Shown: positions 1-64,000 of the stretch, piece after piece
How positions within the stretch are numbered: the first letter of the stretch is position 1
How the letters are laid out: each line of letters starts with the position of its first letter
Assembly: GCF_003609605.1 (NCBI RefSeq)
Contig: NZ_MCHY01000007.1
Coordinates: forward strand, 1-64,000
DNA: 64,000 nt
DNA from: Ammoniphilus oxalaticus
GTDB taxonomy: Bacteria > Bacillota > Bacilli > Aneurinibacillales > RAOX-1
Direction: 5' to 3'
Made by a program: the position numbers and the translations under genes
The notes under the pieces: generated by a model
What the model saw: the letters and a program-made list of their open reading frames with translations, nothing else
What the model was told of the DNA's origin: nothing
Databases searched by the model: none

Positions 1-75
1 GGCTATTCCGATCTGTTTAAAAATCGTTTTTTTGCAATCATTAAGCGTGAAGCCAAGGTGGTTAGGAAGCAATGA
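1..75 (+). CDS. C-terminal end of an unidentified protein (partial)
   Basis: The reading frame is open from the first base and ends at TGA 73-75. It gives 24 residues starting GYSDLFKNRFF and ending AKVVRKQ, a basic tail typical of a protein end. The next gene is downstream on the same strand after about 90 bp. The family cannot be recognised from so little sequence, and a chance open frame of this length is possible. Confidence 0.4.
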   Translation, partial: GYSDLFKNRFFAIIKREAKVVRKQ

Positions 76-168
76 AAGTCAGTCGTTGATAGGATTCGAC
101 GATAAAATAAAATAGAAGGCATATTGACCTTCGAGTTATTATTTATTTTCGAAGTTGAGGGGGGCTTT

Positions 169-2373
169 ATGAAAGTTAAACCGCAATACATCATAGATTC
201 GAAACAACGCTGTAAGGCCTTTGGACTTAATCCCGATACACCGCCTCAATTCACAACGTTTCTGTCTGATGAGGAACTAGAGATGAAGAAGCGACAATAC
301 GAGGAAATATTGACCGTAATTAAGGGGTTTATTCATAAATTGCTTGGTTTTGTTGAGGGATTTCCTTTGCTAATTCTGATTACAGATGAGAAAGGGTATA
401 TCCTAGAAATGGCTGGGGACGAGGCCATAAAGACGATTGTGAATCAGTCGGGCATCAAAGTGAGTTTGGGCTTCGTTGAACACGAAGCAGGTACGAATAG
501 CATTAATCTGGCGCTTGATTTACTGCAGCCAATTGGAATTATCGGGAAGGAACACTATTACAATTTTCTTGATAAGAGCGCCTGCTATACGGTCCCATTT
601 CAATACTTGGACGACGGTCAAGTGCTTGGTACGATCACGATTATGACGTCAGTTGAACAGCATAATCCGTTTTTGTTGCCGCTGCTTTCAACGGTCGTTG
701 ATTCGATTGAACGGGAATTGTTATTGAAAAAGAAGAATCACAAGTTACATGTGCTCAATCAAGTGGTGATCGATACAACGAGAAACGGCATCATCATCAC
801 GGACAAAAATGGGATTGTCACGGAATTTAATAATTATGCTGAACAAATGACGGGTGATTTAAAACAAGATGTACTTCATACGCTGTATTCTCAATTTAAA
901 TATAGAGAGATCATCAAGCAAGTCATTTCTTCGGAAAAGGAATTTTCAGATCTTGAGTTTATTTTCGAACGACCGAATGGTGAAGCTGTCATTTGTTCTG
1001 CAGAGGCGTTTCCAATTCGCGACGAGGATCAATTGTTACTTGGTGGATTTATCCAGTTTAGGGATATTACCGAGCGTACGAAGGCAGAGAAAAAAATTAA
1101 TTACCTGGCATTTCATGACGAGCTTACCGCATTGCCAAATCGCCGTTTTTTTCAACAATATTTGGAGGAAACGTTAATTTGTTCAGCGAGTAGTCGATCG
1201 AAGTTTGCTGTCATGTTTCTAGATCTGGATCGATTTAAAGTCATAAATGATAATCTTGGGCATCGCCGTGGTGATATTGTCTTGACGAAAGTGGCGCGCC
1301 GAATTAAAAGGGTTGTTTCTAAGGATGATATGGTCGCGCGCTTAGGCGGCGATGAGTTTACGATTTTGATACAAAAAATGAACGGAATGTCGGAGGCGAA
1401 TGAAATTGCCGAACAGTTGTTAAAGGTGTTTGAGAGCCCTTTTCAATTGGACGGATATGACCTATTTGTCACGGCTAGCATCGGCATTGCTATTTATCCT
1501 GATCATGGGATAAATGCGGAAACACTGATGCGGCATGCCGATATTGCGATGTATCGAGCGAAAGAACAAGGCAAAAACAACTATGTCGTGTACAAGTCGA
1601 TTAAAAGTGAAGGCTTGAATCAACTGACGTTGGAAAATTCGTTGCGTAAAGCGCTGCAAAATAATGAGTTCGAACTTCACTATCAACCGCAGATGAACAT
1701 AAAGACAGGACAGATTTTCGGGGCGGAAGCTTTACTGCGTTGGAATCATCCGAAAATCGGTTACATTCCTCCTAATGTTTTTATCCCTGTGGCCGAAGAA
1801 TTAGGATTGATTGTATCGATCGGGGAATGGGTAGTGGAAGAAGCTTGTCGGGAACTCGCAAAGTGGAGGCAATCGCTTCCAGAATTACGCGTAGCAGTTA
1901 ATCTTTCAGCCCGTCAATTTTTGAAACAAAACTTGGTAGCTAGGATTTATGAAATTATGCAAAAAACGAATACGCCAGCCCATTGTTTGGAGCTGGAGAT
2001 TACAGAGTCGATGACGATGGATGTGGAACATGCTAGTGAAATTATCGGTCAGCTCAAATCGCTTGGCGTAAAAGTGAGCATTGATGATTTTGGGACAGGT
2101 TATTCGAACCTATATTATTTGAAGAAATTTAGTGTCGACAGTTTAAAAATCGATCAATCTTTTATTCGCGATATCGTCGTTGATGATAATGACGCGGATA
2201 TTGTCGCCACGATTATCGCGATGGCTGACAGGTTGGGGATCGGCGTCATTGCCGAAGGGGTAGAAACGGAAGAGCAATTAAACTTTTTAATTCAACATGG
2301 CTGTGACTCCGCGCAAGGTTATTTCTTTTATCGTCCGTTACCCGCCGAAGAGTTTAGGGCGGTATTAAGGTAG
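169..2373 (+). CDS. GAF-PAS-GGDEF-EAL cyclic-di-GMP turnover protein
   Basis: A predicted cytoplasmic sensor protein of 734 residues that makes and/or breaks cyclic di-GMP. The start at 169 is chosen over an upstream ATG at 124 because GAGGGGGG lies just before it. The N-terminal ~185 residues resemble the GAF sensor of AcoR-type sigma-54 activators (GTNSINLAL, then EHYYNFLDKSACYT). A PAS domain follows (~195-305), then a GGDEF domain with an intact GGDEF at 393-397, then an EAL domain with E520-A-L, the DDFGTGYSN segment and EGVETEEQ. The usual inhibitory RxxD site before GGDEF reads SKDD, so product inhibition is probably absent. No membrane segment is seen. All key phosphodiesterase motifs remain, so either or both activities are possible. 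It is followed by a TPP enzyme 23 bp downstream, perhaps in one transcript. Confidence 0.93.
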   Translation: MKVKPQYIIDSKQRCKAFGLNPDTPPQFTTFLSDEELEMKKRQYEEILTVIKGFIHKLLGFVEGFPLLILITDEKGYILEMAGDEAIKTIVNQSGIKVSLGFVEHEAGTNSINLALDLLQPIGIIGKEHYYNFLDKSACYTVPFQYLDDGQVLGTITIMTSVEQHNPFLLPLLSTVVDSIERELLLKKKNHKLHVLNQVVIDTTRNGIIITDKNGIVTEFNNYAEQMTGDLKQDVLHTLYSQFKYREIIKQVISSEKEFSDLEFIFERPNGEAVICSAEAFPIRDEDQLLLGGFIQFRDITERTKAEKKINYLAFHDELTALPNRRFFQQYLEETLICSASSRSKFAVMFLDLDRFKVINDNLGHRRGDIVLTKVARRIKRVVSKDDMVARLGGDEFTILIQKMNGMSEANEIAEQLLKVFESPFQLDGYDLFVTASIGIAIYPDHGINAETLMRHADIAMYRAKEQGKNNYVVYKSIKSEGLNQLTLENSLRKALQNNEFELHYQPQMNIKTGQIFGAEALLRWNHPKIGYIPPNVFIPVAEELGLIVSIGEWVVEEACRELAKWRQSLPELRVAVNLSARQFLKQNLVARIYEIMQKTNTPAHCLELEITESMTMDVEHASEIIGQLKSLGVKVSIDDFGTGYSNLYYLKKFSVDSLKIDQSFIRDIVVDDNDADIVATIIAMADRLGIGVIAEGVETEEQLNFLIQHGCDSAQGYFFYRPLPAEEFRAVLR

Positions 2374-2396
2374 ACAGACAAATCGAAGGGGATAAA

Positions 2397-4046
2397 ATGA
2401 TGAAAAAAAGAGTGTATACAATTCTTGTTGAACATTTCAAACAATGGGGAATTACGCACGTGTTTGGTATACCAGGGAAGTCCATCTCGCCAGTCATGCT
2501 GGAACTCGAGTCATTTGAAATAGAATACGTACTGGGACGCCATGAATCGGGTTGCGGGTTTGAAGCCGCTGGTTACGCGTTAGGAAAAAATACGCTTGGC
2601 GTTGTACTTGGAACGTCGGGTCCGGGTGGAACGAACCTGCTAACAGCGGCCGCGCAAGCAATGGAATTTAATCTTCCAGTGTTATTTATCACGGGGCACC
2701 CTTCGGCTGTTGATACTGGCAAAGCGATGAGTCAAGAATCGAGCCCGTTTGGCGCCGATCTGGTTAAGATGTTCGAACCCGTTACACGGTTTAGTGGGCG
2801 AGTCGAGCGGGCAGAGTCGTTTCGCTTGTTTCTGCAACATGCAATTGAACAGGCTTGGACAGGCGAGCGGGGGCCCGTGCATCTATGCATCCCGTTCGAT
2901 GTTTTAATGGAAGAGGTTGAACCATTCCATCTTTCAATGCCGCAAGTTTCCCCACTTGTTTGTTCAGACTATGGTCAGGCTATTTCGTTACTTGATCAGG
3001 CAACAAATCCGATCCTGTTCATCGGTAAAGGTGGTGTTATTGCGGAAGCCTTTGATGAAATCCAACTTATGGCGGAACACTGGAAAATCCCTGTTGTCAC
3101 CACACCCGGTGGTAAAGGGGCGTTTCCAACGCAGCATCCGTTATATCTTGGCGGGTTCGGATTGGGCGGAAGTAAAATAGCTATTGATTATATGCGTTCA
3201 GGCGTTGATTTAATGATTGTGATCGGCAGCAAATTGTGTGATATGCAACTTTCCGGGTTTGGGGCCGACATGGTGCCTCAGCAAGTGTTGCAGTTTGAAC
3301 ATGAGATCACATTTACAGGAAAATCGATCTTAACTCCGACAGAAATTATTCTTGGTGATCTAAAAGCAAACCTTCGTGGATTACTAAAAAAAGCGAACGC
3401 TTCCTTAGGGGATTACGAGCGATTGACTGCTCCCCCATTTCATCTTAATGATTCTGAATCAGATAACACAAAGCTATCTGCAAAGCGGGTGATGAAATTG
3501 TTGCGATCGATGTTGCCAACGGATGCCATCCTTTTTGGCGATGCGGGCAGCCATTCTTTTTATGCTGTTGAACATTTTGACATTCTTGAGCCTGGAACTT
3601 TCTATTTGGATGAAGTGTTCATTGCGATGGGAGCAGCGATCGGTTATTCAATTGGAGCTAAGCTTGCCTTGCCTGATCGTGATGTCGTTTGTATTACGGG
3701 CGATGGCTGCCTAATGCTGCAAGGGACAGAAATTTCAACGGCGGTTAATCATGAGATTGCAACGGTATTTTTTGTTTTGAACAATGGACGGTTGGATATG
3801 GTTGAAAAAGGGATGTCCTACAATACAGGCCGATCCGTCGGAGCGGTGTACAAGAGTCCATTGCATGTGACCCAATTCGCGGAATCAATGGGGGCTGAGG
3901 CGTATCGTTGCGAAACGGAAGCTGAGTTGGCAGCGGCGCTTCATCGGTCGATTGGGCGAACCGAAGGCGGTCCAATTGTGATTGAGGTGATCGTGGATCC
4001 CGAGGAAATTCCGCCAATTTTAACAAGATTGTTAAGTTTAGACTAG
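2397..4046 (+). CDS. Thiamine-pyrophosphate-dependent enzyme, acetolactate synthase-like
   Basis: 549 residues with the three-domain layout of the acetolactate synthase / benzoylformate decarboxylase superfamily. The cofactor-activating glutamate is E50 in GRHES. The TPP/Mg motif begins GDG at 435-437 and ends NN at 462-463. These enzymes decarboxylate 2-oxo acids or ligate the resulting carbanion; the exact substrate cannot be read from the sequence. No small regulatory subunit (IlvN/IlvH) is next to it, so a role in branched-chain synthesis is less likely than a catabolic one. Start ATG ATG with GAAGGGGAT upstream. The gene is followed after 44 bp by an amidohydrolase, possibly functionally linked. 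Confidence 0.88.
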   Translation: MMKKRVYTILVEHFKQWGITHVFGIPGKSISPVMLELESFEIEYVLGRHESGCGFEAAGYALGKNTLGVVLGTSGPGGTNLLTAAAQAMEFNLPVLFITGHPSAVDTGKAMSQESSPFGADLVKMFEPVTRFSGRVERAESFRLFLQHAIEQAWTGERGPVHLCIPFDVLMEEVEPFHLSMPQVSPLVCSDYGQAISLLDQATNPILFIGKGGVIAEAFDEIQLMAEHWKIPVVTTPGGKGAFPTQHPLYLGGFGLGGSKIAIDYMRSGVDLMIVIGSKLCDMQLSGFGADMVPQQVLQFEHEITFTGKSILTPTEIILGDLKANLRGLLKKANASLGDYERLTAPPFHLNDSESDNTKLSAKRVMKLLRSMLPTDAILFGDAGSHSFYAVEHFDILEPGTFYLDEVFIAMGAAIGYSIGAKLALPDRDVVCITGDGCLMLQGTEISTAVNHEIATVFFVLNNGRLDMVEKGMSYNTGRSVGAVYKSPLHVTQFAESMGAEAYRCETEAELAAALHRSIGRTEGGPIVIEVIVDPEEIPPILTRLLSLD

Positions 4047-4090
4047 GTTGGTTGATGGGACTGCTTGTAAAAGAGGGGGGGCGGGACAGA

Positions 4091-5716
4091 TTGGAAAAGC
4101 GGAAGGCGGATTGGGTGATCAAAAGTCAGGCGATTTTCACGGGCGATGGTTCGGAACCGATCAGCGGTTGCATCGCAATTCGGGGCGATCGTATTTTAGC
4201 GGTTGGCGATGAGCGGCAAATGGAAGGTTATCTCGGTCCAAACACGAAACAGATCGATGCGGGCGATCGGCTTGTTTTACCCGGGTTTCACGATTTTCAT
4301 CTTCATCTATGGATAGGTAGCCTGGCTCACCATTACGCCGATTTGTCCACGTGTTATTCGGAGGAGGCCACCGTTCAAAAAATAGCCGAATTTGCGGAAG
4401 AGCGTCCCGATGATCCTTGGGTGCTTGGCTTTGGCTGGCATCATATTAATTGGCCCGATCAGCAGCTGCCCACACGTCACTCCCTCGATCAACAAATTTC
4501 GGATCGCCCCGTTTTTTTGTTGAATGAAGAATTACATAGCGCTTGGTTGAATACAAAAGCATTGGAAATGGTCGGCATTGACCGAGCGACTAAGGACCCT
4601 TCTTTTGGACGCATTGAACGGGATGAAAAGGGGGAGCCAACGGGATTTTTGTATGAAACGGCGGTCGTTTTGGCGTTGGAGGCGTTAGATGTTCCGATTG
4701 AGAAAAAAGATGAACTCATGTGCGGTTTTCTGCAACAGGCGGCTTCGCTTGGGATTACATCAGTCAGTGATATGTTGCCATTGCCCGGTTTTGAAGCGGG
4801 GGATCCTGCTTGGTATGCGCAGTATGAAGCGCGAGGCGAGTTGACGGCGCGTATTCATTTTTTGATTGCGCTCGATGGCGACTGGGGGCGGGCCGAGCGG
4901 ATGAGGGAGCAATACCAGTCGGATAAACTGCAATTTTCAGGGTTGAAACAATTTGTCGATGGCGTCCCGCTCACTTATACGGGTTACTTGTTGGAGCCGT
5001 ATACGGATTCGCCTGGTGAGGTGGGGGCCACGTTATTTGAACGGGAAACGTATGAAAAATGGATAGTGGAGGCGGATCGAAGAGGTTTTCGGGCGCGGTT
5101 GCATGCGTGTGGAGATGGGGCTGTGCGACTTGCTTTAGATTGTTTTGAAAAAGCGCGCAAGGTGAATGGACCGCGGGATGCGCGTCATTGCATTGAGCAT
5201 ATCGAAGTGATTGATCCTGCAGATCTTGGGCGATTTGCAGATCTGGGCGTGATCGCTTCGATGCAGCCTGAGCATATGACAGCGGGCTCAGTGGATACTC
5301 ATGCGTATGTTGATCGGCTGGGTCCAGAACGCATTCGCTACACGTGGCCAATCGGGAGTTTGCAAAAAAGCGGCGCTCAGTTAATCTTTAGCAGCGATTA
5401 CCCAGTTGTGGAATTGAACCCTTTGGTCGGAATTTATCGCGCCGTTACCCGTCGGCAATATGATGGAAGACCCGTGGACGGTTGGCATCCGCAAGAGCGG
5501 ATCACCCTTGCGGATGCGCTCACCTATTATACAAAGGCGCCTGCCTATGGTGTATTTCGTGAGCATGAGTTAGGCACGCTGGAACCCGGCAAAAAAGCGG
5601 ACATCATCATCTTGGACCGCAATTTGTTCAGCGCTGAAATGGATGAGCTGCTAGAAACGAAAGTGGAGTTGACGATGATGGACGGTAAGGTCGTGTATAG
5701 GCGCGAGGGGTTGTGA
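4091..5716 (+). CDS. Amidohydrolase family protein, YtcJ-like
   Basis: A metal-dependent hydrolase of the amidohydrolase 3 / YtcJ group, about 541 residues. The metal-binding HxH is H70-L-H72, in the segment HDFHLHLW. Further signs are HACGDGAV, EHIEV and SSDYPV, and the closing LEPGKKADIIILD segment typical of composite amidohydrolases. I prefer the TTG start at 4091 because AGAGGGGGG sits about 9 bases upstream; the frame is open back to 4052 but has no ribosome binding site there. The substrate is unknown; members act on amide or formamide bonds of varied compounds. It lies 44 bp behind the TPP enzyme and is probably co-transcribed. Confidence 0.87.
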   Translation: MEKRKADWVIKSQAIFTGDGSEPISGCIAIRGDRILAVGDERQMEGYLGPNTKQIDAGDRLVLPGFHDFHLHLWIGSLAHHYADLSTCYSEEATVQKIAEFAEERPDDPWVLGFGWHHINWPDQQLPTRHSLDQQISDRPVFLLNEELHSAWLNTKALEMVGIDRATKDPSFGRIERDEKGEPTGFLYETAVVLALEALDVPIEKKDELMCGFLQQAASLGITSVSDMLPLPGFEAGDPAWYAQYEARGELTARIHFLIALDGDWGRAERMREQYQSDKLQFSGLKQFVDGVPLTYTGYLLEPYTDSPGEVGATLFERETYEKWIVEADRRGFRARLHACGDGAVRLALDCFEKARKVNGPRDARHCIEHIEVIDPADLGRFADLGVIASMQPEHMTAGSVDTHAYVDRLGPERIRYTWPIGSLQKSGAQLIFSSDYPVVELNPLVGIYRAVTRRQYDGRPVDGWHPQERITLADALTYYTKAPAYGVFREHELGTLEPGKKADIIILDRNLFSAEMDELLETKVELTMMDGKVVYRREGL

Positions 5717-5745
5717 TTGGCTGTGGAGTCGGGGGTGGCGGTCGC

Positions 5746-5860
5746 ATTGAAATAGCAGGAGAAACTCCGCTTAAATCTGGCTCGCCTCGCGAATCTCCCG
5801 GATCTTCTCCGTTTTTGGGAGTGTCTCATTGAAATAGCAGGCGAAACTCCGCTTAATTTT
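5746..5860. repeat. Two copies of a short intergenic repeat
   Basis: A segment reading ATTGAAATAGCAGG then GAAACTCCGCTTAA occurs twice, near 5748 and 5830, with one base difference. Each copy holds a GGAGAAACTCC-like dyad. A related GAAATAGCAGG core recurs near 55331. These look like members of a dispersed extragenic repeat family, filling the gap between two genes that converge here. Confidence 0.55.
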
Positions 5861-5893
5861 CGCAAGGCCTCCCGCTCATATGTCCGCCGATGA

Positions 5894-6571
5894 TTACAGC
5901 TGCTTCAAAAATGGACTGCGAAATCTTTCGGTTAGTTGGTAGGAGTGGATTCTGCGAGCGTTGCGGGATGTAGGAGAAAGTAGCCCTTTTTCAACGAGGT
6001 CTTTGAGGATTTTTCGGACGGGTTTGTCGGATAGGCCAAGCCTTGCTTGAACTTCTTTGTTCGTTATTGATTTACCTTTACTCAAAGCTAAGCGGACGAC
6101 TTCTTTTTCATGAATGGAAAGGGGGGTGTTGTCGATTGCTTGTCCCAACAAACGTCCGATCACTAACTGGGACGTTTGTTGACATTGTCGAGGTTCGTTT
6201 TGAACTTGATCCACTGAAAAACGGATGATGTGCCAACCGTCGATTACGAGGTGGTTTTGACGTGTCAATTGATCGGAAAATTGCCAGCGGCTAATGTCTT
6301 TTGCGTGGGGACCGTACCCATCGATTTCAAAACAAATTTTAAAGTTGGGTCGAATATAAGCAAAGTCTATGTATCGTTTGCCATCCTTAAAATCATACAC
6401 TTCATATTCTGGATGTAGATGTTGAAACTGTTGAAATAATGGCCACCATACATTCATTAAAAATAGTTTCTCAGCATAGCCGAGACCATCTTCCAACCGT
6501 TGCCTGCATTCCCCTTTTCTCAATCGGATATGTTTCTTTAAAAATAGGCTATACGCTTCATCAAAAAGCAT
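5894..6571 (-). CDS. Endonuclease-like protein (DUF559/Vsr-type fold) with C-terminal winged helix
   Basis: 225 residues. The middle carries a restriction-endonuclease-like pattern: an aspartate in YIDFAYIRPNF, then CFEIDGYG, then LVIDGWHIIRFS, as in DUF559/very-short-patch-repair-type nucleases. The C-terminal third (KSITNKEVQARLGLSDKPVRKILKDL) is a convincing helix-turn-helix. The start is set at the internal ATG preceded by AAAGGAGGTG rather than the frame-open upstream ATG at 6598. The biological role is unknown; homology to nucleases is inferred from pattern only. It converges on the amidohydrolase. Confidence 0.72.
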   Translation of the reverse strand: MLFDEAYSLFLKKHIRLRKGECRQRLEDGLGYAEKLFLMNVWWPLFQQFQHLHPEYEVYDFKDGKRYIDFAYIRPNFKICFEIDGYGPHAKDISRWQFSDQLTRQNHLVIDGWHIIRFSVDQVQNEPRQCQQTSQLVIGRLLGQAIDNTPLSIHEKEVVRLALSKGKSITNKEVQARLGLSDKPVRKILKDLVEKGLLSPTSRNARRIHSYQLTERFRSPFLKQL

Positions 6572-6727
6572 GAAATTCACCTCCTTTCTCTTTATCATAC
6601 CAACAATTCCTCATGGGGCCTACCATTAAATGAACTTGTTTTATATAATCGATTCACAGTTTGATTGCCGACCAATCACGTCTTTCCGTCAAACGTAAAA
6701 GGAGTCGATCTCCCAGAAAATTGGAAT

Positions 6728-7271
6728 TGACACGCTCGCACGAATGATCAACCAGCCCAAGCCGCTGCCGATGTCAGCAATTTTTCGCCGGATTGTAATT
6801 GCAATTTGCTTAACACGTGATCGATCTTTTTTAACTGCGCTTGGTGGAGCGTGTCGCTCGGATGTTTAAAATAGGCGCAAGAGTAGCTCATGCTTTCATC
6901 TAACCATAGCGAATAAAAATCGTTGCCCAAATCGTAATGATGCTGCGCATCTTTTTTGTTTTTTGTGATGGAAGAAACCTTGGAAACCGCAATGCCGTTT
7001 TTGCCCAAATCGTTGAAGCGTATGCAGAAGCAATCGCAATCTCCTCGATTGTTCCATCGATTTGAATGAGTCAATTCGTATAAGTCTCTCAAAAAATGAG
7101 CGAAGTTTTCTTTATAAACTTGGTTATTGGAAATCTTTCTTTAAATTTTATTGACAGTTGAGGCTCTCCTTCGCCAATTTTTTGCGATGTTCCATCCCAA
7201 TATTTCACAGGAAAAGGTCGTTCTGGTTGCAAACCCTGAAAAAAATTTTGCAGCAAATATTTTTGTGTAAT
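6728..7271 (-). pseudogene. Decayed cyclopropane-fatty-acyl-phospholipid synthase
   Basis: Read on the minus strand through several frame breaks, this is the N-terminal half of a CFA synthase. Recognisable pieces in order are GLQPERPFPVKYWDGTSQK, GEGEPQLSIKFKERFP, a stop inside KKTSLIF, then DGTIEEIAIASAYAST in another frame, then HHYDLGNDFYSLWLDESMSY, HPSDTLHQAQLKKIDHVL and, after one more shift, the SAM-binding DIGSGLGWL. The reading ends soon after, so the catalytic half is missing; intact family members are about 390 residues. The expected start codon position reads ATT. The gene would have methylated membrane lipids. Frames are from my own translation. Confidence 0.8.
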
Positions 7272-7649
7272 ACTTACCTCTCATCGATCATCTGAATGTT
7301 GCTGTCCATGCAGATCCAAACGGTTGCCTTTGTTGCTGAGAAAACAGGGATACAATTTTATCCAACAACTCAGTTTGTAGTCAAATTTATTGCTCACCGA
7401 TTGCACTACATTGAATTTTTGAATCACCCCTTAATAGGGGACTAATCGATTGTTATCGAAGTTTTTCGCGTGTTTTGGAGGCCGACTAATCACGTGATAA
7501 AATTATAAAATAGCTTATGTATCACAAACTATTGGTATGGCGTAATCGGTTGGGGAGTATGTGTCAAAGCGAGTTGTGTCTACTCATTTTGAATGATTAT
7601 AGTATGATAGTTGTTAATTGATAGTTTCCGTATAAAGGGAGATGAAAAG
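7272..7649. other. Intergenic region upstream of the cobalamin genes
   Basis: No gene is seen in 378 bases. It holds a GTGATA...TATCAC dyad at 7494-7525 and a possible promoter (TTGTGT at 7574, TATAGT at 7598, 18-bp spacing) before cobT. I looked for a cobalamin riboswitch B12 box (GCCACTG-like) and did not find one. Confidence 0.4.
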
Positions 7650-8714
7650 ATGCTAGAAAAAGTGATCGAACAAATAAATGAACGGAATGCCGAGGCGATG
7701 CGTCAAGCGGAGCAGCATTTGGACCAGTTAACGAAACCGCCTGGTAGTTTAGGAAAGCTAGAGTTGCTGACGATTCAGTTAGCGGGGATTACGGGAGATA
7801 ATCAGACTACTTTTTCAGATAAACGGATCGTGTTGATGGCGGCCGATCATGGGGTTGCAAAAGAAGGGGTTTCCGCGTTTCCGCAAGAAGTGACCGAACA
7901 GATGGTTTATAACTTTTTGCGGGGTGGAGCCGCGATTAACGTGATCGCAAAACAGACAGGCGCTCAGGTTGTCTGCGTCGATATTGGCGTGGCGGCCGAT
8001 TTCGGGGATACGGCTGGATTGGTTCATAAAAAAGTGGCGTACGGTTCGAACAATATGCGGCGTGAGCCCGCTCTTAGCCGTGAACAGGCGCGGCAAGCGT
8101 TGCTCGTTGGAATAGAGCTTGCTTTCGAGCTGATTGCGGACGGGGCCGATTTATTGGCGACAGGTGAAATGGGAATCGCTAACACAACGACGAGTTCCGC
8201 GGTGCTCGTGGCCTTAACGGGAGCGCCAGTTATGGAGACGGTCGGACAGGGGACAGGCGTGACGACTGAAGGGATTGCTCATAAGGCGCGTGTTATTGAG
8301 GAAAGTATCGCTTTACATCAACCGAACCCGCAAGATGTTTACGATACGTTACATAAAGTAGGCGGGCTCGAGTTGTGTGGATTGGCTGGCCTAATTCTTG
8401 GGGCAGCGTCCAAATCGGTTCCGATTGTGATCGACGGTTTCATCTCCACAGTGGCGGCCTTGTGCGCTGCTCGGATTTGTCCAAACACTAAACAGTACAT
8501 GATTGCCTCGCATCGTTCGGCGGAACCAGGTCATGATTTAGCTTTGTCAGAACTCGGATTGAGCCCAATTATCGACGGACAGATGAGATTGGGTGAAGGG
8601 ACGGGGGCCGCCTTGTTGTTTCCGATGATCGATTCCATCCAGGCGATTATGCGTGAAATGGCGACGTTCGCGAGCGCCGGCGTGTCGGGTAAGGAAGCAA
8701 CCAGCGATGGATAA
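7650..8714 (+). CDS. cobT: Nicotinate-nucleotide--dimethylbenzimidazole phosphoribosyltransferase
   Basis: 354 residues, normal family length (~350). CobT transfers phosphoribose from nicotinate mononucleotide to the lower-ligand base to give alpha-ribazole phosphate for cobalamin. Signs are LTKPPGSLGKLE near the N-terminus, AADHGVAKEGVSAFPQEVT, GEMGIANTTTSSA and the HRSAEPGH segment close to the C-terminus. The start is the ATG at 7650, preceded by AAAGGGAGATG; an upstream ATG in frame at 7611 lacks a ribosome binding site. It opens a same-strand run of seven cobalamin genes. Confidence 0.95.
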   Translation: MLEKVIEQINERNAEAMRQAEQHLDQLTKPPGSLGKLELLTIQLAGITGDNQTTFSDKRIVLMAADHGVAKEGVSAFPQEVTEQMVYNFLRGGAAINVIAKQTGAQVVCVDIGVAADFGDTAGLVHKKVAYGSNNMRREPALSREQARQALLVGIELAFELIADGADLLATGEMGIANTTTSSAVLVALTGAPVMETVGQGTGVTTEGIAHKARVIEESIALHQPNPQDVYDTLHKVGGLELCGLAGLILGAASKSVPIVIDGFISTVAALCAARICPNTKQYMIASHRSAEPGHDLALSELGLSPIIDGQMRLGEGTGAALLFPMIDSIQAIMREMATFASAGVSGKEATSDG

Positions 8715-8804
8715 AGGGCGTGGTTAGTTGTTTAAGCGAAAACGGATCTATCAGCTATATATGAAAGAAGTGAACTTTATTGTGAAAGGGATGAGGCGAT
8801 AAAA

Positions 8805-9911
8805 ATGGGGGATGTGCTAGAACAATTCGGTCATGGCGGTGATTTGGTGACGGCCGCGGAAAAGTCGGGGTTGGATCCGACGCAAATTCTCGATTTTAGC
8901 GCCAACATCAATCCGCAAGGTCCACCGCCGTCTGTGATGGAAGTGATTGAGCTTCGTTCGATCGTTCATTATCCTGATCCGGACCAGCGTAACTTTCGAT
9001 CGGCTTTGGCGGCCCAACTCGGTATCGGAATGGACAAACTGTTGATCGGAAACGGAGCGGCCGAATGTATGGCGTTGGCGATGCTAGCCTTTGCGCCGCA
9101 ACGGGTCGGGGTCGTCTATCCTTGTTTTTCCGAATATACGCAACTAGCCGAACAGTTTGAGGCGACGGAAATTCGCGGCGTGTATGGGCGTGAAGAACTC
9201 GGTTTTCAACCGGACTTGAAGGAGCTAGGACAATTGATTCATTGGGCGGACCTCGTGTTTATCGGGCATCCGAACAACCCGACGGGGACGGTGTACTGTC
9301 TCGCGGAGTTGAAGGCGTTGGCCGAGCAAGCGGCGCAAGACGAGACCTATTTGATCATTGATGAAGCTTTTCTCGATTTTTTGCCCGAGAGTGAGCAGGA
9401 GACGTTGCTGGATCAGTTGGATCGTTATCCGACGACCGTGATCATTCGTTCGCTCACAAAAATGTACGCGATTCCCGGATTGCGCTTAGGTTATGCGGTG
9501 GCCGCTTCGGAACTGATTGTTAGGATGAAAGGAAAACAGGTCACGTGGAGTGTAAACACGCTCGCTTTAGCCGCGGGGAAACATTGTTTGGCGGAGCAGA
9601 CGTATGTGGCGCGAACGAGAAGTTTGGTCGGTGAACAGCGAGAACGATTGAAAACAGAGATCAAACAGCGATTGGGCTGGCAAATTTGGTCGGGGCGGGC
9701 CAACTTTTTGCTCGTTCGGCTGCCTGCCCCCCTAACGGCGCTTGAATTACAAACGTGGTTGCTCGAACGGGGGATTTTGATTCGCAATTGCGCGATGTAT
9801 CCCGGGCTTGGCGCGGGTGATTTTCGGATTGCGGTGTTAGATCAAGATAAAAACGAACGGTTGTTAGCGGCGCTTAGTGATTTTCAGGCGCAAAGGGGGG
9901 AGAAAGAATGA
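8805..9911 (+). CDS. cobD: Threonine-phosphate decarboxylase
   Basis: 368 residues of the class I aminotransferase fold. CobD decarboxylates L-threonine O-3-phosphate to aminopropanol phosphate, the linker of the nucleotide loop. HGGDLVTAAEKSGL and ILDFSANINPQGPP at the N-terminus are characteristic of CobD rather than histidinol-phosphate aminotransferase. PLP-binding signs are HPNNPTGTV, IDEAFLDF and the lysine in SLTKMYAIPGLRLGY. It overlaps cobU by an ATGA junction and sits about 90 bp after cobT. Histidinol-phosphate aminotransferase is the main alternative, unlikely in this context. Confidence 0.93.
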   Translation: MGDVLEQFGHGGDLVTAAEKSGLDPTQILDFSANINPQGPPPSVMEVIELRSIVHYPDPDQRNFRSALAAQLGIGMDKLLIGNGAAECMALAMLAFAPQRVGVVYPCFSEYTQLAEQFEATEIRGVYGREELGFQPDLKELGQLIHWADLVFIGHPNNPTGTVYCLAELKALAEQAAQDETYLIIDEAFLDFLPESEQETLLDQLDRYPTTVIIRSLTKMYAIPGLRLGYAVAASELIVRMKGKQVTWSVNTLALAAGKHCLAEQTYVARTRSLVGEQRERLKTEIKQRLGWQIWSGRANFLLVRLPAPLTALELQTWLLERGILIRNCAMYPGLGAGDFRIAVLDQDKNERLLAALSDFQAQRGEKE

Positions 9912-10432
9912 GCTTAATTTTGGTCACAGGCGGAGTGCGGTCAGGTAAAAGTGAATTTGCGGAAGAGTTGGCGCGTCAACAGGGCGGTCAGGTGCTCTAT
10001 CAGGCGACGGGGCTTGCCTCTGATCAAGAGATGGAAAGTCGGATCGCATTACACCGCGATCGACGTCCCGCGGGCTGGGGATTGCTGGAAAGTCCATTGG
10101 AATTGCCGCTCGCCGCTTATGCGGGTTACGACACCGTACTGATCGACTGTTTGTCCGCGTGGATTAGCAATCATCTCTTTTTCGCGGAGGATGAAAACTA
10201 TGGAGAGGTGGAATCGGCTGTGCTTGACCGCTTGCGGGAGTGGATCGACCGTGTCATCGCGGGAACGCAGACAGTGATAGTGGTATCCTCGGAAGTCGGG
10301 ATGGGCGGGGTGGCGATGTCGCCGTTGGGTCGCTCTTTTCAAGATGTGTTGGGTATCGCTAATCAGATGATCGCGTTGCAAGCGGACGAAGTGCACGCGG
10401 TTTTGTCGGGCATACCATTGAGGTTGAAGTAG
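9908..10432 (+). CDS. cobU: Adenosylcobinamide kinase / adenosylcobinamide-phosphate guanylyltransferase
   Basis: 174 residues, close to the family norm of ~180. It phosphorylates adenosylcobinamide and then adds GMP, activating it for the lower ligand. The P-loop is GGVRSGKSEFAEELA at residues 7-21. The ESPLELP, LIDCLSAW and VVSSEVGMGGVAMSPLGRSF segments are diagnostic of CobU. Its ATG overlaps the cobD stop (ATGA) and it is followed two bases later by cobS, so the genes are translationally coupled. Confidence 0.95.
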   Translation: MSLILVTGGVRSGKSEFAEELARQQGGQVLYQATGLASDQEMESRIALHRDRRPAGWGLLESPLELPLAAYAGYDTVLIDCLSAWISNHLFFAEDENYGEVESAVLDRLREWIDRVIAGTQTVIVVSSEVGMGGVAMSPLGRSFQDVLGIANQMIALQADEVHAVLSGIPLRLK

Positions 10433-10434
10433 CC

Positions 10435-11184
10435 GTGGTCGGTCCCTTTTTGCAGGCGTTGGCCTTTTTAACGCGGTTGCCCGTTCCGCATCGTTCCCTC
10501 TCTGAACGTGATTGGCAACGCAGTCCTGCTTACTATCCGCTTGTCGGTGTCGTGATCGGCTTATTGTTGTGGGCGGCGGGCGCAGGCTTCCTGTTACTAT
10601 TTTCGGATTGGCTGGCGGCTGTGTTGGTACTCGTGTTTTGGGTGTTTCTGACAGGCGGTTTGCATTTGGATGGGTGGATGGATGTCGCTGACGGATTGGG
10701 CAGCCATCGATCACCCGAACAAATGCGCGAAATCATGAAAGATAGTCGGGTCGGAGCGATGGGCGTGTTAGCGGCTGTCCTGTTGTTTCTTGTAAAGTGG
10801 GTCAGTATCCGTGAACTGATTGGTGCTCATGCTCCTGTTTGGTTGCTGTTTTCCCCGTGGATTGCGCGCTTGGTGTTGTTGGCCGCGCTCCGTTTTTGGC
10901 CTTATACGTCTGTGGGTGGATTGGGTGAAGGACTTGTTAAAGGGAATCATCTTGGCAAAGCTTTCGTGGCGCATCTCCTTTTTGTAGGCGTGTTTGTGTC
11001 GTTGTGGGCAAAAAGCGGGGGCTTGCTGGTAGCGCTCGGTTTGGCTGTCGTGGCGGGCATCGGATGGGTTAGCTGGATTTGTCGAAAGTTAGAGGGGATG
11101 ACAGGTGACAGTTATGGAGCAACGGTCGAATGGACGGAAACGGCCGTTCTTTTGCTTATTTTAGCAATGGAGAGATGGATATGA
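10435..11184 (+). CDS. cobS: Adenosylcobinamide-GDP ribazoletransferase (cobalamin synthase)
   Basis: 249 residues, an integral membrane enzyme joining adenosylcobinamide-GDP and alpha-ribazole, the last step of cobalamin assembly. It starts with FLQALAFLTRLPVP and has the GGLHLDGWMDVADGLGSH metal-binding aspartate motif, then MKDSRVGAMGV. Several hydrophobic stretches fit membrane helices. The start is GTG two bases after the cobU stop. Its stop overlaps the cobC ATG as ATGA. Confidence 0.95.
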   Translation: MVGPFLQALAFLTRLPVPHRSLSERDWQRSPAYYPLVGVVIGLLLWAAGAGFLLLFSDWLAAVLVLVFWVFLTGGLHLDGWMDVADGLGSHRSPEQMREIMKDSRVGAMGVLAAVLLFLVKWVSIRELIGAHAPVWLLFSPWIARLVLLAALRFWPYTSVGGLGEGLVKGNHLGKAFVAHLLFVGVFVSLWAKSGGLLVALGLAVVAGIGWVSWICRKLEGMTGDSYGATVEWTETAVLLLILAMERWI

Positions 11185-11774
11185 AATGGATTTGGGTTCG
11201 GCATGGGGAAACAGAGATGAATCGACAAGGGCGCTATTTGGGCCATTTGGACCCGCCTTTGAATGAACATGGACGCCAACAGGCGCGTAATTTGCGCGCG
11301 ATCGTTCAACAATGGCAACCGACAAAAGTATACAGTAGCGATCTGCTGCGTTGCGTTCAAACTGCCGAGATTGTCGGGAGCCCGCTTCGGGTTGAAACTT
11401 CAACGGCTTTGCGGGAACTCAATTTTGGGACATGGGACGGGCGTCGATATGACGAGCTGATGCAAACGGATGGCCCCACGCTGACCGCCTGGATTGATGA
11501 CCCGTTTACGTTGGCTCCACCTGGCGGTGAAACCTTGCTCAAGTTGGGGAAGCGTGTTGACGACTGGGTTGCTGGGATGTTGGCCGCATCGCGTTCGGAT
11601 GATGTTGCGCTCGTTGTCACTCATGGGGGGCCGCTTCGTTGGCTGCTCAGTCATTGGTTGTACGGTGATGCGCGGCGCTTTTGGGAGGCGCCGGGTGTTG
11701 CGCATGGGGGAGGGGTGATCATTCGATGGGATGGCCAACGGTGGGGACAGCCGCAAATGCTGGAGGAGGGTTAA
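11181..11774 (+). CDS. cobC: Histidine phosphatase, alpha-ribazole phosphatase-like
   Basis: 197 residues with the phosphoglycerate mutase/phosphatase signature RHGE at residues 8-11 and a second catalytic histidine in VVTHGGPLRWLL. In this position between cobS and cbiB it most likely removes the phosphate from alpha-ribazole phosphate or adenosylcobalamin phosphate. The ATG at 11181 is chosen because it overlaps the cobS TGA and has GGAGAG upstream. The histidine phosphatase family has many activities, so the specific role rests on gene context. Confidence 0.85.
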   Translation: MKWIWVRHGETEMNRQGRYLGHLDPPLNEHGRQQARNLRAIVQQWQPTKVYSSDLLRCVQTAEIVGSPLRVETSTALRELNFGTWDGRRYDELMQTDGPTLTAWIDDPFTLAPPGGETLLKLGKRVDDWVAGMLAASRSDDVALVVTHGGPLRWLLSHWLYGDARRFWEAPGVAHGGGVIIRWDGQRWGQPQMLEEG

Positions 11775-12739
11775 CATTTGCGCTTGGCGGACTAATTGCC
11801 GCCTTTGTGATCGATTGGTATGTTGGCGATCCGCGCCGCTTGCCGCACCCTGTCGTCGGAATCGGGAAAATGATCGTAGCGGTGGAAAAAGGGTTACGGG
11901 CGTTGGTGACAAGTCCGAGGATGCTGAAATGGGCGGGCGTTGGGTTGGTCGTTGTCATTGTCGGCGGTTCTTACGCGCTCGTGTGGGGCTTGCTGTGGGC
12001 TGCGGCGTATTTTGGACATCAGTTGTTCGCCTGGCTCGTTGCCGTTTGGCTGATCTCCACGACGATGGCGACGAAGGGATTGTCGGATGGGGGAATGGAC
12101 ATTTATCGGAAATTAGCGGCGGGGGATTTAGTGTCTTCCCGCGCGGCGTTGGCGATGGTCGTGGGTCGGGATACCGATCGCTTAGATGAAGCGGAGATCT
12201 CGCGCGGGGCGGTGGAAACGGTCGCGGAAAATATTGTCGACGCGATCATATCACCGTTGTTTTACGCGGCCCTTGGCGGGGCTCCGTTGGCCATGGCTTA
12301 CCGGGCGGTCAACACACTCGATTCGATGGTCGGTTACAAAAATGAGCGCTACGAGCATTTTGGTTGGGCTGCGGCCCGCTTTGATGATCTAGCCAATTAT
12401 GTCCCTGCGCGTTTAACGGGGATGTTGTTGGTGGCCGTTTGTTATGCGTTTGGCTGGAACGGACAGGCTTGTTTGCGCGTGATGCGTCGGGATGCGGGGT
12501 TACATCCAAGTCCAAATAGCGGGATTACCGAAGCGGGCGTGGCGGGGGCGTTGGGAATCGCGCTCGGGGGAACGAATTTTTATCAAGGGATTCCTTCGCA
12601 ACGAGCCAAAATGGGAGATCCCTTGCGCCCGATCAAGGCGGAGGACATCCTAAAGACGGTTCGGATTATGAAGCTTGTGGCGCTTGCGGGGCTCGTGATG
12701 TGTGTGTTGCTCGCTTTGATCGTTCATCTAGTTGTTTGA
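11726..12739 (+). CDS. cbiB: Adenosylcobinamide-phosphate synthase
   Basis: A multi-helix membrane protein that attaches aminopropanol phosphate (the CobD product) to adenosylcobyric acid. Recognisable pieces are DWYVGDPRRLPHPVVGIGK, STTMATKGLSDGGM, GRDTDRLDEAEISRGAVET, ENIVDAIISPLFYA, VNTLDSMVGYKNERYEHFG and HPSPNSGITEAGVAGALG. The start is uncertain: family members begin about 15 residues later, and the only ATG near that point is at 11726, inside the end of cobC with AGGGGTG upstream. The 49-base overlap is longer than elsewhere in this operon. Confidence 0.9.
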   Translation: MGWPTVGTAANAGGGLTFALGGLIAAFVIDWYVGDPRRLPHPVVGIGKMIVAVEKGLRALVTSPRMLKWAGVGLVVVIVGGSYALVWGLLWAAAYFGHQLFAWLVAVWLISTTMATKGLSDGGMDIYRKLAAGDLVSSRAALAMVVGRDTDRLDEAEISRGAVETVAENIVDAIISPLFYAALGGAPLAMAYRAVNTLDSMVGYKNERYEHFGWAAARFDDLANYVPARLTGMLLVAVCYAFGWNGQACLRVMRRDAGLHPSPNSGITEAGVAGALGIALGGTNFYQGIPSQRAKMGDPLRPIKAEDILKTVRIMKLVALAGLVMCVLLALIVHLVV

Positions 12740-12794
12740 TGATTCGGTATGGTAGGGCTCCTAAGGATGTAACGAGAGGAGGAGACTTAAAAAG

Positions 12795-13499
12795 ATGGGA
12801 CAACCTTTTATTAGCGGTAAGCGGGAGCAATTATATCAATCTGCCTCCCTTAGAGAAGTCCGCCTGATGTTAAAAGAGGATCATATTTTAATTGAATGGG
12901 ACCGCGCGATGACAGCGGTTAGCAGTGGGTTGTGGGGCGGTGGCTGGCATGATGGGGTTCGTCGCATCGTCAATTGGCGTGTGCCGCTTGACTTCGCTTG
13001 CGCGGATCCGATCGCCCTGATGGAGCAACAGTTGCGGGCCTGGGGCTATGGGAGCGAGCAAGTCATTGGCCTGCAAACTGCGGCGGATCTACATGCTGCG
13101 TCTGTAATCGAGGAAACGGGCGATTGTTTTAGGTTGCTCTGCTGCACCACGGCGGGAATCGGAAATGCCGCCCGAGCAGGTCGGCCGCGTCAAACGTATT
13201 CCGCCTATTCTTGCGGAACGATCAATACGGCGCTGATGGTCAAGGGACGGTTGACCCCGGCGGCGATGATCAATGCGTTGTTGACCGCAACAGAGGCAAA
13301 AGCGGTCGCTCTGCAGGACCTTGGCATCCGTGATGAAAACGGGGAAATCGCCTCGGGAACAACGACCGACTCCATTGCGCTGGTGGTCAGCCAACAAGGC
13401 TACGAGGAAACGCACCAGTTTGCGGGCACGGCGACTTCGATTGGCCACGCAATCGCTCGCTCCGTTTATCAGTCAGTTGTGGAAGCGATTGGGGAGTAG
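12795..13499 (+). CDS. cbiZ: Adenosylcobinamide amidohydrolase
   Basis: 234 residues of the CbiZ family, which cuts the aminopropanol arm from adenosylcobinamide (and from wrong-ligand corrinoids) to give adenosylcobyric acid. Signs are AVSSGLWGGGW near the N-terminus, CCTTAGIGNAARAG, and TINTALMVKGRLTPAAMINALLTATEAKAVAL, then SGTTTDSIALV. With cbiB and cobD in the same operon it forms a remodelling loop that re-enters the pathway at cobyric acid. RBS GAGGAGGAG is 10 bases before ATG. It is the last gene before the tandem repeats. Confidence 0.93.
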   Translation: MGQPFISGKREQLYQSASLREVRLMLKEDHILIEWDRAMTAVSSGLWGGGWHDGVRRIVNWRVPLDFACADPIALMEQQLRAWGYGSEQVIGLQTAADLHAASVIEETGDCFRLLCCTTAGIGNAARAGRPRQTYSAYSCGTINTALMVKGRLTPAAMINALLTATEAKAVALQDLGIRDENGEIASGTTTDSIALVVSQQGYEETHQFAGTATSIGHAIARSVYQSVVEAIGE

Positions 13500-13540
13500 T
13501 GAGGGTGGAGCGAGCGCGCGATTTTGGGTGAGGGGAGCGC

Positions 13541-14370
13541 GTCACGACGTGCTTTCGCGTTTCACCGCCCGCTCTGGGTCTTCATCGCCGCTATGATGAC
13601 GCGCTTTCGCGTTTCACGGCCTGCTCTGGGTCTTCATCGTCGTTATGATGACGCGCTTTCGCGTTTCACCGCCCGCTCTGGGTCTTCATCGTCGTTATGA
13701 TGACGCGTTTTCGCGTTCCTTCGCCTGCTTCCTGTCTTCATCAGCGCTATGACGACGCGCTTTATCATTTCACCGCCTGCTCTGGGTTTTCATCGTCGTT
13801 ATGATGACGCGTTTTCGCGTTCCTTCGTCTGCTTCCTGTCTTCATCAGCGCTATGACGACGCGCTTTATCGTTTCACCGCCTGCTCTGGGTCTTCATCGC
13901 CGCTATGATGACGCGCTTTCGCGTTTCACGGCCTGCTCTGGGTCTTCATCGTCGCTATGATGACGCGTTTTCGCGTTCCTTCGTCTGCTTCCTGTCTTCA
14001 TCAGCGCGTCACGACGTGCTTTCGCGTTTCACCGCCCGCTCTGGGTCTTCATCGCCGCTATGATGACGCGCTTTCGCGTTTCACGGCCTGCTCTGGGTCT
14101 TCATCGTCGTTATGACGACGTGCCTTGGCGTTCCCTCGCCCACTCTAGGTCTTCATCGTCGTTATGATGACGCGCTTTCGCGTTTCACCGCCCGCTCTGG
14201 GTCTTCATCGTCGTTATGATGACGCGTTTTCGCGTTCCTTCGCCTGCTTCCTGTCTTCATCAGCGCTATGACGACGCGCTTTATCATTTCACCGCCTGCT
14301 CTGGGTCTTCATCGTCGTTATGATGACGTGCCTTGGTGTTCCCTCGCCCACTCTGGGTCTTCATCGTCGT
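13541..14370. repeat. Tandem array of sixteen 52-bp units
   Basis: Sixteen head-to-tail units, most exactly 52 bp (units 1 and 10 are 51 bp), starting at TATGATGACGCG and ending at CTTCATCGTCGT. At least four unit variants alternate. Units 1-2 match units 10-11 and units 3-5 nearly match 13-15, showing block duplication. The common unit has two dyads: ACGCG-CTTT-CGCGT and TCATC...GATGA, so a transcript would fold into a row of hairpins. The period is not a multiple of three and no reading frame persists, so it is not a protein repeat. It fills the gap between the convergent cbiZ and NERD genes. Confidence 0.93.
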
Positions 14371-14437
14371 ATTCTTTTATCGAGCGTCACACCATCTCGG
14401 ACTCAATCGCCTTCGCCCCTTTTGCCCAACATTTAAT

Positions 14438-15346
14438 TTATTCATAGTAGGTCCACTGTCGGACGCCGACTTTCATAAAATTTTGCGACAGAACGCGCCG
14501 AATGGTTCGTTTCGACTCGATCACTTTACACCAATCATGAATGCGGTTCGTTGAAATTTTTTGCTCAGGAAAAAGTAGCTGGAATTCTTTCACGCAGCGT
14601 AGGATGGCGGCATCAATGGGCTCAATGTGTCCACACCGCAGACAAATGGCGTCGTTTCGATCCATCACAACACCGAGTGTCAAGCATTGCGGACAAGAAA
14701 TACCTTTGTTCAGTTGATCAAATTCATAAGTGGGTAGTCGCTGGTAAGGGGATTCTGTCAGATGCAGTTGCGCTAATCGGCTCGCTAGTTGACGATGGCT
14801 ATCGGTGAGTTTCGAAGGTAGACGGTCCAGTCTCCTAAAAAAAGAATTTAGCTGAGTGGGAAGAATAAACGGTTTGTTGCGAGGCGCTTGGTACAGGGTG
14901 AATTCGGGGTTAATGAATACGACAAGAGTTGTGAGCGGAATCCGACAACCTAAATCCTTCAATAAACGTCGCAACAGGGACTCGCTTCGCCCGAGCTGGA
15001 GGAGGGGGTCGGCGAGTTCGGAATGGGGTGTTCTGTACCATTTCTCGTGTTCATAATAAAAATCCCCTGAAAAGTTTTTTACCTCAATTAAATAGAGCGC
15101 ATCGGACAAGAGAATCAAAGAGTCAATTTGGAAGACGGAGTTGTTGTAGGGGAGCAGTAAATCATTTAAAATGAAGCATTCGTTCTGCAGCAGGGCGGCT
15201 CGGGCGTCAAATAGACATTCTCCTTCGTACCCTTTTGCCATGTTTGCGAGGTGTTGCTTGTCCTGTTCGGATAAATTCATGCGGGTGTCGAGCGCTTTCA
15301 GGAGCGATAGTTCGGATGGTTTTGTTCGAGGTTTATACAGCATCAT
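14438..15346 (-). CDS. NERD-domain protein with zinc-ribbon-like segment
   Basis: 302 residues. Residues ~40-160 match the nuclease-related NERD domain: GYEGECLFDARAAL, then FQIDSLILLSDALYLIEVKNFSGD, which carries the D...ExK pattern of this fold. Near the C-terminus CPQCLTLG...CLRCGHIE forms a four-cysteine zinc-ribbon-like module, followed by a helical tail. RBS AAGGAGGAAAG precedes the ATG ATG start. The function of NERD proteins is mostly unproved; DNA processing is an inference from the fold. It stands alone, convergent with cbiZ across the tandem array. Confidence 0.82.
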   Translation of the reverse strand: MMLYKPRTKPSELSLLKALDTRMNLSEQDKQHLANMAKGYEGECLFDARAALLQNECFILNDLLLPYNNSVFQIDSLILLSDALYLIEVKNFSGDFYYEHEKWYRTPHSELADPLLQLGRSESLLRRLLKDLGCRIPLTTLVVFINPEFTLYQAPRNKPFILPTQLNSFFRRLDRLPSKLTDSHRQLASRLAQLHLTESPYQRLPTYEFDQLNKGISCPQCLTLGVVMDRNDAICLRCGHIEPIDAAILRCVKEFQLLFPEQKISTNRIHDWCKVIESKRTIRRVLSQNFMKVGVRQWTYYE

Positions 15347-15457
15347 TGCTTTCCTCCTTATCGTTTAATCATTCGCTATACATAACAGTGTGACGCTTTT
15401 ATTGTAGCGCGTCCCCTGGCCGAAAGGGGATAACCGCTAAAGATTACCCCCTCTTTT

Positions 15458-16357
15458 TTATAACAAATCTCGCAACGCTTGTTCAACCGTCTTATATTGA
15501 AACGAAAATCCGTGTTCTAATGCTTTTTGAGGCGTAACCTTTTGTCCCTTTAAGATTAAATCCGACATCTCTCCGAGCAACCCTTTACAGGCAAAAGAAG
15601 GCAAGGGGAGCCAATGGGGGCGGCGGGTTACTGCCGCAATCGCGCTTCCTAATTCATTCATCGTACATGAGGTAGGCGACGTGAAATTAACAGGTCCAGA
15701 GAGCTGTTCTTCTCTCAAGCAAAAATTTAACAAGTCGATCGCATCTTGCAAATGGATCCAAGAGACCCACTGTTCGCCGTTGCCGATCGGACCGCCTGCA
15801 AATAACCGATATGGCAAAGCCATCCGCGATAATGCGCCGCCGTCGCGACCGAGTACAACACCAAAGCGGGTTTTCACTAATCGAGTTGTTCCCGCAGCCA
15901 ATACTTTTTCGGCCTCAGCTTCCCAAGCAGCCGTTACATTTCCAAGAAAATCATTGTGCTTCATGACCGACGGATCGCGCTCTGTGAATGTCTTCTCTAA
16001 TGAGTGTCCATAAAATCCGATCGCAGAGCCATTGATCAACGTTGGCGTTTGCAATTGACCATTCAAAATCTGCTGAACAATTTGCCGTGTCGTGTTGACG
16101 CGGCTTTCGAGTATGCTCGCTTTTGCTTTCGCCGTCCAGCGTTGGTTGATCGTTTCACCCGCCAAATTGATGACGCCATCGACCTTTAGTTCTTCTTGCA
16201 AGGGCCATGCCTGAACGGCAACCGACTCACTGAGTTCTTGAAAGTCAACCTTTGCGGGTTGTCGCGTAAATAAAACGACCTTGCCCCCGTTTTGGACCCA
16301 CTGTTCGATCCAGGCCGAACCGATAAAGCCTGTCCCGCCAAAAATAGCAATTTTCAT
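15458..16357 (-). CDS. TIGR01777-type epimerase (SDR family)
   Basis: 299 residues, the usual length. The N-terminus MKIAIFGGTGFIGSAW is a Rossmann NAD(P)-binding motif. VINLAGETINQRWTAKAK, LINGSAIGFYGHS and TRFGVVLGRDGGALSRM are typical of the YfhF/SDR39U1 branch of the extended short-chain dehydrogenases. The substrate is not known for this branch. The start ATG has AGGAGGATAA upstream. It faces the penicillin-binding protein gene divergently. Confidence 0.9.
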   Translation of the reverse strand: MKIAIFGGTGFIGSAWIEQWVQNGGKVVLFTRQPAKVDFQELSESVAVQAWPLQEELKVDGVINLAGETINQRWTAKAKASILESRVNTTRQIVQQILNGQLQTPTLINGSAIGFYGHSLEKTFTERDPSVMKHNDFLGNVTAAWEAEAEKVLAAGTTRLVKTRFGVVLGRDGGALSRMALPYRLFAGGPIGNGEQWVSWIHLQDAIDLLNFCLREEQLSGPVNFTSPTSCTMNELGSAIAAVTRRPHWLPLPSFACKGLLGEMSDLILKGQKVTPQKALEHGFSFQYKTVEQALRDLL

Positions 16358-16445
16358 GGACGTTATCCTCCTATTGACTCATCATCCAAATTGTACCACA
16401 TCCTTCTTTCCTTGCGGTAAATAGTCCATATGTCGGACTTGCGCG

Positions 16446-16457
16446 ATATGCTATAAT
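16446..16457 (+). promoter_or_regulatory. Likely extended -10 promoter for the penicillin-binding protein gene
   Basis: A perfect TATAAT at 16452-16457 is preceded by TGC, an extended -10. No clear -35 is seen. It lies about 195 bases before the ATG, leaving a long untranslated leader (16480-16640) in which I see no known riboswitch. Confidence 0.5.
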
Positions 16458-16651
16458 TGAACTATTCTATTAAAAAGTATGATCTAAAAGTTTACATAGT
16501 GGGGACTGTAAGAGTCTATTAGCCGTGATTTGGACTCGTGGAACCTTTTCTTAACTGAGGATAGGTGTGTTGAAAGGGATTGTGATGGCTGAGGCCTTAT
16601 TCCCGTAGCATCTGAAATTTTAATTTTTTATCGTAAATGAGGGAAGCAAAG

Positions 16652-19117
16652 ATGAGTGAATTACCGCCGCTACAACCAGAACATGAGAAACTGAATAGTA
16701 AACGCGCAATTGAAATGACTTTAACAACATTAAAGTACTCCCTCTTGCTTTTGCTTACGGGACTAATGTTAGGCGCTGGGGCAGCAATCGGTTTTGTTGC
16801 CTCCCTTGTTAAGGAGCAGCCTGCGCTTTCTTATCGGGAAATTCAGGACAAGATTTTCTCGCAAGCCCAAACAAGTTTTGCTTACTTTAATGAAGGACAG
16901 CAAATTGGCCAGTTAAGGACGGAGGAAGATCGTAGATTGGTAAGTGTATTCGACGTTTCTCCCCGTCTTATTCAAGCGATTGTCGCTACAGAAGACCGCC
17001 TTTTCTATGAGCATTACGGGGTAAACATCAATGGCTTGTTCCGCGCGGGTTACGAATCAATAGGAGGTAGTTCCGTTCAAACAGGCGGAAGCTCACTGAC
17101 CCAACAACTCGTAAAGCAGACGATTTTGACCCCGGAAGTAAACTTAGAGCGAAAAGCAAGAGAGATTTTTTTGGCGCTTCGTTTGGAAAGAATGTTTTCA
17201 AAAGACCAAATAATTGAAGCTTATATGAATAAAATGTACTTTGGAAAGAACGCGAACGGATCTAATATTTACGGTGTACAAGCGGCGGCGAAAGGGATTT
17301 TTGGGGTCGATGTGAAGGACTTGAATCTGCCTCAATCCGCTTATATCGCCGGGATGCTGCAGGCCCCATCCCGCTTCGTGCCATTTAATCCTGATGGATT
17401 GCAAAGGGGCAAGGATCGCCAACGAATTGTATTGGATCGAATGTTGGAGGTGGGTTATATTACGCCAGCTGAATATCGGGAGGCATTGGCCTATGATATT
17501 AAAGCGCATTTGCGAGAGGCTGATGAAGTGCGCGCTTACAGTAAGTACCCGCATTTGATGATGACAATTGAGTATCAGGCGGCCAAAGTATTGCTCGACC
17601 AAGATATTCGGGATAATCCAGAGCTGAGCGAAAGAAAGATTTCCGAGGAAGAATATAGGGAACTGGTCGAATTCAAACGGAAAGAAGTGCTGAGTAAAGG
17701 GTACCATGTCTACACGACAATCGATAAACAAACATATGAAATGATGAACGCGATTGCGGACAACGATAACAATTTTGCTAGGCCGCGCTCGTATACGTTA
17801 CCAAATGGCAAAAGAGTGGAGAACGCGATTGAACAAGTTGGAGCGACTTTGCTAGATAATAAAACAGGAGCGGTGCTTGGATTTATTGGTGGTCGCGATT
17901 TTCAAAATTCGCAATACAATCACACCGCGATTCCGAGACAACCGGGTTCAACGATGAAGCCGATTGCCGCTTACGCGCCCGCATTTGAACTCGGGTTGTT
18001 GCAACCCGGCTTCGTGATCGATGATTCGCCATTGGCTTTAGACAATGGTCCTGGGAATCCGCCTTTTTATCCATCAAACTACGATAATCGTTTCCGTGGA
18101 CCGGTTACAACACGGATTGCTTTACAACATTCGTACAACATTCCCGCGATAAAGGCGTATTTAGAAGTGGGAACAGAGCGGGCGCTCGATTATGTGCAAA
18201 AGATGGGGATTACAACGATCGTTACTCCAAAAGAAAATCCACGTCGAAATGATTACCAATCCAAAACGTTGCCGATCGGCGGACTAACAGAAGGGGTAAC
18301 CGTTGAAGAATTGACTAACGCTTTTTCGGTATTTGCGAACGACGGCGTTTTGCAAAAGAGTTTTATGATTTCCAAAATTACAGATTCTACTGGCAGTCCG
18401 ATTTTTGAACATCGAGTCATGCCGCGGCGCGTGTACTCAGAACAAACAGCCTACTTGATGACTGATATGATGCGCAGTGTCGTGCAAAGTGGTACAGCGA
18501 CGTCGCTTAAATCATACATTGGCGGGCGTCCCGTTGCTGGGAAAACGGGGACGACGAATCGTGATGTTGACTCCTGGTTTGTTGGCTATACGCCTGATGT
18601 GTCGCTTGGGGTCTGGATTGGTTATGATGAACGTTATCCGCTACCTAATTCACGTCCACCTCGTTCGATCCAAATTTGGGGCAAGATTATGCGTGATCTT
18701 GGCAATCTTTATCCTGATCGCTATCCGCGTAACGCGAATTTTAGCGCTCCAAGCGGGATTGTGCGCAAAGAGATTTGCGCAAAATCGGGTAAATTAGCTT
18801 CAGAAGTGTGTAGACAGGAAGGGTCAGCGCTCACGGAGATCTTTAACGCCTCCTATGCGCCAACGGAAGTCGATCGCACCCCGCCCGTCATTCGAGAAGA
18901 TGTTAATGATGATGATGAGCGGCTAGAAGAAGAGCGCGAACGCGAGGAAGATCGTGAGCAAGAAGAAGGTCGCGAACAAACAGAAGAGCGCGAACGTGAG
19001 GCAGAAAAAGAAAAACGAGATAGAGAAAAGGAAGAACGAAAACAGCAAAAAGAAGAAGAGAAGCAGGAAAGAGAACGGGCTGAATCCAACCCGCCGATCG
19101 AGAGGGACGGTGAATAA
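16652..19117 (+). CDS. Class A penicillin-binding protein 1A (transglycosylase/transpeptidase)
   Basis: 821 residues. It polymerises and cross-links peptidoglycan at the outer face of the membrane. A membrane anchor lies at ~29-55 (YSLLLLLTGLMLGAGAAIGF). The GT51 domain has ATEDRLFYEHYGV and GGSSLTQQLVKQ. The transpeptidase has the active serine in PGSTMKP, HSYN and KTGTT motifs. The last ~70 residues are a highly charged Glu/Arg/Lys low-complexity tail, unusual but seen in Bacillales PBP1 proteins. The start at 16652 has GAGGGA eight bases upstream; an earlier ATG at 16637 overlaps that site and is rejected. No neighbour shares the operon clearly. Confidence 0.95.
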   Translation: MSELPPLQPEHEKLNSKRAIEMTLTTLKYSLLLLLTGLMLGAGAAIGFVASLVKEQPALSYREIQDKIFSQAQTSFAYFNEGQQIGQLRTEEDRRLVSVFDVSPRLIQAIVATEDRLFYEHYGVNINGLFRAGYESIGGSSVQTGGSSLTQQLVKQTILTPEVNLERKAREIFLALRLERMFSKDQIIEAYMNKMYFGKNANGSNIYGVQAAAKGIFGVDVKDLNLPQSAYIAGMLQAPSRFVPFNPDGLQRGKDRQRIVLDRMLEVGYITPAEYREALAYDIKAHLREADEVRAYSKYPHLMMTIEYQAAKVLLDQDIRDNPELSERKISEEEYRELVEFKRKEVLSKGYHVYTTIDKQTYEMMNAIADNDNNFARPRSYTLPNGKRVENAIEQVGATLLDNKTGAVLGFIGGRDFQNSQYNHTAIPRQPGSTMKPIAAYAPAFELGLLQPGFVIDDSPLALDNGPGNPPFYPSNYDNRFRGPVTTRIALQHSYNIPAIKAYLEVGTERALDYVQKMGITTIVTPKENPRRNDYQSKTLPIGGLTEGVTVEELTNAFSVFANDGVLQKSFMISKITDSTGSPIFEHRVMPRRVYSEQTAYLMTDMMRSVVQSGTATSLKSYIGGRPVAGKTGTTNRDVDSWFVGYTPDVSLGVWIGYDERYPLPNSRPPRSIQIWGKIMRDLGNLYPDRYPRNANFSAPSGIVRKEICAKSGKLASEVCRQEGSALTEIFNASYAPTEVDRTPPVIREDVNDDDERLEEEREREEDREQEEGREQTEEREREAEKEKRDREKEERKQQKEEEKQERERAESNPPIERDGE

Positions 19118-19259
19118 CAACGAACAAAGAAAAAAGGCATCAGTTAAATGAAGAGCAACTTGAATTGATCGCGGCTTTATTAGAGGACAAAGCAGCAAGG
19201 ATAAACAGGAATCCAAATTTTGGATTGAGATTGATCCGGAAAAGTCTCACGGGCAGCAT

Positions 19260-20330
19260 TTGTCCAAATTGACGAAAGACGAATTAAATGTGATTCGAAA
19301 AGAACTAAATATAAAAGGCATAAGCCAACTTCCTAAACAACAACTGATTGAGGAACTTGTTCGTCAAGCGCCAGACCATTTTCAAACAACAATTCAGTTA
19401 TTTGACCAGCCTCGATATGCATTGCTTCAACGCCTAGCAAGAGAGGGGTATACATCCGATTTTGATTATGAATTTGAACAAATTGTTTATCTAAGAAAAT
19501 TTGGCTTGGTGTTTACTGGACGATATCAGGGACAAAATGTGTTTGTTATGCCTAATGAAATAAGGGAGGCTTTTAATCGGATAGACGAGCCTCCGTTACA
19601 GGCTACCGTGAAGAAAAATACGGAACTCACTCGCTTGACGCATGGTCTACTTTTTTACTATGGGATATTGTCGATGGAGGAATTGATGAATCTGGCGCAA
19701 CAATATGTAGCTGAAAAAATCGATATAGAACACTATATTGAGTTGCTTCACGATCTTTCCCTCTTTTATGAAGAATATGATATCGGAAACCGATTTCAGG
19801 TAATGCACTATCGCGTGATGGACCCCATGTGGATTCAAGACGAACTGGATTTAAGAGAAACGCTCGATTTTTACCCTTTTACAAAAGAACAACTGTTGCG
19901 GGCGGGCGAACTCGATTATAAGGACCGCACACCTCAATACCGAAAATTTAAAGACTTTTTAATGAAAAAGTGTAGGCTCCCTGTGGTAGAAGCAGAAATG
20001 TTGATTGATGATCTCTATGATGGCATTCAAAATGGGGATGATTGGATGAACCAAGTCGGTTATCTTCAAAATGAATTAGGACTGGATCGTATGGAGCAAA
20101 TTCAAGAAGTGGGAGATCTGTTAGTTGCCTATAGTAATCATACAAGGCAGTGGGTACTCAAGGGATATAGCCCGGCAGAACTAGCGCGCAAAGAACAAAA
20201 GTCATTGCGTACTACGTCCCGAAATTCAGAAGGAACCGTGATCGATTTTACCACGAAGAAAAAAGTAGGTAGAAATGATCCTTGTGCTTGCGGTAGCGCC
20301 GAGAAATTTAAAAGATGTTGCGGTAAATAA
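19260..20330 (+). CDS. SEC-C motif protein of unknown function
   Basis: 356 residues. The C-terminus VGRNDPCACGSAEKFKRCCGK is a SEC-C zinc-binding motif like that at the end of SecA. The rest is mainly helical and begins SKLTKDELNVIRKELNIKG, a SAP-like helix pair. No function is known. The N-terminus is uncertain: the TTG at 19260 has no ribosome binding site, and the frame continues upstream with sensible residues (ESKFWIEIDPEKSHGQHL) before breaking, while an adjacent frame from 19112 reads NEEQLELIAALLEDKAA. A one-base frameshift may separate a true N-terminus. Confidence 0.75.
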   Translation: MSKLTKDELNVIRKELNIKGISQLPKQQLIEELVRQAPDHFQTTIQLFDQPRYALLQRLAREGYTSDFDYEFEQIVYLRKFGLVFTGRYQGQNVFVMPNEIREAFNRIDEPPLQATVKKNTELTRLTHGLLFYYGILSMEELMNLAQQYVAEKIDIEHYIELLHDLSLFYEEYDIGNRFQVMHYRVMDPMWIQDELDLRETLDFYPFTKEQLLRAGELDYKDRTPQYRKFKDFLMKKCRLPVVEAEMLIDDLYDGIQNGDDWMNQVGYLQNELGLDRMEQIQEVGDLLVAYSNHTRQWVLKGYSPAELARKEQKSLRTTSRNSEGTVIDFTTKKKVGRNDPCACGSAEKFKRCCGK

Positions 20331-20340
20331 CGATGAACGA

Positions 20341-20382
20341 AAACCCTAAGCTTTGAAATCAGGCAAAGCTTAGGGTTTTTTT
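20341..20382 (+). terminator. Intrinsic terminator after the SEC-C gene
   Basis: AAACCCTAAGCTTTG pairs with CAAAGCTTAGGGTTT in a 15-bp stem, followed by a run of T. Confidence 0.92.
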
Positions 20383-20513
20383 GTTGTTCTATTTTTAAAA
20401 GGGGCCTATAAACCCAAAGACAAACGGGCAATGAATGAATCGGACGGGAGTCACACAGGTAGGTGTTTGCGCGTATATTGTGCTAAGTCAATGTAAGGCG
20501 GGAGGAATGGAAG

Positions 20514-20639
20514 ATGAAAGATGCGTGTGTTCATTGCGGGGAGGATTTATCGGTGATCGAGAAAAGTCGCAGCGAATGTTTTGAATGTCGGGATAAAATA
20601 TCGCTAACCGCTTCGGAAGAGGATCGAGGCGCATCTTGA
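20514..20639 (+). CDS. 41-residue zinc-ribbon-like small protein
   Basis: Found by hand. ATG at 20514 has GGGAGG eight bases upstream. The 41-residue product contains two CxxC pairs (CVHC near the start and CFEC at ~24), a treble-clef or zinc-ribbon arrangement. It ends shortly before a terminator hairpin. No family is recognised. Spacing, ribosome binding site and paired cysteines make it likely real. Confidence 0.65.
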   Translation: MKDACVHCGEDLSVIEKSRSECFECRDKISLTASEEDRGAS

Positions 20640-20657
20640 GCGAAGGAAAAACAAAAA

Positions 20658-20700
20658 AGGTTGTCAGAAGCTAAAATTCTGAACAACCTCCATTTTTGTT
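20658..20700. terminator. Bidirectional terminator between convergent genes
   Basis: AGGTTGT-CAGAA pairs with TTCTG-AACAACCT (20658-20689). T-rich sequence follows on the plus strand and an A-run precedes it, giving T on the minus strand. It can serve both the small zinc-ribbon gene and the convergent cupin gene. Confidence 0.8.
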
Positions 20701-20713
20701 TTACTGTAAAAAA

Positions 20714-21055
20714 CTACTGATCCTTCGCGTAGCGCTCATCTGGGACTTTGCTTAAGACAGCAAACAGACTTGCAGGTTCGTCACCTGTATTTGTAAAGGC
20801 AAAAGCTTCATGCCCCTCCGTAAAAACGACATCATCTTTCTTAAGTGTATGCTCGACTTCATCCACTGTCAGCGTGCCCGCTCCTTGTAAAACGGTTACA
20901 TAAAGATCGGAACCCGGATGTGTATGCGTCGGCACCCCTTGTCCCGGCATAAAGTTAAGCACAAAAGCCGTGCTGTCGTCTGTTTTATGGATAACCCGCT
21001 TCGTAAAACGCTCCTCATTAAAATCTTGGAAAGAAGTCAGATTTTCTTTTTTCAT
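20714..21055 (-). CDS. Cupin-domain protein
   Basis: 113 residues forming a single small cupin barrel: PTHTHPGSDLYVTVLQGAGTL is cupin motif 1 with metal-ligand histidines, and EGHEAFAFTNTGDEP is motif 2. The start is the ATG preceded by AAGGGAGG. Such stand-alone cupins may bind a metal and a small ligand or act as simple enzymes; the substrate cannot be told. It is divergent from cas3. Confidence 0.88.
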   Translation of the reverse strand: MKKENLTSFQDFNEERFTKRVIHKTDDSTAFVLNFMPGQGVPTHTHPGSDLYVTVLQGAGTLTVDEVEHTLKKDDVVFTEGHEAFAFTNTGDEPASLFAVLSKVPDERYAKDQ

Positions 21056-21217
21056 GGTAAAACCTCCCTTAAAGTTGTTCGATATTAGCATGTTTCTAAC
21101 GCCTGCAATCTATCCCTATCATATATGGAATAATGACCGAAGACAGTGGGATTTATCACAAAATTTAACAAAGGTAGTGAAGTAGGGCTTTAAGATACGC
21201 AAAACTGTTGTTAAGGT

Positions 21218-21273
21218 ACGTAATGGAAACTTTCCTATTCAACTAGTGAATGAGATTCCATTACGTGTATAAT
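21218..21273 (+). promoter_or_regulatory. Inverted repeat overlapping a probable cas3 promoter
   Basis: ACGTAATGGAA (21218-21228) is repeated exactly in inverted form as TTCCATTACGT (21256-21266). A smaller dyad ATTCA...TGAAT lies between the arms. A perfect TATAAT follows at 21268-21273, so the dyad covers the -35 region. No good -35 hexamer is seen, which fits an activator- or repressor-controlled promoter. It may be an operator for cas3. Confidence 0.6.
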
Positions 21274-21312
21274 TGGAAAGTGATGGATTGTAATTTGGTT
21301 AAGCAAGACGTG

Positions 21313-21352
21313 AGGTTGATGAGTGAACGTAATTTTCCATGGACATCAATCT
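21313..21352 (+). promoter_or_regulatory. Hairpin A upstream of cas3, paralogous to one after cas2
   Basis: AGGTTGAT (21313-21320) pairs with ATCAATCT (21345-21352), with one G-U pair. The loop AGTGAAC-G-TAA-TTTTCC-ATGGA closely matches the loop of the hairpin at 29545-29589, while the stems differ by compensating changes. It ends 30 bases before the cas3 ATG and would be in its 5' untranslated region. Confidence 0.65.
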
Positions 21353-21382
21353 AGACAGTAAAAAACAAAGGGGAAAGGTACC

Positions 21383-23809
21383 ATGAGTTTTATCGCGCAT
21401 ATTCGAGCAAGTGACGGTCAGAAGCAGACAGTAGAAGAACATCTATTGGAAGTAAAGCGTTTGGCGGAAATCTCTGGAGAAAAATTTGGAGCCAAACACC
21501 TAGCAGGTTTGGCGGGATTGTTGCATGATTTTGGGAAATGCACGCATCAATTTAAGGAATATATTTTAGAGGCGTTTAACAATCCTGAGGCGCCGCCCAA
21601 GCGAGGTAGTGTAGACCATTCAACCGCTGGTGGTAAACTGTTGTACGAGCTTTATCATAATCGAACGGACAACCCTTACTTGATTATCCTTGCTGAAATC
21701 GTGGGGAACGTGATTATTTCTCATCACTCCTATTTGCAAGATTTTTTGGCGCCTACTTTAGAGTCACCTTATTTAAGGCGTGTTCGCGATAAGGAGTTGG
21801 ATGATTTTCATCGCGCTCAGCAATACTTTTTTGAGTATGTAATGAATCGAAATGATTTTGATGTCTATGTCTCTGAAGCGGCAATGGAATTAGAGAATTT
21901 TTTGCAAGAAACGCCGCCTGAAAATCATGCTGAGCAACTTATGTTTTTAACGAAGTTTATCTTTAGCGCATTGATAGATGCGGATCGAACGGATGCTCGA
22001 TTGTTTGAGGAGAATACACTGTATAATTCAAAAAACAATGGTTTATTGTTCAAAACCTATTATGAAAGATTAATGGGTAAGCTAAATTCCTTTAAAAATG
22101 AATCTCTCGCGAGTCATCCCATTAATATCCTTCGCTCCGAGATGTCAGAACAGTGTGAACGATTTGCAATAAAACCATCAGGAATCTACACGTTATCGAT
22201 CCCGACAGGTGGAGGTAAAACGCTTGCTAGTTTAAGGTATGCTCTTAAACATTCACTAGAATATAGTAAGGACAGAATTGTGTTTGTTGTTCCTTTTACG
22301 ACAATCATTGAACAAAATGCCGCGGAAGCTCGTAAAGTGTTACAAGATGAAATGAATATTTTGGAGCATCACTCAAACGTGATTGACGATGGAGTTGATG
22401 ACGAAGCACAAGATGGCATCGTTAACATGCGACAAAAGTGGAAATTAGCGAAGGACACTTGGGACGCCCCGATTATCTTTACGACGATGGTCCAATTTTT
22501 AAACGCATTTTACGCTAAAGGAAGTCGCAATATTCGCCGCCTACATAATCTTAGCAATTCAGTGATTATTTTTGATGAAGTTCAAAAAGTTCCTGTCAAA
22601 TGCGTATCTTTGTTTAATCAGGCTTTAAATTATTTAAAATATTCCACAGATTCGAGCATTGTTCTTTGCACGGCGACCCAACCGGCTTTGGATTTTGTCG
22701 AGCATAAGCTGAAAATCGGATCCGACGCAGAAATGATCGATCAACTAAACGAAGTGATTGAGGCTTTTAAAAGGGTTGAAATCATTGATAAAGCAACGAA
22801 TGGACCGATCAACAATGAGCAACTTGTCGATTTTATCGGGCAATTAATGGGAGGAATACAAAGTATTCTCGTCATTTTAAATACCAAATCGGTAGTAAAG
22901 GATTTATACCAGAAGCTAATTGCGCAAGGAACGGACTATGAAATATTCCATCTAAGTACTTCGATGTGCGCCGCGCATCGAAATGACATTTTTAAAAAAA
23001 TAAGAGATTGTCTTGGCAACAATCAAAAAATCATATGCATCAGTACGCAACTTATAGAGGCTGGGGTAGATGTCAGCTTTGATAGTGTTATTCGTTCCCT
23101 TGCTGGATTGGATTCAATTGCCCAGGCCGCTGGTCGATGCAATAGGCATGGAGAAAAAGAGATCGGAACCGTCTATGTGATTGACCATGAACAAGAAAGA
23201 CTGGATCGGTTAGAAGAGATAAAAAAGGGGAAGGAAGTTGCCAAAAAAATCCTTGTTGATCTTAAGCGTCATCCTAGCGTATATGGGGGTCACCTGTTAT
23301 CTAGGGAGGCAATGGAAAGATATTTTCAGGAATATTACACGGATATGGAAACAAATTTAAATTACTTTATCCCTAAGCTAGAAAAGGAAATGATTGAGTT
23401 GCTCACCTCTCATCGGCGCGGGAACAGCAGCCTCGCTAAGGCTTATCAAAGTAAACATGGTAGCCTTCCGCCATTGTATTTAATCAATAGTTACTACTCA
23501 GCAGCGGAACATTTTGAAGTCATTGATGATATGACTACAGCTGTGTTAGTTCCCTACAAAGAAGGTGAGGAGCTTATTGCTGCGTTAAATAGTTATGCCG
23601 GCTCATTTGAAGATGTAACAAAGTTCTTAAGAAAAGCCCAGCAGTATTCAATCAATTTATATAAACATGAGTTTGAATACTTAGCTCAAGATGGTGGGCT
23701 TGTTTCTTTTTTGGATGGCCAAATCTTCGCTTTGACAGAAGGGGCGTATCATGGGGAATTTGGGTTCAATCTCGAAAACGACAGTGAATTTGGCTTTCAA
23801 TATTTTTAG
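21383..23809 (+). CDS. cas3: CRISPR-associated nuclease/helicase Cas3 (type I-C)
   Basis: 808 residues. Cas3 is recruited to target DNA by the I-C Cascade, nicks it and degrades it while unwinding. The N-terminal HD nuclease has H48-D49 in LLHDFGK and HH in ISHHSYLQD. The helicase part has PTGGGKTLAS (Walker A lysine K279), IIFDEVQKVP in place of DEAH, CTATQPAL, STQLIEAGVDVSF and QAAGRCNRHGE. Start ATG with AAAGGGGAAAGG upstream. It has its own promoter region and is followed by a terminator, so it may be expressed separately from the other cas genes. Confidence 0.97.
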   Translation: MSFIAHIRASDGQKQTVEEHLLEVKRLAEISGEKFGAKHLAGLAGLLHDFGKCTHQFKEYILEAFNNPEAPPKRGSVDHSTAGGKLLYELYHNRTDNPYLIILAEIVGNVIISHHSYLQDFLAPTLESPYLRRVRDKELDDFHRAQQYFFEYVMNRNDFDVYVSEAAMELENFLQETPPENHAEQLMFLTKFIFSALIDADRTDARLFEENTLYNSKNNGLLFKTYYERLMGKLNSFKNESLASHPINILRSEMSEQCERFAIKPSGIYTLSIPTGGGKTLASLRYALKHSLEYSKDRIVFVVPFTTIIEQNAAEARKVLQDEMNILEHHSNVIDDGVDDEAQDGIVNMRQKWKLAKDTWDAPIIFTTMVQFLNAFYAKGSRNIRRLHNLSNSVIIFDEVQKVPVKCVSLFNQALNYLKYSTDSSIVLCTATQPALDFVEHKLKIGSDAEMIDQLNEVIEAFKRVEIIDKATNGPINNEQLVDFIGQLMGGIQSILVILNTKSVVKDLYQKLIAQGTDYEIFHLSTSMCAAHRNDIFKKIRDCLGNNQKIICISTQLIEAGVDVSFDSVIRSLAGLDSIAQAAGRCNRHGEKEIGTVYVIDHEQERLDRLEEIKKGKEVAKKILVDLKRHPSVYGGHLLSREAMERYFQEYYTDMETNLNYFIPKLEKEMIELLTSHRRGNSSLAKAYQSKHGSLPPLYLINSYYSAAEHFEVIDDMTTAVLVPYKEGEELIAALNSYAGSFEDVTKFLRKAQQYSINLYKHEFEYLAQDGGLVSFLDGQIFALTEGAYHGEFGFNLENDSEFGFQYF

Positions 23810-23819
23810 AAAGGCAAAA

Positions 23820-23851
23820 AACCAGGGATTCTTTTCATCCTTGGTTTTTTT
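23820..23851 (+). terminator. Intrinsic terminator after cas3
   Basis: AACCAGGGAT pairs with ATCCTTGGTT and is followed by seven T. It separates cas3 from the cas5c-cas2 operon. Confidence 0.9.
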
Positions 23852-24039
23852 AATTCTTTTTAAAAAATCATATACTATATTTTTCAACCCGCACTTTTAT
23901 AAGCGACATGTCATTATAGCATATAGTGTAGGATTATGGTGTAATTCATATATTATATTATTTATATTGCCAAAGAACCAGGAGTAATGTACCATTTAAT
24001 CTAGAGATGTAATAATATTCAAAAAAAGGAGGTGTTCTC
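23852..24039 (+). promoter_or_regulatory. AT-rich promoter region of the cas5c-cas2 operon
   Basis: About 190 bases of very AT-rich DNA between the cas3 terminator and cas5c. Several TATA-like hexamers are present (for example within 23920-23960) but I cannot single out one promoter. It ends in a strong AAAGGAGGTG ribosome binding site for cas5c. Confidence 0.45.
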
Positions 24040-24768
24040 ATGAGGAATTCGATTCAATTTGAAGTATATGGGAGTTACGCTTTATTTACAGATCCATTAA
24101 CAAAGCTTGGTGGGGAAAAGATGTCCTACCAAATACCTACATACGAGGCTTTGAAAGGAATTACAGAATCGATTTACTGGAAGCCAACGCTTTTAATTAT
24201 CGTTGATAAAGTTCGCGTGATGAACCCGATTCGTATGGAGTCAAAAGGTATGCGTCCAATTGAGTATGGTGGTCGGGGCGGAAACACGTTGGCTCATTAC
24301 ACGTATTTAAGAGATGTTAAATATCAAGTTCAGGCCCATTTTATTTTTAATCCGCATCGTCCAGATCTCGCTTTTGATCGTAATGAGCATAAGCACCATA
24401 ATATTATGAAACGTTCGTTAAAGGTCGGCGGTCGCAGAGATATTTTCCTAGGGGCTAGAGAGTGTCAGGCTTATGTCGAACCTTGCTTGTTCGGCTCAGG
24501 TGAGGGGTATTATGATGATTACGATGGTGAAATCCATTTTGGAACGATGATGCACGGCATTAATTATCCAGACGAAACGGGCAGAAATGAAATGGAAGCC
24601 CGTCTATGGCAGCCAAGCATGAAGAATGGTGTAATCGAGTTTGTTCGACCTGATCAATGTGCTCACGTTCGCAAAATTACCGACATGGAGCCGAGACATT
24701 TTGATGAGACGAATATGACCTCTGCAGAACAATTATGGCGGGAGCTTGAAGAGGAGTGGGATCGATGA
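24040..24768 (+). CDS. cas5: Cas5c, crRNA-processing Cascade subunit (type I-C)
   Basis: 242 residues. In I-C systems Cas5c replaces Cas6: it cuts the precursor crRNA within each repeat and stays on the 5' handle. The catalytic triad described for Bacillus halodurans Cas5c has counterparts here as Y46 (ESIYWKP) and K118-H119 (NEHKHHN), so processing activity is expected. [19 protein letters not shown] at the N-terminus is the family signature. The gene overlaps cas8c by ATGA. Confidence 0.96.
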
Positions 24769-26696
24769 GTTGGCTACTCCACCTATATGAAACTTATGAA
24801 TCCAATCAGGATCAAGTAGGCGTCATTGAAAAAAAGAGAAACGGACAAGAATATACGCTTTTGCCCATTTCCCACACAACTCAAAACGCCCATATCGATG
24901 TGAACATTACAGAGGATGGGCAATTTCACTCTGCAACAGTCATCGCTAAGAGTGATGCCAGCACGTTGATTCCGTGCACGGAAGATGCCGCGAATCGAGC
25001 CGGTTCGAAGGTCGCTCCCTACCCATTACATGATAAATTGAGTTACGTAGCGGGGGATTATATCGCGTATGGCGGAAACGTGAAAAATAAAGAACATTTC
25101 GCGGAGTACCTGAAACAGTTGGAGAAATGGACAAATTCACCGTATGCAATGGATGTAGTGAAGAGCATTTACCGCTATGTAAGTAAAAGATCTTTGATAC
25201 AAGACTTGGTTAATGAAAAAATACTTGTTGTTGATGATGACGGACAGCTACTAAGTAAATGGAACAAAGATTATGAGGATCGTTATGGAGAACGACCTGC
25301 TATTTTTTCGGCGCTAACTGGGGATCAAGAAGGCGCTTTTGTACGTTTTAACGTCCGATCGCCCGACAAGATTTTAACGGATATATGGAAATGCGCAGAA
25401 ATGTATCAATCTTTTATTCGCTACTATCAGGCAAAGCTAGGGAATGAGAATGAGGATGTCTGTTACGTAACAGGGAAGAGATTGCCGAGCACCGATAAGC
25501 ATACGAATAAGATCAGGCATGCCGCAGATAAGGCCAAGTTAATTTCCGCGAATGATTCCAGTGGTTTTACATACCGAGGTCGGTTCTCGGAGAGTAATGA
25601 GGTCGCTAATGTCAGCTATGAAGTTTCGCAGAAAGCTCACAATGCTTTAAAATGGCTGATTAACCGTCAAGCAAAGATCGTTGATGGTCGCGTATTTCTC
25701 GTTTGGGGAAATGAACAACTCGATCTTCCCGATCTCGTTGAAGATAGCTTCGACTTATTTGGAAGCGTGTCAACTGAATCAAAGACTGAGCGCTCGCCAA
25801 ACACGTTAAAGGAGTTTGCCCGAGAGATCGAAAAGTCGATCGACGGGTTGCGAGGGGATTTATCAACGACGCATTCCAGTGTATATATTTTGATCCTTGA
25901 TTCAGCGACAACTGGTCGAATGGCTGTTCTGTACTATCGGTATATGGATAAAGATCTTTACTTGGACCGATTAAAGGCGTGGCATACAACATGTGTGTGG
26001 CGTCATCGCCATCGAAAAAATAGTGAGGGTAAGATGGTGTCCTATATCGGTTCACCGTCCACAAAGGATGTTGCTTTCGCTGCTTATGGACCTCTTGCAA
26101 GCGACAAGATCGTGAAAGGGCTCATGGAACGTTTAGTTCCTTGCATTGTAGATGGGCGGTCGTTGCCGTTGGATATAGTGAGAAGCGCTGTTCAGCGGGC
26201 TTCGAATCCCGTGTCGATGGACCGATGGGAATGGGAGAAAACATTAAGTGTTACCTGCGCCCTTATAAACAAAATCTTAAGCGACCAAAAGGGGGAGTAT
26301 GATATGGCCTTAGATACAGAGAACAATGATCGCGATTATTTATTTGGACGACTGCTAGCCGTTGCCGATGTGTTAGAAAGACGCGCTTTGGGCCCAAGTG
26401 AAACCCGTTCTACGAATGCGATTCGTTATATGAATTCTTTTTCACGACATCCGGAGAGAACATGGAAGACGATTCAGGAAGGTTTGCAGCCATACCAAGC
26501 ACGTCTAGGAACGAAAGCTCGTTATTTATCCGGATTAATCGATGAAATCGCGTCTCGAATAGAGATTACGGATTTTAATAACCAACCTTTGTCAGGAAAA
26601 TACTTGTTAGGATTTTATAGTCAACGACATGAACTGTATCAAAAAAGAGAAACAGATCGGGGCGTAAAAGAAAACGAAGCGCGAGGGGGAAATTAA
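24765..26696 (+). CDS. cas8c: Cas8c (Csd1), large Cascade subunit
   Basis: 643 residues, the large subunit of the I-C Cascade that recognises the PAM. It is of the Csd1 family: [14 protein letters not shown] at the N-terminus, CYVTGKRLP with a cysteine, and YNxF-like central helices with LGENGSR-type segment replaced here by [13 protein letters not shown]-like [17 protein letters not shown] choose the ATG at 24765 that overlaps the cas5c stop, with GAGGAG upstream, rather than the GTG at 24756. In I-C, a small subunit can be made from an internal start within this gene; I did not identify that start with certainty. Confidence 0.94.
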
Positions 26697-26697
26697 A

Positions 26698-27561
26698 ATG
26701 TCTACATTAGACCAAAAAATCGATTTTGCAGTCGTCTTATCGGTTACAAAAGCAAACCCGAATGGGGATCCACTTAATGGAAATCGTCCGCGTCAAAATT
26801 ATGACGGTCATGGCGAAATATCAGATGTTGCGATTAAAAGAAAAATTCGAAACCGTTTGCTAGATATGGGGGAATCTATTTTTGTGCAGTCCGATGATAG
26901 AAAAGTAGACGAGTTTGATAGTTTGCGATCTCGTGCGGATGCACACCCGGAACTGGCTAAGGCCAGTAAAGGAAAGAATAAATCAAGCGATGAATATGCT
27001 CGCCTGGCTTGTCAAGAGTGGATCGATGTGCGCAGTTTCGGCCAAGTATTCGCGTTTCGGGGAGCGGGTAGTGGTGGTGGGGTATCCGTCGGGGTCAGAG
27101 GGCCCGTGTCAATCCATACGGCGGTAAGCGTGGATCCGATCCAGATTACGAGCATGCAAATCACGAAAAGCGTCAATTCCGAACCAAACGAAAAAAGGGG
27201 ATCGGACACGATGGGGATGAAACACCGTGTTGATTTTGGAGTTTATATTTTTTATGGCAGCATCAATACACAATTAGCGGAAAAAACAGGATTCACAAAG
27301 GAAGATGCATTAAAAATCAAAGAATCTCTCATTTCTTTATTTGAAAACGATGCTTCTTCTGCCAGACCTGAAGGCAGCATGGAAGTACATAAGGTCTACT
27401 GGTGGGAACATGCGTCAAAACTAGGACAATATTCGTCCGCCAAAGTTCATCGGCTATTAGATATCAAAAAACGGACAGAGGAACCAAAGTCGCTTAATGA
27501 TTATGCGATAGAGCTATATGAACTGGAAGGATTAACCACCGAGGTTTTGGATGGGCGCTAA
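26698..27561 (+). CDS. cas7: Cas7 (Csd2), Cascade backbone subunit
   Basis: 287 residues. Cas7 polymerises along the crRNA to form the Cascade backbone. Csd2 features are KIDFAVVLSVTKANPNGDPLNGN, SDVAIKRKIRNRL, RSFGQVFAF and the late VHRLLDIKKR. It begins two bases after cas8c, with GAGGGGGAAAT as ribosome binding site at the junction, and overlaps cas4 by 11 bases. Confidence 0.96.
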   Translation: MSTLDQKIDFAVVLSVTKANPNGDPLNGNRPRQNYDGHGEISDVAIKRKIRNRLLDMGESIFVQSDDRKVDEFDSLRSRADAHPELAKASKGKNKSSDEYARLACQEWIDVRSFGQVFAFRGAGSGGGVSVGVRGPVSIHTAVSVDPIQITSMQITKSVNSEPNEKRGSDTMGMKHRVDFGVYIFYGSINTQLAEKTGFTKEDALKIKESLISLFENDASSARPEGSMEVHKVYWWEHASKLGQYSSAKVHRLLDIKKRTEEPKSLNDYAIELYELEGLTTEVLDGR

Positions 27562-28210
27562 TAATGAAGAAAACTATCTGATGTTGTCAGGCATCCAACA
27601 TTATCAGTTTTGTAAACGTCAATGGGCGTTAATTCATATTGAACAGCAGTGGGCGGAAAATGTGAAAACATTGGAAGGACAATTTTTACACCAAAAAGCG
27701 GATCAGCCCTTTATAAAAGAAAAGAGGGGAAACAAGTTAATTGTACGAGCGATGCCAATTCAGTCTAACGAGCTCCGAATATCTGGTGTTTGCGATGTGG
27801 TTGAATTCATTAAAGATGATCAAGGCGTTGAGCTACATGGTCATGAAGGGAGGTATGTCGCGCATCCTGTTGAATATAAGCGCGGCAAACCGAAAACAAA
27901 CGATGCCGATTTGTTACAATTGACCGCTCAAGCCATGTGTTTAGAAGAGATGTTGCTATGCGATGTAACACACGGCTTCATGTATTATCATGAAATAAAA
28001 CGTCGACTCGAGGTGGCGATTACGGACTCGTATAGAAATAAGGTTCAATCCATAGTTTCGGAAATGCATGACTATTATGCGCGTAATCATACTCCAAAAG
28101 TAAAAATAGGATCATTCTGTCGTAACTGCTCCCTTCAACATATTTGTTTACCTAAATTAATGAATAAGGAATCCGTTGAAAGTTTTATTGGAAGGAAAAT
28201 CAGGGAGTGA
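27551..28210 (+). CDS. cas4: Cas4 exonuclease for PAM-selected spacer acquisition
   Basis: 219 residues, RecB-like nuclease with an iron-sulfur cluster. Cas4 trims prespacers and helps choose the PAM together with Cas1-Cas2. One cysteine (HYQFCKRQW) lies near the N-terminus and three in CRNCSLQHIC near the C-terminus, forming the cluster ligands. Nuclease residues appear as SGVCDVVEF and HPVEYKRGK. It overlaps both neighbours (cas7 stop; GTGA with cas1). Confidence 0.95.
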   Translation: MGANNEENYLMLSGIQHYQFCKRQWALIHIEQQWAENVKTLEGQFLHQKADQPFIKEKRGNKLIVRAMPIQSNELRISGVCDVVEFIKDDQGVELHGHEGRYVAHPVEYKRGKPKTNDADLLQLTAQAMCLEEMLLCDVTHGFMYYHEIKRRLEVAITDSYRNKVQSIVSEMHDYYARNHTPKVKIGSFCRNCSLQHICLPKLMNKESVESFIGRKIRE

Positions 28211-29238
28211 AAAAACTTTTAAATACACTATACGTCACCCAGCCTGATGTTTATTTAGCTCTGGATGGAGGAAATGTTGTTCTTTTGAAGGATGAAGAAA
28301 GACTTGGTCGACTGCCTTTGCATAATTTAGAATCGATTATAAGCTTTGGATATACGGGAGCAAGTCCGGCATTAATGGGGTATTGCGCGGATCACAACAT
28401 CTCCATTGTGTTCTTGACGATGAATGGGAGATTCTTAGCTAGAGTTGTTGGAGAAAGTCGGGGCAATGTAGTGCTGAGAAAGAAGCAATATCGGTTGTCA
28501 GACAATGAAAATTCGTCTGCAAAAGTGGCTCGAAATTTCATAATGGGTAAAGTGTATAATCAGAAGTGGATGATCGAGAGAATGACCAGAGAACATCCAC
28601 TTCGAATCGATGTGGAGCAATTTAAAAAGATCTCCCAACATTTATCTGCTTTGATGGTCGACATTCACGCTTGTGAAGATTTAGAACGGTTACGAGGGCT
28701 AGAAGGACAAGCTGCGATTAGCTACAACCGTTTATTTAATCAAATGATCTTGCAGCAAAAAGAAGATTTCTATTTTCATCATCGCTCCCGTAGACCGCCG
28801 ATGGACAACGTAAACACGATGCTGTCGTTTGCGTATACGTTGTTGGCGAATGATACGGCTGCTGCGTTAGAAACAGTTGGACTGGATGCTTATGTCGGCT
28901 TTCTACATCGGGACCGTCCAGGAAGAGCGTCATTGGCTTTAGATGTCATGGAAGAGCTACGCGGAATTTTTGCAGACAGGTTTGTATTAAGTCTCATTAA
29001 TCGGAGAGTGATCGGTCCATTAGATTTTTATAAAAAGGAAAACGGAGCCGTCCTGATGACAGATGAGGCAAGGAAAAAGTTCTTAGAAGCCTGGCAAAAT
29101 AGAAAACAAGAAAAAATAACACACCCCTTTCTAGGAGAAAGGATGTCGTGGGGCCTTGCGCCACATGCGCAGGCATTATTATTAGCCCGCTATTTACGAG
29201 GCGACCTTGACCAATACCCGCCATTCCTATGGAAGTAG
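28207..29238 (+). CDS. cas1: Cas1 integrase
   Basis: 343 residues. Cas1 integrates new spacers at the leader end. Metal-binding residues are seen as the glutamate in RGLEGQAAISYNRLF, and the histidine and aspartate in GFLHRDRPGRASLALDVMEELR. The start is GTG, overlapping the cas4 stop by GTGA, with CAGGGA upstream. The type I-C subtype fits the neighbouring csd1 and csd2 genes. Confidence 0.97.
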   Translation: MKKLLNTLYVTQPDVYLALDGGNVVLLKDEERLGRLPLHNLESIISFGYTGASPALMGYCADHNISIVFLTMNGRFLARVVGESRGNVVLRKKQYRLSDNENSSAKVARNFIMGKVYNQKWMIERMTREHPLRIDVEQFKKISQHLSALMVDIHACEDLERLRGLEGQAAISYNRLFNQMILQQKEDFYFHHRSRRPPMDNVNTMLSFAYTLLANDTAAALETVGLDAYVGFLHRDRPGRASLALDVMEELRGIFADRFVLSLINRRVIGPLDFYKKENGAVLMTDEARKKFLEAWQNRKQEKITHPFLGERMSWGLAPHAQALLLARYLRGDLDQYPPFLWK

Positions 29239-29248
29239 GTGAAAGTAA

Positions 29249-29539
29249 TTGCTAATCTTGATCACGTATGACGTTTCAACAGTGGATAAAGCAGGGAGAA
29301 GAAGACTTCGTCACGTGGCAAAGGCTTGCCAAAAATATGGACAGCGGGTGCAAAACTCTGTTTTTGAGTGTATAGTAGATGCAACGCAATTCACAAAATT
29401 AAAGATGGAGCTTGTTAATTTGATTGATATGGAGGTAGACAGTCTTAGGTTTTATAGACTGGGTAACAATCACAAGAGTAAAGTAGAACATTTTGGTGTG
29501 AAGGAATCGATGGATCTAGAAGGGCCTTTAATCTTTTAA
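29249..29539 (+). CDS. cas2: Cas2
   Basis: 96 residues, normal size. Cas2 dimerises and bridges Cas1 dimers in spacer integration. It starts LILITYDVSTVDKAGRRRL, the ferredoxin-like first strand with the conserved aspartate. The start codon is TTG at 29249, with AGGTGAAAG before it. It is the last cas gene, followed by 174 bp of leader. Confidence 0.95.
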   Translation: MLILITYDVSTVDKAGRRRLRHVAKACQKYGQRVQNSVFECIVDATQFTKLKMELVNLIDMEVDSLRFYRLGNNHKSKVEHFGVKESMDLEGPLIF

Positions 29540-29713
29540 CCCTCGGTGCGGATAGTAAGTGAACATAAATTACCTAGGACATCCGCACCTAGGATATTGT
29601 CGATAATTATCGAATGTGACATTTAATTTAACTGAGTTCTTTATTCGAATAAAGAAAATAGTGATTTTTGAGTAAAAAAATCTTAATTTGCTCACTTTTA
29701 GTCAAAAATCGCT
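29540..29713 (+). promoter_or_regulatory. CRISPR leader with stacked palindromes
   Basis: AT-rich leader between cas2 and the first repeat. In order it holds hairpin B (29545-29589), a 12-bp perfect palindrome CGATAATTATCG (29601-29612), a 20-bp perfect palindrome of two TTCTTTATTC/GAATAAAGAA arms (29637-29656), and a 9-bp inverted repeat GATTTTTGA/TCAAAAATC (29663-29671 and 29702-29710) ending three bases from repeat 1. Such elements could serve array transcription or integrase recruitment. Confidence 0.8.
29545..29589 (+). promoter_or_regulatory. Hairpin B after cas2, paralogous to the one before cas3
   Basis: GGTGCGGAT (29545-29553) pairs perfectly with ATCCGCACC (29581-29589). The loop contains AGTGAAC-A-TAA-ATTACC-TAGGA, matching hairpin A (21313-21352) at most positions. 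Stem pairs four, five, seven and eight differ in both arms between the two copies while staying paired. Confidence 0.65.
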
Positions 29714-32700
29714 GTCGCACCCTTCGTGGGTGCGTGGATTGAAATTCGCTGTACGAAGGAATCAAATGTGCATCGCTCAAAGTCGCACCCTTCGTGGGTG
29801 CGTGGATTGAAATTCCGCTCCACATCTATTTAAAGTAACGAGGTTATAGTCGCACCCTTCGTGGGTGCGTGGATTGAAATTTGTGCTAGGATGAATATGG
29901 CCGACATAAACAGTGTCGCACCCTTCGTGGGTGCGTGGATTGAAATGGGTCATTTTGAAAATCTTCAACATAATGACCCCGGTCGCACCCTTCGTGGGTG
30001 CGTGGATTGAAATGCCTGTTGGTGACGAGCCTATCGTTACTACGAACGTCGCACCCTTCGTGGGTGCGTGGATTGAAATTCTACGCAATCAGCGACGGTC
30101 AGCTTGCGGCCGGGTCGCACCCTTCGTGGGTGCGTGGATTGAAATCGTCCTTTTCAATAGCGGCATTTATCCACAAAACGTCGCACCCTTCGTGGGTGCG
30201 TGGATTGAAATACTAGGAAATCTAAGTCTTTATTTATCTCGCGAGAAGTCGCACCCTTCGTGGGTGCGTGGATTGAAATATCTGTGGGATCTATAATCAC
30301 ATTGCTTGGGACTGGTCGCACCCTTCGTGGGTGCGTGGATTGAAATGGCTATACAGAACAATGACCTCAATGTTTATGTAGCGTCGCACCCTTCGTGGGT
30401 GCGTGGATTGAAATGGTTTACAGGTGGCTAACAAAAGACGTTAAGGAGGTCGCACCCTTCGTGGGTGCGTGGATTGAAATTACCAACAGATTTGGAAAGA
30501 GAGTTACGAGTTGTGTCGCACCCTTCGTGGGTGCGTGGATTGAAATAATTTTTTAGGAGGTTTGTTATCTACATCAGACAGTCGCACCCTTCGTGGGTGC
30601 GTGGATTGAAATCTTTTTCGTTGTACCTGAACGATGGAACTTGTTTGTCGCACCCTTCGTGGGTGCGTGGATTGAAATAATAGTCCCGCACTCTGTGTAG
30701 TCCAAGAAAAAAAGTCGCACCCTTCGTGGGTGCGTGGATTGAAATTCACTGGTTAACCCCTCAACAAACTGGATAATGCGTCGCACCCTTCGTGGGTGCG
30801 TGGATTGAAATTCTTGTTGTAACAACACCATCACGGCGACGGAAAGTCGCACCCTTCGTGGGTGCGTGGATTGAAATTTTGGTGACACTTAACTCATGTC
30901 GATCGACTGACGTCGCACCCTTCGTGGGTGCGTGGATTGAAATTTATAACACAACCATCTACAACGAGCGTGGCATATATGTCGCACCCTTCGTGGGTGC
31001 GTGGATTGAAATAGCGCAACCCGCAACTGAATACGACAAGTTGCAGATTCAGTCGCACCCTTCGTGGGTGCGTGGATTGAAATAAGAAGTTGAGGCGATT
31101 GTTGAGGAGGAGGCTTAAGTCGCACCCTTCGTGGGTGCGTGGATTGAAATTTCTGGTGTAGCCCCCTCAACCCACTCTCCCCCGTCGCACCCTTCGTGGG
31201 TGCGTGGATTGAAATGACTATCTTTGGTATGTTCGAGTTACCTTGAAAAGTCGCACCCTTCGTGGGTGCGTGGATTGAAATCGTTGTGTAATGAGTGCCA
31301 CTCAATCATACATAACGTCGCACCCTTCGTGGGTGCGTGGATTGAAATAAGTCATAAAAGTCCACGCGATGCCCCTCGGATAGTCGCACCCTTCGTGGGT
31401 GCGTGGATTGAAATATGACCAATAGGGCATCGTTTAGGTCACTCATATAGTCGCACCCTTCGTGGGTGCGTGGATTGAAATCCTCTAAAATCCCATCAAC
31501 CGTCTTTTGTGTGCGGTCGCACCCTTCGTGGGTGCGTGGATTGAAATTTTGAAGTCTCCCATTGTCTAACAAGGATATTTAAAAGTCGCACCCTTCGTGG
31601 GTGCGTGGATTGAAATCTGTGTGTCTGTCGCAATGTAATCATCACCCGACAGTCGCACCCTTCGTGGGTGCGTGGATTGAAATATGCTTACGATGGTATT
31701 AGGACTGACACCCAACAGGTCGCACCCTTCGTGGGTGCGTGGATTGAAATAACTAACCACGTTTTTATAGATCCGTTAGAGCTAGTCGCACCCTTCGTGG
31801 GTGCGTGGATTGAAATATCAACTAGCACATCATCAGTTAACCCTCGCTTAGTCGCACCCTTCGTGGGTGCGTGGATTGAAATGCATCTGGGGCAATCCAT
31901 TACCTCACCCCCGTACGTCGCACCCTTCGTGGGTGCGTGGATTGAAATACATCGTCCATGACCGTTTGGTTTTAAATGTATAGTCGCACCCTTCGTGGGT
32001 GCGTGGATTGAAATTGTCCAGTGGGCATATAGGTGATTTCGGGCATAGAGTCGCACCCTTCGTGGGTGCGTGGATTGAAATTGTTCCAATCCGAATAATT
32101 TATAGCGCAACGCCGTCGCACCCTTCGTGGGTGCGTGGATTGAAATTCGAAGTAAGCGGCGTTAAAGACTACGAAGAACTGGTCGCACCCTTCGTGGGTG
32201 CGTGGATTGAAATCGTCAGGCCCTCGCAATCCAACATAAAAGCACGAGTCGCACCCTTCGTGGGTGCGTGGATTGAAATATTGTTCTGAGTTCAAGTACA
32301 AAAGAGAGGTTACGTCGCACCCTTCGTGGGTGCGTGGATTGAAATTTTAATTGGTCAACACCTTGTACATTTAGATTAAGTCGCACCCTTCGTGGGTGCG
32401 TGGATTGAAATTTTAATTTCGGTAACCCTGTGGCTTGTGATTACTGTCGCACCCTTCGTGGGTGCGTGGATTGAAATATTCGACTGACTCCCCTCTCCCC
32501 TCCTCCCCGTTGTCGCACCCTTCGTGGGTGCGTGGATTGAAATATTTTATGCCTCCTCAAATCGTCTAACTCCGCTTGTCGCACCCTTCGTGGGTGCGTG
32601 GATTGAAATAAAATTGTTCGTCCACCTTAGATCCTGTTAATTCTTGTCGCACCCTTCGTGGGTGCGTGGATTGAAATGATTTATCTAATGTTGAATATCC

Positions 32701-33611
32701 ACCAATCGCAGAGTCGCACCCTTCGTGGGTGCGTGGATTGAAATAATTTGGCTTGTGCTGTATCAATCCCGACTAGGCGTCGCACCCTTCGTGGGTGCGT
32801 GGATTGAAATGATCCTGACAACGTTTTAATGCAAGATGCTAAAACGTCGCACCCTTCGTGGGTGCGTGGATTGAAATAGATTCACCTGTGACGAGTCCTA
32901 ATGTTCTTTCAGTCGCACCCTTCGTGGGTGCGTGGATTGAAATTTTAATTTCGGTAACCCTGTGGCTTGTGATTACTGTCGCACCCTTCGTGGGTGCGTG
33001 GATTGAAATCCCCTTGTGCTAATTGCATCCGTTTATTTTGAGCAGTCGCACCCTTCGTGGGTGCGTGGATTGAAATTTTAATCCAAACCGCAGAAGGCGC
33101 ACTTAATGAAAGTCGCACCCTTCGTGGGTGCGTGGATTGAAATAATTGGTAAAGTATCATGAGAACTATATCCGGTAGTCGCACCCTTCGTGGGTGCGTG
33201 GATTGAAATAAGCATCAGTGATGCTACTACTGTAAACAATACGGTCGCACCCTTCGTGGGTGCGTGGATTGAAATAATATAAAAAGAACAATGTCGTAGC
33301 CTATAATGGATGTCGCACCCTTCGTGGGTGCGTGGATTGAAATATGCTGTCCCCGTTTATCCGCATCATGAATATGTCGTCGCACCCTTCGTGGGTGCGT
33401 GGATTGAAATAACCTCTTTGGGTCTGAGTATCTTTGTAGAATTATGTCGCACCCTTCGTGGGTGCGTGGATTGAAATCTGAGGGGGCCAAGTTTACCGAC
33501 ACAATTTACACAGTCGCACCCTTCGTGGGTGCGTGGATTGAAATTAAAGAAACGCCAGCGGGGGCACAAAGCAAGGTGGGTCGCACCCTTCGTGGGTGCG
33601 TGGATTGAATT
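29714..33611 (+). CRISPR. Type I-C CRISPR array, 59 repeats and 58 spacers
   Basis: Counted by eye: 59 copies of a 32-base repeat that begins GTCGCACCC, has the arm GGGTGCG and ends TGGATTGAAAT. The arms CGCACCC and GGGTGCG form the I-C stem around TTCGT. Spacers are mostly 33-37 bases. The leader and cas operon lie at the 5' end, so new spacers enter near 29714. The last repeat (33580-33611) differs at its 3' end (GAATT for GAAAT), as expected for the trailer end. Internal repeats look identical. Spacer 41 (32412-32445) and spacer 49 (32944-32977) are identical. Some spacers translate like phage structural genes, but I could not search for targets. Confidence 0.98.
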
Positions 33612-33923
33612 GTAAAAATGGGTCAATTCAAGTGCGACAATTGAGATTATTATAAATATAAACAATATGACCACCATAGCTTAGATGAACGCCCTTGGAC
33701 TTTGATTTTTCGTGTGAATTATGACTTACCTTGTCATATCCAAGGGTGTGTGGATTGAGGTTCTTGTTATTTCTCTTCTGTTCATCTTTCAGAGTTGAAT
33801 CCCACCCTCCATCCGTCCCCAGAATACCCTCTTGAAAACAAGAAAAAAGCTGACCCATGACGAGGAGTTACACCCGCAAACTACGATTTGAGCGGGGAAA
33901 ACACCTGGATGGATCAGCTTTTT
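33612..33923. other. Array trailer region with degenerate repeat and dyads
   Basis: No convincing gene. A degenerate CRISPR repeat lies at 33733-33761, whose 3' half GGGTGTGTGGATTGAGG resembles the array repeat. It overlaps an inverted repeat CCCTTGGA/TCCAAGGG (33692-33699, 33739-33746) and an inner TATGAC/GTCATA. An 83-bp inverted-repeat element follows (33843-33925). A 76-residue open frame on the minus strand has no ribosome binding site and is not called. Confidence 0.6.
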
Positions 33924-33925
33924 TT
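33843..33925. repeat. 83-bp inverted-repeat element
   Basis: AAAAAAGCTGACCCA (33843-33857) and its near-exact inverse TGGATCAGCTTTTTT (33910-33924) are 14/15 complementary and enclose about 52 bases. A T-run follows the right arm and an A-run precedes the left. It may be a bidirectional terminator with a large loop, or a miniature transposable element remnant. Confidence 0.55.
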
Positions 33926-34277
33926 AGGCCTTTTTGACAACTTTTGATTTTAGTTTCATTTGACCAAAACCGTCGACTCTGCAATCGATGTCGTGGCCGT
34001 CTCGGCTGCCGTCAACTAAGCGGATATCATTTACTTTGGTTCCAATTTTGATTACGTTCGAGCTGCCTTTTACTTTAAGGTCTCGAATCACGGTAACAGA
34101 ATCCCCGTCTTGTAGAATCGTGCCGTGGGCATCTCTAATAACAGGTCCATCTTGCGTTGCTTCGCTTTCCGCCGCATCTGGATTCCATTCGTGCGCGCAT
34201 TCAGGACAGATGAACAGATCTCGGTCTTCATAGGTGTATTGTGAATTGCAATTTGGGCAATCCGGTAAATTTGCCAT
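33924..34277 (-). CDS. PhnA/YjdM-like zinc-ribbon protein
   Basis: 117 residues. The N-terminus has a zinc ribbon (CPNCNSQY then CPECAHEW). The remainder matches the PhnA/YjdM C-terminal domain: [25 protein letters not shown] then IKIGTKV and [15 protein letters not shown]. The family was named from the phosphonate region of Escherichia coli but its role is unproven. The start at 34277 has AGGAGGG upstream; a longer frame to 34322 lacks one. Its stop lies inside the right arm of the inverted-repeat element. Confidence 0.9.
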
Positions 34278-34743
34278 CGTTTTTATCCCTCCTAATCTTC
34301 TATATACTGCCATACTTTTCAATGATTGACAAGCTAGTCTCTTGGCTAGAGTGGAGATATGACTGAGTAAAGACTAGTCTGATGAGAATCTAGCAGATGG
34401 CCATAGATTCGAATAGATCAAGGCGCCAGGCATGAAGCGCGTTAAGACTGAATAGACTGGAGATGGTCTTACACTTTTGGCTCAGTTCGGACTCAAGACC
34501 TGCTTCATTCGAAGCAGGATAGGGCTTCAGCCTATTTTTTTATGATTCATAATCCAACACGTTTTGACGGGCTCTGCCAATATAATTCCGATGAAGCGGG
34601 AGGGTTCGACACACACCTCCAGCATATTTGGGCAACTGTCGATTGCTATCGCAATTTTGAGTATTTTTTCTCTCCAGTTTACCTTATTTTTCCGTTATGA
34701 TAAAAACAGATTCAGAAACTTTTAAGTCGTGGAGTTGAAATGA
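34278..34743 (+). other. Structured intergenic region ending in a terminator, possible RNA leader
   Basis: 466 bases without a gene. Dyads seen on the plus strand are CTAGTCT/AGACTAG (34334-34340, 34371-34377), GAATCTA/TAGATTC (34386-34392, 34404-34410), AAGAC/GTCTT (34444-34470) and CCTGCTTC/GAAGCAGG (34499-34518), then a terminator at 34519-34541. GAAGC at 34511 could instead pair with GCTTC inside the terminator, an attenuator-like choice. TTGACA at 34326 lacks a good -10. It may be a small RNA or a leader for the alpha-glucan genes. The rest (34545-34743) shows nothing clear. Confidence 0.45.
34519..34541 (+). terminator. Intrinsic terminator in the intergenic region
   Basis: ATAGG pairs with CCTAT around a short inner stem, followed by T7. 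It is about 200 bases before the DUF4912 gene, in the same direction, with no coding gene before it on this strand. Confidence 0.7.
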
Positions 34744-35409
34744 TTGAACCCATTATTGCAGAAAATTCTGGGACTTAGAGATCAAGGTTTGACCCATCAG
34801 GAAATTGCTGATGAATTACAGATAACCATTGGAAGGGTGCGCTACCAATTGTACAGAAAAAGTCAACCAGAAACGAATGTAGAATTAAACGAGAAGTCGA
34901 AGGAGCAGATGATCCAGCTGCATGACGCTGAAGTTCATCCTAATTATGGGGAAGACCAGCTTGTTCTTTTACCGCAAGGCCCAGCAAGCCTATATGCTTA
35001 TTGGGAGATTACGGACGATCGAAAAAAATTAGTAGAGGAACACTTTAGTTGTTCCTGGGGCGTTTTGCCAAAAGTGCTGCGTGTTTATGATGTGACCGAT
35101 GTGTATTTTAATGGGAATAACGCGCATTACTATAAAGATGTTCAAATCCATGATTTGGCTAATAACTGGTTTGTAAACGAACTTGGATCGCGGCGAAATT
35201 ATTGTCTTGATTATGGAACGTTGACCTTGGATGGTCGTTACTTTACGATTTTACGCTCAGATCCCGTCCAATTGCCAGCTTCGGAAATTCAACCGTGGAG
35301 GGAACATGCGACGTGGAGAAGACCAGCAGAGTCAATAGAACCCGAGTGGCTGCGAGATTTTACAGGATACACGCTTCACGGGGGAGCAGATAGGAGAAAA
35401 CTATGGTAG
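34744..35409 (+). CDS. DUF4912 protein with N-terminal helix-turn-helix
   Basis: 221 residues. Residues ~1-40 (GLTHQEIADELQITIGRVRYQLYRK) form a helix-turn-helix of the sigma-70 region 4 or MarR-like kind. Residues ~60-190 are a DUF4912 domain (LPQGPASLYAYWEITDDR, LRVYDVTDV, YCLDYGTL), a beta-rich module common beside glycan enzymes. Start TTG with GTGGAG upstream. The stop overlaps the GH57-GT4 start by 7 bases, so the two are coupled. The combination suggests a regulator or carbohydrate-sensing partner; this is inference. Confidence 0.85.
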   Translation: MNPLLQKILGLRDQGLTHQEIADELQITIGRVRYQLYRKSQPETNVELNEKSKEQMIQLHDAEVHPNYGEDQLVLLPQGPASLYAYWEITDDRKKLVEEHFSCSWGVLPKVLRVYDVTDVYFNGNNAHYYKDVQIHDLANNWFVNELGSRRNYCLDYGTLTLDGRYFTILRSDPVQLPASEIQPWREHATWRRPAESIEPEWLRDFTGYTLHGGADRRKLW

Positions 35410-38246
35410 AAAAAGGTTACTTAGCGCTCGTTTTACATGCTCACTTGCCGTATATTCGGCATCCTGAGAGTGAACAATATATTGAAGAAAAATGGTTATT
35501 TGAAGCGATTACGGAGACATACCTTCCGCTTCTACAAGTGTTTGAGGGATTGCATGAAGATCAGGTTCCGTTTCGTCTGACGATGTCGTTAACCCCGACG
35601 TTGTTATCGATGCTGTCGGATCCTCTTTTGCAAGGACGGTACAGCGCCTACATCGAAAACTTAATTCAATTGGCCAAAAAGGAAATCAAACGGACGGCTG
35701 ACAACGAAGATCTTAATGATTTGGCTAGCATGTACTATAAGAAGTTTCTTCATATGCAAGATAGTTTTGAGACAATCTATCAGCGAAATGTGATTAATGG
35801 ATTTAGGAGAATGCAAGATTTAGGCTATTTGGAACTGATTACATGTTCTGCGACCCATGCCTTTTTACCTTATGTCAAAACGGAAATGGCGTTGCGGGCT
35901 CAAATTGAAAATGCGGTGAAAGTTCATTATCAGCATTTGGGGCGGGCCCCGAGGGGAATCTGGCTTCCTGAATGCGGCTATAAAGCTGAATTGGATCCGA
36001 TCTTAAAAGAATTTGGATTGGAATACTTTTTTACTGAAACGGATGGTTTAATGCATGCCGATCCTAAACCGACATATGATGTATATGCCCCTGTTGTTAC
36101 TCCAACAGGGATTGCGGCCTTCGCTAGGGACGCGGAATCGTCGAAACAAGTATGGAGCTCGATGGAAGGGTATCCAGGTGATTTCGATTACCGCGAATAC
36201 TATCGGGATATTGGCTACGACCTTGATTATGACTACATAAAGCCACACTTGCATAAAAGCGGGGTTCGCCTCAACACTGGCATTAAATATCATCGGATTA
36301 CAGGCAATGCCCATCAAAAAGAGCTGTATCACCCGGATTGGGCTCGGGATACTGCGGCGCGTCACGCAGGTAATTTCATGTTTAATCGAGAACAGCAAAT
36401 TGAATTTGCAAGTTCGTATATGAATCGCAAACCGATTATTGTCGCTAGTTACGACGCGGAATTGTTTGGGCATTGGTGGTACGAAGGACCGATGTGGTTG
36501 GACTTTTTATGCCGCAAAATTCATTACGATCAAAACACGATCAAACTTAAAGCGCCGATCGATTATTTGGAAGAATATCCGGAAAACGAAGTGGCCGCTT
36601 TGAGCATGTCAAGCTGGGGACGCGGCGGATACGGCGAGGTGTGGTTAGGTCAAAACAATGAATGGATCTATCGACATTTGCACCAAGCGGAACATAGGAT
36701 GATCGAGTTGGCAAATCGGTTTCCGAACCCAACTGACTTAGAAAAGCGCGCTTTAAATCAAGCGGTCCGGGAATTATTATTGGCTCAAAGTAGTGATTGG
36801 GCGTTCATTATGGATGCGCAAACGATGGTTGAGTATGCGATCAAGCGCACAAAGAATCATATTGGACGTTTCAAGGAGATTTATGATGCCCTTATACATC
36901 AACGCATTAATGCAGCATGGCTCACCGAATTAGAGCGGCGCAATGCGATTTTCCCAGCCGTTGATTACAAAACGTTTACTTCTCGACAGGCGCCATCGGC
37001 GCCAGCCCCGCATGCACCTTCAAAGCTAAAAGTTCTCGTGTTGTCATGGGAATTTCCGCCGATGATGGTCGGAGGATTGTCGCGACACGTGTTTGATTTG
37101 ACGCGCAAAATGGTTGAATTGGGTTTTGAAATTCATGTGCTCACGAGCCATGTCGATGGATATCCCGCATATGAACAAAACCAAGGGGTTCATGTGCATC
37201 GAATTCAAACGTTTCAATCGAATGAGATTGATTTTATGGGATGGATCTTCCAACTGAACCTAGCCATGATTGATTACGGTAAGCAATTGATTAATAACTA
37301 CGGTCCATTCGATTTGATTCACGCGCACGATTGGCTTGTGAGTCAAAGCGCCAAAACGCTCAAACATCAGTTTCAATTGCCGCTAGTGTCAACGATTCAT
37401 GCGACTGAACATGGGCGTAATCAGGGGATTCATACAGACATTCAACGAAAGATCCATCACTTGGAATGGCAATTAACGTATGAGTCGTACCGTGTGATTG
37501 GATGTAGTCCATACATGGAGCGAGAAATTTGCGACGTGTTCCAGCTTCCAGCGGATAAGTTGGACATTATCCCGAACGGTGTTGACCCCGGATTAACGCG
37601 AATCGAGCATTCGGATCCGTCCATTCGCGCTCATTTTGCCTTACCGCATGAGAAAATTGTGTTCTTCGTTGGACGGATCGTCCGTGAAAAAGGGGTCCAA
37701 ATCCTGCTAGACTGCGTACCTAACATTTTACGGGCGTGTCCTGACGCGAAATTTGTGATTGGCGGGAAAGGTCCGATGTTAGAAGAGTTGAAGTGGAAAG
37801 CAATCGAAATGGGCATTCAAGACAAAGTAATGTTCACCGGATTTATTTCGGACGAAACGCGCAATCAGCTGTTACACTGGGCTTCAGCTACGGTGTTTCC
37901 AAGCCTATATGAGCCATTTGGAATCGTCGCTTTGGAAGCGATGGCCGCGGGCGCCCCAGTGATTGTGTCCGATGTCGGGGGAATGGCCGATATTGTGGAA
38001 CACGGCGTCGATGGTTTAAAGGTTTATCCGGGTGACCATGCGTCATTGACGACTCAAATCATTGCTTGTCTGCAAGATGAACAGAAGGCGCAAGAAATGA
38101 AAGAAAATGCGCTTAATAAAGTGGAGCAATACTATTTGTGGGAGCGGATTGCTGAGCAAACAGTAAGTGTTTATTTTAACGTATTGAAAGAGGCGCAGCG
38201 CCCGTTGCTGGAAAGTTATGTAGAAGCAGCGGCCGCAAGATCTTAA
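35403..38246 (+). CDS. GH57 alpha-glucan branching enzyme-like / GT4 glycosyltransferase fusion
   Basis: 947 residues joining two enzymes. Residues ~1-530 are a GH57 domain with DUF1957-type C-terminus: ALVLHAHLPYIRHPE, the probable nucleophile E190 in GIWLPECGY and acid D351 in SYDAELFGHWWYEGP. From ~541 a GT4 glycosyltransferase follows: VLVLSWEFPPMMVGGLSRHV, IHAHDWLV, FVGRIVREKGVQ and EPFGIVALEAMAAGAPV with its E-x7-E. Together they would extend and branch an alpha-1,4-glucan in the cytoplasm. The neighbours are a nucleotide-sugar synthase and a glucoamylase-like hydrolase. The linker holds an Ala/Pro run (SAPAPHAP). Confidence 0.93.
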   Translation: MVEKGYLALVLHAHLPYIRHPESEQYIEEKWLFEAITETYLPLLQVFEGLHEDQVPFRLTMSLTPTLLSMLSDPLLQGRYSAYIENLIQLAKKEIKRTADNEDLNDLASMYYKKFLHMQDSFETIYQRNVINGFRRMQDLGYLELITCSATHAFLPYVKTEMALRAQIENAVKVHYQHLGRAPRGIWLPECGYKAELDPILKEFGLEYFFTETDGLMHADPKPTYDVYAPVVTPTGIAAFARDAESSKQVWSSMEGYPGDFDYREYYRDIGYDLDYDYIKPHLHKSGVRLNTGIKYHRITGNAHQKELYHPDWARDTAARHAGNFMFNREQQIEFASSYMNRKPIIVASYDAELFGHWWYEGPMWLDFLCRKIHYDQNTIKLKAPIDYLEEYPENEVAALSMSSWGRGGYGEVWLGQNNEWIYRHLHQAEHRMIELANRFPNPTDLEKRALNQAVRELLLAQSSDWAFIMDAQTMVEYAIKRTKNHIGRFKEIYDALIHQRINAAWLTELERRNAIFPAVDYKTFTSRQAPSAPAPHAPSKLKVLVLSWEFPPMMVGGLSRHVFDLTRKMVELGFEIHVLTSHVDGYPAYEQNQGVHVHRIQTFQSNEIDFMGWIFQLNLAMIDYGKQLINNYGPFDLIHAHDWLVSQSAKTLKHQFQLPLVSTIHATEHGRNQGIHTDIQRKIHHLEWQLTYESYRVIGCSPYMEREICDVFQLPADKLDIIPNGVDPGLTRIEHSDPSIRAHFALPHEKIVFFVGRIVREKGVQILLDCVPNILRACPDAKFVIGGKGPMLEELKWKAIEMGIQDKVMFTGFISDETRNQLLHWASATVFPSLYEPFGIVALEAMAAGAPVIVSDVGGMADIVEHGVDGLKVYPGDHASLTTQIIACLQDEQKAQEMKENALNKVEQYYLWERIAEQTVSVYFNVLKEAQRPLLESYVEAAAARS

Positions 38247-38269
38247 AACTAAACGGGGGGATCATCTGA

Positions 38270-39391
38270 ATGAAAGCAATTATCTTAGCTGGTGGAAAAG
38301 GAACGAGATTAAGACCGCTTACCACGCACTTGCCTAAACCTATGGTTCCTTTGTTAAATAGACCTTGCATGGAATATAGCATTATGTTACTGAGGAAACA
38401 CGGAATTACGGACATAGGGGTAACCGTTCAGTACTTAGGTGACGAAATCAAGGACTATTTTGGTGACGGGTCAAAATGGGGCGTGAACATTCATTATTTT
38501 GATGAAAACGAACCATTGGGGACAGCAGGTGGTGTAAAAAATGCGGAATCGTTCCTTGATGAGCGCTTTCTGGTGATCAGCGGGGATGCGTTAACGGATT
38601 TTAACCTTACACAAGCGATTGAATTTCATGAGCAAAACGAAGCGATGGTCACGATGCTAATGAAAGAAGTGGATGATCCAACGCAATACGGCGTGATCGA
38701 GACGGACACGTCAGGACGAATTACGCGCTTTTTAGAGAAACCAACATGGAATCAAGTGTTTAGTCATACGGTCAATACGGGAATTTATATTTTGGAACCA
38801 GCGATTTTTTCCTATTATGAGCGTAATCAAAAGTTTGACTTTAGTAAGGATTTGTTCCCAATGTTGCTCGCTGCAAACGAGCGGTTATACGGGATTAACT
38901 TAGACGGCTATTGGTCAGATATCGGAAGTTTAAGTGTTTACCGTGAGACTCAATTTGATATGCTTGATGGAAAAGTGGAAGTCGAGTTGTTAGCAAAAGA
39001 AATCGCGCCTGGCATTTTTGTGGAAAATGAGGTGTCGATTGAGGATAGCGCAAACTTGGAAGGACCGATTTATATCGGAACCAATTCGGTCATCTCCAGT
39101 CAAGTGAAATTAGGCAGCTATACGATCATCGGCTCGCACAATTGGCTGCAACGCGGCGTTAGTGTGCGGGAAACGATTTTATGGAATCATAATATTATTG
39201 GTAGACACGCTGAAGTAGCGGGAAGCACGATCAACCACCTATGCCGCATTGGCGAAAGAACGCTGATTGATTCGGGCGCGATCATTGGTAATGAATGTTC
39301 TGTTCATGCTAAAACGCATATTGAATCAAATACGGTCATTTCCCCACAAGAAAGAGTAGGTGGGCGGGTCTTCTCCTTGGCCGCTTTATAA
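38270..39391 (+). CDS. Sugar-phosphate nucleotidyltransferase with left-handed beta-helix
   Basis: 373 residues. The N-terminus MKAIILAGGKGTRLRPLT is the nucleotidyltransferase signature, followed by PKPMVPLLNRP and EPLGTAGGVKNA. FLEKP and NTGIYILEP follow. From ~245 there are hexapeptide-like repeats (IGTNSVISSQVKLGS, IIGRHAEVAGSTI). The enzyme activates a hexose 1-phosphate; glucose or mannose cannot be decided. Next to the GT4 fusion it plausibly makes its donor sugar. RBS GGGGGGAT. Confidence 0.92.
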   Translation: MKAIILAGGKGTRLRPLTTHLPKPMVPLLNRPCMEYSIMLLRKHGITDIGVTVQYLGDEIKDYFGDGSKWGVNIHYFDENEPLGTAGGVKNAESFLDERFLVISGDALTDFNLTQAIEFHEQNEAMVTMLMKEVDDPTQYGVIETDTSGRITRFLEKPTWNQVFSHTVNTGIYILEPAIFSYYERNQKFDFSKDLFPMLLAANERLYGINLDGYWSDIGSLSVYRETQFDMLDGKVEVELLAKEIAPGIFVENEVSIEDSANLEGPIYIGTNSVISSQVKLGSYTIIGSHNWLQRGVSVRETILWNHNIIGRHAEVAGSTINHLCRIGERTLIDSGAIIGNECSVHAKTHIESNTVISPQERVGGRVFSLAAL

Positions 39392-39445
39392 AAGAGCCTA
39401 AGTTTTTAGGTCGTTTATTGACCAAACACAGATTTTGAGCATATA

Positions 39446-39490
39446 CCTTATAAAGGAGAACTTTTCAGTTTCTCTTTTATAAGGTTTTTT
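39446..39490 (+). terminator. Intrinsic terminator after the nucleotidyltransferase
   Basis: CCTTATAAAGGAGAA pairs with TTTCTCTTTTATAAGG with small mismatches, followed by T6. Confidence 0.9.
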
Positions 39491-39548
39491 CTTGTTTGCA
39501 GGAATCTGCTCTTTATCGCGCGCTATCATTCAATAGGGGTGATCAACC

Positions 39549-40595
39549 GTGTTACAAAAGAGTTACGATGTGTTGGAACAAATTCGTCTGCCTCACGGGT
39601 TGTATATCGCTAGTCCTTCACCTGATTACCGTTATGTATGGCTTCGCGACTGTTTCTATATTTCACTTCCTTTTTTGGATAAGCCGACCACTCATTATGA
39701 GCAAGCTTACCATCGAATGTTTGATTTATTTCGAGAATACGAATGGAAATTGGATATACACGCCAGACAAAAGCCTGTTAATGATTGGGAGTATATACAT
39801 GCGAGGTATACCGCAGATGACATTAAAGAAATCCATGATCAGTCATGGGGACATATTCAGTATGACATGATCGGGGCGTTTCTATTCGGACTTGCAGCAG
39901 GGATGAAACGAAATAAGAAGATGTTTCGCGATATGAAAGATGTGGAAATTACGCAAAAAATCGTCCACTATTTACAAACGGCTGAATATTGGCAAGATCC
40001 GGACCATGGGATGTGGGAAGAGTGGAGAGAAGTTCACACTTCTTCCGTAGGGGCTTGTGTTGCGGGACTACATGCGATTCGACCGTATGTTGATGTTCCC
40101 GAATCTTTGATCGAATTAGGGATTGAGCAGCTTTTTGGGCTACTTCCGCGTGAAAGCGTTGACAAAAGGGCAGATCTTGCTCAATTAAGCTTAATCTATC
40201 CGTATCAGTTGCTTGACGGAGCGTTAGCTGATCATGTCGTCAGTCAAGTCGAAAGATGGTTGGTTCGCGATCGCGGCGTGATGCGATATGAAGGGGATAG
40301 TTATTACAGTACGTTGGAAGCCCAATTTGGACGAAGTCACCCACTTTCATTTTACTATGGGACTGAAGCGGAGTGGACGTTTGGTTTCCCTTGGTTAGCC
40401 TTATGTCATTTGCAGTTAGGTAACCGTAAACAAGCGGAATTCTATCTGCGCAAAACAGAGCAGGTGATGGTAAAGCCGGGTATTTTACCCGAGTTATACT
40501 TTAGCAAAACGGACATCCCTAACCCGAATACACCGCTTGGTTGGAGTTGCGCCATGTACATTCTGGCAAAAGAAGCTCTGATGAAGCTAAAATAA
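39549..40595 (+). CDS. Glycoside hydrolase family 15-like protein (glucoamylase type)
   Basis: 348 residues with an (alpha/alpha)6-barrel look. PDYRYVWLRDCFYIS and QSWGHIQYDMIGAFLFGLA line the subsite region. DHGMWEEWREVHTSSVG probably holds the general acid and PNPNTPLGWSCAMYILAKEAL the end of the barrel. No signal peptide is present, so it acts inside the cell, likely on the product of the GH57-GT4 enzyme. It is shorter than classic glucoamylases (~600). The start is GTG with GGGGTGAT upstream. A terminator precedes it, so it may have its own promoter. Confidence 0.85.
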   Translation: MLQKSYDVLEQIRLPHGLYIASPSPDYRYVWLRDCFYISLPFLDKPTTHYEQAYHRMFDLFREYEWKLDIHARQKPVNDWEYIHARYTADDIKEIHDQSWGHIQYDMIGAFLFGLAAGMKRNKKMFRDMKDVEITQKIVHYLQTAEYWQDPDHGMWEEWREVHTSSVGACVAGLHAIRPYVDVPESLIELGIEQLFGLLPRESVDKRADLAQLSLIYPYQLLDGALADHVVSQVERWLVRDRGVMRYEGDSYYSTLEAQFGRSHPLSFYYGTEAEWTFGFPWLALCHLQLGNRKQAEFYLRKTEQVMVKPGILPELYFSKTDIPNPNTPLGWSCAMYILAKEALMKLK

Positions 40596-40615
40596 ACATT
40601 TGAATCGCCAAGGTT

Positions 40616-40654
40616 GGCGCAGTGGACCGAAGTAGGTCTGCTGCGCTTGTTTTT
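40616..40654 (+). terminator. Intrinsic terminator after the GH15-like gene
   Basis: GCGCAG-T-GGACC pairs with GGTC-TG-CTGCGC around GAAGTA, followed by TTGTTTTT. Confidence 0.85.
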
Positions 40655-40765
40655 GTTCGCGTCCTGATAGGGGGGCGGATCCTCTCATATAATGATATTT
40701 CTCTTATCACTTTATTTGGAAAAGTAATTCACCTTTAAAAGGGAATACTCTTTAATGAGGTGGGG

Positions 40766-41659
40766 ATGGACAGGATGCAGATCGAATGGGTAATACAATG
40801 GGTTTTTCTATTGGCGTCGGTTGGGCTGTTCTTATATTGGCTTTATCGCCCGCCATTTCGGGATTGGCTTCTCGTATATTTTTGTACAGCTTCATTTAGT
40901 GATTTAATAGCAGTTATGCTTGTAGATCAAAAATGGTTTAGTTTTCCCGTTCGTTTTTGGGCGAAAAACTTTAAGAGTAGTGTGTTGTTTGAGTTTTTGG
41001 TGTTACCGCTCGTTATGGTCTTTTTTCATAAAATAACGGCGAACGCGAAATTCAGTAAAAAGCTCCTTTACGCAACAATCGCTAGTATCGTGTTGTCCGC
41101 AATCGAATGGAATCTCGCAACCTATACCGATCTAATTGAATATCATCATTGGAATATTTTGTACACGTTTGTGTCGGTCATCTTGTTTTTGCTTGCGATT
41201 CGTTATCTTGTTGCCTTCTTTCGTTTTAGCGCGCAAGGAGGAATAAGAAGGTCCATTCACATCCATAATAATACTCAATTCATGGACAAGGAGGATGCTA
41301 ACATGAATATACTTCGACATATTATTCGGTTTGCCGTATCAGCGCTCGTCCTCTTAATTGTTGGTTGGTTAGTTCCGGGCTTTACGCTAGCTGGGTATTG
41401 GACGGCGTTTGTTGCAGCTGTCATTATTGCTTTGATTGGATGGGGATTAGAGGCAATGATGGGCCCGCGGGTTTCTCCTTATAGTAGGGGATTTGTCGGC
41501 TTTATTGTGAGCGCGATCGTGATTTATGTTACCCAGTTTTTCATTTCTGGTTTTCGTGTCACCATTTTAGGGGCGTTGTTGGCTGCTATTGTGATTGGCG
41601 TTGTGGACTGGTTTGCTCCAGCAAAACCGCGTTTAGCCGATCCAGATCATCACCTATAA
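40766..41659 (+). CDS. CBO0543-like / YvlD-type holin-like membrane fusion protein
   Basis: One continuous frame of about 297 residues with two membrane modules. Residues ~1-155 resemble the CBO0543 family (compare the gene at 57613). Residues from ~180 (MNILRHIIRFAVSALVLLIVGWLVPGF) match the start and whole length of the separate phage-holin-like YvlD family (~118 residues). At the junction an AAGGAGG (41288-41294) sits 8 bases before an in-frame ATG at 41303, so the second part can also be translated alone. The start at 40766 is uncertain: GTG 40760 and ATG 40775 are alternatives. Function of both families is unknown. Confidence 0.8.
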   Translation: MDRMQIEWVIQWVFLLASVGLFLYWLYRPPFRDWLLVYFCTASFSDLIAVMLVDQKWFSFPVRFWAKNFKSSVLFEFLVLPLVMVFFHKITANAKFSKKLLYATIASIVLSAIEWNLATYTDLIEYHHWNILYTFVSVILFLLAIRYLVAFFRFSAQGGIRRSIHIHNNTQFMDKEDANMNILRHIIRFAVSALVLLIVGWLVPGFTLAGYWTAFVAAVIIALIGWGLEAMMGPRVSPYSRGFVGFIVSAIVIYVTQFFISGFRVTILGALLAAIVIGVVDWFAPAKPRLADPDHHL

Positions 41660-41678
41660 AAATCACTTTTATAAGCGC

Positions 41679-41712
41679 AAGCTCTGCTAGGTCAGAGCTT
41701 GCCTTTTGTTTA
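41679..41712 (+). terminator. Intrinsic terminator after the membrane fusion gene
   Basis: GCAAGCTCTG pairs perfectly with CAGAGCTTGC (loop CTAGGT), followed by CTTTTGTTT. Confidence 0.85.
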
Positions 41713-41801
41713 TGTCAAATCAACGAACAACGGATGAACATCTATTGTAAGTTCCATATAGAATAGGTAAAATGAGGGTAGTTAGGAAAGGAGATATTAC
41801 C

Positions 41802-42365
41802 ATGGAGGCTAAATACTGCAGAGAATCTAGAATTGTCAGAACAAGCCACGTGTTTCCCCCTGATACGAATACGCTAGGCACCCTTTTTGGCGGGAAGCTG
41901 ATGGCTTATATCGATGATGTTGGGTCACTTTCCGCTACGCGTCATAGTCATCATACTGTTGTTACCGCATCGACGGATTCGGTCGATTTTTTGAAACCGA
42001 TTCGGTTAGAAGATTCCGTGACAGTTGAGTCCTACGTTGTTTCTACAGGGAAAACATCCATGGAAGTATTTGTGAAAGTGATTGCTGAAAACCTTTTCAC
42101 AGGCGAACGCAGGATCGCTGCTACTTCATTTTTAACGTTCGTCGCAGTTGATGAAAATAGAAAGCCGATTCCGGTTCCACCTGTCATCCCCGAAACGGAT
42201 GAAGAAGTAAAATTACACCAACTTGCTCCGCAACGGGCAAAACATCGGAGAACCCGTCGAGAAGAAAGCAAGGAATTTGCTGCCTTCTTGTCTACAGATG
42301 AATATAGCGCTCAAAAGTGTCAAGTCTGCAAAAATAATCTGTCTAACGATCAGGAGGAGGCGTAG
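41802..42365 (+). CDS. Acyl-CoA thioesterase (hotdog fold, YkhA-like)
   Basis: 187 residues. It hydrolyses acyl-CoA to the free acid and CoA. The single hotdog domain begins HVFPPDTNTLGTLFGGKLMAYID, the BACH/YkhA signature, with TASTDSVDFLKPI and FVAVDENRKPIPVP after it. The C-terminal ~40 residues are basic and end with a CQVC pair not needed for catalysis. The ATG at 41802 has AAAGGAGAT upstream. The stop codon lies in the loop of the terminator. Confidence 0.92.
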   Translation: MEAKYCRESRIVRTSHVFPPDTNTLGTLFGGKLMAYIDDVGSLSATRHSHHTVVTASTDSVDFLKPIRLEDSVTVESYVVSTGKTSMEVFVKVIAENLFTGERRIAATSFLTFVAVDENRKPIPVPPVIPETDEEVKLHQLAPQRAKHRRTRREESKEFAAFLSTDEYSAQKCQVCKNNLSNDQEEA

Positions 42366-42379
42366 CGCTTCCTTTTTTT
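42356..42379 (+). terminator. Terminator whose loop is the thioesterase stop codon
   Basis: GGAGGCG pairs with CGCTTCC (one G-U) around the triloop TAG, which is the stop codon itself; T7 follows. Confidence 0.75.
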
Positions 42380-42447
42380 CTTTGCTGAAACATGTCATAA
42401 TAGGGGATAATAGACACAATGGGGCAGATGATGGTAGGTGTTGAATT

Positions 42448-42918
42448 ATTATTAAAAGAAAGCTGAAGCTTTATTTGTTGCGATTATTTCGTTTAAGAAG
42501 TTCCACGCATAAAATTGCGCTCGGAATCTCGATTGGTTTTTTGCCTAATTGGGTTCCCTCCTTTGGACTCGGTCCATTTTTATCGGTCTTGTTAGCGAAG
42601 CTGTTTCGGGCCAATGCGTCAGCAGCTTTGATCGGTGGGGTATCGGGGACCTTTATGTGGCCCTTTTTATTTTATTTGAATTATCGGGTAGGGGCATGGG
42701 CATTGCGAGAGAAAAGTGAAGTCAGTGATTTGGAGGATGTTCCATATCAACATCTGGATACGCCGAATGATGTTGGGAATTTAAACTCACTCGGGGTTCA
42801 GTTTGTTACGGGCATGGTTATTAACGGTCTCGTTTTCGCGATCCTATTTTACATTTTATTTTTTGTCGTTTTCAAAAAGTACCGCCTACCTTTATTAGCA
42901 ATTGTGAGAAAAATGTAA
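42448..42918 (+). CDS. DUF2062 membrane protein, probably with an ATT start
   Basis: About 156 residues of the DUF2062 family (HKIALGISIGFLPNWVPSFGLGPFLSVLLAK, then NASAALIGGVSGTFMWPFLFYLNYRVG), with three to four hydrophobic stretches. Usual members begin with M-x-R-K-L-K-L-F-L-x-R-L-F-R. That sequence is present here (KRKLKLYLLRLFRLR) but upstream of the first conventional start (TTG 42475); the frame reads ATT ATT ATT AAA from 42445 with AGGTG 4-10 bases before. I infer initiation at one of these ATT codons. Function is unknown. Confidence 0.78.
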   Translation: MIKRKLKLYLLRLFRLRSSTHKIALGISIGFLPNWVPSFGLGPFLSVLLAKLFRANASAALIGGVSGTFMWPFLFYLNYRVGAWALREKSEVSDLEDVPYQHLDTPNDVGNLNSLGVQFVTGMVINGLVFAILFYILFFVVFKKYRLPLLAIVRKM

Positions 42919-42927
42919 GCAGACAGA

Positions 42928-42967
42928 AAGCTCTTGTTTCTACTGAAATTAGAGCTTATTTTTATTT
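42928..42967 (+). terminator. Intrinsic terminator after the DUF2062 gene
   Basis: AAGCTCT pairs with AGAGCTT, with an inner TTTC/GAAA pairing, then a T-rich tail. Confidence 0.75.
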
Positions 42968-42971
42968 GCTT

Positions 42972-43000
42972 TGCTATAATGTATCGTACGTACGTTCGAT
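42972..43000 (+). promoter_or_regulatory. Promoter and dyad before the SNF2 gene
   Basis: TGC-TATAAT (42972-42980) is an extended -10. Just downstream, 42983-43000 reads ATCG-T-ACGTACGT-T-CGAT, a near-perfect 18-base palindrome at the transcription start region, a good place for a repressor. Confidence 0.55.
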
Positions 43001-43016
43001 TAAGAGGTGTTGAATA

Positions 43017-46000
43017 ATGAATGAGGTAATTGGCTTGGATAGAGAGGCAATTAGAGCCATATTTGATGAGCGTTTCTATCTTCGCGGGCGCGTATACTAT
43101 AAAAACAAACAGGTCGAACAGTTGGAAACGCAAACAGGTGACTACTTTCGCGCGATTGTAATCGGCTCGAAACGCTACGAAGTCTTGGTTGATTTGAGGG
43201 AACGAGGCTATATTAGCGCCGAATGTTCCTGTCCAGCCTTTGACTCCTATGGCCAGTGTAAACACATTGTCGCCACGATGTTTCAAATCGTGGATTACAT
43301 AAACGGGCGTGACAACCAACGACAATACGATACGATGTCGGCGATCATTGATTCTTTTTCAGAAAAAAGAGGATCATCTTCGATTGCTGTTGATCATTAT
43401 GGGCCGTTCGGAGACAAAGAAACGTTACAGGTTGAATATATTTTGAAAACAGAATGGACAGGCATTGCAGATATTTTAAAACTTGAATTAAAGGTAGGTC
43501 CAAAGCGGACGTATGTCGTTAAGGAGATCAATCAATTTTTGCAAGCCGTTGATCATCAATATTCGCATTATTTTACCGATCGCTTTTCTTATCTACCTGA
43601 AAAGTATGTTTTTTCGGCGGAGGATGCTCAGGTGATCCATTTGTTGCTGCAACTTTTTGAGCAAAATCGCCTGTACAATGAAACGGGTCCGAATCGTTAC
43701 GCCGGCGTCAGTCACTCGCAGCGGGCGTTGATGATTCCGCCGATGTTCGCCAATACTGTGTTTCGAGCGTTACAAGGGAGAAACTGGTATTTTAATGATC
43801 AGCGTCACGTCGAGTTTGCGCCGTACGAAGCGGATCGCCAATTGCCGCTTTCGTTTCATTTGGATAAGGGCAACCACAATGACTTTCAGTTTCAATTTTC
43901 CGAGTTTCTCACGATGGATTTCAATCCAAAGTACGGTTGGCTTATTCATGATTCAAAAATTTATGAGTTAAGCGCTGAAGAAAATGAGTTAGCTAAGCAG
44001 CTCATGCGCTTTGCCCGCTTTTCGGATCATGGCTCATTGCCGGTCGCGAGCGAACAAGTCGGCTCTTTTATTACGAATGTGCTGCCGTCGCTCAAACAAC
44101 TGGGCGAATTAAAAATGAGCGAAGAAATATCCGATCAAATTGTCGATCCGGAGCTCGTTACAAAAATATGGTTAGCGGGGGATGCCCAACGCCTCGATTT
44201 TCGCGTTGAGTTTCATTATGATTCAATCGTTGTTGATCCATTTCAAGCAGAGACGGAACCGAAGGGCTTGCCTGACGGAGCGATTTTGATGCGGGATGCG
44301 GAACAGGAGCAAGCGTTGCTGCGGTTATTTGTCGGTTTGGAGAAAGATGAAGAAAACGGAAATCCATTTATGGAGGGCGAAGAACCGATTTTTGATTTCC
44401 TCTATACTGTTATTCCCGAAGCGCAACAGCTTGGGCAAGTGTATCTGACCGATTCGGTTAAAGCGCTCATTCTCCCCCAAGAACAGACCGCCCACACGCG
44501 GATCGACCTCGATTCAGATGGCGGGTTGTTAGAAGTTAGTTTTGATATGGATGGCATTGAACGGGATGAAGTGAGTAAGCTGTTGCGGTCGGTTGTAGAA
44601 AAAAGGAAATATCACCGTCTATCGAATGGGGCCTTTGTTCCGTTGCAAGATGAAGCGTATCAAACGATTCGAGACGTCATCACCGAGTTCCATTTAACGA
44701 AAAAACAGCTCGATCAAGAGGTGATTAACCTACCTTTGTCACGTGGGTTGCAGGTGGATCAGTTATTCGCGGGGAAGGAACAAGCGACGAAATTCAGCAA
44801 ACGATTCCGACGGTTTATGCAGGACTTAAAAAATCCAGAAATGATTGACTTTGACGTTCCAGAAACGTTGCAAGCGACGTTGCGCGACTATCAAGAAGTC
44901 GGCTTTGCTTGGTTTAAAACGATCGCTCATTACCGACTTGGCGGAATTTTAGCGGACGACATGGGACTTGGAAAAACGTTGCAGGCGATTGCCTATCTGT
45001 TGTCGGAACAAGCGGACAGAAAACATCCTGCCCTGATCGTCGTTCCCGCTTCGCTTGTCTACAATTGGAAACGCGAATTTGAAAAATTTGCTCCAACTTT
45101 AAATGTAGCCGTAGCCTATGGTTTGCCTGAAGAGCGATTGACGATCCTTCGTGAGCAACAGGCGGATGTATTGATCACTTCTTACCCGTTGTTAAGACAG
45201 GATATCGAGATTTATCAAGAGATGAAATTTGATTCGTTTATTCTCGACGAAGCCCAAGCGATCAAAAATCATCTGACAAAAACAGCCCAAGCGGTTAAAG
45301 AGGTGCAAGCGACAAAGCGATTTGCGTTGAGTGGCACGCCGATTGAAAATTCATTGGATGAATTGTGGTCCATTTTTGACGCTGTGTTACCTGGTTTTTT
45401 CCCGAGCCAAAAACAATTTCGCGCGATCGACCGTGAAAAGCTGGGCCGACTCGTTCGTCCGTTTGTGTTGCGGCGGTTAAAGAGGGACGTGTTAAAAGAG
45501 TTGCCAGAAAAGATTGAGACGACGCGCTACTCGGAATTGAGTAAACAACAAAAACAGCTTTATGTCGGCTATTTGCAACGCATTCAACAGGAGACAAGAG
45601 AGGCGATTGCCGCGGACGGCTTTGATAAAAGTCGGATGAAAATTTTGGCGGGTCTCACACGCTTACGTCAGTTGTGCTGTCACCCATCGCTTTTCCTAGA
45701 AGATTATAAAGGGGAGTCCGGTAAATTCGAGCAATTGTTGGAGATTGTCGAAAATGCTTTGGAAAATAAGCGAAGGATTCTCATTTTCTCACAATTTACA
45801 AGTATGTTGCGTCTAATTGATCAACAGTTAGAAAAAGCGAACATCGCTCGTTTTTATCTCGATGGACAAACCCCGTCGAAACAAAGAGTGGAAATGACCG
45901 AACGATTTAATGAAGGGGAAAGTTCTTTGTTCCTGATTTCCCTCAAAGCGGGGGGGACGGGACTTAATTTGACGGGAGCGGATACGGTGATCTTGTATGA

Positions 46001-46235
46001 CCTTTGGTGGAATCCGGCCGTCGAGGAACAAGCCGCTGGTCGAGCCCATCGGATGGGTCAGAAAAACAGTGTGCAAGTGATGCGCTTGATCGCCTCGGGA
46101 ACGATCGAGGAAAAAATTTACGAGTTGCAACAAAGCAAAAAAGAATTAATCGAGCAAGTGCTTGGTTCGAGTGATACAGGGGTTTCCAGTTTATCCGAGC
46201 AAGAAGTGCTTGAGATATTAGGGATTGAAGCCTAA
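43017..46235 (+). CDS. SWIM zinc-finger SNF2-family helicase
   Basis: 1072 residues. An N-terminal SWIM finger (CSCPAFDSYGQCKHIVATM, ~62-82) is followed by a long DUF3670-like region and a SNF2 ATPase: DDMGLGKTLQAIAYLL (Walker A), LDEAQAIKN (DEAH-like), SGTPIENSLDELWSIFD, then the C-terminal lobe with FSQFTSMLRLID, LISLKAGGTGLNLTGAD and AAGRAHRMGQ. Such proteins remodel nucleic acid-protein complexes, for example displacing stalled RNA polymerase. RBS AGAGGTG. It is preceded by its own promoter and appears monocistronic. Confidence 0.94.
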   Translation: MNEVIGLDREAIRAIFDERFYLRGRVYYKNKQVEQLETQTGDYFRAIVIGSKRYEVLVDLRERGYISAECSCPAFDSYGQCKHIVATMFQIVDYINGRDNQRQYDTMSAIIDSFSEKRGSSSIAVDHYGPFGDKETLQVEYILKTEWTGIADILKLELKVGPKRTYVVKEINQFLQAVDHQYSHYFTDRFSYLPEKYVFSAEDAQVIHLLLQLFEQNRLYNETGPNRYAGVSHSQRALMIPPMFANTVFRALQGRNWYFNDQRHVEFAPYEADRQLPLSFHLDKGNHNDFQFQFSEFLTMDFNPKYGWLIHDSKIYELSAEENELAKQLMRFARFSDHGSLPVASEQVGSFITNVLPSLKQLGELKMSEEISDQIVDPELVTKIWLAGDAQRLDFRVEFHYDSIVVDPFQAETEPKGLPDGAILMRDAEQEQALLRLFVGLEKDEENGNPFMEGEEPIFDFLYTVIPEAQQLGQVYLTDSVKALILPQEQTAHTRIDLDSDGGLLEVSFDMDGIERDEVSKLLRSVVEKRKYHRLSNGAFVPLQDEAYQTIRDVITEFHLTKKQLDQEVINLPLSRGLQVDQLFAGKEQATKFSKRFRRFMQDLKNPEMIDFDVPETLQATLRDYQEVGFAWFKTIAHYRLGGILADDMGLGKTLQAIAYLLSEQADRKHPALIVVPASLVYNWKREFEKFAPTLNVAVAYGLPEERLTILREQQADVLITSYPLLRQDIEIYQEMKFDSFILDEAQAIKNHLTKTAQAVKEVQATKRFALSGTPIENSLDELWSIFDAVLPGFFPSQKQFRAIDREKLGRLVRPFVLRRLKRDVLKELPEKIETTRYSELSKQQKQLYVGYLQRIQQETREAIAADGFDKSRMKILAGLTRLRQLCCHPSLFLEDYKGESGKFEQLLEIVENALENKRRILIFSQFTSMLRLIDQQLEKANIARFYLDGQTPSKQRVEMTERFNEGESSLFLISLKAGGTGLNLTGADTVILYDLWWNPAVEEQAAGRAHRMGQKNSVQVMRLIASGTIEEKIYELQQSKKELIEQVLGSSDTGVSSLSEQEVLEILGIEA

Positions 46236-46309
46236 ATTTGCTAGGGATGGGGAAAACGCACAAACGCTGGGTTTGATTTCTTCATAAGTTGTTTTTGGAG
46301 GTGCAGCAA

Positions 46310-46735
46310 ATGAAGAAAAGAGCAATAGTTCAACAAACTCGTCCCCGTCTTACGCTTTGGAGCGATGCCAATTTTTCTGGAAACAGCTTGCGTTTTCGCG
46401 GAGATCTTGGGGTTCGAAATCTGATCACGTTTGGCTTCAATGACGTATTGTCTAGTTTGCAATTAGAAGGCGGCCCACAGAACACACTTGTCTTATTCGA
46501 AGATGTAAACTATCAAGGACGCCGTAAAGTGTACAGAGGTCCAGTTAATGTGAGCTTTTTAAGCGATTTTAATGATGTAGCTTCCTCTTTTATCATCTCG
46601 CGTCGCCGTTTGTCCAACGACGAAATTCGGAGAATCCAACGTCGTGGACGCGCGCCTGGTAATTTTGCGGAAATATTGAAGCGTACAAAAATGAAGAAGA
46701 TGACAAAGTCATTCAGGCCAAAAAAGAGAAAATAG
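46310..46735 (+). CDS. Small beta/gamma-crystallin-fold protein
   Basis: 141 residues. Two Greek-key motifs are visible: LTLWSDANFSGNSLRFRGDL with FNDVLSSLQL, and LVLFEDVNYQGRRKVYRG with FNDVASSFII. Each ends with the N/D-x-x-S-S calcium-binding pattern (NDVLSS, NDVASS), so Ca2+ binding is expected. The C-terminal ~45 residues are strongly basic (RRIQRRGR, MKKMTKSFRPKKRK). No signal peptide. The start at 46310 has GGAGGTG upstream. The role is unknown; in other spore-formers related proteins are found in stress or spore structures. Confidence 0.88.
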   Translation: MKKRAIVQQTRPRLTLWSDANFSGNSLRFRGDLGVRNLITFGFNDVLSSLQLEGGPQNTLVLFEDVNYQGRRKVYRGPVNVSFLSDFNDVASSFIISRRRLSNDEIRRIQRRGRAPGNFAEILKRTKMKKMTKSFRPKKRK

Positions 46736-46757
46736 TGGAAGAGATATGTTGTGGGGG

Positions 46758-46797
46758 GAAGAAGCGACTTGTTCAAATCGCTTCTTCTTTCTTTTTT
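46758..46797 (+). terminator. Intrinsic terminator after the crystallin gene
   Basis: GAAGAAGCGA pairs with TCGCTTCTTC, followed by a T-rich run. Confidence 0.92.
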
Positions 46798-46882
46798 AAG
46801 CGGCGTTTCTATGGCATAATAAAATACAGTCGATAGGATAGCTACGGGAGATAGAGTAAAAGAACGAAAGGGGAGCGCAGGC

Positions 46883-47053
46883 ATGTTACTTTCTAGAAAT
46901 CAGAAGGAATTGATTTTATCCGTACTGAGAAAAGAGCGACGCAGACTACTTTCTACATACAAAGGACCTTTACTCGAAAAAACGATTAACGATTTAGAGC
47001 AATCCTTACGAAATGAAGCAATCAACGATCCCGAGGACCGCTGGTTGGACTGA
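46883..47053 (+). CDS. 56-residue conserved-looking small protein
   Basis: Found by hand. ATG at 46883 with AAAGGGGAG seven bases upstream. The product starts MLLSRNQKELILSVLRKERRRLL and ends EDRWLD. It reads as a charged two-helix protein (LEKTINDLEQSLRNEAIND). I do not recognise a family. It follows the crystallin terminator and has no co-directional neighbour behind it. Confidence 0.65.
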   Translation: MLLSRNQKELILSVLRKERRRLLSTYKGPLLEKTINDLEQSLRNEAINDPEDRWLD

Positions 47054-47379
47054 ACAGGTGGGAATGAGGGTGACGGTTGGAGGGAGCAGGCGGGTGGTCC
47101 GAGTCAGCTCCTTTTGTAACCGCCCCCGTGATGCTCGCGCTATATAAATGGATGCTTAATTGGAACGGATGAAAGCTCGCCTACTGGAGGTCGCAGCCTT
47201 CTCGGTCGTTCATTACACCTGGTTATGATGAAACCGCTGTTCATGACCAAATATCGGCCTGATTCCGCACGAACCGGTTGTGAATTCTTCAGCCCAATAA
47301 TCCGCCTCCATGGTTCGATGCCCTCCGCGGTCTACCACCCCATCTTCGTCTAATCGCTGCGACCCACGTCTACGCAATC
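47054..47379. other. Gene-free gap
   Basis: 326 bases between the small protein gene and the end of the minus-strand dehydrogenase. I see no gene, terminator or clear repeat in it. Confidence 0.5.
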
Positions 47380-48285
47380 CTAAATCTTTAAGTCCCTCGC
47401 TTTTACTTCAATTCCAGCCCATTCCTCGTAGCATTTGATCACGGAGCACATGTCTTCTTGCGCAAATCCTTTTGTCATTGCTATTTGCAGCATTTCTTTT
47501 ACGGTGGCCAGCACGGGTGTTGGAATTGCCAATTCATTCGCAAAGGAGGTGGCGAGTCCTAAATCTTTGAGCATCAATTCTGTTTTAAAATGAGGGCGGA
47601 AATCGCGGTTAACAACTTTCGGTCCTTTCGTGTCGACCATCCCGCTACGGCCACCGCCGCCACTGACCATTTCTAAAAATAGGGCGGGATCGACGCCCGC
47701 TTTGCTGACCATTGTTAGTGCTTCCGTCATCGCTAACAAATGAATAGCGGCCATTGTATTGTTACCCAGTTTTGCTTGCGAGCCCGCGCCTTGAGCGCCC
47801 ATATGGTAAGCGTGTTTGCCCATTGCTTGAAACAACGGTAAACAACGTTCAAACACTTCAGCCCTCCCGCCGACCATAAACGTAAGGATCCCCTCGGTCG
47901 CCTGGGGCTTGCTGCCTGTCACAGGCGCATCAAGGAAATCGATTTCCTTTTTAGCCAATTCTTCTGCCATCCGCAAACTCGTTTGTGGGGCAACTGTGCT
48001 ACTATCGACGACGGTTAGGCCCGCTTCCGCTGCGCTAAGCACTCCCTTTTCCCCGAGAATGACTTCTTCCACGGCATCATCAGCCGCTAACATCGTAAAC
48101 AAAATTTCGCAATTTTCCGCGACCTCCGCTGGGGAGTCAACGATTTTAACATTGGCTTGGCCAACAAAATCCCGCGTTCGTTCAGCTGTCCGATTATAAA
48201 CAACGAGCGAATAGCCCGCTTTTTGTAGATTACGAGCCATGGGCATTCCCATTGTTCCTAATCCGACAAAACCAATCTTTTCCAT
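47380..48285 (-). CDS. NAD(P)-dependent beta-hydroxyacid dehydrogenase
   Basis: 301 residues of the 3-hydroxyisobutyrate dehydrogenase / tartronate semialdehyde reductase family. IGFVGLGTMGMPMARNL is the Rossmann motif, FLDAPVTGSKPQA is the substrate-binding signature, and the catalytic lysine is in GSQAKLGNNTM. SGGGGRSGM and FKTELMLKDLGLA complete the pattern. Substrate specificity cannot be told. The start at 48285 is preceded by AAAGGGAGG. It is divergent from nagA. Confidence 0.92.
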   Translation of the reverse strand: MEKIGFVGLGTMGMPMARNLQKAGYSLVVYNRTAERTRDFVGQANVKIVDSPAEVAENCEILFTMLAADDAVEEVILGEKGVLSAAEAGLTVVDSSTVAPQTSLRMAEELAKKEIDFLDAPVTGSKPQATEGILTFMVGGRAEVFERCLPLFQAMGKHAYHMGAQGAGSQAKLGNNTMAAIHLLAMTEALTMVSKAGVDPALFLEMVSGGGGRSGMVDTKGPKVVNRDFRPHFKTELMLKDLGLATSFANELAIPTPVLATVKEMLQIAMTKGFAQEDMCSVIKCYEEWAGIEVKARDLKI

Positions 48286-48418
48286 ACTCCTTTTCCTCCC
48301 TTTAAAAATCACTATGCTCCATTATACAGGATGCCACTTTTAATTTAAAAACATCGTTTGTTATCGTGACTGGATTTTCGGTAAAATGAAACTATGTAAA
48401 AAAAGGAGGCGTAGCGGA

Positions 48419-49624
48419 ATGAGCAATAGCTGGACGGTCAAAGGGCTAACCATTTATAGTGAAACATCGATCATCAACAACGGAACAATTCGCATCCGCG
48501 ATGGGAAAATTGAAGAGGTCAGCCACTCGGACCAACAATCCACGACAGAGATGAATGGTAACCAAACGTTGATTTTTCCTGCTGGCTACCACTTGGTTCC
48601 AGGCTTCATTGACATTCATATTCACGGGACGGCAGGGGCGGATACGATGGATGGAACTAAACAGGCGCTGACTGCAATCGCCTCTGCGCTGCCGAAAGAG
48701 GGGACGACCAGCTTTTTGGCTACGACGATGACGCAGCAATCGGCCCTCATTGAAGTCGCCCTACAAAACGTATCCAGCTACATGGCGCAGGCTCTTCCGA
48801 TAGACAAAGGAAACCAGGCGGCGGAACTACTAGGCGTTCACCTCGAAGGTCCTTTTATCAACGAGAAGCGCGCTGGGGCTCAGCCGATCGAGCATATCCT
48901 TGAACCCAACCTCGCCTTATTTCAAAAATGGCAACGGCTAGCGAATAACCAGATTAAATTGGTCACGCTCGCGCCTGAAAAAGAGGAGGGTCTGGCGTTT
49001 GTTCGCCATCTCACGCAAACAGGTGTTGTCGTCTCCATAGGCCATTCAGACGCTACATATGAACAGACGGTGATGGCGATTGAAGCGGGGCTCTCGCAAG
49101 CGACCCACCTTTATAACGGAATGCGGGGGTTGCATCATCGGGAACCTGGGGTTGTTGGGGCAGCGATGCTGCATCCCGAGCTCATATCTGAACTGATCGT
49201 AGATGGTATCCATAGTGATCCAAGGATGGTCCAGCTTGCCTACAGAAACAAGGGCAAAGAGGGGCTGATCTTGATCACAGACGCGATGGAAGCAAAAGGA
49301 CTGCGGAGCGGACGTTACCAATTGGGTGGGCAAGCTGTGTTTGTGGACCAACAGAAAGGGGAAGCGCGGTTACAAGATGGCGCGTTGGCGGGTAGTATTT
49401 TAAAAATGGACGATGCGATTCGGAACATGATCGCTTTTACGGGATGTTCATTGGCTGACGTCATTACAATGGTCGCGGAAAATCCAGCGAAACAGCTCGG
49501 TGTGTTTGATCGAAAAGGGAGTATTTGCGCAGGCAAAGAGGCGGACCTTGTGGTCCTCGATGAAAATTATGAATTAGTGATGACATTTTGCCGCGGTCAT
49601 ATTGCTTACGAGGCGGAAAAATAA
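48419..49624 (+). CDS. nagA: N-acetylglucosamine-6-phosphate deacetylase
   Basis: 401 residues, normal length. NagA removes acetate from GlcNAc-6-phosphate, feeding glucosamine-6-phosphate to glycolysis or wall synthesis. Signs are PGFIDIHIHGTAGADTMDG (metal HxH), LGVHLEGPFINEKRAGAQP, VSIGHSDATYEQ, THLYNGMRGLHHREPG and ITDAMEAKGL with the catalytic aspartate. The start at 48419 has AAAGGAGGCG upstream. No nagB or PTS gene is next to it. A possible promoter (TTGTTA, TAAAAT) lies in 48355-48385. Confidence 0.94.
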   Translation: MSNSWTVKGLTIYSETSIINNGTIRIRDGKIEEVSHSDQQSTTEMNGNQTLIFPAGYHLVPGFIDIHIHGTAGADTMDGTKQALTAIASALPKEGTTSFLATTMTQQSALIEVALQNVSSYMAQALPIDKGNQAAELLGVHLEGPFINEKRAGAQPIEHILEPNLALFQKWQRLANNQIKLVTLAPEKEEGLAFVRHLTQTGVVVSIGHSDATYEQTVMAIEAGLSQATHLYNGMRGLHHREPGVVGAAMLHPELISELIVDGIHSDPRMVQLAYRNKGKEGLILITDAMEAKGLRSGRYQLGGQAVFVDQQKGEARLQDGALAGSILKMDDAIRNMIAFTGCSLADVITMVAENPAKQLGVFDRKGSICAGKEADLVVLDENYELVMTFCRGHIAYEAEK

Positions 49625-49628
49625 ATGA

Positions 49629-49671
49629 TAAAAAACCCCCTTCGACAGGGCTGCTAGAGCCTGAGCAAGGG
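49629..49671 (-). terminator. Terminator of threonine synthase
   Basis: A long hairpin CCCCCTT...CAGG...CCTG...AAGGGGG is flanked on the plus strand by AAAAAA, which is a T-run for minus-strand transcripts. Confidence 0.75.
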
Positions 49672-49685
49672 GGGGGCGCGCATTA

Positions 49686-51086
49686 TTATCGTTGGGCGGT
49701 GAAAAACGGTTTCAGGCGCTCCGCAATGATGTCCTGATCGTTATCGACCACTTCTTGGAATTTGGGCTGATCGAATAACCGTTCAATTTGGCCAGGGAAT
49801 GACTGCTCGATTTCGCAGCGTTCAATCGACTCATTAAATTTGGCCGGATGCGCTGTCGATAAAGTTACACACACTTCATCTGCTGGGCTGCATGCTTCGT
49901 AAGCAGCCACACCACAAGCGGTATGCGGGTCAAGTAAATAATCGTTTTCCTCATGGTAGGATCGAATCGTTTGTAAACATTCTTCGCCGACAACTCCATG
50001 CGCGGCAAACATGGCTTGCACCTTTTGCAGCGCCTGTTCATCGACCGTAATGTGACCTTCTTTGTTAAACTGATTCATGAGAGAAGCGATCCGCTCCGCG
50101 TCTTCATCCAGTAAATAATAGAGGTAGCGCTCGAAGTTACTCGCAACTTGAATGTCCATCGAAGGGCTGTATGTGCTATGGAATTGTCCAGGCTTGTACA
50201 CCCCATCTTTGATGAAACGCTCTAAAATGTTGTTTTCGTTCGTTGCCAAGATCAGCTTGTTGATCGGCAGTCCCATTTTTTTCGCTAAGAAACCGGCAAA
50301 AATGTCGCCGAAATTTCCAGTTGGAACGCTAAAATTAACCTTGCGCTCGCCAATCTCATTTTTAATTTGGAAGTACGCGTAAAAATAGTACACGGTTTGG
50401 GCTAAAATTCGAGCAAAGTTAATTGAGTTGATCGCTCGTAAGTGATAGTCGTTTTTAAACGTTGTATCCGCGAATAAATCTTTAATGATTCGTTGGCAAT
50501 CATCGAATGTCCCTTTTACCGATAAATTCAACACATTCTCATCGCGAACCGTCGTCATTTGCAATTCTTGCACTTCACTCACTTTTTGATGCGGGTGTAA
50601 GATACAAATCCGAATGCCCTCTTTACCGCGAACGCCTTCGATCGCCGAAGCTCCTGTATCGCCGGAAGTTGCCCCTAAAATATGAATGATTTCATTTTGC
50701 TTTTTAGAAATGTAGGCATAAAGATTACCTAAAAACTGTAAAGCGATATCTTTAAAAGCAAATGTCGGTCCGTGGAACAATTCTAGAATAAACAGGTTGT
50801 CCTTTAGCTTGCGAACAGGCGTCACCTGTGGATCGCGGAATGTCGCATAGCTTTCTTGAATCAATTGCTTGAGGTCCTCCGCAGGAATGTCGTTCCCGAT
50901 ATATAGGGAAAAGATCTCATAGGCTAAATCTTGATATGACAGCTGCTCTAGCTCTTGCAAGCGGGCAGGGGACAGCTGCGGAATCTCGTTCGGGATTAAT
51001 AAACCGCCGTCATCGGCGAGACCCATTAATACGGCGTCCAAAAATCCAATTTTCTCTACTTGTCCTCTTGTACTGATAAATTCCAT
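49686..51086 (-). CDS. thrC: Threonine synthase (long form)
   Basis: 466 residues. It converts O-phosphohomoserine to threonine with PLP. The N-terminus MEFISTRGQVEKIGFLDAVLMGLADDGGLLIP and the PLP lysine in HGPTFAFKDIALQFLGN are characteristic of the long proteobacterial-type ThrC; GATSGDTGASAIEG binds phosphate. It is longer than the ~350-residue ThrC usual in Bacillus, so a distinct lineage of the enzyme. No hom or thrB adjacent. RBS AAGGAGAA before the ATG. Confidence 0.93.
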   Translation of the reverse strand: MEFISTRGQVEKIGFLDAVLMGLADDGGLLIPNEIPQLSPARLQELEQLSYQDLAYEIFSLYIGNDIPAEDLKQLIQESYATFRDPQVTPVRKLKDNLFILELFHGPTFAFKDIALQFLGNLYAYISKKQNEIIHILGATSGDTGASAIEGVRGKEGIRICILHPHQKVSEVQELQMTTVRDENVLNLSVKGTFDDCQRIIKDLFADTTFKNDYHLRAINSINFARILAQTVYYFYAYFQIKNEIGERKVNFSVPTGNFGDIFAGFLAKKMGLPINKLILATNENNILERFIKDGVYKPGQFHSTYSPSMDIQVASNFERYLYYLLDEDAERIASLMNQFNKEGHITVDEQALQKVQAMFAAHGVVGEECLQTIRSYHEENDYLLDPHTACGVAAYEACSPADEVCVTLSTAHPAKFNESIERCEIEQSFPGQIERLFDQPKFQEVVDNDQDIIAERLKPFFTAQR

Positions 51087-51296
51087 TGTATTCTCCTTAA
51101 ACGTAAAATGATGTCCAATTATGTTCTTATTATAACGGATTACCGTCGATTATGGAGTCAGAAAAAAAAGAAATTTGTCTGTTCGTCAGTGGTTTCCAGT
51201 ATTTGGCATGGAGTGAACGAACGTCGCGATCGTCAAAGGCGCGCGACTTTGCTAAAATGATAACATAAACAAAGAAGAAAGAAGGGAAATGAGACG

Positions 51297-52097
51297 ATGG
51301 ATCACGTCATTCAAATTGAGCAAATGTCCTATCGAATCAAGGGTAAATCGATACTGAAAGAGATCGATTGGACCGCGCGTCAGGGTGAGCATTGGGCGAT
51401 TTTGGGATTGAACGGCTCGGGCAAAACGACATTATTGAATATTATCAATGGATACATCTGGCCAAGCGCGGGTTCGGTGTCGGTGTTGGGACGGCCTTTT
51501 GGAACGATCGATTTACGGGAATTGCGAACGGCGATCGGCTGGGTAAGTTCATCGCTGCAAGGGAAGCTTTATCCAAGCGATAGAGCGGAATACATTGTTG
51601 TGAGCGGAAAATATGCGACGATCGGGCTTTATGAAGATCCGAGTGAGACCGATTGGGAGCTGGCGGAGTCATTAATGGAACAGCTTGGTTGCGCGCATCT
51701 AAAAGGGAGAACCTACCAGACTTGTTCGCAAGGGGAGCAGCAAAAACTGTTAATCGCGAGAGCGTTAATGGCTCAACCGAAGTTGTTAATCTTGGACGAG
51801 CCTTGCAGCGGATTGGATTTGTTTGCCCGTGAACAATTGTTAGAAGCGATTGAAACGCTGGCCCAAAGTGAAGGAGCCCCGACTTTGCTGTACGTGACAC
51901 ATCATACCGAGGAAATCTTGCCGATTTTTCAGCATGCCTTGTTATTGCGTAGAGGGGAAGTGTTTTGCCAAGGAAAAGTGGACGAAGTGTTAAACAGCTC
52001 CCTATTGAGTGACTTTTTTGAAAGGGCAGTCGAGGTCGTTGAGCGAGAGGAGCGCTACTGGTTGTTGCCGGCAAAAGGCGATGCGATCGAAACTTAA
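51297..52097 (+). CDS. ABC transporter ATP-binding protein (YlmA/ModF-like)
   Basis: 266 residues, one ATPase domain: Walker A GLNGSGKTT (~41), signature CSQGEQQKLLIARAL (variant of LSGGQ), Walker B LLILDEPCSGLD, and the switch histidine in YVTHHTEEI. It resembles the YlmA/ModF type. No permease or binding protein is next to it, so substrate and even transport are uncertain. RBS GAAGGGAAATGA. Confidence 0.88.
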   Translation: MDHVIQIEQMSYRIKGKSILKEIDWTARQGEHWAILGLNGSGKTTLLNIINGYIWPSAGSVSVLGRPFGTIDLRELRTAIGWVSSSLQGKLYPSDRAEYIVVSGKYATIGLYEDPSETDWELAESLMEQLGCAHLKGRTYQTCSQGEQQKLLIARALMAQPKLLILDEPCSGLDLFAREQLLEAIETLAQSEGAPTLLYVTHHTEEILPIFQHALLLRRGEVFCQGKVDEVLNSSLLSDFFERAVEVVEREERYWLLPAKGDAIET

Positions 52098-52194
52098 TGC
52101 ATCCGTCTTTTTCAGTAAGCAGGCGCCAGCGGTCTTCCCTTACCATGGCTTGCCCAACCAATGAGGGAGAGCCTTGTACCACTCTCCCGCTTTC

Positions 52195-52755
52195 TTATTT
52201 CAATACATCGTGGTCAACGTATCTTTCGCCATTCAATTCACTAATTATATTGATCGCTACTTTGCCTCCATGCCCCGCGGTAATGATCGTGTGCAAGCTT
52301 TCTCCTGCTACCGCGCCCGCGGCCCAGATGCCGGGGATGTTCGTTTTTCCGTCTGAGGCAACATCCAAAACCGTTTTAACGCGCGGTTCTGTACCTGGCT
52401 TTGTATTCAATCCGACTTTTTCCGCAAGATCCGTTGTCAGACCGGTCGCAACGATGACATGCTTTGCTTCATAGTTGCCTGATTCTGCTTCAACTTTGAA
52501 TCCCACATCTTGTTTTACGATGTTTTGAACGGTACTGTTGATAAATTTAGCGTCAAATTTACTTGCTTGTTGCTTCCCTATTTCAATTAAATCGGGACCT
52601 GAAATTTCCATTACACCAAAATGATTTTCCAGCCATGCTCGTTTGGTGATACTTTTGTCATTGTCGAGGACAAGTGTCTTTTTGCCCGCTTTTGCCGTGA
52701 ATAACGCTGCGCTTGCGCCTGCCGGGCCCGCGCCAATGATGACGACATCGTACAT
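52195..52755 (-). CDS. Single-domain FAD-dependent oxidoreductase, thioredoxin reductase-like
   Basis: 186 residues, only the FAD domain: YDVVIIGAGPAGASAALFTAKAG at the N-terminus, the VIVATG hinge, and PGIWAAGAVAG with the late HGGKVAINI. It lacks both the NADPH domain and the CxxC of thioredoxin reductases (~310 residues). Related short proteins occur in Bacillales but have no clear role. The ATG at 52755 has AGAGGGG upstream. Possibly uses an unknown electron partner. Confidence 0.85.
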   Translation of the reverse strand: MYDVVIIGAGPAGASAALFTAKAGKKTLVLDNDKSITKRAWLENHFGVMEISGPDLIEIGKQQASKFDAKFINSTVQNIVKQDVGFKVEAESGNYEAKHVIVATGLTTDLAEKVGLNTKPGTEPRVKTVLDVASDGKTNIPGIWAAGAVAGESLHTIITAGHGGKVAINIISELNGERYVDHDVLK

Positions 52756-52866
52756 CAAAAACCCCTCTTTTCTATGTTATTCGAAAGGGAACGATGCAAA
52801 AGTCCCCTTATTCATGTTAGACTACCCGAAAAAGGGATTTTAACCCTCGCAAAGGAGTGGGAGAGT

Positions 52867-53346
52867 GTGGCTAAAATAGTAAAAACGAATGCAATGAGGA
52901 TTTTGGACAAGCAGCAGATCAGCTATGAGGTCCTCACTTATGACAGCAAAGATGGTAAAATCGATGGCGTTTCCGTGGCCCAAAAAATTGAACGCGATCC
53001 GCAACTTGTGTATAAAACGCTCGTCGTTCAAGGAGCCAGCAAAACGCCGTATGTCTGTGTGATTCCTGTTGAGCGGGAACTGGACCTGAAGAAAGCGGCA
53101 AAGGCATGCGCGGAGAAAAAAGTAGAATTGCTCCCTGTCAAACAAATTCAAGCTTATACCGGCTACGTTCGCGGTGGCTGTTCACCGCTTGGCATGAAAA
53201 AGTCGTATACGACATTTATCGATGAAAGCGCCGCTTTATTGTCCTCCATCGTTGTTAGCGCGGGAAAAGTTGGTTTACAAATGGAATTGGGAGTGGCCGA
53301 ATTGAAAGCGCTCGCCGCTGCCAAGTTAGTGGATCTAAAAAAATAG
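52867..53346 (+). CDS. ybaK: YbaK/EbsC-type aminoacyl-tRNA deacylase
   Basis: 159 residues. It hydrolyses mischarged Cys-tRNA(Pro). Features are TNAMRILDKQQISYEV at the N-terminus, the catalytic lysine in VYKTLVVQG, and GGCSPLGMKKSYTTFIDESA. The start is GTG at 52867, with AAAGGAGTGGGAG upstream; the frame is open to 52774 but lacks a ribosome binding site. It is divergent from the FAD protein. Confidence 0.92.
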   Translation: MAKIVKTNAMRILDKQQISYEVLTYDSKDGKIDGVSVAQKIERDPQLVYKTLVVQGASKTPYVCVIPVERELDLKKAAKACAEKKVELLPVKQIQAYTGYVRGGCSPLGMKKSYTTFIDESAALLSSIVVSAGKVGLQMELGVAELKALAAAKLVDLKK

Positions 53347-53391
53347 AGAGTGTGGAGCGTCGCGGCCGCGCTTCAGCCACGATGCTCACCG

Positions 53392-54255
53392 CTATCCATT
53401 CAAATAGGAATTCAGACTTTGTAACGTCTTTTCGATTCGTTGCGCTTCTTGATCAAACATTTGCTTGGCTTCGGGGTTGTCCGTATCCAAGGTATAAATC
53501 ATCAAATCTGCCCGCGTTTTTTCCAATGTCGCTTTTAGCATCGCTTTTTGATTCGGTTGAGTGACTTTCTTCTGATCGTCGTAAAGATCGATATAGACGT
53601 TTCCATTTGATTCCAACTGGGCTGCAAACACATCCGAGTACGTTTTCGCGCCTTGCTTAATAATTTCTCCTAATAGCCATTCTTTCGTAACCCCGATCTC
53701 ATCTAAAGTTGATTCCATCACTTCACCATCAAAAATGACTAACCTTGGATCTTCCATTTTCTCCGTGGGGATGTCAAGGATTCTCGGGGTAACGGCTTCA
53801 GCTTCTGATTTTTTCATGACGCTTAATTGACCATTTGTTTCTAAAATAGCAAATTCAACGTCTGCCAATTTAAACGCATTGTTTTGCCGCAAAAGCGACA
53901 TTAATTTATCAAGGGGTATTTGCTCCTTCACTAAATTCTTCTCTAGAATTTGCCCGTCTTCGATTAAGATTGTCGGACTCCCGTCTGTCATCATTCGGAA
54001 AAAGTATGATTTTAACTCGACAACACTAATTAGGATCGGAATTAATCCCCAAACCGCGAGTCCGACTAAGCCGTTGGCCAGCATAATGTTTTGGTCCACT
54101 GACATTGAAGCGGCAATGGAACCGATCGTAATCCCGACAACATAGTCAAAGAAAGTTAATTGGGAAAGTTGTTTTTTTCCCATCAGCCTTGTTAATAAAA
54201 GAAGCGCGAAAAAGGAGAGTAGCGAACGAATAAAGATCATCATCAATTCTGGCAA
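53392..54255 (-). CDS. DUF421 membrane protein (YetF type)
   Basis: 287 residues. Three N-terminal membrane helices (MIFIRSLLSFFALLLLTRLMGKKQLSQLTFFDYVVGITIGS) precede two small cytoplasmic domains (GSPTILIEDGQILEKNLVKEQ and the GEVMESTLDEIG segment). DUF421/YetF proteins are linked to spore membranes and stress in bacilli. Start TTG at 54255 with AAAGGATG upstream. It is divergent from a DUF4363-like and a DUF1657 gene, partners often seen with it, which supports a spore-membrane role; this is inference. Confidence 0.9.
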   Translation of the reverse strand: MPELMMIFIRSLLSFFALLLLTRLMGKKQLSQLTFFDYVVGITIGSIAASMSVDQNIMLANGLVGLAVWGLIPILISVVELKSYFFRMMTDGSPTILIEDGQILEKNLVKEQIPLDKLMSLLRQNNAFKLADVEFAILETNGQLSVMKKSEAEAVTPRILDIPTEKMEDPRLVIFDGEVMESTLDEIGVTKEWLLGEIIKQGAKTYSDVFAAQLESNGNVYIDLYDDQKKVTQPNQKAMLKATLEKTRADLMIYTLDTDNPEAKQMFDQEAQRIEKTLQSLNSYLNG

Positions 54256-54347
54256 TGTTCTACATCCTTTTCTTTAGTAATAATCTTATTATTGGGCAAA
54301 ATAAGGGATAACAATCAGGAAATATAAGCAAAGGAGGGCCTGGCCTT

Positions 54348-54692
54348 ATGCGGGTGTTGATGTTAACTCTTGCTATCTTTGCCGCGCCGATGGTCTTGTT
54401 TCAATCACAAGCGCAAGCGAAGCATGAAACTATTTTTGAACAGTTCGAACAGTTGGCCCAGAACGTGGAGCGGGAGTATTGGAACAGGGCTGCTCAGGAT
54501 CGGCAAAAAGTGAGCGTGTGGTATAAAAAAAATAAGTGGAAATTACAATGGTTGGGGGATGAAGCGGAGTATGAACAGATTTATACTGATCTAGATCAAC
54601 TAAAAAGCGCCATCGAGGAACAAGATAAGCTACAAGCGAAGATGTTGATTTCTAGTATAAGAGCAACACTGCGTCAAATCTATAACTTTTAA
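54348..54692 (+). CDS. DUF4363-like secreted protein
   Basis: 114 residues. Residues 1-24 are a signal peptide (MRVLMLTLAIFAAPMVLFQSQAQA). The rest is a charged helical domain with VSVWYKKNKWKLQWLGDEAEYEQI and LISSIRATLRQIY, typical of DUF4363. It is probably anchored or exported. RBS AAAGGAGGG. The next gene begins 15 bases later, so they share a transcript. Confidence 0.75.
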   Translation: MRVLMLTLAIFAAPMVLFQSQAQAKHETIFEQFEQLAQNVEREYWNRAAQDRQKVSVWYKKNKWKLQWLGDEAEYEQIYTDLDQLKSAIEEQDKLQAKMLISSIRATLRQIYNF

Positions 54693-54706
54693 GGAGGTGA
54701 GCGCAG

Positions 54707-54907
54707 ATGACTGTTGCGGCTAAACTGCAACAAACGATTGGGGCCCTCACAGGCGCGCAGGCTTCAGTAGAAATGATGGCTTTGCAATCGAAGGATCCCG
54801 TCGCCAAAGAAAAATATTTAGAAGCGGCACTCGAGTTGAATCGGACGCTCTATTCCTTGAATCAACGCTTAGCAGATATTGAAAAAGAGGAGCCGCAGTA
54901 TCGTTAA
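54707..54907 (+). CDS. DUF1657 protein
   Basis: 66 residues. The sequence MTVAAKLQQTIGALTGAQAS through LALNRTLYSLNQRLADIEKEEPQY-like (here ALELNRTLYSLNQRL) is the DUF1657 family, small helical proteins of spore-formers found beside DUF421 and SpoVA genes. RBS AAGGAGGTGAG. Its role is unknown but may concern the spore inner membrane. Confidence 0.88.
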   Translation: MTVAAKLQQTIGALTGAQASVEMMALQSKDPVAKEKYLEAALELNRTLYSLNQRLADIEKEEPQYR

Positions 54908-54915
54908 CAAAGATA

Positions 54916-54937
54916 AAAGGCGCAAACTGCGCCTTTC
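54916..54937 (+). terminator. Short hairpin after the DUF1657 gene
   Basis: AAAGGCGCA-AAC-TGCGCCTTT forms a perfect 9-bp stem; the T-run is within the stem, so termination may be weak. Confidence 0.6.
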
Positions 54938-54953
54938 GTATGGTTGGATGAAA

Positions 54954-55082
54954 TTAATGGAACACAGAATGTCGGAGGTAATAATAAAAGCCAACTAAAG
55001 CAGCGGTTACGACCAGGAGCAGAATCCAATAAGTTGAGTTGGACTTGGCAATTCGAAACAAATTTGTTTTCAATTTGTTCAT
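54954..55082 (-). CDS. 42-residue single-helix membrane protein
   Basis: Found by hand on the minus strand. ATG at 55082 follows AAAGGAGGCG. The product begins MNKLKTNLFRIAKSNSTY, then a membrane helix WILLLVVTAALVGFYYYL, and ends RHSVFH. A basic N-terminus and a single hydrophobic stretch fit a small membrane protein. It lies 33 bp downstream of the CDGSH gene on the same strand, so probably co-transcribed. Confidence 0.75.
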   Translation of the reverse strand: MNKLKTNLFRIAKSNSTYWILLLVVTAALVGFYYYLRHSVFH

Positions 55083-55115
55083 TTGAAGCGCCTCCTTTAC
55101 ACTTGTTCCTTCTTG

Positions 55116-55301
55116 TTAAGCTCTTACTTCGCTTTCAAACTTACCTTTGTGGGAACCATCGCAAAACGGTTTTTTAGAGGAAAGCCCGCAGCGACAAAGG
55201 TAGACCTTTTCTTTTGTTTCTAATTTGTTTCCTTCGCCATCAAGTAGGGTGATGCCTGTTGCGAGCAATGGTCCATTATCTTGCGCTTGAATGTCAGCCA
55301 T
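55116..55301 (-). CDS. CDGSH iron-sulfur domain protein
   Basis: 61 residues. CRCGLSSKKPFCDGSHKG is the complete CDGSH [2Fe-2S] site (three Cys, one His). Such small proteins are redox or cluster-transfer factors; the exact partner is unknown. RBS GGAGGTG before the ATG. Divergent from the Lin0512-family gene. Confidence 0.95.
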   Translation of the reverse strand: MADIQAQDNGPLLATGITLLDGEGNKLETKEKVYLCRCGLSSKKPFCDGSHKGKFESEVRA

Positions 55302-55396
55302 GTTTAATCACCTCCACCCCCATCATTGCCGAAATAGCAGGTAAACATAACTCGCATTTTGAACGCCTTGAAGTCACTTCGGTAAAAATGGTAAGA

Positions 55397-55424
55397 TTTA
55401 CACAAATAGCGGTTTTTGTATTAT
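55397..55424 (+). promoter_or_regulatory. Probable promoter of the Lin0512-family gene
   Basis: TTTACA (55397-55402) and TATTAT (55419-55424) are 16 bases apart, about 35 bases before the start codon. Confidence 0.5.
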
Positions 55425-55458
55425 CCGCTTTAAAAACGATAGAGGGGATGAAATTGAA

Positions 55459-55818
55459 GTGGATACAGTGATGATTATTGAATATGGAATGGGTATTGAT
55501 TTGCATGGACAAGATGTAACGAGAGCGGCGGTGCGCGCGGTAAAAAATGCGATTCATCATAACTCATTGCCGGGGCTTCGTAAGTTAGTTCCAGACCAAG
55601 ATGTCAACAACATGAAAGTGAACGTTCGACTTGCTGTTCCAGCAGATAAAGACAAATTGGATCTTGAACAAGTGAGAGCGGTATTTCCGTATGGCCAAAT
55701 CACGTTCGATATCTCGGATGGAGGCATGCTCGCGTCTAGCGGCATTATTTTGGAAGACAAAGGCGATAAGAACGATTTGGCGTATGTCGTCGTTGCTTCG
55801 ATTGAAGTCGGATTTTAA
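55459..55818 (+). CDS. Lin0512-family protein
   Basis: 119 residues. IEYGMGIDLHGQDVTRAAVRAVKNAIHHNSLPG and GGMLASSGIILEDKGD match the Lin0512 family of small conserved proteins of unknown function. The start may be GTG 55459 (GAGGGG 11 bases upstream) or ATG 55471. The domain looks like a compact alpha/beta fold. Confidence 0.85.
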   Translation: MDTVMIIEYGMGIDLHGQDVTRAAVRAVKNAIHHNSLPGLRKLVPDQDVNNMKVNVRLAVPADKDKLDLEQVRAVFPYGQITFDISDGGMLASSGIILEDKGDKNDLAYVVVASIEVGF

Positions 55819-55899
55819 TTCGATTGAACTTGGCTACATAATGGACAAGCAGGGAAAGGTGGGCGCGGTCGGCGTAAAATGCGGCGGATTGTTACGGCT

Positions 55900-56110
55900 G
55901 CTGTAGAGGTCTTTAATCCCGTTACAGCGACGACGATTACGCGTGCTCCTCGGTAACGGTCAGAACTCCCGTTGCAGATGTAGATGTGGCGATATGTAGT
56001 ATGGTTGTGTGCTGTAGAGGTCCCAAGTCCCGTTACAGTGCTGACGATCACGCGTTTTCCCCTGTAACAGTCAGAACTCCCTTTACAAGGCAAGCGGCGC
56101 CAATCGTTCG
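55900..56110. repeat. Two imperfect direct repeats 111 bp apart
   Basis: Segments starting GCTGTAGAGGTC at 55900 and 56011 stay similar for about 80 bases (TCCCGTTACAG, GACGAT-ACGCGT, GTAAC-GTCAGAACTCCC). Each contains CTGTA/TTACAG and GTTAC/GTAAC dyads. They lie in a 416-bp gap between convergent genes; no gene is seen in it. Confidence 0.7.
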
Positions 56111-56177
56111 GCCATCGGTCTAAAATATCCAGCCCTTCGTCCAGCCACCTTAGGGGGGGCCTATCCAATCCAAATAG

Positions 56178-56214
56178 AAAACAGGCTCCGTGTTCAGCGA
56201 AGCCTGTTTTTAAA
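56178..56214. terminator. Bidirectional terminator
   Basis: AAACAGGCT pairs with AGCCTGTTT; a T-run on the plus strand and an A-run on the other side let it end transcription from either direction, mainly the minus-strand MalY gene. Confidence 0.8.
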
Positions 56215-56234
56215 TTTGCGGCAACTACTCTCCG

Positions 56235-57419
56235 TTATTTTTGCGGGAAAGCTTCGTTAACAGCGCGCTCGATTCGATCTAGTCCGTCGACTAAAATTGA
56301 GCGAGGGCAGGCGATGTTCATCCGTAAAAACCCGGCGCCATCAGTACCGAATGCTGTTCCTTGATTGAGTCCTACTTTTGCCTTTTTACACATAAATGCA
56401 TGCAGTTCGCTCGAATCTAATCCTAATTTTCGGCAATCTAACCAGACGAGATATGTGCCCTCGGGTTGAATCACTTCAATTTGCGGGATTCGTTTGGCGA
56501 ACGTGTCCAGTAACAACTGCAAGTTCTCTTCTACGTACTCCATCAACGAGATAAGCCACGATTCCCCATGACGAAAAGCGGCCTCTACCGCGCTAACTCC
56601 AAAAAAACTTTCCGATTCTAAATTTAAGTTATATAACATTTCATCATATTTTGCTCGTAAGGCGTCATTGGCGATAATTACAAAGGAGCTTTTCAATCCT
56701 GCCACGTTAAACGTTTTTGATGGGGCATAACAAGTGACTGTTTGCTGCAGCAATGCCTCAGAAAGCGGAGCGAATGGCTGATGAACATGGCCCGAAAATA
56801 ATAAGTCCGCGTGTATTTCGTCTGACACGACGATGACCCCATATTGAACGCATAAAGCGCCTAAACGCTCCAGTTCTGCCTTTGTCCACACTCGTCCGAC
56901 AGGGTTGTGCGGGCTGCATAACAGCATCATTTTCACGCCTGCTTTAAATTGCTGTTCCAACTGCGCAAAGTCGATCGTGTAGCGCCCATTCTCCAACTGT
57001 AATTCATTCGTTACTAATTCACGTTTGTTTCGCTTTACGACTTGAAAGAATGGGGGGTAGACTGGCGTTTGAATTAACACCTTGTCCCCTGGTTCTGTGA
57101 GCGTGGAAACAAGAATACTAAGCGCCGTCACAATTCCTGGACTCGAGGTGATCCATTCTTTTTGAATCGTCCAACCTTGTCGGCGCTCCACCCAATCGAT
57201 CAGGGCTTGAAAATACGAATCGGGTTTCAGTGTGTAGCCGTAAATACCATGGTCAATGCGCTCTCGTAGCGCCTGGATTACTTCAGGTGGAGCGGGGAAG
57301 TCCATGTCGGCAATCCACATCGGCAGCGCGTCCTTATCTCCAAACAATTTTTCGGTTTGATCCCACTTATTGGAGAAAGTATTGTGGCGATCGATAATTT
57401 GATCAAAGTTGTAGCTCAT
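56235..57419 (-). CDS. MalY/PatB-type PLP-dependent aminotransferase / C-S lyase
   Basis: 394 residues. Members cleave cystathionine or cysteine conjugates to thiol, pyruvate and ammonia. ALPMWIADMDFPAPPEV near the N-terminus is the MalY/PatB signature. The PLP lysine is in YAPSKTFNVAGLKSS; LLCSPHNPVGRVWT and VSDEIHADLLF are the cofactor loops. The start ATG has AAGGCGGA upstream. No met or mal genes adjoin. Confidence 0.93.
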   Translation of the reverse strand: MSYNFDQIIDRHNTFSNKWDQTEKLFGDKDALPMWIADMDFPAPPEVIQALRERIDHGIYGYTLKPDSYFQALIDWVERRQGWTIQKEWITSSPGIVTALSILVSTLTEPGDKVLIQTPVYPPFFQVVKRNKRELVTNELQLENGRYTIDFAQLEQQFKAGVKMMLLCSPHNPVGRVWTKAELERLGALCVQYGVIVVSDEIHADLLFSGHVHQPFAPLSEALLQQTVTCYAPSKTFNVAGLKSSFVIIANDALRAKYDEMLYNLNLESESFFGVSAVEAAFRHGESWLISLMEYVEENLQLLLDTFAKRIPQIEVIQPEGTYLVWLDCRKLGLDSSELHAFMCKKAKVGLNQGTAFGTDGAGFLRMNIACPRSILVDGLDRIERAVNEAFPQK

Positions 57420-57612
57420 CTTGCGTTCCGCCTTTCGAATTCGTTATGTATTTATCCTCATTACTTTACACTGTACCAGAAAAAACGCAATTGAAAAAGA
57501 TCAATACCACCTTTTCAACTAGGAATTTAAGGGTTACTTTCTTTAGAATACTACTATTCTGACTTTTGGTCCATAATAAGAAATAGTAACGGGGAGGGGA
57601 GCCCATTTATTT

Positions 57613-58068
57613 ATGATCTTTTTCCTGGGTTTATTTATCTTATCGTGGATCTGGTTCTTGTTATTTGCGGATAAAAGTAAATTTCGGCTGTTTTACCCAA
57701 GTGTGCTTTTAGCGATGTATCTCGCGTGCGCAGTGGATTTTTTCGCGCACCATTACGAGTTGTGGAATTATCCGGCTCCGACGAATCAACAGACGTTTTG
57801 GTATCATCTCATGCAACAATTCGGCATTTATCCAATCACAGTTTATTTTTTCTTACAGTGGTTGCCGCGGCGTCAAACATGGAACATGATCGCCGTCTAC
57901 ATTTTTGCTTGGTCCATGTTTGCGTTCATGATTGAATGGCTTGCGATTACATATGGGTTTATGGAGCATTTAAGTTGGTGGAATTTGAGGTGTTCCTATC
58001 TTGCCGATTGGATTTTATTTATCATTTTTTACCGCCACCATCAGTGGAGAGCGAATCCTCCAAGATAA
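57613..58068 (+). CDS. CBO0543-family membrane protein
   Basis: 151 residues with about five hydrophobic segments (FLGLFILSWIWFLLF, YPSVLLAMYLACAV, YPITVYFFLQWLP). It resembles the N-terminal half of the fusion protein at 40766 in size and layout, including FxIEWLAITYGFMEH... near the end. The family has no known function. GGAGGGGAG is 12 bases before the ATG, a rather long spacing. Confidence 0.75.
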   Translation: MIFFLGLFILSWIWFLLFADKSKFRLFYPSVLLAMYLACAVDFFAHHYELWNYPAPTNQQTFWYHLMQQFGIYPITVYFFLQWLPRRQTWNMIAVYIFAWSMFAFMIEWLAITYGFMEHLSWWNLRCSYLADWILFIIFYRHHQWRANPPR

Positions 58069-58317
58069 AAGGAGAAATCTAGAGAAAAAAGAGATGAATT
58101 ACTGAAAAAAGATGAAAAGTAAACTTCTTTGAACTTATACTATCTATTTATCTCAGAAAACGACTGAAAATGGTCTGTTTAGTTCAAATTCGCTCCAATT
58201 CGACATCGTTACTGCTTTGCTGAAATAATATTTTTAGCATAAAATAATAAGATAGTTGTATAGCGATAAGAAGGAGGTGTACTATTTGCTTTAGTAGGCT
58301 AGGGCAAATAGACCTAA

Positions 58318-59637
58318 TTGGACCCTGAGTCAATTTTATATATTCTGCTTGTGCTCTTCCTCGTTTTTTTGAATGGCTTCTTTGTCGCCGCTGAGTTTGC
58401 GATGGTTAAAGTAAGAAGTTCGCGTTTGGAAGCATTAGTCTTGGAAGGGAATACGAAAGCGAAATATGCTCAACAACTGACGCGTGATCTAGATGCGTAT
58501 TTATCTGCTTGTCAACTTGGGATTACGCTTGCTTCACTCGGATTGGGTTGGGTGGGGGAACCGCTTGTCACCAAAATGTTAGATCCGATTTTTCGAAGTT
58601 TCGGGTTATCGGGCGTGGTTGTTCAAACGGTTTCTTTCGCGATCGCTTTCTCCACAATTACGTGTCTTCATATCGTTTTAGGGGAGCTTGCTCCGAAATC
58701 GTTGGCGATTCAGAAGTCGGAAGACGTAACAATGTGGACCGCTCCTTTGTTGATCGGTTTTCATAAGTTGATGTTTCCGTTTATTTGGTTGCTGAACGGA
58801 ACGGCCAATTGGCTCCTGCGCCTGATTGGCATTCATCCAGCGACGGAACACGAAGCGGCGCATACAGAAGAAGAGATTCGTATTTTAATGGAAGAAAGCC
58901 ACAAAAGTGGATATATTGACAAAACTGAGCTCGCGTTTGTAGACAATATTTTTGATTTCTCTGAACAAAACGCAAGGGGAATTATGATTCCGCGCACAGA
59001 CATGGTCTGTTTATACGCTCATTCTTCTTTTGAAGAAAACCTCCAAATTACATTAGACGAACAAATGACACGTTACCCGTTTTGTGATCCGGATAAAGAT
59101 CATATCGTAGGGTTTGTTCATATAAAAGATATGTTTGCGGCAGTTACGAATCAAAGAGATATCGATATGAAGTCGATTTTACGTGAAGTGATCACAGTGC
59201 CCGAATCGATGCAAATTAGCCACATATTGAAGTTAATGCAAAAGAAGCGGACGCAGTTGGCTATCGTAATTGATGAGTACGGAGGGACAGCAGGTCTGTT
59301 GACGATTGAGGACATCATTGAGGAAATTGTTGGTGAAATCCAAGATGAGTTTGATCAAGAGCGGTTACCGTTTGAAGAGAAAGATGGCGATGTGATTTCT
59401 GTTGATGGCCGCGTGCTGCTTGATGAAGTAAACGACTTCTTCGGTTTAAAAATCGATAGTCACGATGTGAATACGTTGGGAGGATGGATGTATGCCAAAG
59501 TTGAAGTCCCGCCGAAAGTAAATCAACGTATCGAGTTTAACGGATATGAATTTATTATAACGGAAATTGAAAATTTAAGAATCAACCGTGTTTCGATTAA
59601 AAAAATACAGGAGGGTATCCTCTCCACGTCAGGCTAG
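58318..59637 (+). CDS. CNNM/CorC-type transporter-like protein (HlyC/CorC family)
   Basis: 439 residues. An N-terminal CNNM membrane domain (LVLFLVFLNGFFVAAEFAMVKVRSSRL, then CHIVLGELAPKSLAI) is followed by a CBS pair (IMIPRTDMV... TQLAIVIDEYGGTAGLLTIEDIIEEIVGEI) and a CorC_HlyC domain. The family exports or senses Mg2+ or other cations. The TTG start at 58318 directly follows a TAA and has no good site nearby, while a strong AAGGAGGTG sits 38 bases upstream; the start is uncertain. Its twin gene at 59664 converges on it. Confidence 0.92.
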   Translation: MDPESILYILLVLFLVFLNGFFVAAEFAMVKVRSSRLEALVLEGNTKAKYAQQLTRDLDAYLSACQLGITLASLGLGWVGEPLVTKMLDPIFRSFGLSGVVVQTVSFAIAFSTITCLHIVLGELAPKSLAIQKSEDVTMWTAPLLIGFHKLMFPFIWLLNGTANWLLRLIGIHPATEHEAAHTEEEIRILMEESHKSGYIDKTELAFVDNIFDFSEQNARGIMIPRTDMVCLYAHSSFEENLQITLDEQMTRYPFCDPDKDHIVGFVHIKDMFAAVTNQRDIDMKSILREVITVPESMQISHILKLMQKKRTQLAIVIDEYGGTAGLLTIEDIIEEIVGEIQDEFDQERLPFEEKDGDVISVDGRVLLDEVNDFFGLKIDSHDVNTLGGWMYAKVEVPPKVNQRIEFNGYEFIITEIENLRINRVSIKKIQEGILSTSG

Positions 59638-59650
59638 TTATTTTAGCGAA

Positions 59651-59680
59651 TGAAACCCTCACATTATAAGTGAGGGTTTT
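59651..59680. terminator. Bidirectional terminator between the two CNNM genes
   Basis: AACCCTCAC pairs with GTGAGGGTT around ATTATAA, with T/A-rich flanks. It serves both convergent genes. Confidence 0.85.
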
Positions 59681-61022
59681 CTTCTGCTTCTGGTTTCGCA
59701 TCGACATCAAGGGGGATCAGCGGTTTTTTCGCTACTTTTACTTTTGTAATCCGTTTGTCGTTTGCTTCTTCAATTGAAAATAGGTGATCTTGGAATTCAA
59801 TTACTTGGCTTGGTTGCTGTTGTCCATTCGGTAGATCACCGATTTGTCCAATTAAAAAACCGCTTAACGTATCATAATTGTCTGTTGGGAAATCAACCTC
59901 AATCATTTTTTCGACGTCATGCAGGTTGAGCATGCCATTCATTAAGTACGTATCTGTCCCAATTTCAACAACCTCAAATTCCTCGTCATCGTGTTCATCA
60001 AATATATTACCGACGATTTCTTCCACCAAATCTTCAAAGGTGACCAGCCCGGCCGTGCCGCCATATTCATCGATGACGATCGCCATATGAACTTTTCTAC
60101 ATTTTAAATCTTCCATCAATTCATCAGCGACCCGCGATGCGGGAACAAAATATGGCTTGCGTAAAATGGCGTTTAGTTGAATGTTTTCCGCGTCTTGCTG
60201 CCCAATGTAGCGCAACAAATCTTTGGCGTGAATGATTCCAACTATATTGTCAATGTGACCATCGTACACAGGATACCGCGTATATTTCTCGGCAAGGATG
60301 ATCGGGACCACCTCTTTTAATGTTGAATCGAGCGGGAAAGCGACCATATTCGTTCGATGTGTCATAATTTCTTCTACGGTAATATTGTCAAAATCAAAGA
60401 TGTTGTTAATCATCATTTTTTCCGTATCCTGAATGGCGCCGCGTTCTTCGCCAACATCGACCATCATCCGAATTTCTTCCTCCGTCACATGATCGTCGTT
60501 GGCATTTGGATCGACGCCAAACAAACGAACAAGCATATTCGTGGAGACGGTTAGCAGCTTCACAAAAGGTGATGTAAGCGAAGATAATAAAGTCAACGGT
60601 CTAACGACAACTTTAGCGATCGGCTCTGGTTTTTGCATCGCAAGTCGTTTTGGCACCAACTCCCCAATGACTAACGTAAAATAGGAGAGAATCAAGGTGA
60701 TGATGATCAATGAAAGGGCGGCAAGCCAATGTTCGGGGATGGGCGCCCCGTGACGATGCAAAAATTGGGCGAGCCGTCCTGAAAATCGTTCCGCGGCAAA
60801 GGCGCTTGCGAAAAAGCCTGCGAACGTCAGTCCAATTTGGATCGTCGCTAAGAAACGACTCGGTTCGTTTAGTAGTTTGTAGAGCGCCATTGCGTTTTTA
60901 TCGCCAGACTCCGCCATCACCTTCACTTTATTATCGTTAAGAGAAATTAAAGCGATTTCGGAAGCGGCAAAAAAAGCGTTAATTATGATCAATAAGGCAA
61001 GGATCATCACTTCAATATACAA
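59664..61022 (-). CDS. CNNM/CorC-type transporter-like protein, second copy
   Basis: 452 residues with the same layout as its convergent neighbour: CNNM domain (INAFFAASEIALISLNDNKVK, FTLVIGELVPKRLAMQ), CBS pair with MTHRTNMVAF and HMAIVIDEYGGTAGLVTFEDLVEEIVGNI, then CorC_HlyC. Start TTG at 61022 with AGGAGGG upstream. The C-terminus is acidic. The two paralogs facing each other suggest an old duplication or paired function. Confidence 0.93.
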   Translation of the reverse strand: MYIEVMILALLIIINAFFAASEIALISLNDNKVKVMAESGDKNAMALYKLLNEPSRFLATIQIGLTFAGFFASAFAAERFSGRLAQFLHRHGAPIPEHWLAALSLIIITLILSYFTLVIGELVPKRLAMQKPEPIAKVVVRPLTLLSSLTSPFVKLLTVSTNMLVRLFGVDPNANDDHVTEEEIRMMVDVGEERGAIQDTEKMMINNIFDFDNITVEEIMTHRTNMVAFPLDSTLKEVVPIILAEKYTRYPVYDGHIDNIVGIIHAKDLLRYIGQQDAENIQLNAILRKPYFVPASRVADELMEDLKCRKVHMAIVIDEYGGTAGLVTFEDLVEEIVGNIFDEHDDEEFEVVEIGTDTYLMNGMLNLHDVEKMIEVDFPTDNYDTLSGFLIGQIGDLPNGQQQPSQVIEFQDHLFSIEEANDKRITKVKVAKKPLIPLDVDAKPEAEENPHL

Positions 61023-61140
61023 ATCGATTACTCCCTCCTAAAACCAAAAAGGGTTTAAGCGGATAGATGAACGTTTTCAACCAACCTCTTACGATCTTTA
61101 GTATTCTCCATTTGATCGTATTTCATAAAACGATCCTTGT

Positions 61141-62331
61141 TTATTCGTTGTCATCGCGTTCAAATTCTGCGAGGGCGCGCATCGCCAGCAACCGATCGAC
61201 GGCATCTTCCATTGGTGGATTATGCAGCCCCGCCCGCGCGTCACGGTACCATCTCTCTAAAGGAAGATCACGCGACAAGCTGGCTCCGCCGACGATCCGC
61301 ATCGCGTTGTCGATGATTCGTAACGTATGGTCGATCATGACTTTTTTGGCCAATCCGAGTTCAGGTTGCAGCCGTGTTCGATGCTCTGGGTCGCGATCCC
61401 ATCGGTCGGCTACCGAATAGAGTAAGGTTCTGGAGATCATCAAATCTTGTTCGATTTGCGCGATCCGCTGCTGAATATGGGGTAACTTAGAAATCGTCGT
61501 CTGTAAACTGTTCGGTTGATATTTGGAAGCGTATTTTAGAGCAAAATCACGGGCTGCATAGGCAATTCCCGCATAGCAAGCGGGGATATGCAACAACCAT
61601 CCGTTGCCATCGCTGCTCCACGTCGGGGAAGTGGGAACATAGGCGTCATCTGGCACAAATACGTTGTCGAGAATCACGTCGTGGCTAGCGGTTGCTCGCA
61701 TCCCGAGCGTGTTCCAAGTTGGATCAATCTCGATTCCCGCTTGCTTTTTTACATAAAAGTGCCCGATTTGTTCGCTTTCTTCGACAAAGGCGGTAACTAC
61801 GAATCGGTCTAAGATCGGGATTAGTGTGCTGTATGTTTTTCGACCCGATAAAAGCCAACCGCTTGTCGTTCGTCGCGCAATCGTTTCAGGACGACCGCCG
61901 CGTGTCGGACTGCCTGTGTTGCGTTCACTGGAAAAATGATTGATCATCGCCCCTTGTTCAACCACATCGCGACACAATTGCTCAAATAGGGGGTGTGGCC
62001 AAACATTTATATGGCGGTAATGATGGATCAGCCCAAGATGCCAGCCGACGGCTAAAGCGGTCGAACCGTCGCCGCGCGCCAATCGCTCTTGGACTAATAC
62101 CAGTTGATACAAAGAAAGTTCATCGCCGCCATAGCAACGTGGCGTTGTTAATTTTAAGTAACCCGCCTCGCGTAACTCTTTAAAATTTTGGAATGGGAAG
62201 GAAGTTTCTTCCGACAAATCATAACCCGCTGCGCGCTCGTAGAAGCGTTCCGCTAAGGAATCCGCAAGCGTAACGAGCTTTTCTTCCGTTTGATTGCGGA
62301 CAAAATAATCAATGTTCATTGCTGTTGACAT
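61141..62331 (-). CDS. Acyl-CoA dehydrogenase family flavoprotein
   Basis: 396 residues. An N-terminal helical domain (LREAGYLKLTTPRCYGGDELSL), a middle beta domain (GWLLSGRKTYSTLIPILDRFVVTAF, LGMRATASHDVILDNVFVP) and a C-terminal helical domain (MRIVGGASLSRDLPLERWYRDARAG) match the family. The pattern near the end resembles flavin monooxygenase-like members (DszC/SfnC type) as much as true dehydrogenases, and no canonical glutamate is obvious. Substrate unknown. RBS GGAGGACGAG before ATG. Confidence 0.88.
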   Translation of the reverse strand: MSTAMNIDYFVRNQTEEKLVTLADSLAERFYERAAGYDLSEETSFPFQNFKELREAGYLKLTTPRCYGGDELSLYQLVLVQERLARGDGSTALAVGWHLGLIHHYRHINVWPHPLFEQLCRDVVEQGAMINHFSSERNTGSPTRGGRPETIARRTTSGWLLSGRKTYSTLIPILDRFVVTAFVEESEQIGHFYVKKQAGIEIDPTWNTLGMRATASHDVILDNVFVPDDAYVPTSPTWSSDGNGWLLHIPACYAGIAYAARDFALKYASKYQPNSLQTTISKLPHIQQRIAQIEQDLMISRTLLYSVADRWDRDPEHRTRLQPELGLAKKVMIDHTLRIIDNAMRIVGGASLSRDLPLERWYRDARAGLHNPPMEDAVDRLLAMRALAEFERDDNE

Positions 62332-62406
62332 GCTCGTCCTCCGATTTTTACTTGAAATAGTTGATTAAAAATGCGCTATTAGTATACCACAAATGGAAAA
62401 TTACCA

Positions 62407-62436
62407 TTGGTTGATAATGGAAGGACGTGCTATAAT
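62407..62436 (+). promoter_or_regulatory. Probable promoter of the aldo/keto reductase gene
   Basis: TATAAT at 62431-62436 preceded by TGC; TTGGTT at 62407-62412 gives an 18-bp spacer. It lies in the divergent gap with the flavoprotein gene. Confidence 0.6.
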
Positions 62437-62465
62437 AAACGTGGGCTCGTCAAGGAGGGATGATC

Positions 62466-63377
62466 ATGCGTAAAAATCGATTAGGTTCATCGGATCTGTT
62501 CGTGAGTGAGATCGGTATGGGCTGTATGTCGCTCGGCGTTGAGGTAGAGCATGGGATACGAATGATCCACCAGGCGTTAGCGAGCGGCATTAATTTTTTG
62601 GACACGGCTGATTTATACGATTATGGTCGAAATGAAGAAATTGTTGGTAAGGCGATTAAAGGAAGACGAGATGAAGTGATCTTGGCTACGAAAGTGGGCA
62701 ATCGCTGGAATGAACAACAAGATGGGTGGCGTTGGGACCCATCGAAAGCATACATAAAAGAAGCGGTGAAACAGAGTTTACGTCGACTTTCTACTGATTA
62801 CATCGATCTATATCAACTACATGGGGGAACAATCGATGACCCGTTTGAGGAAACGATTGAGGCATTTGAGGAATTAAAGCAAGAAGGCTTGATTCGAGCC
62901 TACGGCATTTCTTCGCTTCGTCCAAACGTGATCCGTTCATTTGTCGCGCAGGCTAATATCGTCAGTGTGATGCTGCCATATAGCATTCTAGATCGACGTC
63001 CTGAAGAAGAATTGTTAGCTTTGTTGGAAAGGCATGAGATCAGTGTGATTGCTAGAGGTCCGTTAGCGAAGGGATATTTATCGGAACGGGTTTTGCAAGA
63101 GGCGGACGGAACAGGTTTTTTGGATTATACATATGAAGAAATACGTCAGCTGATTACGCGGATGAAGGGCTTGTCAAATAACGAGCGAAGCCTTTCACAA
63201 CTTGCTTTGCGCTACCCATTGGGACACGGGGCTGTAGCTACCGTGATTCCGGGCGCTAGCCAGCCGACTCAATTAGCGTCCAACGCGGCAGCGGCTCAAC
63301 TTTGTTTATCTGACGATGAACGAGTGAAATTGCAAACATGGTCAAAACGAAACCGCTATCAACACCATCGAGGGTAA
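62466..63377 (+). CDS. Aldo/keto reductase
   Basis: 303 residues. NADPH-dependent carbonyl reductase of the (beta/alpha)8 type. GINFLDTADLYDYGRNEEIVGKAI holds the catalytic aspartate and tyrosine, LATKVGNRW the lysine, and YIDLYQLHGGTID the histidine. The later TVIPGASQPTQLASN binds the cofactor phosphate. The ATG at 62466 is preferred to the one at 62460, which touches the AAGGAGGG site. It is followed by a LacI-type regulator in the same direction. Confidence 0.93.
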   Translation: MRKNRLGSSDLFVSEIGMGCMSLGVEVEHGIRMIHQALASGINFLDTADLYDYGRNEEIVGKAIKGRRDEVILATKVGNRWNEQQDGWRWDPSKAYIKEAVKQSLRRLSTDYIDLYQLHGGTIDDPFEETIEAFEELKQEGLIRAYGISSLRPNVIRSFVAQANIVSVMLPYSILDRRPEEELLALLERHEISVIARGPLAKGYLSERVLQEADGTGFLDYTYEEIRQLITRMKGLSNNERSLSQLALRYPLGHGAVATVIPGASQPTQLASNAAAAQLCLSDDERVKLQTWSKRNRYQHHRG

Positions 63378-63442
63378 CTGCAAATCAACAAGCAAACGAT
63401 GCGGCAGCGCAATGATAAAAAAGGAGTTGAAGCATTCGATCG

Positions 63443-64000
63443 ATGTTGACAATAAAAGAAATTGCAGAGATGGCTAAAGTTTCACGAACAACGGTTTCAC
63501 GTGTCATCAATAATTCAGGGTATGTCAGCGAAGAAGTGCGTAAACGTGTACTAGAAGTGATCGACAAGACGGGGTACGTCCCCAGTTTACAGGCGAAGTC
63601 GCTACGAACAGGGCGGACAAAGGTGATCGGTGTCATCTTCCCTAAAACAACGATGGAAACAGTGGGATCGATCGTCGATGGGATGGATGAGGTTTTTCGA
63701 ATTCACGGCTTTCAGATTTTATTGACTAGCGCCAATTTCGAAAATGAGACAGAATTGGGCTACTTACGCCTGTTAAAAAGCAGACAAGTGGATGGAATCA
63801 TCGTTTTAGCCCCAAACGAAAATATGGCCTTAACCGAGAAAATGCAACGAATGAAGATGCCGTTTGTCGTGATTGGACTAGATATCGAAGACATTACGAG
63901 GGTCATTCACGCAGAACGTCGAGCGGCGCAAGCGATGACTGAGCTGCTCATTAGTCAAGGCAATCGAAATATCGCCTTTGTTGGAACAGAGCAAGCGGAT
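63443..64000 (+). CDS. LacI-family transcriptional regulator (partial, cut by window end)
   Basis: The first 186 residues are present. MLTIKEIAEMAKVSRTTVSRVINNSGYVSEEVRKRV is the LacI helix-turn-helix and hinge region, followed by RTGRTKVIGVIFPKTT and the sugar-binding-like effector domain (LLTSANFENETELGYLRLLKSRQVDGIIVLAP). AAGGAG is 16 bases before the ATG; an ATT codon at 63434 is better spaced but not preferred. It probably controls sugar genes to the right of the window or the aldo/keto reductase before it. Confidence 0.92.
   Translation, partial: MLTIKEIAEMAKVSRTTVSRVINNSGYVSEEVRKRVLEVIDKTGYVPSLQAKSLRTGRTKVIGVIFPKTTMETVGSIVDGMDEVFRIHGFQILLTSANFENETELGYLRLLKSRQVDGIIVLAPNENMALTEKMQRMKMPFVVIGLDIEDITRVIHAERRAAQAMTELLISQGNRNIAFVGTEQAD

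Follow-up and report, generated by a model that had tools for sequence, protein, structure and literature searches.

The window, as we call the whole stretch of DNA analysed here, comprises 64,000 nt of Ammoniphilus oxalaticus, whose genome measures 3.32 Mb, and contains a type I-C CRISPR-Cas locus on the plus strand. Utilising the list of open reading frames and relatives detected by tblastn, we placed cas3 at 21383-23809, cas5c, cas8c and cas7c at 24040-27561, cas4 at 27551-28210, cas1 at 28207-29238 and cas2 at 29249-29539. The three effector genes carry these names in annotated relatives, and we take them to be the same genes in the window from their order and from those relatives. The type I-C array occupies 29714-33611 with 59 repeats and is the sole place in the genome where this repeat occurs at up to 3 mismatches.

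Two hairpins on the plus strand lie before cas3 and after cas2. Hairpin A (21313-21352) consists of a loop at 21322-21343 between arms at 21313-21321 and 21344-21352, and ends 30 bp before the start of cas3. Hairpin B (29545-29589, arms at 29545-29553 and 29581-29589) sits directly 3' of cas2 as the leader-distal element of the array; an inverted-repeat search gave longer, imperfect 13-nt arms (29541-29553/29581-29593). Its interior (29554-29580) has a family majority of about AAGCGCACATGAATTnCCTGGGAG. The rest of the leader (29590-29713) separates the right arm, taken to end at model column 46, from the first repeat by 125 bp, and includes a leader-proximal inverted repeat (arms 29660-29677 and 29696-29713) that abuts this repeat. 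The latter has 18-nt arms (89%), and arms of the form AGCGATTTTT...AAAAATCGCT, alike by eye, occur in some Bacilli leaders. A strong inverted repeat upstream of cas3 (21218-21266) with 14-nt arms (93%) adjoins a TATAAT and is a possible operator. Elsewhere in the same genome, contig C6 (L211, 1500-1700) appears to hold a decayed second I-C leader, made up of an element-like inverted repeat, a AGGTTCGCAT half-site and a degenerate repeat.

A first-pass annotation of this DNA had described A and B as twin hairpins with a shared loop and compensating changes in their stems. Both hairpins are present at the coordinates it gave, and the shared loop form AGTGAACRTAAWTTWCCWWGGA occurs, at up to 3 mismatches, at exactly two places in the 3.32 Mb genome, namely A and B. 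Among 100 dinucleotide shuffles of the window none contained the form, the pattern having been derived from the two copies themselves. The 26-nt loop of B is identical to A at 21/26 positions, the best of 100 mononucleotide shuffles of the window reaching 19, and the five differences spare AGTGAAC and GGACATC. Arms like those of A (9 pairs, at most one G-T, gaps 0-4) surround a random 22-nt loop at 64 of 63,800 window positions, or about 0.1%. The two hairpins are of unequal size, with 9-nt arms separated by 22 nt in A and 13-nt arms (92% complementary) separated by 27 nt in B. As RNA, B folds better than chance (z values of -3.7 and -4.3); the fold of A is at chance level (z about -0.5), with 56 and 59 of 200 shuffles being equally good. 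The changes at pairs 4, 5, 7 and 8, reported for both arms, are indeed seen once A is shifted by one pair. However, two sequences alone amount to two different palindromes rather than covariation, and the proper test lies in the wider family.

With the Cas7c of the window as query, type I-C was found in 37 of 398 Bacilli genomes, own genome included. We took the 36 other Bacilli I-C loci, of which 34 hold cas2; the remaining two (L183 and L189) lack it since their contigs end. An element of 48-49 nt follows cas2 in all 34. Alignment A1 has 34 rows, L185 being omitted as a near-duplicate of L184, and model R1 was built from 33 Bacilli loci plus the window. Across the 34 loci the arms are near-invariant (GTGCGAA and TTCGCAC) and enclose a conserved, oriented interior. 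R1 matches the window at 29543-29591 with 53.9 bits, the window sequence itself being part of the model. The element is found in 36 of the 37 genomes with Cas7c, where 33 of the loci and the window had trained R1 and the single miss (G208) is a contig that ends before cas2, and in 60 of the 398 Bacilli genomes overall.

The arms of B remain complementary throughout this family. Two-sided changes have occurred in single lineages, from G-C to T-A in L192 and from A-T to G-C in the window and L199, and column 11 has changed from T-A to C-G in 6 of 34 rows, with 10 rows unpaired there. Double changes affect 7 of 11 pairs, above all of 500 shuffles. Columns 4-10 of 98 different elements of 49 nt comprise 686 cells, of which 669 hold Watson-Crick pairs; the other cells include 10 G-T versus 4 A-C. 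Past column 11, the inner pairs are mostly not conserved across the family. Rfam 15 gave 0 matches at gathering score within the window.

R1 also recognises the element outside the Bacilli, where each locus is assigned the class of the named genome used as its centre. It matched 19 of 20 clostridial loci (L235 was missed), the one actinobacterial I-C locus examined, and five of the seven cas2-bearing gammaproteobacterial loci, L240 and L242 at an E of only about 0.03; in L243 and L244 the element was found by eye. Among eight named plasmid loci, five gave a match (L317 with an E of 0.01, L319, L321, L322 and L324), two show the element by eye (L318 and L323), and L320 has no array in the stretch examined. 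Altogether, similar half-sites are seen in eight classes: Bacilli, Clostridia, Gamma- and Alphaproteobacteria, Desulfovibrionia, Deinococci, Bacteroidia and Actinomycetes. A search of 61 relatives with the loop pattern returned mostly 3-mismatch matches, of which that in G018 alone was recognised as the element. The first-pass annotation is thus supported in part: B recurs with paired arms, is CRISPR-linked and has no Rfam match at gathering score, and a twin arrangement typical of type I-C is not supported.

The element accompanies the array and not cas2. It occupies 107 distinct places in the 398 genomes: 35 on the cas2 side, 4 at secondary arrays, 57 that were examined further and 11 outside this examination, including G334. 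Of the 57, 55 precede CRISPR repeats that are I-C-like or I-G-like (38 by script and 17 by eye, some degenerate), and 47 have no match to the window's Cas proteins within the stretch. Extra arrays located away from cas2 in L188, L201 and L202 each bear the element, and in L192 some 170 bp part it from cas2, yet its distance to the repeat is still 116 bp. A leader motif should lie in array leaders whatever the position of the cas genes, and this is what we observe. At two places (G159 6918125 and G052 C12) matches stand without recognisable repeats, and reading of the neighbouring ORFs revealed no TnpB-like or cas gene.

Four other identities were considered and rejected. An element of the cas2 3' UTR is ruled out by the secondary and orphan arrays that bear it and by L192, which keeps the distance to the repeat and not that to cas2. 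A hairpin that is repeat-derived or of Cas5c type does not fit L202, L203 and L205-L207, whose repeats differ while the arms stay GTGCGRA/TYCGCAC. No terminator was found. A LexA-like half-site, CGAAC, has the wrong spacing here, and its loop copy is not constant.

Type I-G arrays carry the element as well. One locus (L292, genome G190) combines the type I-G genes Csb1, Csb2 and Csx17 with type III-A genes and has two arrays, both bearing the element. Its Cas1, Cas2 and Cas4 share 42, 44 and 36% identity with those of the window; of the effectors, cas5 and cas7 are at chance level (E about 0.1) and cas3 and cas8 gave no match. In an actinobacterial I-G sample of 12 stretches from 11 genomes, three (L358, L359 and L362) have cas4/1/2 and arms at the expected place (7 and 9 bp by script, and about 6 bp by eye in L362), four (L360, L361, L364 and L365) have repeats and neither cas4/1/2 nor arms, and five have no array. 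This agreement between the presence of cas4/1/2 and that of the arms is only suggestive, as the arm lengths overlap chance and array orientation is partly uncertain.

For 115 elements we determined how far the first repeat lies from the right arm's end. Thirteen values were inspected, nine of them being reset by hand and four kept, and the repeat start of L236 and L237 is an estimate. The 115 distances cluster near 94, 104, 115, 126, 137.5, 148 and 158.5 bp. At a period of 10.5 bp, Rayleigh R reaches 0.66 over all elements and 0.57 over 66 genus classes, where the best period is 11.2. Under a conservative null in which whole classes are shifted together, p is 0.03. Off-phase distances exist (48, 80, 108, 119, 132 and 196 bp, with 134 bp twice at the edge), several of them from single or decayed repeats. 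Eleven later distances from other phyla and type I-G all fall within one 4-bp arc of the 10.5-bp turn, given that they are not all independent and that arm ends are accurate to 1-2 bp. The three actinobacterial I-G distances (128, 123 and 126 bp) lie in or just outside that arc, two of the three just outside. The element thus stands at a helically phased distance from the leader-repeat junction, at this p of 0.03 and with the off-phase cases named, as would be expected of a leader motif. In short, almost every array of this type that was checked has the element before it, and in most cases the spacing to the insertion point equals an integral number of DNA turns.

Some leaders contain a third half-site. 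We searched 117 leaders (L243 and L244 being added by eye) for an exact extra copy, equally oriented, of the 6 nt with which their own right arm begins. Such a copy is present in 17 leaders, in all 17 at -53 to -56, compared with a mean of 1.8 and a maximum of 9 in 200 mononucleotide shuffles; it is missing in the other 100, the window's included. Where the arms read TTAGC, so does the third half-site in L240, L242, L243 and the Bacilli locus L281; two further TTAGC-armed Bacilli elements (L192 and L299) have no exact copy. Three actinobacterial I-G leaders show CTCGC at -51 with GCTCG arms, and 6 of 10 further leaders have a third half-site at -54 to -58. In L178 and L286 an extra copy occurs at -73 besides that at -54. 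A copy outside the hairpin that changes jointly with the arms is the trace expected of a DNA-binding reader with changing specificity, and could in principle also stem from alternative RNA pairing. A search for Cas1 residues co-changing with the TTAGC half-sites gave, in the case of L192, 4 columns, a number within the range of the controls (mean 0.8, maximum 6).

We therefore favour, at a probability of roughly 0.58, the reading that B forms the leader-distal portion of a composite DNA site which belongs to I-C and I-G leaders and is read by the adaptation module. Judging from the sequences, the element beside the array probably docks the insertion machinery. The putative site would comprise two inverted half-sites (GTGCGAAY ... 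RTTCGCAC) around an oriented interior, joined in some leaders by the third half-site, some 54 bp ahead of the first repeat. Its reader, acting on double-stranded DNA, may be Cas1-Cas2 with Cas4 or a partner travelling with them. The leader would then be bent or looped, and the site would mark the correct array end at which spacers are integrated, a role that leader motifs have in types I-E and I-F. Half-sites in eight classes, and an element common to I-C and I-G, which share adaptation genes and not effectors, indicate that the reader probably travels with the system. Of the three options originally offered for the hairpins, namely RNA, Cas-protein site and DNA signal, a putative DNA site for Cas proteins fits best; a cis-acting RNA is less likely given the distance phasing, the third co-changing half-site and the arrays without nearby cas genes. 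To our knowledge, Bacilli have no IHF.

Inverted repeat motifs in type I-F leaders are, in outline, contacted by Cas2 during Cas1-2/3 integration with IHF (PMC12259127). By analogy with these, the integrase would be the natural candidate reader. The element of B resembles the I-F motifs as far as they are summarised there, both being inverted repeats in a leader and the I-F ones being tied to integration via leader folding. It differs from them in subtype and sequence, and its own integration role is putative. Several observations sit less easily with docking. At 94-160 bp the element is rather far away for the integrase to touch it directly, most leaders have no exact third half-site, off-phase distances exist, and a plasmid locus annotated without adaptation genes (L319, below) keeps the element. 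In addition, a regulator of a promoter could produce the same phasing, and the wobble counts in the stem are compatible with RNA.

In an alternative reading, the element is an operator or activator site for array transcription, and for cas3 through A, with a regulator binding the half-sites upstream of an array promoter. Spaced inverted half-sites would suit a DNA-binding regulator, GATAAT-like hexamers can be seen by eye between element and repeat in some leaders, A lies in the 5' region of cas3, and in one viral contig (L370) the element stands just before the likely start codon of a Cas12f-like gene. However, a consensus scan of 111 leaders, after omission of four elements with a distance below 90 or above 165, yielded no clear peak of promoter-like pairs, and the window's leader has no consensus promoter. 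The occurrence of the half-sites in eight bacterial classes makes a host regulator improbable, and the distance classes are taken to the repeat and not to a promoter. We consider transcriptional control unlikely. A cis-acting RNA hairpin, closing the cas mRNA on its 3' side or opening the pre-crRNA on its 5' side and acting in antitermination, stability or Cas5c binding, would account for the folding of B, for the double changes in 7 of 11 pairs and for the L370 element in a likely 5' UTR, but is highly doubtful in view of the one-turn distance classes, the third co-changing half-site, the poor fold of A, the mostly unkept inner pairs beyond column 11 and the arrays with no cas genes nearby.

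Hairpin A fared differently from B. The earlier proposal implied a twin copy before cas3 in type I-C loci, whereas 0 of 61 other loci score as high within 450 bp upstream of cas3 (the best reaching 5.6 versus 9.9 for A). The first-pass annotation had expected related loci to share the loop motif and conserve the stem, an expectation that A fails and B passes. Against the family matrix A ranks 4th in the window, and the maximum of 939 null windows is 10.8 versus its 9.9; R1 run on the own genome did not recognise A at E values up to 10. From the interior it has retained AGTGAAC and GGACATC; the family half-sites are absent, and it carries G where column 23 is A in 34 of 34 rows of A1. Cas7c was found in 0 of 14 other genomes of the order. 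We regard hairpin A as a derived copy peculiar to this lineage. If functional, A would let the reader of B act on cas3 expression.

It is quite possible, if somewhat short of an even chance, that A is a decaying, functionless duplicate of the leader element. Its restriction to this genome, its weak family score and the second, decayed leader that seems present elsewhere in the genome all suit such an origin. On the other hand, its arms still pair over 9 positions (one G-T) in another sequence, and AGTGAAC and GGACATC are intact despite five loop differences. That A and B form a regulatory pair, bound by one Cas protein with A autoregulating the cas operon, would explain why the loop form is found at just two genomic places, both at this locus, with 21/26 identity and arms in register; we doubt it, as no other I-C locus among the 61 has an equally good site, the arms of A are without the family half-site, the invariant A of column 23 is G, and A is just 4th by the family matrix and missed by R1.

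The element of B extends to viral contigs with miniature Cas12f-like genes. Exact-pattern scans matched 15 viral contigs, two of which (L372 and L375) share one identical effector. In 13 of them repeats follow the element (a single one being visible in each of L387 and L391); L369 is truncated, and in L370 the element has the array on its opposite side. A Cas12f1-like TNB domain above the Pfam cut-off is encoded beside the element, in genes or gene segments, in L370, L372 (the same protein as in L375), L388, L390 and L392, and L374 has a TnpB-like gene below curated cut-offs. None of these stretches (L370, L372/L375, L374, L388, L390 and L392) matches cas1 or cas2 of the window, L391 alone doing so among the 15. 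The repeats of L388, L390 and L392 are I-C-like too. Viral distances to the repeat are about 114 bp (L390), 125 bp (L371 and L392), 127 bp (L376), 129 bp (L393) and 138 bp (L373 and L388), with longer ones of about 171 bp (L374) and 179 bp (L372/L375); in L389 the repeat start is uncertain. They lie near the phase of the cellular distances, some being 3 bp off. A second element about 204 bp from a single repeat in L377, from the same phage as L372, is off phase. In L370, where the element precedes the likely start codon, the first ATG given by the ORF finder is at its other edge, and the element covers a GGAGG in the likely 5' UTR. Four relatives of the L370 effector (L380-L383) have no R1 match in the stretches examined, and the element is thus no fixed part of such Cas12f-like systems.

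The presence of the element at viral Cas12f-like arrays with no I-C cas1 or cas2 in view suggests borrowed adaptation, in trans. Tentatively, and with considerable reserve, we propose that the element is a portable docking signal, by which a host I-C or I-G Cas4-Cas1-Cas2 would load any array bearing it in trans, including viral and stripped plasmid loci. L319, a Lysinibacillus plasmid I-C locus, is annotated with cas5c, cas8c and cas7c only, that is, without cas3, cas4, cas1 and cas2, and has kept the element before a 3-repeat array; it therefore needs adaptation in trans or points to another role. L245, also without adaptation genes, has no array in view. Adaptation in trans is described, at summary level, for type VI-B arrays served by a type II-C Cas1 (PMC8092290). 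The viral loci would be alike in that an array without cas1/2 is served by the integrase of another system, and they differ in that here this is deduced from leader and repeats.

Phased leader motifs are a known kind of feature, and part of this element may be listed in a leader-motif paper from 2025. According to the portion consulted of PMC12814883, such motifs are specific to type and taxonomy. Titles and abstract openings of the literature covered, a comparison that leaves the two likeliest leader-motif papers outside, contained no description of the I-C/I-G element. For type I-G, the excerpted text of PMC10504553 mentions, as a possibility, help for Cas4-containing complexes from host factors bound to the CRISPR, and on this partial account how the Cas4-containing I-C and I-G systems find the right array end looks unsettled. 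A conserved, phased element with multiple half-sites is a direct target for experiments on the choice of array end. It can also serve to locate arrays, orphan ones among them, and to determine their orientation, and it offers a link, open to testing, from viral miniature Cas12 arrays to the host adaptation machinery.
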